Below, in pieces: positions 1-46,220 of a DNA stretch of 46,220 nt. The notes beneath the pieces were generated by a model that was given only the letters and a program-made list of their open reading frames with translations, was not told where the DNA came from and searched no databases. The first letter of the stretch is position 1. Every line of letters begins with the position of its first letter. This stretch comes from a bacterium (lineage in GTDB: Bacteria; Chloroflexota; Chloroflexia; Chloroflexales; Kallotenuaceae), in contig JADDQF010000049.1 of NCBI GenBank assembly GCA_016781505.1, positions 1 through 46,220 on the forward strand, written 5' to 3'. The position numbers were made by a program, and so were the translations under genes.

Positions 1-872
1 TCGGCATTGTTGCCAGTTCCGTCGCCGTCCGTATCGACCCACTCTGTGCTGTCTACAGGACGGGCGTCCTTGGCATCGTCAACGCCATCGCCGTCGGTAT
101 CGAGAAGGAGGGGATCGGTTATACCTAGAAATTCAGCACCGTCAGTGAGGCTATCTCCGTCAGTATCTGGGTTGAGCGGATTCGTTCCTTGCTCGAGCTC
201 CTCAATGTTGGTCAATCCATCCTTATCGGGATCGCCTAGTGCGCCGTCGGTACCCGTTGCGACTTGGGTATTGAAACCGTACTGCGTTTCCCAATCGTCT
301 GGAAGGCCATCTTTATCCTGATCGTTCCCGTACATTAATGCAACAACCGCGTCGATTTTGTACTCGATGTCGATAGGTGAGAACCGAACATAGCGATACG
401 CTCTCTTGTACTGGTTGAAATCGAAGGGAACCTTGACGATGTTTGCCGCAGAGCGACGGCCTCTGATTTGGAAATCCGCGCTGGTAATATCCCGTCCCTG
501 CTCGTCCACAAAGGTTACAGTTACCTTCGCGGATGTGTTGGAGCGGTGGTAGTGGACCACCAAAGTACCGGTCCCTGCCTCATCTGCACCCATGTCGAGA
601 ACGAGACTCGCATCCTTGGGATCGATGACTTTTGAAGCTTGTGGAACAACGGCGTACTGCCGGTCTGGAGCACCAAGTGCGTTGACCGCAGCGGCATGGT
701 TTACAGCCGCGCCAGTGCTGGGTGCGACCGCGTCTGCATACGGGTCGGAAGGAGTGGTCGCGAAGGCTGGCCATGAAACAAGGGTTAAAGCAAGCAGGGA
801 AAGAATTGATACACGGCCAAAACGATTGCGCGACACGGACAAGCTTGAACGACTAAAGAAAGAATTGGACAT
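1..872 (-). CDS. Secreted protein with thrombospondin type 3 (calcium-binding) repeats, 3' end outside window
   Basis: About 290 residues are visible and the frame is still open at base 1, so the protein is partial. The start is the ATG at 870-872, preceded by an AGGAGG ribosome site about 5 nt away. Residues 1-38 form a signal peptide: a basic, serine-rich start (MSNSFFSRSS), a hydrophobic core (ILSLLALTLV), then SWPAFA. Residues 45-185 look like a beta-rich extracellular domain that I do not recognise. From about residue 190 come Asp-rich repeats (DQDKDGLPDDWE, DPDKDGLTN, DTDGDSLTDG, DTDGDGVDD), the calcium-binding TSP type 3 pattern. Such repeats commonly occur in adhesion and matrix proteins. 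The leader carries two c-di-GMP aptamers, which fits a surface or biofilm role. The gene looks less GC-rich than its neighbours, possibly from transfer. The precise function is unknown. Confidence 0.85.
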   Translation of the reverse strand, partial: MSNSFFSRSSLSVSRNRFGRVSILSLLALTLVSWPAFATTPSDPYADAVAPSTGAAVNHAAAVNALGAPDRQYAVVPQASKVIDPKDASLVLDMGADEAGTGTLVVHYHRSNTSAKVTVTFVDEQGRDITSADFQIRGRRSAANIVKVPFDFNQYKRAYRYVRFSPIDIEYKIDAVVALMYGNDQDKDGLPDDWETQYGFNTQVATGTDGALGDPDKDGLTNIEELEQGTNPLNPDTDGDSLTDGAEFLGITDPLLLDTDGDGVDDAKDARPVDSTEWVDTDGDGTGNNA

Positions 873-916
873 GAAAACCTCCTGAAACGTTTGAGACGTT
901 CGCGTCGAGGAAGCTT

Positions 917-1010
917 TCACACAGGGTGGCCCGGCGACCATGGCAAACTTGCTGTAGGCCCGTGGCTTTGCGTCACCGCCTTTCGACGGCTTTGCCTTTG
1001 TCAAGCGTGA
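917..1010 (-). ncRNA. GEMM-I cyclic-di-GMP riboswitch, proximal copy
   Basis: Read on the minus strand the segment has the GEMM-I layout: a closing stem (UCACGC with GUGUGA at 1005-1010 and 917-922), the AAAGGCAAAGCC entry, a first hairpin closed by a CGAAAGG loop, the signature GACGCAAAGCCACGGG, a second variable hairpin, and a CGCCGGG exit. The base corresponding to G20 of the Vc2 aptamer is G. In this family G there favours c-di-GMP, whereas A marks cGAMP-type members. It ends about 45 nt before the start codon. A CCUC run (907-910) and a small AACGU/ACGUU hairpin lie between it and the AGGAGG ribosome site, so control of translation is possible; that part is inference. Confidence 0.9.
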
Positions 1011-1045
1011 GCTCTAAGTTGATGTCTACGGTGTAAAACCTGTTG

Positions 1046-1077
1046 AAACAAAAACCTGGCTCGTTACGAGCCAGGTT
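1046..1077 (-). terminator. Intrinsic terminator between the two riboswitches
   Basis: On the minus strand an 11-bp perfect stem (AACCTGGCTCG / CGAGCCAGGTT, 1053-1063 with 1067-1077) with a TAA loop is followed by TTTTGTTT. It lies after the distal aptamer and before the proximal one. Its 5' arm can instead pair with the exit strand of the distal aptamer (1071-1079 with 1103-1111, nine pairs including one G-U), so it looks like the expression platform of the distal riboswitch. Confidence 0.88.
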
Positions 1078-1093
1078 GCGGAATCCCAAGGGT

Positions 1094-1188
1094 TTGGATT
1101 CGGCAACCCGGCGATCCAGATCTGCAGTACCTGGACCCGTGGCTTTGCGTCCCCACCTTACGATGGGTTTGCCTTTTCGGTATCTCAA
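1094..1188 (-). ncRNA. GEMM-I cyclic-di-GMP riboswitch, distal copy
   Basis: This is a second aptamer with the same elements: AAAAGGCAAACCC, a hairpin with an AUCGUAAGGU loop, GGGACGCAAAGCCACGGG, a variable hairpin (CCAG/CUGG) and the CGCCGGG exit. A short closing stem can form between UUG-A-GAU (1182-1188) and AUCCAA (1094-1099). The G20-equivalent is G, as in the proximal copy. The exit strand CCGGGUUGC (1103-1111) is complementary to the 5' arm of the terminator that follows. Ligand binding should hold that strand and let the terminator form, so the predicted sense is OFF at high c-di-GMP. The aptamer call is strong; the switching sense is inference. Confidence 0.88.
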
Positions 1189-1221
1189 CTGTACACACCT
1201 GACCTTACCCCGCACCTTATC

Positions 1222-1331
1222 AAAAAAGCCGTCTCCCAAAAACATTTTTTCCGGCACTTTTAGATTGGTTGAAGCCCGTTCACTATCTGGTAGGCTGGGC
1301 CGCACCATGAACAGCTCAGTGGGGGAGACGG
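1222..1331 (-). other. Unassigned structured RNA candidate ending in a U-run
   Basis: On the minus strand CCGTCTCCC (1323-1331) can pair perfectly with GGGAGACGG (1229-1237) and is followed by C and six T. The 85-nt interior can fold further: GUUCAU with GUGAAC, and GGU with ACC inside it. The arrangement resembles a closed multi-helix RNA with an intrinsic terminator, directly upstream of the tandem aptamers. I recognise no known family. It may be chance or a degraded element end. I see nothing else in 1332-1499 and no convincing promoter for the downstream leader. Confidence 0.35.
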
Positions 1332-1499
1332 TTATTACAGCTGAAATTGTTTACAGTTGCAGAAGGGCTTGCTTGGGAAGAGCGGATTTGCGAGACCGAA
1401 CGATCCGGTAGCAAGCGCGCATAATGGCGGGGGAACACAAGCTGACGGAATGCAGCGTCGAGCCGTATCCGATCCGAACCGATCTACGCGAAGATGAGG

Positions 1500-2090
1500 T
1501 TAGGGTGAGTTGGAAGCGTCGTCGAGCTGCCGCACAACCCGCGCAGGATTGCCGGCGACAACCACATCAGCGGGCACGTCACGGGTAACGACCGCCCTAA
1601 ACCCGACCACGGAATTAGCGCCGATGGTTACGCCCTTAAGGACAACCGTCTGTCCGGCGAGCCAAACATTATCACCGATGCTGATAGGGGCGCTCAGGAC
1701 GGGAGCATGAGGATTGGTTGCCCGGTCGCGACGCAGGCTATGAAAGTCGGTATCGACCAGCAAGGTCGAGCCGAGGATACAGTGATCGCCAATGGTGATG
1801 CCGCGCTTCGCCATCAATCCGACGCCATTCAGCCGCACATGCGAGCCGATGCGAATCGTAACATCCGGGCTGAAGGTAATGATGACATTGCGCTCTTCGT
1901 GGGCCCAGGCATTAACGTCGGCGCCAAAGACAACCCGCCCCGGCCCGCGGATGACCAGCTTACGGTTGGCTTGAAAGCCTGGGCCAAACTGCACCCGATC
2001 CCCGCGCAGCAGGCGATACTTCACCATCACATACTGCGTCAGTATGCGAACGACCGCCCATTTCGCAATAGCCTTAAGCCCTTGGATCAT
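1500..2090 (-). CDS. Left-handed beta-helix (hexapeptide repeat) acyltransferase
   Basis: The 196-residue protein consists mostly of hexapeptide repeats in the form [LIV]-G-x4 (for example ITIGDHCILGSTLL and PISIGDNVWLAGQTV). It ends with the typical VTRDVPADVVVAGNPARVVR of the WcaF/maltose acetyltransferase-like group. The His in TDFHS (around residue 118) is the expected catalytic base. Such enzymes move an acetyl or other acyl group from acyl-CoA (or ACP) to a sugar hydroxyl or amine, usually in surface polysaccharide synthesis; the acceptor here cannot be told. The first 35 residues are basic and partly hydrophobic. The gene starts 24 nt after the methyltransferase stop and probably shares its transcript, although no functional link is evident. 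Confidence 0.85.
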   Translation of the reverse strand: MIQGLKAIAKWAVVRILTQYVMVKYRLLRGDRVQFGPGFQANRKLVIRGPGRVVFGADVNAWAHEERNVIITFSPDVTIRIGSHVRLNGVGLMAKRGITIGDHCILGSTLLVDTDFHSLRRDRATNPHAPVLSAPISIGDNVWLAGQTVVLKGVTIGANSVVGFRAVVTRDVPADVVVAGNPARVVRQLDDASNSP

Positions 2091-2114
2091 AGCCAGCCCC
2101 GCCGCTCCCCATCG

Positions 2115-3095
2115 CTACTCGTCGTTGGTCGCGGTCGCGTAGCGCCACAGGCGCACCTGTGGCAGCTGCTCCAGGCGCTGGAGGCGCAACAACGTCTTCT
2201 CGATCGCCACGGGGTTAGCATCGGCAAGGGTGGCATGACGGCCGAGCTTCGCGCTGACGACCGCGGTGGTACCCGATCCGCCGCATAGATCGAGCACGTG
2301 ATCGCCAGGAGCGCTGGACGCCAGCACGATCCGCCTTAACAACGCTTCCGGCTTTTGCGTTTCATAGCCCACCCGCTCGCCGTGCAGCCGGGCGACCACC
2401 GGAAAATACCACCAATCTTCGGGCACCTTGCCGCGCTCCAAGTCGGGCACTTTGCCAAAGCCCGCTTTGGGACTGCTGCGAAAGGTGCGGACGGTCGCTT
2501 GATCGTAGGGCACACGCACGGCATCCGCGTTGAAATAGTAGGAGCGGCTTTTGGTATACACCAGGATGGTATCGTGCTTGCGCTTAAAGGCTGAAGTGAT
2601 GGGCGAAGGACCGTGGTAGCACCAGATAATTTCGTTCAGCAGCCGATCGCGACCGAACAACCGATCCAGCATCACTTTTACGTAATGCACGGCGTGCCAA
2701 TCGAGATGCACATAGAGCGTGCCGTCGTCGGCGAGCAGGTCGCGGGCAACGACCAGCCGCGCTTCAAGCCACTGCAGGTAGTGATCGAAATCGGCGTCGT
2801 CGGCGTAGGCGTGTACAACCTCCGATTGGACGCCTTTGCCGCCGTTTACGCGGGCACCATAGGTTTTACCACTCCCAAAGGGCGGATCGAGGTAGATCAG
2901 CCGGTAGCGGACGTTTTGACTCAACAGCCAGCGTCCAATTGCCAGGTTATCGCCGCAGTACAGGTCAATAGCGGTCGCGGTGGAGGTGTTTGTTGGAGAT
3001 AGGGCCAGCGCCACGGGTACGGCATCGATCTCGGTTGTGCGTAGCTGTGACAAGTTTAATGCCTGGTAGTTGTGTTCAAATGTACCGCGGCCCAT
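2115..3095 (-). CDS. DNA methyltransferase of the N6-adenine/N4-cytosine type (beta-class order), orphan
   Basis: The protein has 326 residues from the ATG at 3095, chosen because GGAGGAG lies 5 nt upstream and a promoter lies just before that; the frame stays open further upstream into the uvrA end. The catalytic motif IV is DPPF (residues 70-73, YLDPPFGSGKTYG). The AdoMet-binding motif is near the C-terminus (VLDLCGGSGTTAV, about 270-282), preceded by TQKPEALLRR. The order IV then I is that of beta-class enzymes (Pfam N6_N4_Mtase). The usual FxGxG appears as LCGGSG. No restriction endonuclease gene lies beside it, so it may be a solitary modification enzyme with a regulatory or protective role. 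The recognition sequence cannot be predicted. Confidence 0.88.
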   Translation of the reverse strand: MGRGTFEHNYQALNLSQLRTTEIDAVPVALALSPTNTSTATAIDLYCGDNLAIGRWLLSQNVRYRLIYLDPPFGSGKTYGARVNGGKGVQSEVVHAYADDADFDHYLQWLEARLVVARDLLADDGTLYVHLDWHAVHYVKVMLDRLFGRDRLLNEIIWCYHGPSPITSAFKRKHDTILVYTKSRSYYFNADAVRVPYDQATVRTFRSSPKAGFGKVPDLERGKVPEDWWYFPVVARLHGERVGYETQKPEALLRRIVLASSAPGDHVLDLCGGSGTTAVVSAKLGRHATLADANPVAIEKTLLRLQRLEQLPQVRLWRYATATNDE

Positions 3096-3116
3096 ACATA
3101 CTCCTCCTCGCGCCGC

Positions 3117-3146
3117 ACTATAGTATGGATGTGTGCTCGGCGTCAA
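3117..3146 (-). promoter_or_regulatory. Sigma70-type promoter of the methyltransferase
   Basis: The minus strand has TTGACG (3141-3146), an 18-nt spacer and TATAGT (3117-3122), each hexamer one base from consensus. The predicted start near 3110 lies just upstream of the GGAGGAG site, which supports the ATG at 3095. Confidence 0.7.
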
Positions 3147-3189
3147 TAGCCCAGTGCAGGCGACCTTGTCGGGCCGGCTCCTCGGCCGC

Positions 3190-3232
3190 GACAAAAACAA
3201 CAAACCTCCCGGCGCTAAGCACGCAGGAGGTT
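3190..3232 (-). terminator. Terminator of uvrA
   Basis: AACCTCC and GGAGGTT arms (3226-3232 and 3203-3209, read on the minus strand) are followed by TTTGTTGTTTTTGTC. It begins 23 nt after the uvrA stop and lies just upstream of the methyltransferase promoter. Confidence 0.7.
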
Positions 3233-3255
3233 CGGGAGCGACGTATGGCACCGGG

Positions 3256-6507
<3,252 letters not shown>

Positions 6508-6639
6508 GTGGTTTCTTCCCCCAACCTGGAATCCTGCGCCAGGTGTTGCGTGCGGCGATGGCAGGCGACAGTGCCCGTCGAGGCAACAAAAAAGCCGCGG
6601 CTCATCCTCATTGGTGCGAGTTGCAGATGGGCAGCGACA

Positions 6640-6653
6640 CGAACACTTGTACG
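6640..6653. promoter_or_regulatory. Candidate LexA (SOS) box of uvrA
   Basis: CGAACACTTGTACG differs at one base from the palindromic Gram-positive SOS box form CGAAC-N4-GTTCG. It lies 5 nt downstream of the -10 hexamer of the uvrA promoter, over the predicted start point, where a repressor would block transcription. uvrA is a classic SOS gene. The LexA motif of this organism is unknown and no lexA gene is in the window. Confidence 0.45.
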
Positions 6654-6658
6654 AGGCA

Positions 6659-6687
6659 ATTGTACCATTGGTTCGCTTCGGGATCAA
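6659..6687 (-). promoter_or_regulatory. Sigma70-type promoter of uvrA
   Basis: TTGATC (6682-6687), a 17-nt spacer and TACAAT (6659-6664) are read on the minus strand. The start point is predicted near 6652, giving a leader of about 145 nt that contains no obvious gene. Confidence 0.7.
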
Positions 6688-6799
6688 TAGTTTCCGACTT
6701 CTCGGACGAAGAACAAGCGCAGGAGATTACGGCTTGCGGCAGGAAGTAAACCGCGATGGCAGGGTCAATGACGGAGGTCAGCTGCAAGCTTTTTGAGGC

Positions 6800-6808
6800 T
6801 GCTACAAT
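6800..6808 (+). promoter_or_regulatory. Extended -10 promoter of rph
   Basis: TGCTACAAT is an extended -10 (TGN plus TACAAT at 6803-6808) 27 nt before the rph start. No good -35 hexamer is seen, which is tolerated in extended -10 promoters. The rest of the 6508-6834 interval holds the uvrA promoter and LexA-like box and no gene. Confidence 0.5.
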
Positions 6809-6834
6809 AGCGCATTAACCAAATGAGGAGCACC

Positions 6835-7548
6835 ATGCAACGAGTTGATGGGCGGCAAGCGGATCAGCTGCGGCCAGCTGAATTTGTGTTCAATGTGCAG
6901 CAATACGCCGAAGGCTCGGTGCTGATCAAGCTGGGCAATACCCATGTCTTATGCAGCGCCAGCGTCGAAAACAGCGTACCGCCCTGGCTAAAGGGCCGGG
7001 GGCAAGGGTGGCTGACCGCGGAGTATGCCCTGCTGCCACGGGCGACGCATACCCGCACCCGGCGTGAGCGCGCGGGAGCCGGCGGCCGGACGCAGGAGAT
7101 TCAGCGACTGATCGGCCGGTCACTACGAGCCGCGATCGACTTAACCTTGCTGGGGGAGCGGACCATCACGGTTGACTGTGATGTGCTGCAGGCGGATGGC
7201 GGCACGCGGACCGCGGCAATAACCGGCGGGTATGTTGCGCTTGAACAGGCGATTAACAAGCTGCTTGCGGATGGAGCGCTAGGTAGCTCGCCGCTGATTA
7301 CCTCGATCGCGGCGGTGAGCGTTGGGATCGTTGGGGGCGTACCGCTGCTAGACCTGGCCTACGCCGAAGATAGTGCGGCTGACGTCGACTGCAACATTGT
7401 GCAGGCGGGCACAGGCGCCTTTGTCGAGGTGCAAAGCACGGCCGAGCACCAGGCGTTTACCCGTGCTGAGTTGAATACCCTGCTCGATTTGGCTGAAGGC
7501 GGCATTCGGCAGCTGATGCAGCTTCAGCGCGATAGCTTGGGGCAGTAG
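6835..7548 (+). CDS. rph: Ribonuclease PH
   Basis: RNase PH is a phosphate-dependent 3'-5' exoribonuclease that trims the 3' ends of tRNA precursors and other stable RNAs. The 237-residue length is typical. Family blocks are intact: the [10 protein letters not shown] opening, [37 protein letters not shown], the [15 protein letters not shown] segment with phosphate-binding arginines, [16 protein letters not shown], and the C-terminal DLDY-like [11 protein letters not shown]. The ATG at 6835 is chosen over the one at 6823 because GAGGAG (6825-6830) sits 4 nt before it and the protein then starts as usual for the family. It is divergent from uvrA and appears monocistronic. Confidence 0.96.
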
Positions 7549-7630
7549 CCATGGGGCAGCAGCTTTCGGCTACGCAGCGGGCTCCTCGGCGCGGAAGGCA
7601 AGGCCGTCTGCGAGCCTCCATACACCATGC

Positions 7631-7660
7631 AACCCCTCGGCATAACCAGCTAGGGGTTTG
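7631..7660 (+). terminator. Candidate terminator of rph overlapping the next promoter
   Basis: AACCCCT (7631-7637) pairs with AGGGGTT (7652-7658), with only a short T-run after it. Its 3' arm reaches the -35 element of the rmlD promoter. The hairpin is weak and the loop is 14 nt. Confidence 0.4.
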
Positions 7661-7686
7661 ACAAGGGAATAGCGATGTTCTACCAT
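7658..7686 (+). promoter_or_regulatory. Sigma70-type promoter of the rmlD-glycosyltransferase operon
   Basis: A consensus TTGACA (7658-7663), a 17-nt spacer and TACCAT (7681-7686). The start is predicted near 7693, about 25 nt before the GTG start of rmlD. Confidence 0.65.
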
Positions 7687-7718
7687 GCCGGACCGTAGAT
7701 AGGCTGGGGGGCCATACC

Positions 7719-8570
7719 GTGCGAATCTTAATTACGGGAGCTCATGGGCAAGTTGGACAAGCGCTGGTTGCCGCGTTACAAGACACCCATACGCTGCTCA
7801 GGCCACAGCGCAATGAGCTCGACATCAGCCACAGCACGGTTGTCGGACGCATCATCGAACAAGCACCAGAGCTGGTTATCCACTCAGCGGCATGGACAAA
7901 CGTGGATGCGTGTGCCCGCGAGCCAGACCAAGCGCTGTTGATCAATGGTTTGGGCACGAAGCATGTTGTTCTTGCATGTCAAGCGCTGGATATTCCGCTG
8001 GTCTATGTCAGTACGAACGAGGTTTTTGACGGCTCTGCCACCCGACCTTATCTTGAGTATGATCAACCGCGGCCGATCAATCCATACGCCTATTCCAAGT
8101 GGGTTGGCGAACAAGTGGTCCAGCAGCTGTTGCGCAAATTTTATATTGTGCGGGTCGCGTGGGTCTTTGGCGGCCCGCGTAACTTTGTACAGACGATGGT
8201 ACGGCTAGCCCAAGAACGCTCTGAGCTGGCGGTGGTGGACGACGAAATCGGCAATCCGACCTTTGCGCCGGATATCGCCGAGGGCATAGCCCGCCTGATC
8301 GAGCAGCCGGCCTACGGCACGTATCATTTGGTCAACGATGGGCATTGTTCCCGGCACGAGTTCGCGCGCGAAATTTTGCAGCAAGTAGGGCGGAGCGACG
8401 TCCATGTGCGGCCGATCAAGCTCGCCGAGTACAAGCGTGATAGCACGCCACCGCCCTTCGGCGCACTGCGTAACTTCGTGGCGGCAACCGACCTCGGCAT
8501 TCAGCTGCAGCCCTGGCAAACAGCATTACGCACCTTTCTCGCCCAGCTCAGCCAGCCGCACGACGCATGA
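7719..8570 (+). CDS. rfbD: dTDP-4-dehydrorhamnose reductase
   Basis: This NADPH-dependent short-chain reductase carries out the last step of dTDP-L-rhamnose synthesis, reducing dTDP-4-keto-L-rhamnose. The 283-residue length matches RmlD/RfbD. Seen are the Rossmann motif GAHGQVG (7-13), the DISHSTVVGRIIEQ and HSAAWTNVDACAREPDQA blocks, STNEVFDG, the Tyr-x3-Lys pair (Y123, K127 in YAYSKWVGE) and the VRVAWVFGG region. The start is a GTG at 7719 with a G-run ribosome site about 7 nt upstream. Its last bases overlap the next glycosyltransferase (ATGA), so the two are translationally coupled. The rmlABC genes are not in the window. Confidence 0.92.
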   Translation: MRILITGAHGQVGQALVAALQDTHTLLRPQRNELDISHSTVVGRIIEQAPELVIHSAAWTNVDACAREPDQALLINGLGTKHVVLACQALDIPLVYVSTNEVFDGSATRPYLEYDQPRPINPYAYSKWVGEQVVQQLLRKFYIVRVAWVFGGPRNFVQTMVRLAQERSELAVVDDEIGNPTFAPDIAEGIARLIEQPAYGTYHLVNDGHCSRHEFAREILQQVGRSDVHVRPIKLAEYKRDSTPPPFGALRNFVAATDLGIQLQPWQTALRTFLAQLSQPHDA

Positions 8571-9514
8571 TCGACGTTATTATTCCCAACTACAATGGCG
8601 CCGCGCTGTTACCAGTCTGTCTTGAGGCACTGCGGCGGCAAACCCGGCGTGACTTCAAGATCACCGTCGTTGACGATGCGTCGACGGATCAGTCAGTTGA
8701 ACTGTTGCAGACGCGCTATCCCGAGGTAGCAGTGCTGCCGCTGCGCAAAAACAGCGGCCTGGCCAAGGCCATTAACCTCGCGATCGCCGCAACGCAGCAT
8801 GAGTACGTCGTGCTGCTCAACAACGACACCGAGGCCGACGAGCAGTGGCTAGCCAAATTGGTGGGCGCGTTAGAAACACATCCCGAGTGCGCGTTTGCAG
8901 CCAGCAAGCTCCGTCTCTTCGACCGGCGCACCGTGTTGCATTCAGCTGGGGACGGTTACCGCGGGAACGGCGTACCCTTCAATCGGGGGGTGTGGGAAGT
9001 TGACCAGGGCCAGTACGATACGTCTGTCGATGTTTTTGGTCCCTGTGCGGGAGCGGCTGCGTATCGCCGAACAGCGCTGGAAGCCTTGGCGAGCGATGGA
9101 CGCGTCTTCGACGAAGACTTGTTTATGTATTGCGAAGATGTGGATTTAAACGTCCGGGCTCGTCTGGCCGGGATGCGGACCCTGTTTGTGGCTGAAGCCG
9201 TCGTGTACCATATGCTCAGCGCGACCGGCGGGGGAACGCTGGCGAGCTATTATTGTGGCCGCAACTTTATTCTGGTGTGGGCCAAAAACATGCCACGCGC
9301 TGCCGTGAGCAAATATATCGGCAGCTTCCTGGCGCAACAGCTGCAGATTACGTTCAGTGCCCTACGTCACATCCGCGGCGCTGCAGCTCGGGCTCGGCTG
9401 CGAGGTCAACTCGCCGGACTAGTGGCGCTGCCACGTTTCGTGAAAAAGCGCCGGACCATACGGCAACACCAGCAGTTGGTAGATGCGCAATTTATCGCCT
9501 TGCTTGGCAAGTAG
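8567..9514 (+). CDS. Family 2 glycosyltransferase, rhamnosyltransferase-like
   Basis: A 315-residue GT-A fold glycosyltransferase. Motifs: IIPNYNGAALLPVCLEAL at the N-terminus, VDDASTD (about 37-43), the DxD-like NNDTEAD, and FDEDLFMYCEDVDLNVRARLAG, the ED-W-type acceptor segment of WbbL/rhamnosyl-transferring GT2 enzymes. The C-terminal third is basic and partly hydrophobic, suggesting membrane association. The 4-bp overlap with rmlD makes dTDP-rhamnose the likely donor (inference). It probably adds rhamnose to a cell-surface glycan or lipid-linked precursor. Confidence 0.88.
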   Translation: MIDVIIPNYNGAALLPVCLEALRRQTRRDFKITVVDDASTDQSVELLQTRYPEVAVLPLRKNSGLAKAINLAIAATQHEYVVLLNNDTEADEQWLAKLVGALETHPECAFAASKLRLFDRRTVLHSAGDGYRGNGVPFNRGVWEVDQGQYDTSVDVFGPCAGAAAYRRTALEALASDGRVFDEDLFMYCEDVDLNVRARLAGMRTLFVAEAVVYHMLSATGGGTLASYYCGRNFILVWAKNMPRAAVSKYIGSFLAQQLQITFSALRHIRGAAARARLRGQLAGLVALPRFVKKRRTIRQHQQLVDAQFIALLGK

Positions 9515-9523
9515 AGGACGTTT

Positions 9524-10312
9524 GTGCCACCTTTTCTGTCGATTGTTGTGCCTGCGTATAACGAGGAGCGCCGCCTGCCCGCAACCCTGCAGGCCATCCT
9601 TCACTTTTTAGCAGCGCAACCTTTCGACGCAGAAATTATCATTGCCGACGATGGTAGCACGGATCGCACCGGGCAGCTGGTCGAGCAGCTGATGCAGGAG
9701 CAGCGCAACCTCCATTTACTGAAGCTGGACCACCGGGGCAAAGGTTTTGCCGTACGCGCAGGAGCATTAGCTGCTCAAGGCACCTATGTGCTGCTCTGCG
9801 ACGCAGATCTGGCCGTGCCGATCGAAGAATGGCACAAGCTGCAGCCGTACTGCATGGAGGGGTATCAGGTTGTGATTGGGTCGCGCGAGGGCTTAGGAGC
9901 CCAGCGTTTAGGCGAGCCGCGCTACCGGCACTTCATGGGCCGCGTCTTTAATGCGGTGGTGCGCTTGGTTGCCTTGGGTGGGATTCAGGATACGCAGTGT
10001 GGCTTCAAGGCATTCCATCACGAGGCCAGCCAGCATATTTTTCGCAGCGTGCAGCTGTACGGCGCAGACGCCAAGCTGGTGCAGGGAGCAGCCGTCACGG
10101 CGTTTGACGTCGAAGCCTTGTTTTTAGCCCGCAAGTTTGGGTATCGGATTAAGGAAATTCCGGTGCTGTGGCGCTATGGCGTCGAAACCAAAGTTGATCC
10201 ATTGCGCGATTCGCTGCGCAACTTCGGCGACGTGCTCCGTGTCCGCTGGAATGACCTTCGCGGCCGCTACCCTTCGCTCCACACCGCCGCCAGCGAAACG
10301 TTGCCCAAGTAA
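9524..10312 (+). CDS. Family 2 glycosyltransferase, dolichyl-phosphate glucosyltransferase (Alg5)-like
   Basis: The 262-residue protein has the GT2 opening SIVVPAYNEERRLPATL, the nucleotide-sugar site ADDGSTDRT, the KGFAVRAGALAA block, the DxD motif DADLAVP, and the distal GIQDTQCGFKAF...FDVEALFLARKFGYRI segment typical of polyprenyl-phosphate glucosyl/mannosyltransferases of the Alg5/DPM group. Such enzymes charge a lipid phosphate with a hexose for later transfer outside the membrane. No C-terminal membrane helices are seen, as in the soluble members. The start is GTG with GAGGACG upstream, 9 nt after the previous stop; third gene of the rmlD operon. Confidence 0.88.
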   Translation: MPPFLSIVVPAYNEERRLPATLQAILHFLAAQPFDAEIIIADDGSTDRTGQLVEQLMQEQRNLHLLKLDHRGKGFAVRAGALAAQGTYVLLCDADLAVPIEEWHKLQPYCMEGYQVVIGSREGLGAQRLGEPRYRHFMGRVFNAVVRLVALGGIQDTQCGFKAFHHEASQHIFRSVQLYGADAKLVQGAAVTAFDVEALFLARKFGYRIKEIPVLWRYGVETKVDPLRDSLRNFGDVLRVRWNDLRGRYPSLHTAASETLPK

Positions 10313-10334
10313 CAACGTCGCACTGCATCGGACA

Positions 10335-10365
10335 CAGCGGGTATGACTGCTTGTCATACCCGCTG
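10335..10365. terminator. Hairpin between convergent genes
   Basis: A perfect 13-bp inverted repeat (10335-10347 with 10353-10365; arm CAGCGGGTATGAC) with a 5-nt loop lies between the convergent glycosyltransferase and slipin genes. It lacks a clear U-run, so termination is inferred from position. Confidence 0.6.
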
Positions 10366-10376
10366 CGTGTGCCCAG

Positions 10377-11339
10377 CTACCGCCGCGCAGGATCAGGCGG
10401 GCCATCTTGTGCCAAGGGCTGGGTTGCTGCAGGCGGCGTGTACGTAGCGGCAGCCGGCTGTCCGGCCGGAGCTGCCGGCTGAACGCCCAACTGCGCGGGC
10501 GAGACCGGCGTGAGCTTGCCTTGATTCGCTTGCACCATGGCGGCCTTGCGCAGCTCCATCTCCTCGGACGTGCCCAACATACCCAGGAACGGACGAACAA
10601 TATCGATCGGAAACGGGAACAGAATGGTTGAGTTCTTCTCCGTCGCGATCTCGGTCAGCGTTTGGAGGTAGCGCAGCTGGAGCGTAACCGGCTCGTGGGC
10701 GATAATGTCGGCTGCATTTGCCAGCTGCTGCGACGCTTGAAACTCGCCTTCAGCATGAATGATCTTGGCGCGCTTTTCACGCTCGGCCTCGGCTTGCCGC
10801 GCCATTGCCCGCTGCATCATTTGCGGCAGCTCCACGTCCTTGATCTCCACGATCGTGACCTTTACACCCCATGGCTCGGTCTGCTCGTCGATGATCTGTT
10901 GGATTTCGGTATTGATTCGGGCACGGTCGGCCAGCAGGGTATCGAGCTCCACCTGGCCCATCACGCTGCGCACCGTGGTTTGGGCGATCTGCATGGTGGC
11001 GCGGATATAGTCGAGCACGTTCACGACCGCTTTGTTGGGATCGACCACCATGAAGTACAAGACGGCGTTTACCTTGATGGTGACGTTGTCCAAAGTAATC
11101 ACTTCTTGGGCGGGCACGTCCATGGTGATCACCCGCGTATCGACCCGCACCATCCGCTCCACCGGTGGCCACACAAAAAACAAACCGGGACCGCGTGCCC
11201 CCACCAGTCGGCCGAGCCGAAAGATCACGCCTCGCTCATACTCCGGAATAACCCGAATCGCCGCGAACAAATACATCACGCCGATAAACAGCAGCGCGCC
11301 GATACAAAGCAGCGCACCAGCCCCACCTAACAGGCCCAT
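10377..11339 (-). CDS. SPFH/band 7 membrane protein (slipin/stomatin family)
   Basis: The 320-residue protein has one N-terminal membrane helix (residues 5-30) and then a band 7 domain: [63 protein letters not shown], and the helical EVELPQ-type and ALA-rich coiled-coil part ([28 protein letters not shown]). These proteins oligomerise and organise membrane microdomains. The last 45 residues are rich in Pro, Ala and Gln and look disordered. It lies 36 nt after an NfeD gene; the slipin-NfeD pair is a well-known conserved module in which NfeD acts on or regulates the slipin. Confidence 0.93.
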
Positions 11340-11375
11340 GACGATGACCCTTTCCTTGATGGATCTTTACCGAAG

Positions 11376-12710
11376 TTATTTATTGTGCGGGAGCTTCCGC
11401 ACATACAGGCGTAGTCCGTCCACGCCAGCAACCTCCACCAACTCGCCGACAGCCAGTGGAGCTTCATCGCTCCAGGCAGCCCATAAGGCGCCGTTGACAA
11501 AAACCAGGCCCTCAGGCGCGACAGCCCGCCGCACTTCCGCCAGCTGTCCGATCAGCGCCTCCTGGCCGGTCACCGGAGCCTGGGAGCGTACCCGCACAGC
11601 GATCGAGACCAGACCGACCGCACCCAGCGCAAGCAGCGCTGCAACGCCGCCAATCGCGCCATAGGAGACATCAAGACCGGGCGAGCGACTGGGATCAACA
11701 AGGTACAACGCACCCAGCACCAGCAGAACCAGACCGGCGATCGTTAAGCCACCATGGGACATAACCGCATGTTCCAAGCCCACCAGCACCAGCCCTCCGG
11801 CCAGCAGCAGCACGGCCAGCGGGCGAACCTCAGCCAGCGCAAATCCAACCAACGCAGCAATAATCAACAAGGCGCCCGTAATGCCGGGAATGCCGATGCC
11901 CGGATTGGCGAGCTCCAGGTACACGGCGATCCCGCCGACAACAAAGAGCACAAAGGCTACGGTCGGCAGCGCGAGCAATTGCGTAAGACGCTCCCAAGCG
12001 CTGGGACGCACACGCACCACCGCGGCACCCAACGTTTCCAAGCTCCGCTCTTGGCCACTCGCCAGGCTGACCCGGCGGCCCTGGAGATTCACCGGCAGCT
12101 CGTCTGCGGTCGCCACCAGATCGATCACCGGTGGCGTGAGCTGTTGGGCGCGCTCCGCTTGGATAATGGCGCCTTGGCGCGCCGCTTGCTCCACCCAATC
12201 TACGTTGTGGCCCCGCTCACGCGCCCAGGCGGTCAGCTGACGCACAGCATCTTCGACCAGTAATTCCTGAGTCCCAGCCGAAAAACTAGGGGAAACATCA
12301 GCGAGCGGCGCGGCGAAACCGATGGAAGCCTCGGGCGCCATTGCCGCGATATGCCCAGCCGTTACCAGCAGCGTGCCCACGGGACCACCCTGCGCTCCTC
12401 GCGGGCCGATGTACGTCACAACGGGAACGTTTGCCGCAGCCAGCTCCCGCGCGACTGGCCAAGCAGCAGCCAAGGAGCCGCCGCCGCGCAGTTCAACAAT
12501 TAAGGCATCGGCATTGGCAGCCTCGGCCTCGCGTAGCGCGCGACCGACCAGCGCGGCAGCAGGCGGTGTTAGGCCATACTCCACCGTCACATAGTACACC
12601 TGCGCGCGGGCTTGAGCGCCGAGCGACGGTGGCAACAGCGCCACGCCACCGATCATCAGCAGCCCCAGCAGAATGGCCAGTCCATGCCAGTGCAAACATT
12701 GCGGCTTCAT
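11376..12710 (-). CDS. NfeD family membrane protein, apparently lacking the protease catalytic residues
   Basis: This long-form (444-residue) NfeD has a signal/anchor helix (11-30), a ClpP-like periplasmic domain (about 38-215), five hydrophobic segments (about 236-365) and a C-terminal OB-fold (about 378-440; GQLAEVRRAVAPEGLVFVNGALWAA). In active 1510-type NfeD proteases the nucleophile Ser lies in a GARAASAG-like block and the general base Lys in a following helix. Here the matching block is GAQGGPVG with Pro110 at the Ser position, and the helix reads GTQELLVEDAV with no Lys. Surrounding family blocks (RGGGSLAAA, HIAAMAPEASIGFAAP, RERGHNVDW, VIDLVA) are well kept. It may be a scaffold or pseudo-protease working with the downstream slipin. 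The alignment was made by eye. Confidence 0.88.
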   Translation of the reverse strand: MKPQCLHWHGLAILLGLLMIGGVALLPPSLGAQARAQVYYVTVEYGLTPPAAALVGRALREAEAANADALIVELRGGGSLAAAWPVARELAAANVPVVTYIGPRGAQGGPVGTLLVTAGHIAAMAPEASIGFAAPLADVSPSFSAGTQELLVEDAVRQLTAWARERGHNVDWVEQAARQGAIIQAERAQQLTPPVIDLVATADELPVNLQGRRVSLASGQERSLETLGAAVVRVRPSAWERLTQLLALPTVAFVLFVVGGIAVYLELANPGIGIPGITGALLIIAALVGFALAEVRPLAVLLLAGGLVLVGLEHAVMSHGGLTIAGLVLLVLGALYLVDPSRSPGLDVSYGAIGGVAALLALGAVGLVSIAVRVRSQAPVTGQEALIGQLAEVRRAVAPEGLVFVNGALWAAWSDEAPLAVGELVEVAGVDGLRLYVRKLPHNK

Positions 12711-12741
12711 ACCTTAAGTGTACGTCGATCTACGGGAAGCG

Positions 12742-13005
12742 TTACAGATCGGTCGGCTTGTCGGTGGCTGACGCCGGGGGGTTGGCAGCAGCTCCGGTGT
12801 CAGGCGTGGCGGCTGCCCGTGAAACAATGCGTTTAATGCGGCGCTCGCACTCAGAGCGCGGCAGCAAGACCTTGCGCTCACACGTCAGGCAGCGGATACC
12901 AATGTCCGCTCCGATGCGCAAAATGCGCCATGTATCGCCGCCACAGGGATGCTGCTTGCGCATTTGCACCACATCGCCGACTGCGAGCACCATTGGTTCG
13001 GGCAT
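12742..13005 (-). CDS. DUF951 family protein
   Basis: A small 87-residue protein whose first 60 residues match DUF951: VGDVVQMRKQHPCGGDTW, RILRIGADIGIRCL, CERKVLLPRSECERR. Three cysteines (in HPCGG and CLTC) may bind metal. The family is widespread in Firmicutes and Chloroflexi, is often found near translation or ribosome-associated GTPase genes, and has no firmly established role. The last 25 residues (Ala, Pro, Thr-rich) are an unstructured tail. It lies between mazG and nfeD with gaps of 42 and 31 nt, so it is probably co-transcribed with them. Confidence 0.82.
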   Translation of the reverse strand: MPEPMVLAVGDVVQMRKQHPCGGDTWRILRIGADIGIRCLTCERKVLLPRSECERRIKRIVSRAAATPDTGAAANPPASATDKPTDL

Positions 13006-13047
13006 AGGTTTTGATCCAGGCGATAGGCTAAGCAGAGGTGCAGCGTG

Positions 13048-14604
13048 CTACCCGCTGATTGAGCGCTCCTCGCGCTTGGCCTGATTCCACAGGTCGTCAA
13101 GCTCCTGGGAGTTGAGCTGCTTCAAATCACGGCCATTCGCCAGCCGTTCGCACGCGGCAAAGCGCCGCCGAAACTTAGCATTTGCTTCGCGCAGCGCCGT
13201 CTCCGCATCCACCTGGAGCCACGAAGCCAGCCGCGCCAGCACGAACAGCAGATCGCCAAACTCTTCAGGGCGTTGCTCCGGCTCAGCCGTCTCGATCTCC
13301 CGCAGCTCTTCATGGACTTTGGCCCACACCCCGGCCACATCCGGCCAGTCAAAGCCAACTTTGGCTGCTTTCTCGCCCAGCTTTTGGGCGGCGGCAAGGG
13401 CCGGCAGGCTAACGGGAATGCCGTCAAGGAGACCCTTACGCTGCTTGCCCTTCGCTGCATGTTCCTGGGCTTTGATCGCTTCCCAGTTGCGCAGCACATC
13501 GGCACTACCGGTAACGGCCAAATCTCCAAAGACGTGCGGATGGCGGCGGATCAGTTTGGTTGCGATATTGGTCGTCACATCGCCAAAATCATAATCACCA
13601 GCCTGCCGCGCCATTTCGCTGTGCATCAAGATTTGGAGCAGCAGATCGCCCAGCTCTTCGCTGGCGGCATCCGGATCTTGGGCGTCAAGCGCTTCCAGCA
13701 CCTCATGCGCTTCTTCCAGCAAATATGGCCGGAGCGACAGATGGGTTTGCTCTCGATCCCAGGGACAGCCCTGCGGACCGAGCAAACGCGCAACCACCCA
13801 TTGAATGCCCTCGATGCCGCGCACATCCTCGTGCACAGCCAGCGGGGGCACATAAGCGACCGTCAAATGATCCAGGTTCAGCTGGTGATCCAGCTCATGG
13901 AGCGGCACCACTCGGATGCGCATCTGGTCCGGCAGGCCCGCCGCACTCACAATGGTCAACGGATGTCCAGCTGGATAACGGGTCAACAACGCCAGCTTGG
14001 TATCCGAGGCCACGCGTCGATTGTACAGCTGCCCGATCAGCGCCGGCTGCGTTGGCGTCAGCGGGAAGGGCAACACGGGCAGCTCGTACGGCCCTACAGC
14101 CTGCAACTCGGACCAGGCGCGCGTTTCCGGCGCTGTTGCGTGAGGAAAATCGGCAGGCGCTCCCAGCTCAAGCGCATCGATCAGCTGCAGGCCACGCTCA
14201 AACGGATCCAGACCAAGCGCTGCACAGACCGGCTCCACAAACGAAAGACCAGCGATCAGGCGCACGGTTAAGCCGTGTTGTTGCTGCGCCAATGCGCGAA
14301 TATGGCGCGTCGTCGCTTCGGCAACCATGGGATGGCCAGGCACGGCATAGGTTACGGCTTCGCCGGCAAGCGCCCGCTGCACAAGCTCGTCCGCAATCTG
14401 GCGGTAGATCGAAGGAAAATCGCTGGCTGTCTCATACAGCGCATCGAATGACGAGGTTTGAATATGTGCAGGCAGCTGGGCCACAGTTGGATGAACTGCG
14501 GTGCGCAACACAAGCGTGTCGATATGTTGCAGATGGTCAATCGCCTCGGCAGTCAGCAGCTCTGCCCCACCGGGACCCAGACCAAGAATCGTTAAGGTTG
14601 TCAT
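13048..14604 (-). CDS. mazG: Tetrapyrrole methylase-MazG fusion, nucleoside triphosphate pyrophosphohydrolase (YabN-like)
   Basis: The 518-residue protein from the ATG at 14604 begins with a tetrapyrrole (corrin/porphyrin) methylase fold (TILGLGPGGAELLT at the start; YAVPGHPMVAEATT near residue 90). Two MazG domains follow. The first keeps the EExxE/ExxD metal site (LLEEAHEVLEAL...EELGDLLLQILMHS), with a MazG signature WDREQTHLSLRPYLLEEAHE. The second has EEFGDLLFVLARLASWL. MazG hydrolyses (d)NTPs to NMP and pyrophosphate and is thought to clear aberrant nucleotides. The domain order equals Bacillus YabN; the role of the methylase part is unknown. The longer upstream frame is rejected because family similarity starts at MTTLTILG and a GGTGG site lies before it. 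Confidence 0.92.
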   Translation of the reverse strand: MTTLTILGLGPGGAELLTAEAIDHLQHIDTLVLRTAVHPTVAQLPAHIQTSSFDALYETASDFPSIYRQIADELVQRALAGEAVTYAVPGHPMVAEATTRHIRALAQQQHGLTVRLIAGLSFVEPVCAALGLDPFERGLQLIDALELGAPADFPHATAPETRAWSELQAVGPYELPVLPFPLTPTQPALIGQLYNRRVASDTKLALLTRYPAGHPLTIVSAAGLPDQMRIRVVPLHELDHQLNLDHLTVAYVPPLAVHEDVRGIEGIQWVVARLLGPQGCPWDREQTHLSLRPYLLEEAHEVLEALDAQDPDAASEELGDLLLQILMHSEMARQAGDYDFGDVTTNIATKLIRRHPHVFGDLAVTGSADVLRNWEAIKAQEHAAKGKQRKGLLDGIPVSLPALAAAQKLGEKAAKVGFDWPDVAGVWAKVHEELREIETAEPEQRPEEFGDLLFVLARLASWLQVDAETALREANAKFRRRFAACERLANGRDLKQLNSQELDDLWNQAKREERSISG

Positions 14605-14713
14605 TATTTCCACCGGGTGCCCGGCTGGAGCACCCCTACACGGCATAGTTTGGAACGGCGGTAGCATGGACCGGGCCGTTGCTCGCCAACACAGTGTAGC
14701 AGCAACGTCAATG

Positions 14714-14738
14714 GGAAGACAGCGGCTCGCTGTCTTCC
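14714..14738 (-). terminator. Hairpin after the REC gene
   Basis: A perfect 10-bp inverted repeat (GGAAGACAGC with GCTGTCTTCC) with a 5-nt loop, 36 nt after the REC-protein stop and upstream of mazG. There is no U-run on the minus side, so it may be a weak or factor-assisted terminator. Confidence 0.45.
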
Positions 14739-14773
14739 AAAAGACCACACGCTCACATCACTGGCTTAATCCG

Positions 14774-15145
14774 CTAAGCTGAAGCCAGCAGTGAACGGAG
14801 CGTAGCGGCCACGTGCTCCACCGCAAACGGTTTTGCGATGAACAGCGTCGCGCCCGCGGCCAGCACTATGGCCTCAACATCATGCTGCGCCGACACGACA
14901 ATGATCGGCCGTGTTGGCGACTGTGCATGCGCTGCCAGAACGATCTCCAGCCCGGTATTACCCGGCATGTGGTAATCTGTGATAATGACGGTGAAGGCGT
15001 GCTGCTGTAAGGCAGTGAGAGCTTCGGCTCCGGTTTGGGCCTCGACAACTTCCATGTGGGGGGCGACAAACTGGGCCACTCGGACCAACAAACGGCGCAC
15101 GCTCGGATCATCGTCCGCGACAAGAATGGAGTGCTGTGATGTCAC
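14774..15145 (-). CDS. Single-domain response regulator (REC only)
   Basis: The 123 residues form a complete receiver domain and nothing else. The acidic pocket is D11-D12-D13 (ADDDPSVRR), the phosphoacceptor is D57 (ITDYHMPG), the switch Ser is S85 (VVSAQ), and the conserved Lys is K105 (IAKPF). Without an output domain it must act through protein contacts, as CheY, Spo0F or phosphorelay proteins do. No histidine kinase is adjacent, so its partner is unknown. Confidence 0.92.
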   Translation of the reverse strand: MTSQHSILVADDDPSVRRLLVRVAQFVAPHMEVVEAQTGAEALTALQQHAFTVIITDYHMPGNTGLEIVLAAHAQSPTRPIIVVSAQHDVEAIVLAAGATLFIAKPFAVEHVAATLRSLLASA

Positions 15146-15281
15146 GATGTCCTCGGCGTACTCTTAATCGATCTATTGTGCTGGATTTTGGCACCGTATG
15201 GAAGTCAGCATTATGACGAACGAATGACAGTGTTGCCCCACAGCTAGAACATTTCAACCTACGGTACGTCACGATAAGCAG

Positions 15282-15770
15282 ATGCATTACATCGTTGATG
15301 GTCATAACCTGATCGGTCACAGTCGTACGATCCAGCTCGCGGATCCAGACGACGAGGCGCAGCTAACCGACGCTCTGCACCGTTGGGTTCTGCGCAACAA
15401 GCGGGCCCGCGTAACGGTGGTCTTTGATGGCGGTGTGTACGGCCATCCCCTGCGCCTGGAGCGGCCCAATGTACGGACGGTGTTTGCGCGCTCACCCCAG
15501 GATGCCGACACACGCCTGATTGCCTTGATTCAAGCTATCGCCGAGCCCGGTGCGTTTCGCATCGTCACCTCCGACCGTGTAGTTGCAGCGGCAGCCAAGG
15601 CACACGGCGTCCAGGTGATCGATTCGGCCCAATTCGCGGCAGAGCTAGAACAACCGGTCAAACCACGGCGCGACGCAGTGCGGAAGCGGCGAACGGAACC
15701 AAAACTACCGCGCTCGGAAGTTGAGGATTGGCTACGCCTGTTTGGCGCGGAACCACCAACGGCTGATTGA
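15282..15770 (+). CDS. NYN domain protein (YacP-like, predicted RNA endonuclease)
   Basis: A 162-residue PIN-like fold. The N-terminal IVDGHNLIGHSR, the VVFDGGVYGHP strand, SPQDADTRLIALIQ and VTSDRVVAAAAKAHGVQVI carry the conserved acidic residues of the NYN/YacP group (Pfam NYN_YacP), which includes the Bacillus ribosome-associated mRNA nuclease Rae1. The C-terminal 40 residues are basic (KPRRDAVRKRRTEPK), compatible with RNA or ribosome binding. It is divergent from the REC gene. The upstream ribosome site is weak. The function is inferred from family only. Confidence 0.85.
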   Translation: MHYIVDGHNLIGHSRTIQLADPDDEAQLTDALHRWVLRNKRARVTVVFDGGVYGHPLRLERPNVRTVFARSPQDADTRLIALIQAIAEPGAFRIVTSDRVVAAAAKAHGVQVIDSAQFAAELEQPVKPRRDAVRKRRTEPKLPRSEVEDWLRLFGAEPPTAD

Positions 15771-15795
15771 CATCAAGGGCGTTGGCGTACTGCTC

Positions 15796-15817
15796 AGCGC
15801 CAGGAGCTTGTGGCGCT
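15796..15817. terminator. Hairpin between convergent genes
   Basis: AGCGCCA (15796-15802) pairs with TGGCGCT (15811-15817) between the convergent NYN gene and the minus-strand operon. It touches the stop codon of the small minus-strand gene and has no U-run. Confidence 0.35.
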
Positions 15818-16061
15818 AGCAAGCTGCTTGCGCGTCGGATTCGGGAGCGACGGCCGGCGCAGTGACGCTGGGTTCTGGCCCCGGATGGGAGGATTGTTCA
15901 AGCTTGCGGTGGAGCCGCCAGATCATCTGTACGCGGGCTCGGTGCCACGCGGCGCTCTTCGGCCCCGTCTCTTTCATCAAAACCAGGCGACGGACAGTGT
16001 CGCGGAGCTGGTTAGCCTCAGTGTCCAACTCCGACCTGGTGGGGTCTTCGGCGTGTAACAT
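15816..16061 (-). CDS. Small hypothetical protein after the WecA/TagO-like gene
   Basis: An 81-residue frame from an ATG at 16061, with GGAG about 9 nt upstream. It overlaps the end of the transferase gene by 44 nt in another frame, which suggests translational coupling if real. The middle (LDTEANQLRDTVRRLVLMKETGPKSAAWHRARVQMIWRLHRKLE) is strongly predicted helical and basic; the C-terminus is Pro/Ala-rich. I do not recognise the family. Regular helical periodicity and position in an operon argue for a real gene; the long overlap argues caution. Confidence 0.5.
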   Translation of the reverse strand: MLHAEDPTRSELDTEANQLRDTVRRLVLMKETGPKSAAWHRARVQMIWRLHRKLEQSSHPGPEPSVTAPAVAPESDAQAAC

Positions 16062-17136
16062 ACAATAATGCTCCGGCGAGCAGCAGCACCAACAGTCCCA
16101 GCGCCGCCAGCTTAAGCGCGCGGTACCCATCCGGCACAAGCAGGGCAATCGCGCCAAAAAGCGCGCTCACAGTGTAGTACAGCAACACAACCTGGCGTTG
16201 CGACAAACCGAGATCGAGCAGGCGATGGTGGAGGTGGCGGCGATCCGCAGCGGACGCTCGCCCACCACTGTAGCGCCGATACAGCACCATCCATACGCCA
16301 TCCAGAATTGGCACGCCCAGCACCAGCAGGGCGCTAGCGAGCTTGGCCCCGCCGATGATTGCCGCAATAGCGAGGACGTAGCCCAGAACCATAGCGCCTG
16401 AGTCGCCCATGAAGATGCGAGCAGGATGAAAGTTGAAGGGCAGAAAGCCGACACAGGCCCCCGCCAAGGCCAGCGGCAGCAGCGCTACCGTGTATTGACC
16501 GAGCGTCCAGGTGTGGATGGCTAAAATAATAGCCGCGATCAGCGTCACACCCGCCGCGAGACCATCCAGTCCATCGATCCAGTTCACGATGTTGATCATG
16601 CCGACGATCCAAAACAACGTGACCACGATTGCCAGCCAGGGACTGAGCTGGTGGAAGTTAATCTGGCCGCCGCTGATGGGGTTGTTGAAGGCGGTAAAAA
16701 TGATGCCGCGGGCTTGATCGCCGGGCTGATGGAGGGTTTGTTCCCACAGGTATGGCCCAACCGCAACCAGCGCGCAGACGACATGCCAGATCAGGCGGGG
16801 CAGCGCCGGCAAATCATACAGATCATCCAGCAACGAGACGACCCAGAGCATGGCCGCGCCCAGCAACAAGAGCATCAGCCGCAGGTTTTCATAGGCGTCG
16901 CGCTGGATCGGGCTTTGGGCCCCGGTCAGCCAGAACGAAGCACCTAACGCTACTGCAAAGCCGGCGAAGATCGCCACTCCGCCCAGCCGCGACATCGGCC
17001 GGGTATGCAGCTTCCGCGGCTCAACGCGATCATACAAGCGCAGCCGCTGCGAGAGCGCGCGCATCACGGGCGTCAGCAGCGACGTCGTGCCCACAGCAAT
17101 TCCCCAGACGATCAGCATCACGAGCGCAGCAGTCAC
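16018..17136 (-). CDS. Undecaprenyl-phosphate sugar-1-phosphate transferase (WecA/TagO/MraY family)
   Basis: An integral membrane enzyme of about 372 residues with around ten hydrophobic helices. It transfers a HexNAc-1-phosphate (usually GlcNAc-1-P from UDP-GlcNAc) to undecaprenyl phosphate, starting synthesis of a cell-wall polymer or O-antigen. Family motifs: LHTRPMSRLGGVAIF, the metal-binding LLDDLYDLP, NIVNWIDGLDGLAAG, IFMGDSGAMVLG, and the cytoplasmic HLHHRLLDLG loop that marks the WecA/TagO branch rather than MraY. The GTG at 17136 is preferred because GGGAGGAGG sits just before it; an ATG lies six codons upstream at 17154. It lies 30 nt after a 2Fe-2S protein gene. Confidence 0.92.
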   Translation of the reverse strand: MTAALVMLIVWGIAVGTTSLLTPVMRALSQRLRLYDRVEPRKLHTRPMSRLGGVAIFAGFAVALGASFWLTGAQSPIQRDAYENLRLMLLLLGAAMLWVVSLLDDLYDLPALPRLIWHVVCALVAVGPYLWEQTLHQPGDQARGIIFTAFNNPISGGQINFHQLSPWLAIVVTLFWIVGMINIVNWIDGLDGLAAGVTLIAAIILAIHTWTLGQYTVALLPLALAGACVGFLPFNFHPARIFMGDSGAMVLGYVLAIAAIIGGAKLASALLVLGVPILDGVWMVLYRRYSGGRASAADRRHLHHRLLDLGLSQRQVVLLYYTVSALFGAIALLVPDGYRALKLAALGLLVLLLAGALLYVTRRRPHQVGVGH

Positions 17137-17166
17137 CCCGCCTCCTCCCGGCATCCCCAGTCTCGC

Positions 17167-17460
17167 CTATTCCTGGGCGCGAAATTCAAGCTCAGCAACC
17201 GGTGCTCCAGCCGCGATATGCTCCCGCACAATGCGCTGTGCCGTGTCTGGATTGACATGCGCATACTTGGTAAGCTTGGGATACACATTGATGTTGGGCC
17301 CGTCTTCGCAGCGACCCTGACAGCCGCTCACAATCAGCTCACACTGGTCTGCCACGCCCATTGTATGTACGGCCGCATGGAGCGCTTGCCAGACTGGCCG
17401 AACCTTTTGGGCACATATCGGGCCGTGACAAACATACACTCGCCAACCTTGATCTGTCAT
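17167..17460 (-). CDS. Thioredoxin-like [2Fe-2S] ferredoxin
   Basis: A 97-residue protein of the thioredoxin-like 2Fe-2S family (as in NuoE and the cyanobacterial/Aquifex ferredoxins). Cluster ligands are visible: C11 and C16 in YVCHGPICA, and C47 and C51 in SGCQGRCEDGPNINVYP, with a further Cys at 40. It ends with the usual VNPDTAQRIVREHI segment. It is likely an electron carrier in the cytoplasm. It is encoded between the Crp/Fnr gene and the lipid-carrier transferase. Its partner is unknown. Confidence 0.9.
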   Translation of the reverse strand: MTDQGWRVYVCHGPICAQKVRPVWQALHAAVHTMGVADQCELIVSGCQGRCEDGPNINVYPKLTKYAHVNPDTAQRIVREHIAAGAPVAELEFRAQE

Positions 17461-17472
17461 GATGCTGCCGTA

Positions 17473-17504
17473 TCAACAGAAACGGGACGAGCGTTGCTCG
17501 TCCC
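17473..17504 (-). terminator. Terminator of the Crp/Fnr gene
   Basis: A 9-bp stem GGGACGAGC/GCTCGTCCC with a 3-nt loop, followed on the minus strand by GTTTCTGTT. It is 35 nt after the regulator's stop and 13 nt before the ferredoxin start. Confidence 0.65.
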
Positions 17505-17538
17505 CTTAACGCCGCCCCACGTTCCAGCCATTGCCTGC

Positions 17539-18183
17539 TTAGTGCTGGGCTAATTTTCGCAGGCCCGAAACATCCAACAGGGTTACCCCACCGCGATCCA
17601 CGTCGATCAGATGAGCTTCGCGAAATTGATTCAACACTTTGGTGGTGGTTTCACGGTACGCGTTGATCATATCGGCGAGCTCCTGATGCGTCCAACGGCC
17701 CGTGGAGGCTGTCTCTTCACCGCGGCTTGGCTGGGCCAGCTCCAGCAGCAAGGCGGCCAGCCGGGCCGGCACCGATTTAAAGGCCACGTTTTCTAAGCGC
17801 CGGCTCAAGGCTTGTGAATGCCGCCCAAGGTCGTCCATCAGCGCAAGCGACAAAGCCGGACGGGCAATCATCAGCGCTTCTAGCTCATCCCTGCGTACCG
17901 CTGCAACGGCGGTCGGACGCAGCGCTTGGGCAAAGGTATCAAAGGCGCCATCGGAGAGCAGGGCAGCATGACCAAAAATCTCACCGGCTTTCACAACCCG
18001 CACGGTAAGGGTACGCCCTTCAGGCGATAACAGGTTAAGGCCGACTCGCCCCTCTTTGATCAGATACAACTCGGCGGCAGGCTCATCCGGGGCATAAACG
18101 ATGCCGCCTTTAACGAACCGCCGCATGATGCCACGTCGCTCAAGCTCGTCCCACGGGCGATGGATACCCTGTTGTGCTGCCAT
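17539..18183 (-). CDS. Crp/Fnr family transcriptional regulator
   Basis: A 214-residue regulator from the ATG at 18183 (GAGGAAGG upstream). An N-terminal cyclic-nucleotide-binding fold (about 20-130: [43 protein letters not shown]) is joined by a dimer helix to a winged HTH (about 150-210: THQELADMINAYRETTTKVLNQFREAHLIDV). There are no N-terminal cysteines for an Fe-S cluster, so it is not a canonical Fnr. The phosphate-binding cassette of true CRPs (GE...RSA) is not obvious either, so the effector is unknown. It is transcribed divergently from a LysR regulator. Confidence 0.9.
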   Translation of the reverse strand: MAAQQGIHRPWDELERRGIMRRFVKGGIVYAPDEPAAELYLIKEGRVGLNLLSPEGRTLTVRVVKAGEIFGHAALLSDGAFDTFAQALRPTAVAAVRRDELEALMIARPALSLALMDDLGRHSQALSRRLENVAFKSVPARLAALLLELAQPSRGEETASTGRWTHQELADMINAYRETTTKVLNQFREAHLIDVDRGGVTLLDVSGLRKLAQH

Positions 18184-18221
18184 AGTCACGCCTTCCTCGC
18201 ACCCCAATGGGCTGTTTTGCT

Positions 18222-18230
18222 ATTATAGCA
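18222..18230 (-). promoter_or_regulatory. Extended -10 promoter of the Crp/Fnr gene
   Basis: TGCTATAAT on the minus strand is a perfect -10 with the TGN extension. GTGACG 16 nt upstream is a partial -35. The start is predicted about 32 nt before the ATG. Confidence 0.65.
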
Positions 18231-18268
18231 CGCTTCGCGGCTCCGTCACCTGCGGCGATGACCTATCC

Positions 18269-18284
18269 AATATATTCATATATT
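18269..18284. promoter_or_regulatory. AT-rich palindrome in the divergent crp-lysR region
   Basis: AATATA-TTCA-TATATT is a perfect inverted repeat in an otherwise GC-rich region, midway between the two divergent -10 elements. A LysR protein often binds such a site upstream of its own gene, so this is a candidate operator. The palindrome is seen; the binding is inference. Confidence 0.4.
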
Positions 18285-18327
18285 ATGTCAATAATACCAC
18301 GATGGGGAGCTGGCATGGGAGCTGCGC

Positions 18328-18333
18328 TATAAT
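18328..18333 (+). promoter_or_regulatory. -10 element of the lysR gene
   Basis: A perfect TATAAT, 28 nt before the GTG start of the LysR gene, without a recognisable -35. This would suit an activator-dependent or autoregulated promoter. Confidence 0.45.
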
Positions 18334-18361
18334 TGGCATAGCAACATTGAAAGGCAGATGC

Positions 18362-19291
18362 GTGGAATTGCGCCAGCTCGAATATTTTCTGGTCGTTGCT
18401 CAGGAAGGTAATATGACCCGTGCGGCCGAACGATTATTTACGGCGCAACCTTCCCTTAGCCGGCAGATTCAAAAACTAGAAGATGAGCTGGGAGCGCCGC
18501 TTTTTGATCGCTCCAAACGTGGTATGCGCCTGACGGCAGTGGGCGAGACGTTTCTGACCTTTGTTGAGCGCGGGTTTGGCCAGTTCGAGGCGGGCCGGCA
18601 AGCCGTGCGCGATCTGCTCGGACCTGAGCACGGGCATGTACGCATGGCCTTTCTGCCGGCGGTTGGCGCGGATCTGCTGCCCGAAGCACTGGCAGCGTTT
18701 CGGGTTCGCTATCCCGATGTTCAGTTCACGCTGCGGCAAAGCACCACCCTTGAAACTCTGCGTTGGCTGATGGCTGGCGAGGTCGAGCTGTGCATTGCAA
18801 CGGCATTGCCGTATGGTCGGGCTGAAAGCGGGCTCGCGAGCACGCCACTGCTGGTGGAAGAGTTGTATGCAGCGCTTCCGCCGGACCACCGCTGTGCGCA
18901 ACAGGACGCGATCGACCTCCACGAGCTGGCCAACGATCCGTTTGTGTTGGTCGGCGGAGGTTCGGGTCTTCGGCGCGTGATCGAGGCGGCCTGTCAACAG
19001 GTCGGGTTTTTGCCGCATGTTGCGGTTGAAGGCGACGACCTGGCAACGGTGCGTGGCTTGGTCGCCGCCGGGCTTGGCGTTTCCTTGTTGCCGGGGCTGG
19101 CGCTCCATGAGTGGGGCAGATTACGCCCGATTATTCTGCCCATCCGATCAGCCCCAACCTGGACCGTGGAAGCCGTGTGGCACAGCGAGCGCTATCTCCC
19201 GGCTGCGACCCGCGCCTTTCGCGATTTTCTGCAGGAATATATTACCGCCCATCCGCCCGCGCGGTTACAGCCTGGTCGCCACAGCTCATAG
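18362..19291 (+). CDS. LysR family transcriptional regulator
   Basis: A 309-residue LTTR. The N-terminal winged HTH is canonical: ELRQLEYFLVVAQEGNMTRAAERLFTAQPSLSRQIQKLEDELGAPLF. It is followed by the linker helix and a periplasmic-binding-type effector domain (about 90-295; HVRMAFLPAVGADLLPEAL, the LLVEELYAALPPDH strand, VLVGGGSGLRR, AAGLGVSLLPGLA). The GTG at 18362 gives the standard LysR start; the longer frame would begin inside the divergent regulator. The target gene is not obvious because the downstream gene is convergent. The effector is unknown. Confidence 0.92.
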   Translation: MELRQLEYFLVVAQEGNMTRAAERLFTAQPSLSRQIQKLEDELGAPLFDRSKRGMRLTAVGETFLTFVERGFGQFEAGRQAVRDLLGPEHGHVRMAFLPAVGADLLPEALAAFRVRYPDVQFTLRQSTTLETLRWLMAGEVELCIATALPYGRAESGLASTPLLVEELYAALPPDHRCAQQDAIDLHELANDPFVLVGGGSGLRRVIEAACQQVGFLPHVAVEGDDLATVRGLVAAGLGVSLLPGLALHEWGRLRPIILPIRSAPTWTVEAVWHSERYLPAATRAFRDFLQEYITAHPPARLQPGRHSS

Positions 19292-19328
19292 TGCCAAGCA
19301 CACGTAGCCAACCGCACAGTACATACAA

Positions 19329-19359
19329 CCGCGCCCCAGGCGAATCGCCTGGGGCGCGG
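19329..19359. terminator. Bidirectional hairpin terminator
   Basis: A perfect 14-bp GC-rich stem (CCGCGCCCCAGGCG with its complement, 3-nt loop) sits between the convergent lysR and ANTAR-regulator genes. U-runs on both sides are short. Confidence 0.65.
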
Positions 19360-19386
19360 ACCGATCAATTCATGAGCTGGGCCTGG

Positions 19387-19971
19387 TTAGCTGGCCAAGA
19401 ATTCTTCGGCGGCAATAATTGTCTGGGCCACCTGCACCATTTTGACACGCTTCTCACGCGCACGTTGCCGCATACGGGAATACGCCTCGTTTTCGCTCAG
19501 GCCAACCCGCTCCATCAAGATCGCTTTGGCCTTGTCGATTGTTTCACGCTCATGCAACGACTCAGCCAATTTCTCGACTTCGCTGCGCAGTGCCTCTTTT
19601 TCTTTGTGACGGGCTAATGCCAGCCGCAGGGCGGCCGACAGCTCTTCGGCGGCGACGGGCTTGAGCAGGTAGGCGAGGGCACCGGCTTCGGCCGCGCGCA
19701 ACACCAACGGCCGCTCGCTATACGCAGTCAGCATCAGGATCGGCAGGTCGAACTCTTGAGCGATTTCTTCCGCCGCACTGATACCGTCCCGGTTGGGCAT
19801 TTTGATATCGAGAATCACGATATCAGGCCGGTCTTCACGGACCATCGCCACCGCTTCTTCGCCGTCGCTGGCAACCGCGATAACATCATGCCCCAGCTCA
19901 TCGAGCTGATCCGTCAAGGTGACTGCCACCAGTGGATCGTCTTCAGCGATCAGAATACGTAACGGGGCCAT
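19387..19971 (-). CDS. ANTAR-domain response regulator
   Basis: A 194-residue protein with a receiver domain (DD at 11-12, phosphoacceptor D55 in ILDIKMP, LTAYS, YLLKP) followed by a coiled-coil helix and an ANTAR domain (about 135-190; IDKAKAILMERVGLSENEAYSRMRQRAREKRVKMVQVAQTII). Phosphorylated ANTAR proteins bind paired hexaloop hairpins in nascent RNA and prevent termination, as AmiR, NasT and EutV do. The ATG at 19971 follows GGAGG by 9 nt. No cognate kinase or nitrogen-assimilation gene is near. Its RNA targets would be elsewhere. Confidence 0.92.
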   Translation of the reverse strand: MAPLRILIAEDDPLVAVTLTDQLDELGHDVIAVASDGEEAVAMVREDRPDIVILDIKMPNRDGISAAEEIAQEFDLPILMLTAYSERPLVLRAAEAGALAYLLKPVAAEELSAALRLALARHKEKEALRSEVEKLAESLHERETIDKAKAILMERVGLSENEAYSRMRQRAREKRVKMVQVAQTIIAAEEFLAS

Positions 19972-20163
19972 ACTGCCCATCCTCCAGCGCAACAAGTGCA
20001 TAAAAAATGCAGGAATATGTCAGTATTATCGCATATCTTCGGTTAAAAAACACTCAAACACAAGCATAAATTACTGAGCAAGCTATGACATTACGCTGAG
20101 TAGCTACTTACATCACAGGTGAAGCCCGGCGCTGGTTCACTTGGAAACAAAACCCCTGGCAGA

Positions 20164-21282
20164 TCATGCCTGAGTTTCAAGGAGCCGGCGGTACATGTTG
20201 AGGAGAGCCTGGCCGACCTGTTCCCAGCTATACTGTTCCGCTGCAGCCCGGTTACGCGCGCCCAGTTGTTGACGGTACGCCGGCTGATCAAGCAAGGCTG
20301 CCAGTGCTCCGGCAAGCGCGCGGTCGTCGGCCGGAGGCACGACGAGGTTGCCCGGATGCGCAGCCAGTAATCCCGCATAGCCGGCGTTGCCAGCCGCAAC
20401 AATCGGCAAGCCAGCCGCTAACGCTTCCACCAGCACAATGCCAAAGCTTTCGGCATAGGTGGCCGGGGCACAGAAGATAGTGCCCGAGGCCAGCACGTGG
20501 GGCAACTCCGCGCTCGATACGTAGCCCAAAAAGCGAACATTGGTTAACTTTAATTCGGCCACCAGCTGCTCAAGCGCGCGACGCTCGGGTCCGTCGCCGG
20601 CAATGATCAGCCGAGCTGCGGGAGCCTGCCGCTGTAAGCGCGCAAAGGCGCGTACCAGATGATCCACACCTTTGCGCTGTTCAAGCCGACCGACATACAA
20701 GATATTCGCGCAGCCATCGGCCAGTTCTGGCAGTGGCGCAGCGTGGGGCACAAAGCGAGTTGTATCGACACCACAGGGGATGATGTCGTACGAGCCGCCG
20801 TACAAGGCGCGTCCGGTCGCCGCCGCCGTTTCCGAGATTGCGATGCGGGCCTCGAAGCGCCGGAGCGTGGCTGCTTGCAGCCGGGCAAAGGTTCCAAGCA
20901 CGGCGCGGTACGGTCCCGGCTCGATCGCTACCAAAAAGGTCATAACATGGCATGCCCGCGACTGCCGCAGCAAGCGGCCGCTGAGCGTGGGCGAATACGG
21001 CGCCATCACATGCAGCAGGTCGCAGGTTTCGTGCTCAAGCAGCTGCCGCAGCTGCCCCCGTGTAGCAAAGGTGATCGGAATCGAGGTTGACGATCCGCTG
21101 CCGCGGAGGTTAAGGGCGCTGCCCAAGCGGATCAACCGGAGCTCGGCGTTGGACGAACCGCCGCTGGAAAAGATCACCACTTCGTGGTCATGTCGGAGGA
21201 GGAAGCGCCCAAGGCCGCGCACATATTCCTGTACACCACCTGGCCGCGCCATATGGTCGTCGATCAGCAAGCCAACTTTCAT
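20164..21282 (-). CDS. Family 4 glycosyltransferase (PimA/PimB-like)
   Basis: A 372-residue GT-B retaining glycosyltransferase. The N-terminal domain has LLIDDHMARPGGVQEYVRGLGRFLLRHDHEV (acceptor side, GG loop). The C-terminal domain has YVGRLEQRKGVDHLVRAF, LIIAGDGPERRALE and the E-x7-E nucleotide-sugar motif ESFGIVLVEALA. It resembles phosphatidyl-myo-inositol mannosyltransferases and other glycolipid or capsule enzymes; the sugar and acceptor cannot be fixed by sequence alone. No strong ribosome site precedes the ATG. The 20002-20163 interval downstream holds no gene or clear terminator that I can support. Confidence 0.88.
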   Translation of the reverse strand: MKVGLLIDDHMARPGGVQEYVRGLGRFLLRHDHEVVIFSSGGSSNAELRLIRLGSALNLRGSGSSTSIPITFATRGQLRQLLEHETCDLLHVMAPYSPTLSGRLLRQSRACHVMTFLVAIEPGPYRAVLGTFARLQAATLRRFEARIAISETAAATGRALYGGSYDIIPCGVDTTRFVPHAAPLPELADGCANILYVGRLEQRKGVDHLVRAFARLQRQAPAARLIIAGDGPERRALEQLVAELKLTNVRFLGYVSSAELPHVLASGTIFCAPATYAESFGIVLVEALAAGLPIVAAGNAGYAGLLAAHPGNLVVPPADDRALAGALAALLDQPAYRQQLGARNRAAAEQYSWEQVGQALLNMYRRLLETQA

Positions 21283-21307
21283 GTGGAGTGTTCAGCCTTT
21301 GTGTCGC

Positions 21308-21345
21308 GAAAAGACTGAGGGGTGGAGGTTGTACTCCACCCCTCA
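21308..21345 (-). terminator. Intrinsic terminator of the small acidic gene
   Basis: A 12-bp perfect stem (TGAGGGGTGGAG and complement, 21316-21327 with 21334-21345) with a 6-nt loop, followed on the minus strand by GTCTTTTCG. It starts 12 nt after the stop of the 62-residue gene and lies between it and the GT4 gene. Confidence 0.75.
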
Positions 21346-21357
21346 ATCCTGCTTGGT

Positions 21358-21546
21358 TTAATCGCGGAGCGCGGCTGCATCTTCCTGCGACCGCTCGCTG
21401 TCGTCCAGCGGCAGATCATGCACCGGATCGGCCGTGTCGACTTCCATATCGTCAGCCGTCCGCTCGCGCAGACGGGCTGGCGGCAGCGTCAAAGGTGACG
21501 GCTCGATTGGCTGTTGCTGCTCAGAGTTGATGTTCGCATCGCTCAT
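21358..21546 (-). CDS. Small acidic hypothetical protein
   Basis: A 62-residue protein, highly charged and mostly acidic (DDMEVDTADPVHDLPLDDSE), with a Gln/Pro-rich start and no hydrophobic segment. It is probably disordered. I do not recognise it. It is supported as a real gene by a very strong ribosome site (AAAGGAGG, 5 nt from the ATG) and by an intrinsic terminator directly after its stop. It lies 77 nt downstream of ligA and may be transcribed with it. Confidence 0.7.
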   Translation of the reverse strand: MSDANINSEQQQPIEPSPLTLPPARLRERTADDMEVDTADPVHDLPLDDSERSQEDAAALRD

Positions 21547-21623
21547 CGGAACCTCCTTTGGGCAGATACTTCACACCATCATACCAACGTGGCAGCAAGC
21601 GCCGCGCCAGCAGTGCCGCGCGC

Positions 21624-23735
<2,112 letters not shown>

Positions 23736-23828
23736 TTACCCTACAGCGTGAGGTCAGCACAAAGCCTAGTACCGGAACAGGGTCAACGGATGACTTGCGG
23801 TGGATTGGCACGGGCGGTAGCGCGGCGT

Positions 23829-23837
23829 ATTATACCA
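23829..23837 (-). promoter_or_regulatory. Extended -10 promoter upstream of ligA
   Basis: TGGTATAAT on the minus strand is a perfect -10 with the TGN extension, about 100 nt before the ligA start. No -35 was found. Confidence 0.5.
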
Positions 23838-23869
23838 ACACATCCTCCTTCTCCCTCCTTCCTCCAGCG

Positions 23870-23897
23870 GCCTGTCGATTGGCGAGTATCGACAGGC
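23870..23897. terminator. Hairpin between moaB and ligA
   Basis: A 10-bp perfect inverted repeat (GCCTGTCGAT with ATCGACAGGC) and an 8-nt loop, about 100 nt after the moaB stop. It may separate the two transcripts, but there is no U-run on the minus strand. The rest of 23727-23997 shows no gene. Confidence 0.4.
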
Positions 23898-23997
23898 TGT
23901 TGGTTTTAACGGTCTCGGCCAATGTGCGACGACATTGTGGCAGCTAGCGTCACAAGGTTTCACCGCTGACGGAATAGACTCGGGCACCAGGTTGCCC

Positions 23998-24492
23998 CTA
24001 CGTTGGAGCGCAATCGCTCGGATCGCCAAGTAACTTGTCCAGCCCATGCGCTAATGCCGGCAAGATAACCTCTAAATTCTCGCGAACGCCCTTGGGACTG
24101 CCGGGCAAATTAATGATCAGGCACCGCCGCCGGGTGCCGGCAACCATGCGCGACAACATGGCGAACGGCGTCACCCGCAGGCTAGCGGCGCGCATCGCTT
24201 CGGGAATGCCGGGAACTTCGCGCTCGATCACCGCCCGCGTGGCTTCGGGAGTCACATCGCGCGGGGCAAGGCCAGTGCCGCCGGTGGTAAGCACCAGATC
24301 CGCAACCTGCCGATCCGCCCATTCGCGCAGCACCGCTTCAATTGCGGGCTGCTCGTCGGGCACCACCCGATACGCCACAACCTCGCAGGGGAGCTCCGCC
24401 GCTAACAGCTCACGAATGACAACGCCGCTTTGGTCGTCGCGTACACCAGCCGCGCTGCGGTCACTAACCGTTAAGATCGCAACCCGAAACAT
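23998..24492 (-). CDS. moaB: Molybdopterin adenylyltransferase / MoaB-Mog family protein
   Basis: A 164-residue MoCF-fold protein. Motifs: AILTVSDRSAAGVRDDQSG, the molybdopterin-binding LTTGGTGLAPRDVTPEAT, EVPGIPEAMRAASLRVTPFAMLSR and LIINLPGSPKGVRENLE. Enzymes of this family adenylylate molybdopterin using ATP before metal insertion. The fused MoeA/gephyrin E domain is absent, as expected for MoaB/Mog. It starts 2 nt after the stop of the DUF309 gene, so the two are co-transcribed. Confidence 0.92.
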   Translation of the reverse strand: MFRVAILTVSDRSAAGVRDDQSGVVIRELLAAELPCEVVAYRVVPDEQPAIEAVLREWADRQVADLVLTTGGTGLAPRDVTPEATRAVIEREVPGIPEAMRAASLRVTPFAMLSRMVAGTRRRCLIINLPGSPKGVRENLEVILPALAHGLDKLLGDPSDCAPT

Positions 24493-24494
24493 CG

Positions 24495-24887
24495 CTATGC
24501 CTCCTCCGCCGCGGATGCTACACCCATGAGCGCCTGCGTTGCGGCTGGTGGGTTAAGTTCGAGCACAAAGCGTGGCTCCGCGCTCCCGGCCTGGGAGCCA
24601 ATTTTGCCTTCCTGCTCGGCAATAAAAGCGTTCAATGTACGGAGGTCGAGCCCTTGGTGATACGCCCCATACGGTTCCAGCAGCTCACGCGCCGTTGCGA
24701 ACAAGAAGCGCGGGCCGCTGTGGAGGCCGAGCTTGAGCTGATTAAGGCCAACAACCAACCGAATCAAGGCTTTATGAAAGTCGTCGCGCTGAGCAAACCA
24801 CAGCTCTTCCAGGGGCTCCACGCAGGCGCGGTACTCACCGCGATTGAAGTGTTCCACAAACGCGAGATAGTGGTGGGAATAGGCCAT
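24495..24887 (-). CDS. DUF309 family protein
   Basis: A 130-residue all-helical protein matching DUF309: FVEHFNRGEYRACVEPLEELWFAQRDDFHKALIRLVVGLNQ and a GPRFLFATARELLEPY helix. The family's usual HExxE in the first helix pair appears here as VEPLEELW. Its biochemical role is unknown. It lies in a minus-strand run with the mevalonate decarboxylase upstream (89-nt gap) and moaB downstream (2-nt gap). The C-terminus (about 40 residues, Ala/Glu-rich) is outside the conserved domain. Confidence 0.82.
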   Translation of the reverse strand: MAYSHHYLAFVEHFNRGEYRACVEPLEELWFAQRDDFHKALIRLVVGLNQLKLGLHSGPRFLFATARELLEPYGAYHQGLDLRTLNAFIAEQEGKIGSQAGSAEPRFVLELNPPAATQALMGVASAAEEA

Positions 24888-24976
24888 TTTTTGTGCTACG
24901 CTCCGTCTTCCAAGCAGACCATTTCGTTACGAACTCTTACATTCAATGTCAGATAGTGTGTATGTGGCATCACGTG

Positions 24977-25987
24977 TTAGGCGTGCGGCTCGTCGACTAC
25001 GATCCGTACGCCTGGGCCCGGACCATTCGCAATCGTAAACTGGACTTCGGGCAACGCTTGGAGGCGGTGTTCCAGCTCCGCGGCATCCGCCTGGGCACAA
25101 ATAACATGCACGTTTGGTCCGGCATCAATGGTGAAGTAGCCAAACAAGCCTTCGTTCCGCCATTGGCGCAGGGCATGAATAACTGCCAGGGTGCCGGCAT
25201 TCCAATAAAAGGTCGGCGGCTGCGCCGTCATGGCCACAACATGCATCGACACGGCGTCGGCCTCGCACACTGCGCCGAGCTGTCCCAGATCATGGTCGCG
25301 GATCGCGGTCAACGCCTGCTGAATACGGCCGGACACTTCCTGCAGCCGCACGGCAAAATACGGACTGGTTGCCGCCAAGCGATGATTATCGGCGGAAGTG
25401 ACGCTTTTCACGCCCGGATCAACAACCGCCACCACGTCGGCCAAGGCCCAATGCTCAGGCGGCGCCACCGAAACTGCATACGATCCGCCATCGGTGTGGT
25501 CGTTGCGCCAATGCACAAAGCCGGTGGGAATCGAACGGCAGGCCGAGCCCGAGCCGGAGCGCCGGGTGAGCACTGATAGCTCCTGCTCGCTGAGCGTCAA
25601 CCCCAGCGCGGCGACGGCAGCAGTTGTGAGCGCTGCAAACGCCGCGGCGGACGATGCAATCCCGGCATCGGATGGAAAATTATTGGTTGAATGCACCCGG
25701 GCGCGGATCTGCGTTGCCGCCAAAGCGCGGACGCGATCCAACTGAGCGATAACGCGCTCCAACGGCCGACCGCGGGCCGGTTGTTCCGCCTGGCCGTGCA
25801 GCTTTAGCACCACCTCATCGGCATCAAGCCGTCCGTCGAACTGCACGGTGGTGGTGGTAAGACAACGGTCAAGGTTCATCGAGATCGATTCGTTGTACGG
25901 CAACGTCAGCGCTGCGTCCTGCACGCCCCAATACTTAACAAAGGCGATATTCGCGGGCGCGATCGCGGTCGCTCGTCCAGCCGCCAT
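24977..25987 (-). CDS. mvaD: Mevalonate-pathway decarboxylase (diphosphomevalonate or phosphomevalonate decarboxylase)
   Basis: A 336-residue GHMP-fold enzyme from the ATG at 25987. Conserved parts: APANIAFVKYWG (catalytic-triad Lys), STNNFPSDAGIASSAAAFAAL (ATP site), SGSGSACRS (triad Arg) and FTIDAGPNVHV (triad Asp). It decarboxylates a mevalonate phosphate to an isopentenyl phosphate for isoprenoids. Two substrate-pocket features differ from the diphosphomevalonate enzymes: the second Lys of KYWGK is Val, and the VSSTxGM loop reads VTSADNH. Roseiflexus castenholzii is known to use a phosphomevalonate decarboxylase plus isopentenyl phosphate kinase, so the monophosphate is a serious alternative substrate. 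A longer frame to 26017 exists but family similarity begins at the chosen start. Confidence 0.9.
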   Translation of the reverse strand: MAAGRATAIAPANIAFVKYWGVQDAALTLPYNESISMNLDRCLTTTTVQFDGRLDADEVVLKLHGQAEQPARGRPLERVIAQLDRVRALAATQIRARVHSTNNFPSDAGIASSAAAFAALTTAAVAALGLTLSEQELSVLTRRSGSGSACRSIPTGFVHWRNDHTDGGSYAVSVAPPEHWALADVVAVVDPGVKSVTSADNHRLAATSPYFAVRLQEVSGRIQQALTAIRDHDLGQLGAVCEADAVSMHVVAMTAQPPTFYWNAGTLAVIHALRQWRNEGLFGYFTIDAGPNVHVICAQADAAELEHRLQALPEVQFTIANGPGPGVRIVVDEPHA

Positions 25988-26076
25988 AGGCCGGTCATCA
26001 TCCTTTCTCCGGCACACATCACCGGATGCTGAAATTCATCGTACCACACCTGCCCAGGAGATACAGAGGCCGGAGG

Positions 26077-26105
26077 TTGAAACTGTTTTGTCACCGTTTT
26101 ATCAT
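26077..26105 (+). promoter_or_regulatory. Sigma70-type promoter of the subtilase gene
   Basis: TTGAAA (26077-26082), a 17-nt spacer and TATCAT (26100-26105). The start is predicted near 26112, giving a leader of about 200 nt in which I see no further feature. Confidence 0.6.
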
Positions 26106-26313
26106 CCAAGAGCACCGTTGTTGTGGGATACTACAGCCGCAACCAAGATCGAGACACTCAAACGACTCACCGGTTCGCTGGCAAGGACGGGCAAACATCC
26201 CCGTTGCGCCCTACCCCAAGGCTACGCACCTCGGTATGTCGCGTGTCCCAAAAGCTTAAATCGAGTGACGGCACAACATGAAATCATCGCAGACCATGGC
26301 AGGGAGGCAACGA

Positions 26314-27573
26314 TTGAAAGGGCATCATCGACTCGTCGGGCTACTGCTCGCATTACTGGTCCTCGGTGGCGGGCTTCAGGCGATGCCCAGCAACGCCGAC
26401 CCGATCAGCGCGCAGGTAGCACCCAACGAATATTTAGTGAAATTTGTGCCGGGCACACGCATTGGCCAGCGTGAAGCGGCGGTGCAGGAACTAGGCGGCC
26501 AGCTGGTAGACCGGATTGGCCAGCTCGATGTCGACCTGGTGCGCTTTCCACAAGCAGGCCAACCGGGCAGCGTACAAGCAGCGGGCGACGTGGTGGGCAC
26601 ATTTGAACAGCACCCGCTGGTGGAGTACATTCAGCCGAACTATGTGTACGCCGTAAGCGAAGCCGGGCCACGTAAAGCGTATCTGCCGTTGGTGATCACC
26701 CCTGGCGCGGTCCTGCCCAATGATCCGAGCCTGAATCTTCAGTATGCCTGGGGGCGGCTCGACGCAATCAAGGGCTGGTCGTATGACACTGGAAGCCAGG
26801 CGGTTGTGGCGATTGTGGACACGGGCATTCAGCTCAATCACCCGGATCTGCAAGGCAAAATCCTGCCCGGCTATGATTTTGTCGACGACGATAGGTCGGC
26901 CGATGATACATTCCAAGGCCATGGAACGCATGTGGCGGGCATTGTCGGCGCAGTGACCAACAATGGCATTGGGGTGGCAGGTACCTGTCCCAAGTGTAAG
27001 CTGATGCCGGTGCGTGTGTTGAACAGCAGCGGCGGCGGCAACAGCGGCGATGTGGTGAAAGGCATTGTGTTTGCCACCGACAACGGGGCGGATGTTATCA
27101 ACCTGAGCCTGGGCGGACGAGAGGATGATCAAACGCTGGCAGCCGCGGTTAAGTACGCCTGGAACAAGGGCGTGTTTGTGGCCTGCGCGGCCGGCAACGA
27201 CGGCGACTACGGCAACCCGATCAATTATCCGGCCTATTATGACGCCTGTGAGGCCGTAGGCGCAACCAACGCCGACGACTCGCACGCACGCTACTCCGAG
27301 TATGGGCGCTGGGTTGACATTGTCGCGCCCGGCACCGGCATCTACTCAACCTATAAGAACAGCAGCTATGCCGCGTTTAGTGGCACGTCGATGGCTACGC
27401 CCTTTGTGGCCGGCGTGGCCGGACTCCTAGCCGGCCAGGGCTTGACGAATCAACAAATCCGCGACCGCATTCGGCAAACGGCTGACCAAATCCCAGGCAC
27501 CTATCCCTACTACTCAGGCACCACCTACTGGAGCAACGGTCGCCTTAACTTGGCCCGCGCCCTGCGCCCCTAG
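26314..27573 (+). CDS. Secreted subtilisin-like serine protease (S8)
   Basis: The TTG at 26314 is preferred because GGGAGG lies 6 nt before it and a compact signal peptide follows (MKGHHRLVGLLLALLVLGGG); an ATG at 26278 without a ribosome site would add 12 residues. From the TTG (419 residues): signal peptide 1-25, I9 inhibitor-like propeptide about 35-110 (NEYLVKFVPGTR...VEYIQPNYVY), a YLPLV segment, then the catalytic domain with D169 (VDTGIQLNHPD), H203 (GHGTHVAGI), oxyanion N295 (AAGNDG) and S359 (GTSMATP). A CPKC pair and two more Cys may form disulfides. It is an extracellular thermitase-like protease with no C-terminal domain beyond the core. Confidence 0.93.
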   Translation: MKGHHRLVGLLLALLVLGGGLQAMPSNADPISAQVAPNEYLVKFVPGTRIGQREAAVQELGGQLVDRIGQLDVDLVRFPQAGQPGSVQAAGDVVGTFEQHPLVEYIQPNYVYAVSEAGPRKAYLPLVITPGAVLPNDPSLNLQYAWGRLDAIKGWSYDTGSQAVVAIVDTGIQLNHPDLQGKILPGYDFVDDDRSADDTFQGHGTHVAGIVGAVTNNGIGVAGTCPKCKLMPVRVLNSSGGGNSGDVVKGIVFATDNGADVINLSLGGREDDQTLAAAVKYAWNKGVFVACAAGNDGDYGNPINYPAYYDACEAVGATNADDSHARYSEYGRWVDIVAPGTGIYSTYKNSSYAAFSGTSMATPFVAGVAGLLAGQGLTNQQIRDRIRQTADQIPGTYPYYSGTTYWSNGRLNLARALRP

Positions 27574-27612
27574 TGCATGGCAGGTTAGCCGTTAACTTCG
27601 GGTAGACTAGAT

Positions 27613-27647
27613 AGCTCCAGCCTCCGTTTGGCTGGAGCTATTGATTT
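27613..27647 (+). terminator. Terminator of the subtilase gene
   Basis: A 10-bp perfect stem AGCTCCAGCC/GGCTGGAGCT (27613-27622, 27630-27639) followed by ATTGATTT, 40 nt after the stop. It lies just before the thioesterase start. Confidence 0.65.
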
Positions 27648-27660
27648 GGAGCAAGCCGCG

Positions 27661-28173
27661 ATGTCGAGATTGTCTGAACAAGACCACATCCAAGCGCTGC
27701 TGGAGCAGCTACCCGAGCATGTACGCCGGCAAGCGTTAGCGACCTTGGAGCGCTACGCGGATCGTGATCCTCATACCGGCCCGTTTGGCTGGCAGCTGGG
27801 CCTGCACTACACCGAACGGGCACCCGGCCGTACCAGCTGCATGATCGACGTAGACGAGTCGTTCCACAATCCTGGCCGTGTCACCCACGGTGGCGTTGTG
27901 TTTACGCTGGCCGATTCAGCGATGGGCGCGGCGGTGCATACGCTGCTTGAGCCCGGCCAACGTTGTACCACAGCCGAGCTCAAAATCAACTATCTCGCGC
28001 CGGTGATCAGCGGCCAAACCACCGCAACCGCGACCGTGATCAGTAAGCGCCGCCGGCTAGCCGTGGTGACAGCCGAAGTCCGCGACGCGCAGGGTGAGCT
28101 GGTCGGGCTGGCGCAGGGCACGTTTGCGATCATTCGCGCCGACGCAGCGCGGCCGATCGAAGGCGATAGCTAG
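27661..28173 (+). CDS. PaaI-like hotdog-fold thioesterase
   Basis: A 170-residue hotdog protein from the ATG at 27661 (GGAG upstream; longer frame rejected because it would overlap the terminator hairpin). The central helix carries HNPGRVTHGGVVFTLADSAMGAA, the PaaI/DUF4442-type acyl-CoA thioesterase motif with HGG and the acidic residue in LADSAMG. AELKINYLAPVISGQTTATATVI and the final strand pair complete the fold. It probably hydrolyses an aryl- or acyl-CoA; the substrate is unknown. The first 45 residues form an extra helical segment. Confidence 0.88.
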   Translation: MSRLSEQDHIQALLEQLPEHVRRQALATLERYADRDPHTGPFGWQLGLHYTERAPGRTSCMIDVDESFHNPGRVTHGGVVFTLADSAMGAAVHTLLEPGQRCTTAELKINYLAPVISGQTTATATVISKRRRLAVVTAEVRDAQGELVGLAQGTFAIIRADAARPIEGDS

Positions 28174-28210
28174 CTCTAAGCGGCTGTCCAGCGCTGTGCG
28201 GACAACTCGC

Positions 28211-29290
28211 TCAGTATTGCGCGACCAACCGCCGGAGCACTTGATAGAACTGTTCAAGACTATCGACGCTGACCCACTCTTCATGCGAGTGCAAGCCACT
28301 GCCTGCGGGTCCGAAACAAACAGCGGCTGTCCCAACCTCGCTATAAAAGCGCGCATCCGAGCCGAAATGCTCATCCCGAAAGGCGGGCTGCTGGCCAAGC
28401 ACCGCGCTGGCGGCGTCCACAAGCTTAAGGACCTCGGGATGCTCGGGCGAGGTTGCCAGCGTGCTGCCGCAATGGCCGGCTTCGATTGTTGCGTCCGGAA
28501 AACTCGCCTGCACAAATTGTAAGATGGCATCCGGATCGTCGTCGGGCACGCGCCGAATATCCAGCTTGAGCGATGCATCGACCGGCACACGATTATGCGC
28601 ATCGCCGCTGTGCAACGCCGCCGGGGTGATGGTCGTCCGCCAAACAGCTGAGTCGGGAACGGGATAGCGCTCCAACAGCCGGCTAACGCCTTGCGCGACC
28701 GGAATAATCGGGTTGGAGCCATCCCATGGGCGCGAGCCGTGGGCGGGATTGCCGGCCTGCTGCACCGTGACCCATAAAATGCCCTTGGCGCGATTCACGA
28801 TCGTCAGGTCGGTAGGCTCGCCGGCTATGAAGAAGTCGGCCGTGTAGCCGTTGCGCAGCAGATGGCCAACGCCATTGTCGCCGCCAATCTCCTCGTCGGT
28901 GACGAACTGCCAGGCCGCATTGGGCCGCTGCCCCCCTTCAGCCACGGCTTTGAGCACCAGCAACATGGCTGCGGCAGCGCCCTTCATATCCTGGCTGCCT
29001 CGTCCGTAGATGCGACCATCCTGCTCAAAGGGCTGGAACTGCTCGGGCCGGCCCGGCACCACATCCACATGCGCGTTCAACACCAAGGCTTTGGCGGGTT
29101 GATCGTCAAAAGCGGCCACCAGGGAGGGAAACCCGCCCGATTCGTGACGGCTAACGCACACGCCCGGCAGCTGTTCGCAAAATTGAGCAATAAAATCAAT
29201 CACAGCCGTCCGTCCCGCAGCATCTTCGGAAACAGACGGAATCGCAACCAGATCTTTCGTCAGTTGGACCAGTTCATCACGCAGCGCCAT
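28211..29290 (-). CDS. M20 family metallohydrolase (ArgE/DapE-like deacylase)
   Basis: A 359-residue dinuclear zinc hydrolase. Visible metal and catalytic motifs: NAHVDVVPG (His ligand, Asp), YGRGSQDMKGA (bridging Asp), TDEEIGG (catalytic Glu and ligand), AGEPTDL (Asp/Glu ligand) and the C-terminal GPAGSGLHSHEEWV (His ligand). A dimerisation/lid domain lies about 170-280 (AHGSRPWDGSNP). The family removes acyl groups from amino acids (acetylornithine, succinyl-DAP) or cleaves dipeptides. The ORF alone does not say which, and no arg or lys synthesis genes are adjacent. Confidence 0.9.
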   Translation of the reverse strand: MALRDELVQLTKDLVAIPSVSEDAAGRTAVIDFIAQFCEQLPGVCVSRHESGGFPSLVAAFDDQPAKALVLNAHVDVVPGRPEQFQPFEQDGRIYGRGSQDMKGAAAAMLLVLKAVAEGGQRPNAAWQFVTDEEIGGDNGVGHLLRNGYTADFFIAGEPTDLTIVNRAKGILWVTVQQAGNPAHGSRPWDGSNPIIPVAQGVSRLLERYPVPDSAVWRTTITPAALHSGDAHNRVPVDASLKLDIRRVPDDDPDAILQFVQASFPDATIEAGHCGSTLATSPEHPEVLKLVDAASAVLGQQPAFRDEHFGSDARFYSEVGTAAVCFGPAGSGLHSHEEWVSVDSLEQFYQVLRRLVAQY

Positions 29291-29461
29291 AAAAATCCCT
29301 TCGATGCAGATTTGCCAGCAGGATAGCGCGATTGTTCCCGTTCACGCAAGCCCAAGCTCCCCGACCCTGAACGGTTGGGCTAGGCCGAACAAAGCTTGCG
29401 CAGGCCAGTTTCAGCTCCACTGCGTAGCTTGCGGGAATTAAAACAGTTATGGCTGTGTAAA

Positions 29462-29490
29462 TTGACTAAGCCCAGGGACTATGTTAAAAT
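29462..29490 (+). promoter_or_regulatory. Sigma70-type promoter of sufR, apparently leaderless
   Basis: TTGACT (29462-29467), a 17-nt spacer and TAAAAT (29485-29490). Seven nt after the -10 is A29497; the sufR ATG begins at 29498, so the transcript would start at the start codon. A small inverted repeat (ACAG-N6-CTGT, 29443-29456) just upstream is only a weak operator candidate. Confidence 0.65.
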
Positions 29491-29497
29491 TAGGGCA

Positions 29498-30196
29498 ATG
29501 GACACAGCAAAGCGCACGAGTGATGACCGCCTCCATTACCTGCAGCGCGGGCCGGCGGCCGATATTTTGCGGCTGCTGCAACGGCATGGCCCGATGAGCA
29601 CAAAACAGCTGCGGGTAGCGCTCGGCGTGAGCAGCCTGAATGCTGTGCGCGAGCAGCTGACAAGCTTAACTGCGGCGGGTCTGGTGCAAACAAGTACCCT
29701 GCGCCAGGGCGCGGGCCGGCCGACACATTTATACGCGCTAAGCAGCAAAGCGCAGGCGCTTTTTCCCCAAGGATACGATGTGCTGCTTAAGCTGTTATTA
29801 GCCGAGCTGGCCGACCGCACCAGCCAAGAGCAGCTGCAAGCGATTTTAGCCGGCGTGAGCACACGGCTTGCTGCGCATTATGGAGGTCAAAGCGCTGGCC
29901 AAACACTGCAAGAGCGTTTGGCGCAGCTGGCTCGGATGTCGGACGAGCGGGGCACACCGATCACGATTGTTGAAAAAGGCAACGCGGTCGTGCTGCACGA
30001 GTATAGCTGCCCATACTTCAACGTTGCCCAAGACACACCAAACGTATGCGAGCTGGAACAGCAGATGTTGGCGCAGGTACTCGGCCGGCCGGTGCGGCTG
30101 GCCAAGCGCATTGTGGATGGACATGCGGGCTGCGAATTTGTGGTCGACGACGGTATGGTCAATCAATTATCACCAACCAGCAACGAGGCGTTGTAG
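29498..30196 (+). CDS. sufR: SufR-type iron-sulfur cluster sensing repressor of the suf operon
   Basis: A 232-residue DeoR/ArsR-like winged HTH regulator. The HTH is at about 18-75 (ADILRLLQRHGPMSTKQLRVALGVSSLNAVREQLTSLTAAGLVQ, then the wing RQGAGRPTHLY). The C-terminal region has a cluster-binding pattern: C171-x12-C184-x27-C212 (EYSCPYFNVAQDTPNVCELE...GHAGCEF). In cyanobacterial SufR four Cys occur (CX12CX13CX14C); here the third is absent. SufR binds an Fe-S cluster and represses suf genes when clusters are plentiful. It is immediately upstream of sufCDSUB, which it presumably controls. The start is fixed by the promoter position. Confidence 0.9.
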   Translation: MDTAKRTSDDRLHYLQRGPAADILRLLQRHGPMSTKQLRVALGVSSLNAVREQLTSLTAAGLVQTSTLRQGAGRPTHLYALSSKAQALFPQGYDVLLKLLLAELADRTSQEQLQAILAGVSTRLAAHYGGQSAGQTLQERLAQLARMSDERGTPITIVEKGNAVVLHEYSCPYFNVAQDTPNVCELEQQMLAQVLGRPVRLAKRIVDGHAGCEFVVDDGMVNQLSPTSNEAL

Positions 30197-30205
30197 GCAA
30201 GGTGT

Positions 30206-30233
30206 TTGTCAAGCACGCTGGCGCAAATACGAT
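30206..30233 (+). promoter_or_regulatory. Candidate promoter of the sufCDSUB operon
   Basis: TTGTCA (30206-30211), a 16-nt spacer and TACGAT (30228-30233), between the sufR stop and sufC. There is no terminator after sufR, so read-through from the sufR promoter is also possible. Confidence 0.45.
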
Positions 30234-30261
30234 AGTTTTGGTATAGGAGCACACGAATCAC

Positions 30262-31068
30262 ATGGCGAACGGGAATGCGAGCAATCTGGAAATTCGCGAC
30301 CTACGGGTCCAGATCGAAGGTGAAGAGCGCGAGATTTTGAAGGGCATCAACCTGACGGTTGAAGCCGGCAAGATCCACGCGATCATGGGACCGAACGGTT
30401 CGGGCAAGAGCACATTGGCCTACACGCTGGCCGGTCATCCCCGGTACGAGGTACTCGACGGCGAAGTGCTCTTCAAGGGCCAGAACATTTTGGAGCTGGA
30501 AGCGGACGAGCGGGCCCGCACTGGTTTGTTCCTGGCCTTCCAGTATCCGGTATCCGTGCCCGGCGTCAGCGTCGCCAACTTCCTGCGGGCGGCAATCAAC
30601 GCCCATCGCGCGGAAGAGGGTAAGGACTCGCGCCAAACGGCGATTCCGGTAGCCGAGTTCCGCAAGCGGCTCACCGAGCAGATGAAGCAGCTCGACATGG
30701 CGCCCGAGTTTGCCCGGCGCTACCTCAACGAAGGCTTTTCGGGCGGCGAGAAAAAGCGGCTGGAAGTGCTGCAAATGGCGATGCTGCAGCCGAGTGTGGC
30801 GATTCTGGACGAGACCGACTCCGGCCTGGACGTAGACGCGCTGCGGATCGTGGGCGAAGGCGTGAATCGGGTCAAGGAACAAAACCCGACCATGGGCGTG
30901 CTGGTGATCACGCACTACCAGCGCTTGTTGAACTACATCAAGCCGGATTATGTGCACGCGCTGGTCAACGGCCGGATTGTGCGCAGCGGTGGGCCGGAGC
31001 TCGCGCTTGAGCTTGACGAGATCGGCTACAAGCGGCTTGTTGAAGAGGTGGCAGCCAATGCAGGCTAA
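30262..31068 (+). CDS. sufC: Fe-S cluster assembly ATPase SufC
   Basis: A 268-residue soluble ABC ATPase that drives the SufBCD scaffold. Walker [10 protein letters not shown] (about 43-51), Q-loop [13 protein letters not shown], signature [10 protein letters not shown], Walker [15 protein letters not shown] and the switch His in VITHYQRLL are all present, with the SufC-specific Tyr/His pattern after the switch. AGGAG lies 12 nt before the ATG. Its 3' end overlaps sufD by 11 nt, implying translational coupling of the two scaffold subunits. Confidence 0.97.
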
Positions 31069-32254
31069 TCTTGCGTTCCAAACACTGCCAACACTTAACG
31101 AGCTAACGCCCGAGGTTCTGGAACAGGGGCGGATGGGCGAGCAGCGGCGGGCTGCGCTGGCGACCGCCCGCCAGCTTGAGCTGCCGGTTTGGCGCCGCAC
31201 CGATCTCAAAGACTTCTCGATCCAAAACCTGCGGCCGGTCTTCGGCTCAGTGACCGTTGAAACCACCGCGGATGCCGCGGCTCAAGGTGTGTACGTCGCC
31301 GATTTCCAAACAGCGGCCAACGAAAAAGCCGATTTGCTCGCGCAGTACCTTGGCACGGCCGTGGCCAACGATCACAACACCTTTGTGGCCTACAACGCGG
31401 CGCTCGCACAGGATGGCCTGGTGGTTTATGTGCCGCGCAACGTCGAGCTGGCAGAGCCGATTCGCGTCACCTACACCCTGCCTGCTGGTGGACAGGCGAT
31501 TTTCCCACGCACGCTGATCGTGACCGAGGCCAACAGCCGGGTTACGGTGGTGGAAGAGTTTCGGTCGGCCGACCTCCAAAGCTATGGCGCGGTTGTGCCG
31601 GTTGCCGAGCTTTTCGCAAATGACGGCAGCGAAATCCGGTTTATCAGCCTGCAAACCTTGGGCCAGAACGCGTATCAGCTCGGCGCGCAGCGTGCCATTG
31701 TTGGCCGCGATGCCCGGGTATGGTGGCTGGCGGGCGCGGTTGGCGCGAACGTGCAGCATATCGACATGGAAGTCGCGCTCCAGGGCAACGGCGCGGGGCT
31801 GGAATGGTATGGCTTTACCTTTGGCACGGGCTCGCAGCAGCTGTTGTGGGCGCCCACGGTCAAGCATATCGGACTCAGCACCGAGGGCCAGATCGACTTC
31901 CGCAGCGCAGTCGCCGATACCGCCTATGTCGTCTTTGACGGCATGATCGATATCGAGAAGGGCGCGCAAGGCACGAACTCGGACCTGCGCGACGCCGCGC
32001 TGCACCTGTCGGACAAGGCGCGCTCGGACTCGATCCCCGGCCTGGAAATCGACGCGAACGAGGTCAAGGCCGGCCACGGCTCGACCAGCGGCCAGATCGA
32101 CGAGGAGCAGCTCTTTTATCTGATGGCGCGTGGGCTCAGCCGTGAGGTCGCGACGCAGATGATCGTGCTCGGCTTTTTCAGCGCGATTGTTGAGCGCATC
32201 CCGCTGGACGACGTGCAGGAGCGCGTGCTGGAGATGATCCAGGCCAAGATGTAG
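31058..32254 (+). CDS. sufD: Fe-S cluster assembly protein SufD
   Basis: A 398-residue beta-helix scaffold subunit from the ATG at 31058 (GAGGTGG upstream); longer frames start inside sufC. Typical SufD features: the N-terminal helical part with [12 protein letters not shown], the long right-handed beta-helix core and the C-terminal SufB/D helices ([51 protein letters not shown]). The HG in KAGHGST is the conserved His of the SufB-SufD interface where the cluster is proposed to form. It pairs with the SufB encoded 2 kb downstream. Confidence 0.95.
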
Positions 32255-32332
32255 CACGGCAGCATACCGCAGCGCGCGCCTTGCTCCGGCATGAACTGCA
32301 CTCAAGCAGGCGCGCGCTGCCAGGTTCCCACC

Positions 32333-33574
32333 ATGACGCAAATGATCGCACCACAATTCGACTTGGAGCGTATCCGGGCAGACTTTCCGATCCTGCACCA
32401 GCAGGTGCATGGTCATCCGCTGGCGTATCTGGACAGCACCGCGTCGTCGCAAAAACCGGCGCTCGTCATCGACGCGATGAACGATTTTTACCGGCGCACC
32501 AACGCCAACGTGCATCGGGGCGTGTACCAGCTATCCGAGCAGGCGACGGAAGCGATGGAGCAGGCGCGGGCCAAAATCGCGCGCTTTATCGGCGCCCGCA
32601 GTGTGCGCGAGATTATCTTTACGCGCAACACAACCGAAAGCATTAATCTGGTTGCCCATGCGTGGGGCCGCGCCAATCTCCGGCCGGGTGACCGCATCTT
32701 GCTAACCGAGATGGAGCATCATTCCAATCTTGTGCCGTGGCAGATCGTCGCCCAAGCGACCGGGGCGGAGCTCCTTTTTATCCCGGTGGACGGCACAGGC
32801 CGCCTGGCGCTGGACGGCCTGGATCGTTTGCTGACGGAGCGCACCAAGCTTGTCGCCCTGACCCACATGTCGAATGTGTTGGGCACAATCAATCCGGTTA
32901 AAGTCATCGCGGCTGCGGCCAAGCAGGTAGGCGCGCTGGTGCTGGTCGATGGCGCGCAAAGCGTTCCGCACTTCCCGGTAGATGTTGGGGAGTTGGGCAT
33001 CGATTTTCTGGCCTTCTCCGGCCACAAAATGTGTGGTCCAACGGGCGTTGGCGTATTGTGGGGCCGCAAGCCGCTTTTACAAGCCATGCCGCCGTTTCTG
33101 GGTGGCGGCTCGATGATCCGCAGCGTTGGGCTCCGGAGCAGCAGCTGGAATGATCTGCCGCACAAGTTCGAGGCGGGCACGCCCGCGATTGCGGAGGCGA
33201 TCGGCTTAGGCTACGCCGTTGATTATCTAGCATCCGTGGGCATGGACGCGATCCATCAAGCCGAGCAGCAGCTGACGCAGTACGCGGTGGAACGGCTGCA
33301 AGGTATCGACGGGCTGACCCTGTATGGACCGGCCGTTGCGGAGCGAGGCGGCGTACTTTCGTTCAATCTCGCTGGCGTGCATGCGCACGACGTCGCGGCG
33401 GTGCTTGACCAGCAGGGCGTGGCGGTACGGGCCGGGCATCACTGCTGCCAGCCGCTGATGGAACTGTTGGACGCTCCCGCTACGGCCCGCGCGTCATTTT
33501 ACCTGTACACCACGCCGGCCGAAATCGATCAGCTCGTGCGCGGCCTTGAAAAGTGTAAAGCGATTTTTGGGTAG
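32333..33574 (+). CDS. sufS: Cysteine desulfurase SufS
   Basis: A 413-residue class V PLP enzyme that removes sulfur from cysteine as a persulfide. The PLP Lys is K232 (FSGHKMCGPTG). The persulfide Cys is C371 in RAGHHCCQP, with a second Cys at the position usually occupied by Ala. TRNTTESINLVAHAW, EMEHHSNLVPWQ and DGAQSVPHFPVD are typical group II (SufS) blocks. The ATG at 32333 is chosen; an earlier ATG at 32291 has no ribosome site. Its stop codon lies inside the first unit of a 7-bp repeat array. Confidence 0.96.
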   Translation: MTQMIAPQFDLERIRADFPILHQQVHGHPLAYLDSTASSQKPALVIDAMNDFYRRTNANVHRGVYQLSEQATEAMEQARAKIARFIGARSVREIIFTRNTTESINLVAHAWGRANLRPGDRILLTEMEHHSNLVPWQIVAQATGAELLFIPVDGTGRLALDGLDRLLTERTKLVALTHMSNVLGTINPVKVIAAAAKQVGALVLVDGAQSVPHFPVDVGELGIDFLAFSGHKMCGPTGVGVLWGRKPLLQAMPPFLGGGSMIRSVGLRSSSWNDLPHKFEAGTPAIAEAIGLGYAVDYLASVGMDAIHQAEQQLTQYAVERLQGIDGLTLYGPAVAERGGVLSFNLAGVHAHDVAAVLDQQGVAVRAGHHCCQPLMELLDAPATARASFYLYTTPAEIDQLVRGLEKCKAIFG

Positions 33575-33610
33575 GTTATAGGCTGTAGGTTACAGGCTTC
33601 AGGTCTTAGG
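33572..33610 (+). repeat. Heptanucleotide repeat array, left (TAGGTTA type)
   Basis: Units in exact 7-bp phase: TAGGTTA, TAGGCTG, TAGGTTA, CAGGCTT, CAGGTCT, TAGG. The core [TC]AGG is invariant. The array begins with the sufS stop codon. It is the inverted, degenerate complement of the right array at 33721-33755. Confidence 0.8.
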
Positions 33611-33646
33611 AATGAGCCAAGAGGCAAGCACGGAAGCGCACAGATT

Positions 33647-33655
33647 TGGTATAAT
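33647..33655 (+). promoter_or_regulatory. Extended -10 promoter before sufU
   Basis: TGGTATAAT (TATAAT at 33650-33655 with the TGN extension) lies in the AT-rich stretch between the two repeat arrays, about 100 nt before sufU. It could give sufU-sufB an internal start. No -35 is evident. Confidence 0.45.
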
Positions 33656-33720
33656 TATGATGTACATTGTGATAACGAGCGTCTATGTTGCAGGCCAAGT
33701 ATTGGGGCCGAGTTGATCTT

Positions 33721-33755
33721 CCTGATACCTGTAGCCTGTAGCCTGTGACCTGACG
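33721..33755 (+). repeat. Heptanucleotide repeat array, right (CCTGTAG type)
   Basis: Units in 7-bp phase: CCTGATA, CCTGTAG, CCTGTAG, CCTGTGA, CCTGACG, ending 2 nt before the sufU ATG and leaving no Shine-Dalgarno sequence there. Allowing G-U pairs it can pair with the left array over roughly 35 nt, enclosing about 110 nt. Confidence 0.8.
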
Positions 33756-33757
33756 AC

Positions 33758-34156
33758 ATGGACGATTTTTACCAGCAGAACATTCTGGATCATTCGCGGC
33801 ATCCGCGGAACAGCGGTCGGCTGGATCACCCGTCGGTCAGCCGTGAAGAGATGAATCCGCTGTGTGGCGACAAGCTGCACATCGACTTGCAGATCGACGA
33901 TGGAGTGGTCACAGCGGTCGGCTTTACCGGACGGGGCTGCGCGATCAGTCAGGCGGCCGCGTCGATGCTGACGGAGGAGATCAAAGGCAAGTCGGTGGCC
34001 GAGGTTCGCGCGCTGAGCAAAGACGACGTGCTTGGCCTGCTGGGTATTCCGATTGGTTATACGCGCTTGAAGTGTGCGCTGCTGGGACTGAAAGCGATCA
34101 AAGTCGGCGTTTACAATCTGGCCGACGAAGAGTTTGACGACGACGAGCTGTTTTAG
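33758..34156 (+). CDS. sufU: SufU-type Fe-S scaffold/sulfur relay protein, short form
   Basis: A 132-residue IscU-fold protein with C36 and D38 in NPLCGD, C61 in GRGCAIS and C106 in RLKCALL. In Bacillus SufU these residues hold zinc and accept sulfur from SufS. The C61-C106 spacing (45) is close to IscU (43 in E. coli) and shorter than in Bacillus SufU, so the extra segment typical of SufU is missing; yet the residue before the last Cys is Lys as in SufU, not the His of IscU. The acidic tail (DEEFDDDELF) is notable. No ribosome site precedes the ATG. Confidence 0.9.
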   Translation: MDDFYQQNILDHSRHPRNSGRLDHPSVSREEMNPLCGDKLHIDLQIDDGVVTAVGFTGRGCAISQAAASMLTEEIKGKSVAEVRALSKDDVLGLLGIPIGYTRLKCALLGLKAIKVGVYNLADEEFDDDELF

Positions 34157-34241
34157 CACAGCTAGCATGATACAACGGTAGCAGGCTGACGGGAATCAAC
34201 TTGCCGGCCGAGCTACATCAAGGGATACAAGGAGTTGAGCG

Positions 34242-35660
34242 ATGACTACCGCTCCCAAGCCTGAGCTAGAGTTCGATTATTCAAAGTACGGCTTTCGCGA
34301 CGAAGAGAACTACACGTTCAAGTCGTCCAAGGGCCTGAGCGAAGATATCGTGCGCGAAATTTCGCGGATGAAGAATGAGCCCGAGTGGATGCTCAAGCGG
34401 CGGCTCAAAGCGCTCGACATTTTTAACAAGAAGCCGATGCCGCTGCAGGGCATGTGGGCCAACAGCGAGCTGGCCGAGCTCAACTTTAACGACATTTATT
34501 ACTACGTCCGGCCCGGCGAGAAATCCGAGAAGTCGTGGGATGACGTGCCCGAGAATATTCGCAACACCTTCGAGAAGCTGGGCATTCCCGAGGCCGAGCG
34601 CAAGTTTTTGGCCGGCGTCGGCGCGCAGTACGAAAGCGAATCCGTGTACCATTCGCTGCGTGCAGAGTGGGAAAAGCTGGGCGTGATCTTTCTTGACATG
34701 GATAGCGCCCTGCGCGAATATCCCGACGTTGTCAAAGAATACTTCGGCACCATCATTCCTGCGGCCGACAACAAGTTCGCGGCGCTCAACACGGCGGTCT
34801 GGTCGGGTGGCTCGTTTGTGTACGTGCCCAAGGGCGTTAAGGTCGACATTCCGCTGCAGGCCTACTTCCGTATCAACGCCGAGAACATGGGCCAGTTCGA
34901 GCGGACGCTGATCGTGGTCGAAGAGGGCGCTGAAGTTCATTACATCGAGGGCTGCACCGCTCCGGTCTATACCACGAACTCGCTGCACTCGGCCGTGGTT
35001 GAGATTGCGGTCAAGAAGGACGGCAAGTGCCGCTACACCACAATCCAGAACTGGGCCAACAACATCTTCAACCTCGTCACCAAGCGTGCGGTAGCCTATG
35101 AGAACGCCCAGATGGAGTGGGTCGATGGCAACATCGGCTCGCGGCTGACGATGAAGTATCCGTCGGTGTATCTGATGGGCCGCGGCGCCAAGGGCGAGGT
35201 GCTGTCGGTGGCCTATGCGGGCGAGGGCCAGCACCAGGACGCAGGCGCGAAGATGGTTCACGCGGCGCCGGACACAACCAGCCGCATCACCAACAAGTCG
35301 GTGTCGGCGCACGGTGGCCGCACGACGTATCGTGGTCTGGCCAAGGTGCTGCCGGGCGCAACTAACGCCAAGATCAACGTGGTGTGCGACGCCCTGATCT
35401 TGGACGACAAGTCGGCCTCCGACACGATCCCGTTTATCGAGATCGAAGAAGACAAGGCGACACTGGCCCACGAGGCGACGGTCGGCAAGATCGGCGAGGA
35501 CCAGCTGTTTTATCTGATGTCGCGCGGCTTGAACGAAGCCGAGGCGCTGTCGATGATCGTGCTGGGCTTTATGGAGCCGTTTACGCGTGAGCTGCCGATG
35601 GAGTATGCCGTGGAGCTTAACCGGCTGATCCAGATGGAGATGGAAGGCTCGGTCGGCTAA
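34242..35660 (+). CDS. sufB: Fe-S cluster assembly protein SufB
   Basis: A 472-residue scaffold subunit, full length for the family. Diagnostic parts: [112 protein letters not shown], and the C-terminal SDTIPFIEI...[25 protein letters not shown]. SufB with SufC and SufD assembles clusters using sulfur delivered by SufS-SufU or SufE. AAGGAG precedes the ATG. It is the last gene of the operon, followed by a strong terminator. Confidence 0.97.
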
Positions 35661-35677
35661 GCACGAGCGACCAGCGG

Positions 35678-35715
35678 CGGGACAGGAATCAGCTGATTCC
35701 TGTCCCGTTTTTTTG
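35678..35715 (+). terminator. Intrinsic terminator of the suf operon
   Basis: A perfect 30-nt palindrome (arms CGGGACAGGAATCAG and CTGATTCCTGTCCCG) followed by eight consecutive pyrimidines, seven of them T. It starts 17 nt after the sufB stop. Confidence 0.92.
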
Positions 35716-35758
35716 TGCCCGTACCTCCGAAGCGCAACAGCCGAGCCAGATTGACCTC

Positions 35759-35787
35759 TTGACGATATATCGTTACTGCAGTATCTT
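35759..35787 (+). promoter_or_regulatory. Promoter of the padR gene
   Basis: TTGACG (35759-35764), a 17-nt spacer and TATCTT (35782-35787). The start is predicted near 35794. The -35 overlaps one operator and the start region meets the second. Confidence 0.6.
35762..35773. promoter_or_regulatory. padR operator 1
   Basis: ACGATATATCGT is a perfect 12-bp palindrome that covers the -35 and the start of the spacer. The identical sequence recurs 35 bp downstream. Autoregulation by the PadR protein encoded next is the likely reading. Confidence 0.7.
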
Positions 35788-35796
35788 AGACATATC

Positions 35797-35808
35797 ACGA
35801 TATATCGT
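35797..35808. promoter_or_regulatory. padR operator 2
   Basis: A second exact copy of ACGATATATCGT, just downstream of the predicted start point and 19 nt before the ATG. Together the two sites bracket the promoter. Confidence 0.7.
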
Positions 35809-35827
35809 TAGAACAAGGAGGCAACCC

Positions 35828-36553
35828 ATGTATCGGAAATTCCGTGTGCACCGACATCTTCGCGGGCCTGAATTTGGCGAGGACATGGGAGGCCCATTTG
35901 CACAGGGCGGCCCGCACCAGGTGTTCCGGTTCGTCCAGCGCCACTTCGGGGGACGGGAACATCCGGGGCCATTCAGGCATCGCCCGCCGTTCGGCTTTGG
36001 CCCCCGCGGATCGCGCCCATTTGGCGGGCCTTTTGGAGGACGAGGACCATTTGGCGGCGATCCCCATGACGACGACGGCGGACGACGGCGGGGTCGGCGG
36101 GGGGATTTGAAATTCGTGCTGCTGGAATTGCTGGCTGAACAGCCGCGCCACGGCTATGAGCTGATCAAGGCCCTGGAGCAGCGCAACGCCGGCTTTTATC
36201 GGCCAAGTCCTGGCTCAGTGTATCCCTTGCTGCAGCTGCTTGAAGACGAAGGCAGCGTGACGAGCGAGCAGGTTGAGGGGAAACGGGTCTACACGATCAC
36301 CGACGCAGGTCGCCAACTGTTGGAGCAGCATCGGCAGCGTCGTCCGGGTAGGCCCGAAGGCGAAGGGGGGAACGGTCCTGATGCCGAGCTGGAAAGGCTG
36401 CAGCGCAGCGCTATGGCCTTGATGAGCAGCGTCAAGGAAGTGGCACGACATGGCACTCCAGAGCAACGACGTGCTGCTCTTGAACGGTTGGATGCAACTC
36501 GGCGCGAGCTGTACCGTATGTTGGCCCAAGAGGACGCCGGCGGTCTGGTGTAA
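35828..36553 (+). CDS. PadR family transcriptional regulator with a low-complexity N-terminus
   Basis: A 241-residue protein from the ATG at 35828 (AAGGAGG upstream). Residues 1-92 are a Gly/Phe/Pro/Arg/His-rich disordered segment (GFGPRGSRPFGGPFGGRGPFGG). The PadR winged HTH is at about 93-165: LKFVLLELLAEQPRHGYELIKALEQRNAGFYRPSPGSVYPLLQLLEDEGSVTSEQ, with wing EGKRVYTITDAGRQLL. A C-terminal helical dimerisation part follows. PadR proteins repress their own gene and often an adjacent transporter or stress gene; no such partner is adjacent, so the regulon is elsewhere. The effector is unknown. Confidence 0.9.
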   Translation: MYRKFRVHRHLRGPEFGEDMGGPFAQGGPHQVFRFVQRHFGGREHPGPFRHRPPFGFGPRGSRPFGGPFGGRGPFGGDPHDDDGGRRRGRRGDLKFVLLELLAEQPRHGYELIKALEQRNAGFYRPSPGSVYPLLQLLEDEGSVTSEQVEGKRVYTITDAGRQLLEQHRQRRPGRPEGEGGNGPDAELERLQRSAMALMSSVKEVARHGTPEQRRAALERLDATRRELYRMLAQEDAGGLV

Positions 36554-36602
36554 CACAGCGACTTCAGCAATGCGCGGATGCTTGGCGACGGATACGTGGA
36601 AG

Positions 36603-36629
36603 GACGGACGAAACCAGCGTCCGTCTTTT
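36603..36629 (+). terminator. Terminator of padR
   Basis: An 8-bp stem GACGGACG/CGTCCGTC with a 7-nt loop followed by TTTTCGTTT, 50 nt after the padR stop. Confidence 0.75.
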
Positions 36630-36639
36630 CGTTTAAAAG

Positions 36640-36840
36640 GACTTATGCGGTCGGACCACGCCCAGACGGTGTGCCCATTGGGCTAAGGGTCGGGATCTTG
36701 CCGCCGACGAAGCCGCCGATGCCTGGGCTGACCAGGTGCTGGGGCACTGTATCGGGCAGCTGGTCGAACGCACCGCAGTTATCGGGAGCGTGAGCGTGCG
36801 CACGAAGCAGGCAATCCGCTAGCTGGGCTGTGATTGTCTG
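36640..36840 (+). other. Gene-free stretch, possible decayed coding sequence
   Basis: Between two terminators no intact gene is seen. One plus-strand frame reads a protein-like segment (RDLAADEAADAWADQVLGHC, then a GQLVERTAVIG segment) that ends at a stop after KQAIR and has no start or ribosome site. It may be a relic of a lost gene. I do not recognise the source. Confidence 0.25.
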
Positions 36841-36851
36841 CAATGCAAAAG

Positions 36852-36881
36852 GACCGAGCGACGTTTTGGCGCCGCTCGGTC
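36852..36881. terminator. Bidirectional terminator
   Basis: A 9-bp stem GACCGAGCG/CGCTCGGTC (36852-36860, 36873-36881), followed by TTTCG on the plus side and CTTTTG on the minus side. It serves the minus-strand exported-protein gene that ends at 36911. Confidence 0.65.
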
Positions 36882-36910
36882 TTTCGATAACGTCATGCGT
36901 ATTGGTGTGT

Positions 36911-37726
36911 TCAGCTATTAGCTGCCGGTGTATTCCATGCCACTACGAAAAGATGGCCTGCACTTAGGCATTCGAAGTCGCAGTGGCGCTGGGCGATGCT
37001 TCCGGAGTGGTTGGCACTCGGGGCCCACCATGAATGGCCTCGGCCACGACCAGCGTGATTGAGCAGCTGCGCGCCCTGCTGCTGCAGCCGAACGTACGCT
37101 TCATTGGCCTGAGCCTGCGTCAACGTCCCGTTGGCTACGGCCTGGTCCAGCTGGGTTTTGGCCGCCGCCAGCGCAGCAGCAGTGACCTCCTGCTTGGTCT
37201 TGCCCTGAGCCTGCGCGATTTGCGCCAACGTCTGGCCACTCCGCAGCTGCGTCCTCAACTCATCCGTCGTAATCCCCAACGTTTGCGCGGCGGCGTCAAA
37301 CATCGCCTGTCCGACGCCATTCAAACGCGGACCGCCGAATTTCCCGCCACGACCACCCCAGAGTGCGCCCAGATCACCGGCCTGGATACGCGCCTTGAGG
37401 GCGTCGGCCTGAGCTTGCGTGAGCGTACCCTGCTGCACCGCCTCGTCGGCAGTGCTGGTGCCTGCGCTTGTGATAGCACTGTCGAGCTGCGAGCGCTGGA
37501 TGTTCAGCGCTGCCGCCAGCTTATCTAGAAACAGGCTGCGCAGCGTGTTACCGGTGCTGGATGCTCCACTGGGAGCAGCCGACGGACTGGCCGAAGGCGC
37601 CGGACTCGCCGCAGGCGGTGTGGTTTGCGCGCTCACACTTGTTCCCCGCAGTGTCGGGCCAAACACAACGCCGAGCAGCAGCCCAGCTACGAGAGCTACC
37701 ATTGTTACAAGCGATTTCCGCTGCAT
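36911..37726 (-). CDS. Exported helical-repeat protein, probable frameshift near the C-terminus
   Basis: A 271-residue frame with AAGGAG before the ATG. Residues 1-34 are a signal peptide (SLVTMVALVAGLLLGVVFG...SVSA), followed by a Pro/Ala/Ser linker. Two related helical units follow, each ending in a GTLTQAQA-type helix (GTLTQAQADALKARIQ and GTLTQAQANEAYVRLQ), with LGITTDELRTQLRSGQTLAQIAQAQGKTKQEV between them. Similar proteins occur as exported proteins of unknown role in Chloroflexi and Actinobacteria. After GRGRGH (about 37031-37036) the frame reads an unrelated Trp/Cys/His-rich tail. One base over, the minus strand reads GGPRVPTTPEASPSATATSNA and stops at 36964, a tail like the N-terminal linker. 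A one-base indel is likely. Confidence 0.75.
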   Translation of the reverse strand: MQRKSLVTMVALVAGLLLGVVFGPTLRGTSVSAQTTPPAASPAPSASPSAAPSGASSTGNTLRSLFLDKLAAALNIQRSQLDSAITSAGTSTADEAVQQGTLTQAQADALKARIQAGDLGALWGGRGGKFGGPRLNGVGQAMFDAAAQTLGITTDELRTQLRSGQTLAQIAQAQGKTKQEVTAAALAAAKTQLDQAVANGTLTQAQANEAYVRLQQQGAQLLNHAGRGRGHSWWAPSANHSGSIAQRHCDFECLSAGHLFVVAWNTPAANS

Positions 37727-37812
37727 TGTTTACACTCCTTCGTATGTTGATACCCACATCGAGCAGCCTGCGGCGTATCCGCGGTCGACCATCGGGCCCG
37801 CCATACGGCTTG

Positions 37813-37827
37813 CTTGACAGTGTCAAG
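37813..37827. promoter_or_regulatory. Palindrome upstream of the exported-protein gene
   Basis: CTTGACA-G-TGTCAAG is a perfect 7-bp inverted repeat, 86 nt upstream of the minus-strand start. It contains a -35-like TTGACA on both strands, but I find no matching -10 at the right distance, so I call it only a candidate operator. The rest of 37728-38067 shows no gene; a spare TATAAT is at 38045-38050. Confidence 0.35.
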
Positions 37828-38067
37828 CATACCGATCAGATATGTAGATCGTGTTCAGAAGTGCTGAGAGAAAGCTGTGAGTTGTCAAGGATCGTTCAGC
37901 AAGACACTTTCACGTGCGCAGCCAAAGCTGCCCGGCTTGGTCATACGGGTTCAGCCGGCGAATGTTCGGGTCCGTCTCACGCTGAATAACGCCAGCAGCG
38001 TTGGGAGCACCAGCAGACCGCCGAGCCGTTGGTCCCACGCAGGGTATAATGGGGCCGTCAGCAGCCC

Positions 38068-38097
38068 TTGCACAAGAGCGGGATGTCCGTATATAAT
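38068..38097 (+). promoter_or_regulatory. Promoter of the Rieske-rhodanese unit
   Basis: TTGCAC (38068-38073), an 18-nt spacer and a perfect TATAAT (38092-38097), 31 nt before the Rieske ATG, which has an AGGAG ribosome site. Confidence 0.65.
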
Positions 38098-38128
38098 AGT
38101 ATCTTGAGCAACAAACAGGAGTTTAAAG

Positions 38129-38443
38129 ATGGCGGAATTCTCAGCAGTTGCGAGCGTCGCCGATATTCCTCCTGGCACTGCGAAAGACTTCACCATCAAC
38201 GGTGAATTTGTCGCGATTGTGAACTGTGACGGCGAGTTTTTTGCGATCAACAATATTTGCAGTCACGCTTATGCCGAGATGGCAGACGGCGAGGTTGATA
38301 GCGACGAATGCACGATCGAGTGTCCATTACATGGCTCGATCTTCAGCCTTGCAAGTGGGCGCCCGCGCACATTACCAGCCGTCACGCCCATCGCCACCTA
38401 TCCCGTCCAGGTCGTCGACGATGTCGTCCACGTGGCGGTGTAA
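38129..38443 (+). CDS. Rieske [2Fe-2S] ferredoxin
   Basis: A 104-residue soluble Rieske protein. Ligands C44 and H46 (ICSHAY) and C65 and H68 (CPLHGSIF) match the CxH-x15+-CxxH pattern, followed by the GRPRTLPAVTPIATYPVQV strand region of dioxygenase-type ferredoxins (NirD/BphF-like). No signal peptide or membrane helix, so it is cytoplasmic. It probably transfers electrons to an oxygenase or reductase not in this window. It may share a transcript with the rhodanese 89 nt downstream. Confidence 0.93.
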   Translation: MAEFSAVASVADIPPGTAKDFTINGEFVAIVNCDGEFFAINNICSHAYAEMADGEVDSDECTIECPLHGSIFSLASGRPRTLPAVTPIATYPVQVVDDVVHVAV

Positions 38444-38532
38444 GGCTAGCAAACTAGCCTTCCGCTCGCAACGACGCGGAATATGTACGTGTAGCCTCAG
38501 TTTCGGCGTGCGAAGCTAAAAGGAGAAAGCGC

Positions 38533-39390
38533 ATGACACAGGCTAATCAGACCTACGCCCGGCCCGAGGTGCTCGTCGAGACCGACTGGGTGGCCGAGCA
38601 TCTCAACGATCCGAACATTCGGCTGGTCGAAAGCAACGAAGATGTTTTGTTGTACGACTTGGGCCATATTCCGGGCGCAGTTAAGATCGACTGGGTGAGC
38701 GACCTTAACGATCCGCTGGTGCGCGATTACCTGGACAAAGAGCGGTTCGAAGCGCTGATGAGCCAAAAGGGCATCAGCAACGATACCACCGTTGTGTTCT
38801 ATGGTGACAAGAACAACTGGTGGGCAACGTATGCGTTCTGGGTTTTTCAACTCTTTGGCCATACCAATGCCAAGATCGTGAATGGCGGCCGCAAAAAGTG
38901 GATCGACGAGGGCCGTGAGCTGTCCACCGAAGTGCCGCAGTACCCGCCCACGCAGTACACGGCCAAGGAGCGCAGCGACAGCGAGATCCGCGCGTTTCGG
39001 GATGAAGTGTTGCAAGCGCTGAAACGTGATGATGTTGCGCTGGTGGATGTGCGCTCGAATGACGAGTACACCGGCAAAAAGCTGCACATGCCCGAGTATC
39101 CGCAGGAAGGCGCCCTTCGCGGAGGGCACATCCCGCGAGCGCAGAACATCCCATGGGCCACCGCGGTAAGGGAAGACAGCACCTTTAAGTCGCGGGAAGA
39201 GCTGGAACAAATTTATGGCACCAAGGGAATCACGCCCGACAAGGACGTGATCGCCTATTGCCGCATCGGGGAGCGCTCGTCGCACACCTGGTTCGTGCTT
39301 AAATATCTGCTCGGCTACGACAAGGTGCGTAACTACGACGGCTCATGGGTTGAGTGGGGCAACAGCGTTGGTCTGCCGATCGAGAAATAG
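38533..39390 (+). CDS. Thiosulfate/3-mercaptopyruvate sulfurtransferase (two-domain rhodanese)
   Basis: A 285-residue tandem rhodanese. The N-terminal domain (about 10-130; [32 protein letters not shown]) lacks the catalytic Cys, as usual. The C-terminal domain (about 160-283) has C243 in the loop [11 protein letters not shown]. It transfers sulfane sulfur to thiophilic acceptors. The CRIGERS loop is of the thiosulfate-type, with basic and Ser residues, rather than the CGSGVTA of mercaptopyruvate enzymes. AAAGGAG precedes the ATG. Its place between suf-related genes suggests a role in sulfur supply (inference). Confidence 0.92.
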
Positions 39391-39410
39391 ATCGTTGCAT
39401 GTGCGGACGA

Positions 39411-39439
39411 GGACAGAAGCCCGAGCTTCTGTCCTTTTT
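39411..39439 (+). terminator. Intrinsic terminator of the rhodanese gene
   Basis: A 10-bp perfect stem GGACAGAAGC/GCTTCTGTCC with a 4-nt loop followed by TTTTT, 20 nt after the stop. Confidence 0.88.
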
Positions 39440-39454
39440 GTTGGGGTCACGGTC

Positions 39455-39463
39455 TGTTACAAT
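39455..39463 (+). promoter_or_regulatory. Extended -10 promoter of the sufE operon
   Basis: TGTTACAAT (TACAAT at 39458-39463 with the TGN extension), about 100 nt before sufE. No clear -35. Confidence 0.45.
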
Positions 39464-39566
39464 CAATGGAGGATGCGGCAAATCGCATCGGTACCATAGC
39501 GCACAGAAGACCGCCGGCGAGCTTTGTTGAGCTAGCTCAGCACGGCGCCCGGAGGAGGAATATACG

Positions 39567-40037
39567 ATGGCAACCGCAGGGGCATTGCCCGAACGCTTGC
39601 AAGAGATTGTGAACGATTTTGAGCTGGCGGAAGGCTCGGAAAAATTAGAGCTATTGTTGGAATACGCGCGACAGTTACCGCCATTACCAGACTGGCTGCA
39701 AGGCAAGCGCGACGCGATGGATCAGGTGCATGAGTGTATGACGCCGGTGTTTGTGTTTGCCGAGAACAGGGCTGGCAAGCTCGAATTCCACTTCGACGTG
39801 CCGCCTGAGTCGCCCACGGTGCGCGGCTATGCAGCGCTGCTGGAGGAAGGCGTGCGCGGCACAACCCCGGAAGAGATTTTGCGCATCCCCGGCGATTTTT
39901 ACCAGGAGATGGGCTTGCAGGACGTGCTGTCGCCGCGGCGATTGCAGGGCGTGCATACCATCCTGGCCTACATCAAACGGTTGGCGGCAAAAGAGCTGGA
40001 CAACGGCGTGGCCCAAGCCCAAGTTAATCTCGGCTAA
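39567..40037 (+). CDS. sufE: SufE sulfur-acceptor protein
   Basis: A 156-residue SufE. The sulfur-accepting Cys is C57 in VHECMTPVFV (usually V-x-G/E-C-x-S/T). LELLLEYARQLPPLP and the GDFYQEMGLQDVLSPRRLQGVHTILAYIKRLA C-terminus are typical. SufE takes persulfide from a SufS-type desulfurase and hands it to SufB. GGAGGAGG lies before the ATG. It heads a three-gene unit with a MoaD-like protein and a MIP18-like factor. A second sulfur acceptor, SufU, is encoded 6 kb upstream. Confidence 0.95.
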   Translation: MATAGALPERLQEIVNDFELAEGSEKLELLLEYARQLPPLPDWLQGKRDAMDQVHECMTPVFVFAENRAGKLEFHFDVPPESPTVRGYAALLEEGVRGTTPEEILRIPGDFYQEMGLQDVLSPRRLQGVHTILAYIKRLAAKELDNGVAQAQVNLG

Positions 40038-40056
40038 CGGCTGATAAAGGAGTGCT

Positions 40057-40332
40057 ATGGCGATCATTGTTATTCTGCCCAACGCACTACGACCGCACGC
40101 GGCATATAACGAGCGCGTGTTTCTGGAAGCCGCCACGGCCGAAGAAGCCGTGACCAAGCTGTTGGCGCGCTATCCCGCCCTCGAAACGCGGCTGCCTAGC
40201 AACCTGGACAGCCCGCCGCATGGGGTGGCGCTGTATCGTAACGGCAAAGATTTGCGCACGCTGCAAGGCTTGGCCACGCCGCTGCAGAACGACGACCGGC
40301 TTTCCATCATCGTGCCCGAGGGCGACCTGTAG
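40057..40332 (+). CDS. MoaD/ThiS-like beta-grasp protein without a terminal Gly-Gly
   Basis: A 91-residue ubiquitin-like (beta-grasp) protein: ATAEEAVTKLLARYPAL, LYRNGKDLRTLQGLATPLQNDDRLSIIVP. MoaD and ThiS carry sulfur as a thiocarboxylate on a C-terminal Gly-Gly. This one ends in PEGDL, so the diglycine is absent. It may act without thiocarboxylation, need processing, or be a structural relative. A good ribosome site (AAAGGAG) precedes it. It lies 19 nt after sufE, so a sulfur-transfer connection is suggested by context only. Confidence 0.8.
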   Translation: MAIIVILPNALRPHAAYNERVFLEAATAEEAVTKLLARYPALETRLPSNLDSPPHGVALYRNGKDLRTLQGLATPLQNDDRLSIIVPEGDL

Positions 40333-40376
40333 CAACGGCAGTAGGATGGTACAATGATGCAAACACGGAGGTTACC

Positions 40377-40697
40377 ATGATGCTGAATGAAGATATGGTG
40401 CGAGCAGCACTACGAAACGTATACGATCCGGAAATCGGGCTTAATATTGTTGATCTGGGTCTGGTGTACAATATCGACGTGGTCGAAGAAGGCAAGCGTG
40501 TCAACATTGACATGACCCTGACGACGCCTGCGTGTCCGGCCGGCCCGATGATCATCGACAATGCGCAGAAAGAAGTGATGACGCTGCGCGATGTGCATCC
40601 GGAGCTGGCAGAGACCAAGATTAATTTGGTATGGACACCCTTTTGGAACCCGTCGCTGATGAGCGAGGACGCCAAAGCAGAGCTTGGCTACTTTTAG
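40377..40697 (+). CDS. MIP18/SufT-like metal-sulfur cluster assembly factor (DUF59)
   Basis: A 106-residue DUF59 protein: VRAALRNVYDPEIGLNIVDLGLVYNI at the N-terminus and the conserved Cys C53 in TLTTPACPAGPMI, then VNLVW-like TKINLVWTPFWNPSLMSEDAKAELG. Relatives (SufT, PaaD, eukaryotic CIA2) help mature Fe-S proteins. GGAGG precedes the ATG. It is the third gene after sufE and ends at a strong terminator. Its role in target maturation alongside the Suf system is inferred from the family. Confidence 0.92.
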   Translation: MMLNEDMVRAALRNVYDPEIGLNIVDLGLVYNIDVVEEGKRVNIDMTLTTPACPAGPMIIDNAQKEVMTLRDVHPELAETKINLVWTPFWNPSLMSEDAKAELGYF

Positions 40698-40786
40698 GGC
40701 GGGTGGAACAGTTGTCATTACCCTGGTTTCTTTGAATTCGACCATTGATATTTTTGCATGGACACGCTGCATCAGGAGAGTGGTTT

Positions 40787-40823
40787 CAGGGGCGGATATG
40801 ATTATCCGCCCCTGATTTTTTTT
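40787..40823 (+). terminator. Intrinsic terminator of the sufE operon
   Basis: A 12-bp perfect stem CAGGGGCGGATA/TATCCGCCCCTG with a 4-nt loop followed by ATTTTTTTT, 90 nt after the last gene. Confidence 0.92.
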
Positions 40824-40879
40824 GATCAGCTGATTAGGCTTGTGATCGTGAAAGCTAGACGTTGGACACGGAGCAGGAG

Positions 40880-41941
40880 TTAGGGAGCGTTCGCCAGCGT
40901 TGGTCCATTCGGCAGCAGGACCGCTTTTGGTATCTCCAGGTGCTCCATCGCTTCGAATCCGGCGTGCCACTCTTCCAGCGGGTACAGCGTGACGAGCGGA
41001 CTAACATCGAGCTGGCCGGTCCCCATCAATGACAGTACACGTTCCCAGGTGGTGTAGGTATGGCTGAACGAGCCTTGCAGCGTGGCCGCTTTGGCCACCA
41101 GCCGGTCGAGACTGAAGCCAATCGGCTCGGGTCCCCAGCCGATCTTGGTGATCTGGCCGTTGGGGCGGACCAGATCCAGGCTTTGATTGAGCGTGGCCGC
41201 AATGCCCACCGCGTCTACTACCAGATCCGCTCCAAAGCCGTCACTCGCCGCCCGCACCCGCGCCACGGCGTCTTCCTCGTCCGCCACAATGATCTCGTCA
41301 GCTCCCATGCGCCGGGCTAGCTCCAAACGGTGAGCATCGCTGCGCAGCCCGATCATCGTGATCCGCGCCGGCCCGCACAGCCGCAGCATCGCGGCACACA
41401 ACAAGCCGATCGGCCCGGGACCGATCACCACAGCATGATCGCCGGGGCGTGGACGGCTTTTTTCGATCACGGCGTTATACGCAACGCAGGCTGGCTCGGT
41501 CAAGGCGGCGTGTGCCATCGGCACATGGAGTGGCACGCGATGCAGGATGGCTGGACGCGTGCGCACAAAATTTGCCATACCGCCGTCGATGGCAAAGCCA
41601 AAGCCTTTGCGCCGAGGACACACGTTGTACTGGCCGCTGCGACAATAGATACATGTGCCGCATACCACCGCGGCCGTCTCCGATACGACGCGCTCGCCGA
41701 CCTGCACATCCTCCACGCCCGGCCCAACCGCTGCCACGATGCCGCCGAATTCATGGCCGAGCACAACCCGGTTGGTCAGGTTATGCCCGCCCTGCCACAC
41801 ATGCACATCGGTGCCGCACACGCCCACGGCAGCTACCTGCAGAATAACTTCGCCCGGCCCGGCTTCGGGCTGCGCTATTTCGCGCAGCTGTGTGCCTTCG
41901 CGCGGAGCGGTGTACACCAAGGCCTGCATTGTGTCGGACAT
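40880..41941 (-). CDS. Zinc-dependent medium-chain dehydrogenase (sorbitol/threonine dehydrogenase-like)
   Basis: A 353-residue MDR enzyme from the ATG at 41941 (AAAGGAT upstream). The catalytic zinc site has C42 (VGVCGTDVH) and H63-E64 (LGHEFGG); the structural zinc has C94, C97, C100 and C108 (CGTCIYCRSGQYNVC). The NAD(P) fold is VVIGPGPIGLLCAAML. It oxidises a polyol or sugar alcohol to a ketose or aldehyde, but the substrate is not fixed. It is adjacent to sugar-acid genes and oriented with the isomerase gene, so it probably acts in carbohydrate catabolism. Confidence 0.9.
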   Translation of the reverse strand: MSDTMQALVYTAPREGTQLREIAQPEAGPGEVILQVAAVGVCGTDVHVWQGGHNLTNRVVLGHEFGGIVAAVGPGVEDVQVGERVVSETAAVVCGTCIYCRSGQYNVCPRRKGFGFAIDGGMANFVRTRPAILHRVPLHVPMAHAALTEPACVAYNAVIEKSRPRPGDHAVVIGPGPIGLLCAAMLRLCGPARITMIGLRSDAHRLELARRMGADEIIVADEEDAVARVRAASDGFGADLVVDAVGIAATLNQSLDLVRPNGQITKIGWGPEPIGFSLDRLVAKAATLQGSFSHTYTTWERVLSLMGTGQLDVSPLVTLYPLEEWHAGFEAMEHLEIPKAVLLPNGPTLANAP

Positions 41942-41996
41942 GTTTGCATCCTTTCTCATTCAACGCTGCTGTAATGTGGCCGCAGCACCCAACCGA

Positions 41997-42941
41997 TCAG
42001 CTGTTTGGCGCCAGCTGGTTGCCCATGGCCCGCCCACCACTTGCTTCCTTATTACCCCAATGCTGCGCGAGCTTCTGCTGTAAAAAGGCCACACTCTGGC
42101 GCAGGGGCTCGAGCCCAGCCTCGCCATCCTCGATGCTGATCCAGCCGGCGAAACCGCCAGCGGCAAGCATCGCAAACACACGGTCATAGTCGATTAACCC
42201 CTGGCCGATAACACCATGGCGTAGGTTGGGGCTATAGCCAAGCGTTCCATCCGCCTCGCGCAGCTCGTCCAGCGTACCGCTTAGGAGGTAGCGATCCGAG
42301 GCGTGCATGCTTACTACCCGCGGCAATACGGCTGCCAGCAAATCGTACGGATCGTCGCCCGCGAGCAGGGCATTTGACGGGTCGTAGTTGACGCCAAGGT
42401 GCGGATCGGGCAGCGCGTCCAGGATCGCCAAAAATCGCTCGCGGCGCTGCGCCCACTCCGGATAGCGCCAACGACCATCCTTGTAATGATTTTCCAGCAC
42501 GAGCGTCACTCCGCGCTCCGCAGCGTAGGGCAATAGCTCGCCAATAGCGTCCACAACCCAGCGCAACGGCTCAACGCGATCCAGGTTGGGGCGAGCCTGT
42601 CCGGAAAGGACGCGACAGGTAGCGCCGCCGAAGCGTGCAACCAGATCGATCATCTGCCGGGCGCGTTGCACTTCGGCGGCGCGATCAAGCGGATCGGGCT
42701 GCGTGAAATCGGGCGAGTGGCAGAACATGGGCATCTCGAGCCGGTGCTGCTTGAGTGCCGCGGCAACCTGCTCCAGATAGTCGTTTTCGTACGAAGCGAA
42801 AAAGTCGGGGTAAAGCTCGACGCCCGCCACGTCAAGCGTTGCCGCCAGCTCGATCCACTCCCATAGGCTCATCCGCCCGGCGCACAGATCGTCGAAGTAG
42901 CCTTTGGGAAACACGGCTAGGCGCGGTACGGCGATGGGCAT
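41997..42941 (-). CDS. Sugar phosphate isomerase/epimerase-like protein (AP endonuclease 2 TIM barrel)
   Basis: A 314-residue xylose isomerase-like TIM barrel. Metal-ligand positions of the family are visible: Glu in LVLENHYKDG, Asp in NYDPSNAL, His in VVSMHASDRY and Glu in WISIEDGEAG. Relatives include inosose dehydratase, tagatose 3-epimerase and hydroxypyruvate isomerase, and the sequence does not say which. CAGGAGG precedes the ATG. It is 55 nt upstream of the dehydrogenase, so the pair forms an operon divergent from glucarate dehydratase. Confidence 0.87.
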   Translation of the reverse strand: MPIAVPRLAVFPKGYFDDLCAGRMSLWEWIELAATLDVAGVELYPDFFASYENDYLEQVAAALKQHRLEMPMFCHSPDFTQPDPLDRAAEVQRARQMIDLVARFGGATCRVLSGQARPNLDRVEPLRWVVDAIGELLPYAAERGVTLVLENHYKDGRWRYPEWAQRRERFLAILDALPDPHLGVNYDPSNALLAGDDPYDLLAAVLPRVVSMHASDRYLLSGTLDELREADGTLGYSPNLRHGVIGQGLIDYDRVFAMLAAGGFAGWISIEDGEAGLEPLRQSVAFLQQKLAQHWGNKEASGGRAMGNQLAPNS

Positions 42942-43218
42942 ACACGCCTCCTGAAGGAGCTTGTTTCACGAAATAGTCGGGCCACTAGTATGTGCGGAAA
43001 GCAGCGACCGGTGTACCGCACTTCAGCAACCATAGCACACGCAATCAAATGCGTACAAGCGGCAGCGCCGTCACAGGAAACAACACGACCTGGCTTGACG
43101 TTACCAGCATAATGGAACAATCCCAAAAGGGAATGCCGACTGCCATATGGCGAACATGTCGCTGGGCGTACAAGAGAGCTGCCGCGCGCTGCTGCCCTGA
43201 GCTCACCGAGGAGGCACC

Positions 43219-44502
43219 ATGAAAATTGTTGACTACCGCGTGACGCCGATTGCCTTCGGCGATCCGCCGCTGCGCGCTGCGTTTGGGCTGCACGCGCCGT
43301 ACGCGCTACGAACGATTGTGGAGGTGGTCAGCGATGATGGCCTGACGGGCGTAAGCGAAACCCACGGCGGCAGCGCGGTCGTCGCCGATCTGCTGGCCGT
43401 CCGCGATCTTGTGGTGGGCCGTGACCCGTTTCAGCTCGCGGCGCTGGAGCATACCTTGTATGGCAGCGTGCCCCAGACTGGCAATGTCGCAACGCCCTGG
43501 GAAGGCAAGTTGCATTCGTTCCCGCGCACCTTTGGCGCGATCGAGGTGGCCTGTCTCGATCTGATCGGCAAGGCGCTAGGCCGCCCGGTGTGCGATCTGT
43601 TGGGTGGCCGTGTGCGGGACCGGGTGCCGTTCAGCGCGTATCTGTTTTACAAGCATGCTGGCGCGGGCGGCGAATGGGGCTTTGAGTGCGATCCCGCAGC
43701 CCATGGCTGGGCTGCGGCACGCCAAGCAGAGGCCCTGTCGGCCGAGGCGCTGGTGGAGCAAGCGCAGGCGATGGTAACAGCCTTTGGGTTCAAGTCGCTT
43801 AAGCTGAAAGGTGGCGTGCTGCCGCCGGAAGAAGAAGTACGCACGGTGCGGCTGCTGCGAGCCGCGTTTGGACCCGACGTGCCGCTGCGCATCGATCCGA
43901 ACGCGGCGTGGTCATTGGAGACGAGCGTGCGCTGGGCGAACGAACTTGAAGGGTTGTTGGAATACTACGAAGATCCGGTGGCGGGCAAGGAAAACATGGC
44001 GGCCCTGGCGCAGCGCATCTCTATTCCACTCGCAACCAATATGTGCTGTGTCAGCTTCGCGGATCTGCCGGCCACGATCCGGCTGGGCAGCGTTCAGATT
44101 ATTCTGGGGGATCATCACTTTTGGGGCGGCCTGCGCGCTTCGGTTGAGCTGGCGCGCATTTGCCGGACCTGGGGCTTGGGGCTGTCGATGCACAGCAACT
44201 CGCACCTCGGCATTTCACTGTCCGCGATGACACATCTGGCCGCGGCAATTCCCAACCTGACCTACGCCTGCGACACGCACTACCCGTGGCAGTCCGAGGA
44301 GATTATTGTGGGCGGCAAGCTCGAGTTCGTGGATGGGGCGTTGCCCGTGCCGACCGGGCCAGGCCTGGGCGTCGAGCTGGATCGCACAGCCCTGCAACAT
44401 CTCCATGAGCAGCATCTGCGCAGTGGCCTGGACTACCGCGACGACGAGCGTGAGATGCAAAAGATCGAGCCGGGCTGGCGGTACCGCGTCCCGCAGTGGT
44501 GA
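43219..44502 (+). CDS. Glucarate dehydratase-like enolase-superfamily enzyme
   Basis: A 427-residue enzyme of the glucarate dehydratase branch of the enolase superfamily. Catalytic KxK at K195 and K197 (SLKLKGG), metal ligands D226 (RIDPNAAW), E251 (YYEDPV) and N274 (LATNMCC), the Asp-His pair in LGDHHFWGG and H325 in MHSNSHLGIS all line up with E. coli GlucD. It would dehydrate D-glucarate (or L-idarate) to 5-keto-4-deoxyglucarate. GGAGG is upstream of the ATG. The gene for the next step, an HpcH/HpaI aldolase, follows 64 nt downstream, which supports the assignment. The 42942-43218 interval upstream shows no gene. Confidence 0.9.
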   Translation: MKIVDYRVTPIAFGDPPLRAAFGLHAPYALRTIVEVVSDDGLTGVSETHGGSAVVADLLAVRDLVVGRDPFQLAALEHTLYGSVPQTGNVATPWEGKLHSFPRTFGAIEVACLDLIGKALGRPVCDLLGGRVRDRVPFSAYLFYKHAGAGGEWGFECDPAAHGWAAARQAEALSAEALVEQAQAMVTAFGFKSLKLKGGVLPPEEEVRTVRLLRAAFGPDVPLRIDPNAAWSLETSVRWANELEGLLEYYEDPVAGKENMAALAQRISIPLATNMCCVSFADLPATIRLGSVQIILGDHHFWGGLRASVELARICRTWGLGLSMHSNSHLGISLSAMTHLAAAIPNLTYACDTHYPWQSEEIIVGGKLEFVDGALPVPTGPGLGVELDRTALQHLHEQHLRSGLDYRDDEREMQKIEPGWRYRVPQW

Positions 44503-44566
44503 TGGATGGCGTAACGTCGGCACTCGTTCCAGCCGCTGCGTAGCGGCTCGTAGCAAAAGGTAATGT

Positions 44567-45331
44567 ATGCCCTCAAACGTAACCAAAGCGCGGCTGAAGG
44601 CGGGTGAAACCGTCTTCGGCTGTTTTGTGCGCTATCCCGACGCGACGTTGATCGAAGTGTTGGGCTACCAGGGCTGGGATTTTCTGGTGTTTGACGGCGA
44701 GCACGGCGTGATCGAGCCGCGCGACTGCGAGCATATGGTGCGGGCGGCTGAGCTGCGCGACGTGACGCCGATTGTGCGTGTGCCGACGAACCAACCGTCA
44801 GTGATTCTGCGCTTGATGGATACGGGCGCACATGGGCTGCATGTGCCCTGGGTCAACTCCGGCGCCGAGGCCGAAGCCGCAGTTCGGGCGGTGAAGTACC
44901 AGCCGCGGGGGATGCGTGGCCTGGCCGCTATTCGCGCCGCCGACTTTGGGCAGCGCGCGCCGTTTTCCCAATACACGGCGGAGGCCAATGCCGAAACGCT
45001 GGTGGTGGTGCATATCGAAACGCGTGAGGCGGTTGACCGCTTAGGGGAGATTGTCGCGGTAGATGGCGTGGACGTGATCTTTATTGGCCCGACCGATCTG
45101 TCGCACTCGCTCGGAGTGCCCGGCCAGGTGCAGCATCCGCTGGTGCAAGCGGCGATGGCGGAGATTGTCGCAACGGTTGAGGGCAGCGGCCTGGCGCTGG
45201 GCATCATGGTTGGCAGCGCGCAGGCGGCGCAGGAGTGGCAGCGGCGCGGCGCGCGCTATATCACGATTGGCTTTGAGGCGTTGCTGGCTCCGGCCATGCG
45301 CGGCTATTTAGCAGCGGCGCGCGAGACTTAA
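44567..45331 (+). CDS. HpcH/HpaI family class II aldolase (2-keto-3-deoxy sugar-acid aldolase, GarL-like)
   Basis: A 254-residue metal-dependent aldolase. Catalytic and metal residues match GarL/HpaI: H46 (FDGEHG), R71 (PIVRVP), E151 (VHIETREAV) and D177 (GPTDLSHSLG). It cleaves 4-hydroxy-2-oxo acids to pyruvate and an aldehyde. After glucarate dehydratase the expected substrate is 5-keto-4-deoxyglucarate, giving pyruvate and tartronate semialdehyde (inference from context). The start has no strong ribosome site. It ends just before a bidirectional hairpin. Confidence 0.9.
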   Translation: MPSNVTKARLKAGETVFGCFVRYPDATLIEVLGYQGWDFLVFDGEHGVIEPRDCEHMVRAAELRDVTPIVRVPTNQPSVILRLMDTGAHGLHVPWVNSGAEAEAAVRAVKYQPRGMRGLAAIRAADFGQRAPFSQYTAEANAETLVVVHIETREAVDRLGEIVAVDGVDVIFIGPTDLSHSLGVPGQVQHPLVQAAMAEIVATVEGSGLALGIMVGSAQAAQEWQRRGARYITIGFEALLAPAMRGYLAAARET

Positions 45332-45342
45332 CCTATGTACAC

Positions 45343-45395
45343 GACGACCCGCTGCCCTGGTTAGGCTGATAGCCCAGCAGGGGCAGCGGGTCGTC
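45343..45395. terminator. Bidirectional hairpin between the aldolase and ABC permease genes
   Basis: A perfect 15-bp stem (GACGACCCGCTGCCC, 45343-45357 with 45381-45395). The 23-nt loop contains a further small hairpin (GGC..GCC). It sits between convergent genes. Confidence 0.65.
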
Positions 45396-45412
45396 TCGTC
45401 GTGGTTCGCGCG

Positions 45413-46220
45413 TCAGCCTTTTACGCTGCCCGCGGTCAGCCCTTCCACCATGTACTTCTGGGCATAGGTGTACATAATCACAACCGGGATCGCCATCAAC
45501 AGCGACGCGCCCATCAGCTGGCCCCACGGGTAGATGTCGCCAAAAACCAGCTGCTGCAGCCCGACGGGAAGGGTAAACAGATTTTCGCTGGTGATAAACA
45601 CGAACGCAAACATAAACTCGTTCCACGCGTTGGTGAACGAGAAGAGCGTCACCGAAAGCAGGGCGGGCGCGGCGAGTGGCAGCGTAATCCGCACAAATGC
45701 GCCGAGACGAGTCGCGCCGTCGATCATGGCCGCTTCTTCCAGGTCTTCGGGTATCGAGCGGTAATAGCCGAGCATGACCCAGGTAGCGAACGGCATCAAG
45801 AAGGTCGGGTAGGTAGCGATCAGCGCCGCATGCGAGTTGATGATGTTCAGGTTGGTCAGAATACGATACAGCGGAATAAACAGCAGCGAGCTGGGCAGCA
45901 GATACGTAATCAGCAGCACCGTGGTCAGGACATTTGCGCCGCGGAATTTGAGCCGAGCCAGGGCATAGCCCGACAGCGCAGCAAACAAGACGGCAACGAT
46001 GGTGGTCGATACGGCAACGAAAACGGTGTTACGAAACCAGGTCAGGTAGGCAGTCTCAAACAGCAGCGTCCTGAATTGGTCCAGCGTCCACGGAGCAGGC
46101 CAGTAGATCGACGTAAACTGCTGAATTTGCAGCTCGCTCTTGAAGGCGGTGATAAAGACCCAGTACAGCGGAAAAAGCACAAACAGCAGCAATGGCAGCA
46201 GCAGCATAAAGCGCAAGATC
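45413..46220 (-). CDS. ABC transporter permease for carbohydrates (MalG/UgpE type), 5' end outside window
   Basis: At least 267 residues, open to the end of the window; the true start probably lies a few codons beyond, because family members have a short basic stretch before the first helix. Six hydrophobic helices are seen. The coupling EAA loop is EDLEEAAMIDGATRLGAFVRITLPLAAPAL. RNTVFVAVSTTIVAVLFAALSGYALARLKFRG and the C-terminal QKYMVEGLTAGSVKG are typical of CUT1-family MalG-type permeases. It imports sugars or sugar-like compounds with a partner permease, binding protein and ATPase expected upstream. Its proximity to glucarate genes suggests a sugar-acid or glycoside substrate. Confidence 0.92.
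   Translation of the reverse strand, partial: ILRFMLLLPLLLFVLFPLYWVFITAFKSELQIQQFTSIYWPAPWTLDQFRTLLFETAYLTWFRNTVFVAVSTTIVAVLFAALSGYALARLKFRGANVLTTVLLITYLLPSSLLFIPLYRILTNLNIINSHAALIATYPTFLMPFATWVMLGYYRSIPEDLEEAAMIDGATRLGAFVRITLPLAAPALLSVTLFSFTNAWNEFMFAFVFITSENLFTLPVGLQQLVFGDIYPWGQLMGASLLMAIPVVIMYTYAQKYMVEGLTAGSVKG

Follow-up and report, generated by a model that had tools for sequence, protein, structure and literature searches.

A tandem c-di-GMP-I leader predicted to combine opposed transcriptional and translational outputs upstream of a gene for a putative exported TSP3-repeat protein

Results

Organization of the locus and identity of the aptamers

The DNA analysed here, hereafter the window, is a stretch of 46,220 nucleotides from a bacterium of the family Kallotenuaceae (Chloroflexota; assembly GCA_016781505.1, contig JADDQF010000049.1), and the features under study lie close to its first base, all of them on the minus strand (Table 1). 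An open reading frame for an exported protein with bacterial thrombospondin type 3 (TSP3)-like repeats begins 50 nt downstream of the second of two aptamers arranged in series, and is incomplete, as the window begins at base 1 of the contig. A search of the whole window with Infernal and Rfam 15 at the gathering threshold returned exactly two matches, both corresponding to c-di-GMP-I (GEMM-I) and both on the minus strand. Aptamer 1, the first in the RNA, was reported under RF03167 (c-di-GMP-I-GGC) and was also matched by RF01051 (c-di-GMP-I) at 1183-1099, with 72.8 bits against a cut-off of 35, and aptamer 2 was reported under RF01051; by full-model score, both are therefore members of RF01051. 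The original prediction had placed two complete GEMM-I aptamers in one leader at 917-1188, an interval that spans both aptamers and the P1 flank and was given with no strand; the covariance scan agrees with it, both copies being above threshold with 71-73 bits each (cut-offs of 35 and 59).

Table 1. Features of the leader and of the downstream gene, in window coordinates.
Feature	Position	Strand	Basis or remark
Aptamer 1, c-di-GMP-I (GEMM-I), first in RNA	1098..1182	-	RF03167, 71.0 bits, cut-off 59, E 6e-15
Aptamer 1 P3 3' strand GCCGGGUUGC, also antiterminator 5' strand	1103..1112	-	10 contiguous pairs with 1079-1070
Antiterminator inner hairpin GAAUCC...GGAUUC, between aptamer 1 and terminator	1081..1101	-	in free and bound folds
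Terminator 5' arm region GCAACCUGGCUCG, common to antiterminator	1079-1067	-	1079-1070 pairs with 1112-1103
Intrinsic terminator hairpin	1053..1077	-	11 bp, 7 G-C; two both-sided compensatory changes in G302
Terminator U-tract UUUUUGUUU	1046..1054	-	sequence
P1 5' strand of aptamer 2, UCACGC	1005..1010	-	register kept in G302
Aptamer 2, c-di-GMP-I (GEMM-I), second in RNA	922..1006	-	RF01051, 71.9 bits, cut-off 35, E 2.9e-12
P1 3' strand of aptamer 2, GUGUGA	917..922	-	last three bases are the base of the RBS-burying stem
Anti-SD strand UGAAAGCUUCCU	908..919	-	pairs with 883-872; conservation and folding
SD AGGAGG (883-878) through AUG (872-870), stem-buried	870..883	-	sequence and folding
ORF, exported bacterial TSP3-repeat protein, cut by contig start, 290 aa remain	3..872	-	translation; family match of the truncated frame below cut-off

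The binding pockets were compared at nucleotides 20, 47 and 92, numbered as in Vc2. Aptamer 1 has G, A and C at these positions, and G20, A47 and C92 also occur in aptamer 2, where they were located by eye within GGC, GACGCAAAGCC and ACC; the equivalent of G20 anticipated for both copies is thus present. P2 carries a GNRA loop in each case, GUAA in aptamer 1 and GAAA in aptamer 2. Both pockets are of the c-di-GMP type, pointing to c-di-GMP as the ligand, and the identical pocket bases suggest that the two aptamers answer to the same molecule. Regarding the RF03167 label, we presume from the consensus and the name of this family that it is defined by a G at the A47 position; in an alignment to the RF03167 consensus this G is absent from aptamer 1, which displays the canonical A, and aptamer 1 is, as judged by its sequence, an ordinary c-di-GMP-I aptamer with a nominal label. 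The canonical A47 also rules out taking this label as the sign of a different ligand, and the sensing of cGAMP by the leader was rejected given the G20 in both aptamers. A consensus search returned no sigma-70 promoter.

Downstream gene and conservation in a second genome

A signal-peptide-like stretch was identified at the N-terminus of the window's open reading frame, which reached 21.4 bits with TSP3_bac (PF18884; cut-off 25), a value below the cut-off because the frame runs off the contig. Its complete ortholog in a genome of the same genus (G302; JADDQE010000099.1, isolate LB3_2) scored 29.9 bits, with 5 stretches, consistent with the exported TSP3-type protein that had been proposed downstream of the aptamers. 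The nearest named proteins are myxobacterial TSP3 proteins of cohesion and gliding, all far below the cut-off, and the second-best named relative belongs to Kouleothrix aurantiaca, whose homolog showed no riboswitch match; this relationship probably places the genome in the class Chloroflexia of Chloroflexota. A role of the protein in surface attachment, as originally suggested, is a guess.

The G302 locus (L057) constitutes a syntenic copy of the leader, with an acyltransferase, a DNA methyltransferase and uvrA upstream in the same gene order as in the window; the leaders are 80% identical, and the TSP3 proteins 53-56%. A genome scan with the TSP3 protein found no orthologous tandem leader other than that of G302, and tandems of the window type are known from two genomes only. 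Below the TSP3 gene of G302 (L057:7022-8632), a CpaF/TadA-type pilus ATPase is encoded on the same strand (L057:5479-7022), and the reach of the riboswitches may extend to pilus genes. The complete protein ends in ...SPIYLPIISR, with no LPXTG-type signal, which may represent a clade-specific sorting tail. The window's genome (G000) harbors eight c-di-GMP-I aptamers and about nine GGDEF domains, making it likely that c-di-GMP is produced.

Aptamer 1 is followed by a terminator and a competing antiterminator

All folding was carried out with a nearest-neighbour model that has no terms for ligand, magnesium, pseudoknots or kinetics, and the energies and probabilities given below are to be read accordingly. 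One strong terminator lies between the aptamers; the bare terminator pattern was not rarer than in shuffled sequences, so the case for the first platform rests on pairing and conservation. The hairpin stands 24 nt past aptamer 1 and uses none of its bases. Ten contiguous bases of its 5' arm region, GCAACCUGGC (1079-1070), can pair with GCCGGGUUGC (1112-1103), the P3 3' strand of the aptamer, and the inner hairpin GAAUCC/GGAUUC prolongs the resulting antiterminator helix; in G302 this hairpin is still formed with another inner sequence. Compared with the window, G302 displays GGCUGC for GGUUGC in the aptamer strand, GCAGCC for GCAACC in the 5' arm and AGGCU for AGGUU in the 3' arm. A T-to-C change in the aptamer strand is thus accompanied by A-to-G in the 5' arm and by a corresponding change in the 3' arm, so that the three strands covary. 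Elsewhere in the terminator, a G-C pair of the window is C-G in G302.

When the RNA was folded only as far as the terminator 5' arm, the antiterminator had a probability of 1.00, and forcing the aptamer cost 12.5 kcal/mol in the window and 11.1 kcal/mol in G302, a cost matched by none of 100 shuffles of the downstream part in either leader. Once the terminator 3' arm is made, the two states lie within 1.4 (window) and 0.5 kcal/mol (G302) of each other, and in the leader folded as far as the U-tract, the ligand-free equilibrium already favours the terminator (0.61 and 0.83, respectively); hence, switching by aptamer 1 must be kinetic. An intrinsic terminator competing with an antiterminator, as defines the first platform of a tandem with two mechanisms, was therefore found, and platform 1 is predicted to be a transcriptional OFF switch with Cd1-like wiring.

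The pairing between the aptamer 3' strand and the terminator 5' arm was further assessed by swapping partners among 15 aptamer-terminator loci of the phylum. Own-locus pairing averaged -19.0 kcal/mol versus -16.2 kcal/mol for swapped partners (-18.9 and -16.1 kcal/mol, respectively, when the comparison was repeated), and none of 20,000 swaps reached the own-locus value; with one locus per group, a single swap in 20,000 did so. Within the window's class the result was modest, with 228 of 20,000 swaps as good, and within family f13 this number rose to 1681 of 20,000, a weak result attributable to the near-identity of the f13 sequences; two loci of the window's own genome (G000:C148 and C115) fail the test. 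The pairing signal of platform 1 is real and arises mainly from differences between groups, being weak among close relatives.

P1 of aptamer 2 shares bases with a stem that buries the ribosome-binding site

No terminator was found after aptamer 2. Instead, UGAAAGCUUCCU (919-908) pairs with AGGAGGUUUUCA (883-872), which buries the SD together with the A of the AUG, and the unpaired probability of the SD in the free ensemble was 0.00. In G302, 11 of the 12 bases of the anti-SD strand and the entire SD-AUG strand are kept, with a diverged intervening loop, and P1 of aptamer 2 holds the same register, one G-U pair of the window being G-C. The P1 3' strand ends in three bases with which the anti-SD strand begins, so that both helices draw on them. 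This P1/RBS overlap was also identified in G301, a genome of the same genus in which a single aptamer precedes an S8 protease; there, the P1 3' strand is CGUG, and the stem base GUG pairs with CAU.

Opening the SD and AUG cost 12.4 (window), 15.1 (G302) and 11.8 kcal/mol (G301) without P1, and 6.4, 6.2 and 6.8 kcal/mol, respectively, with P1 formed. Shuffled platforms required about 6 kcal/mol in either P1 state, and the P1-dependent shift was reproduced by none of 200 shuffles in each of the three leaders. P1 is thus predicted to return the ribosome site to the level of ordinary RNA, which corresponds to the wiring of an ON switch, and a second platform acting on ribosome access with no terminator, as a tandem with two mechanisms calls for, is found by prediction. 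The ON effect could nevertheless be small, given that 9 pairs remain over the SD with P1 formed. When the aptamer was fixed at P2 and P3 without P1 (two runs), no gain in SD access was obtained in the window, which fits P1 as the switching element. An extended P1 pairing with the anti-SD strand, possible in the window, was dropped as it is not conserved in G302.

Discussion

Proposed mechanism

The computations establish the two aptamers and their pocket bases, the alternative pairing at each of them, the conservation of these features in G302 and the controls; from these we infer the ligand, the polarity in vivo and the dynamics. Taking the folding results together, we propose with middling confidence that this is a tandem c-di-GMP-I leader with two mechanisms and opposed outputs, in which aptamer 1 would turn transcription OFF and aptamer 2 would turn translation ON. 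Aptamer 1 would decide during transcription: with no ligand, its P3 3' strand (1112-1103) would capture the terminator 5' arm (1079-1070), allowing RNA polymerase to read through, and with c-di-GMP bound, the aptamer would keep this strand, the terminator would form and transcription would stop. Aptamer 2 would work on the finished mRNA: with no ligand, its P1 3' strand would join the stem burying the SD and AUG, and with c-di-GMP, P1 would form, the RBS stem would lose its base and the ribosome site would open. Low c-di-GMP would then correspond to mRNA that is present and poorly translated, and high c-di-GMP to little mRNA that is well translated. The decision of aptamer 1 would be taken once, during synthesis, and that of aptamer 2 would be reversible. 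At steady state, expression would be highest at intermediate c-di-GMP, provided that the sensitivities of the two aptamers permit this; after a rise in c-di-GMP, mRNA already stored would be translated in a burst, with new synthesis shut off. More tentatively, and with somewhat less than even confidence, the leader may constitute an all-RNA incoherent feed-forward loop built from two copies of one aptamer class, with transcription repressed and translation activated, giving a pulse or a middle band of expression.

Alternative readings

The original prediction had pictured a sharper or a two-input response. A sharper response would arise if both aptamers were OFF or both ON, the pair merely steepening the output. 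This is the accepted reading of the 347 doublets and 12 triplets that make c-di-GMP-I the commonest tandem riboswitch in one survey (PMC9481103), an all-ON triple array has been measured (PMC4759541), and single leaders of the same genome and family are predicted to exert translational OFF control through an extended P1 that includes the SD. However, the platforms are wired differently here, an aptamer strand taking the terminator 5' arm in one and a P1 strand entering the RBS stem in the other, and none of the folds obtained for aptamer 2 showed deeper burial of the SD upon P1 formation; with opposite predicted polarities, the sharper same-direction response is not borne out by the predictions, and we regard a coherent pair as rather unlikely. 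It is likewise unlikely, and slightly more so in our estimate, that aptamer 1 alone regulates, with aptamer 2 binding its ligand and the RBS stem either remaining closed or relying on another opener, such as a protein, a helicase or coupled translation. In every predicted ensemble the SD is largely paired, a 9-bp core persists with P1, and Bc1 of Bacillus thuringiensis provides a precedent, as it binds c-di-GMP and hardly alters expression (PMC11218506); nevertheless, the overlap of P1 with the RBS stem recurs in three leaders, and the opening cost drops to the shuffled background once P1 forms.

That aptamer 1 is an ON switch, with an apparent antiterminator that goes unused and a ligand that prevents termination, appears very improbable: the terminator uses no aptamer bases at its distance of 24 nt, and it faces competition from the P3 3' strand, an arrangement shared with the OFF switch Cd1. 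In favour of an ON switch, the tandem c-di-GMP-I terminators characterised in Bacillus Bc3-5 act in the ON direction (PMC4759541), and locus L084, from the window's genus, has an ON layout with the terminator 5' arm formed by the 3' strand of the aptamer. The two-input part of the expected response stands as far as two sensors are present, with no sign of a second ligand. A true two-input gate, in which one of the aptamers senses 3',3'-cGAMP, is brought to mind by f13 tandems of the same phylum (G080, G160 and G224) whose first aptamer carries A20 and whose second carries G20, but G20 occupies both aptamers of the window and of its G302 ortholog, leaving this reading with scarcely any weight.

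Comparison with known systems

A terminator after the first unit is typical of tandem c-di-GMP-I riboswitches (PMC12452182), and the window shares with the Bc3-5 tandem of Bacillus thuringiensis both this terminator and an aptamer class repeated in series (PMC4759541). Bc3-5, however, comprises three like-directed ON terminators, whereas the window's platforms differ in level and in predicted direction. In the SAM-II/SAM-V tandem, as in the window, the first riboswitch acts on an intrinsic terminator and the second on the ribosome site in response to one ligand, but both are predicted to be OFF and belong to different aptamer classes, in contrast to c-di-GMP-I used twice with opposed predicted polarity; SAM provides the only same-ligand entries with two mechanisms in the survey table, whose authors state that not all tandems were evaluated on this point (PMC9481103). 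Bc1 resembles the window in having been described as an incoherent dual regulator of transcription and translation; it has one aptamer, a long platform and two terminators, and is largely unresponsive in vivo (PMC11218506), unlike the window with its two aptamers, each with its own platform. Each principle has a precedent in a single riboswitch: in the OFF switch Cd1 of Clostridioides difficile, the antiterminator forms between the corresponding aptamer strand and the 5' arm of the terminator, and in Vc2 of Vibrio cholerae, control is translational and P1 is the switching element, as proposed for aptamer 2 (PMC9262584). The window would join in one leader what these two organisms keep apart. 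Among open-licence papers, we found no description of two c-di-GMP-I riboswitches of opposite polarity in one leader.

Same-ligand tandems are explained as sharper switches, and an opposed tandem acting at two levels would represent a pulse or band-pass element made of RNA, providing a second, testable reason for the finding, in one survey, that c-di-GMP-I occurs in tandem more often than any other class. The opposed output would further suggest that the secreted TSP3 protein is wanted in the transition between free and attached life, and at neither end state.

Other c-di-GMP-I leaders in the genome, genus and phylum

Additional arrangements were observed beyond the window. In seven genomes of family f13 (L066-L072), three contiguous c-di-GMP-I aptamers with a period of ~85 nt lie upstream of ruvB and are followed by a strong terminator (e.g., 1799-2057, minus strand, in L068); in 7 of 7, a separate TATAAT precedes the ruvB ATG by a few nt and the middle aptamer carries A20. 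This arrangement resembles either an independent aptamer-array RNA of ~330 nt or an attenuated leader. The f13 tandems with A20 followed by G20, mentioned above (L062 in G080, L065 in G160 and L059 in G224), belong to sortase-like genes and are a possible two-ligand gate for cGAMP and c-di-GMP. An SD sequestration switched by aptamer 2 was considered for the f13 tandems and rejected, since forcing the aptamer changed nothing, and we assign no polarity to these leaders.

Single-aptamer leaders of exported proteins were found in the window's own genome (L001, G000:C27; L004, G000:C149) and in G304 (L040, G304:C128). In these, a P1 extension (CUCC) would pair directly with the SD, leading to a predicted translational OFF control, opposite to that of aptamer 2 in the window; given the resemblance of the C27 and C149 leaders to translational OFF switches, ON control is not a rule of the family. 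Locus L084 (G302:C99:4186-4272) shares with L080, L083 and G000:C37 an unusual P2, GGGCAACU followed by a GCGAAAGC loop. A second tandem of the window's genome (L073; G000:C148:43438-43707, plus strand) precedes an S8 serine protease; the second aptamer of this tandem scores weakly (35 bits), carries an additional hairpin between P2 and P3 and has a G replacing A47. Another S8 protease follows a single aptamer with a terminator and strong antiterminator pairing (L085; G346:C229:1273-1357), and proteases recur behind c-di-GMP-I aptamers in this class.
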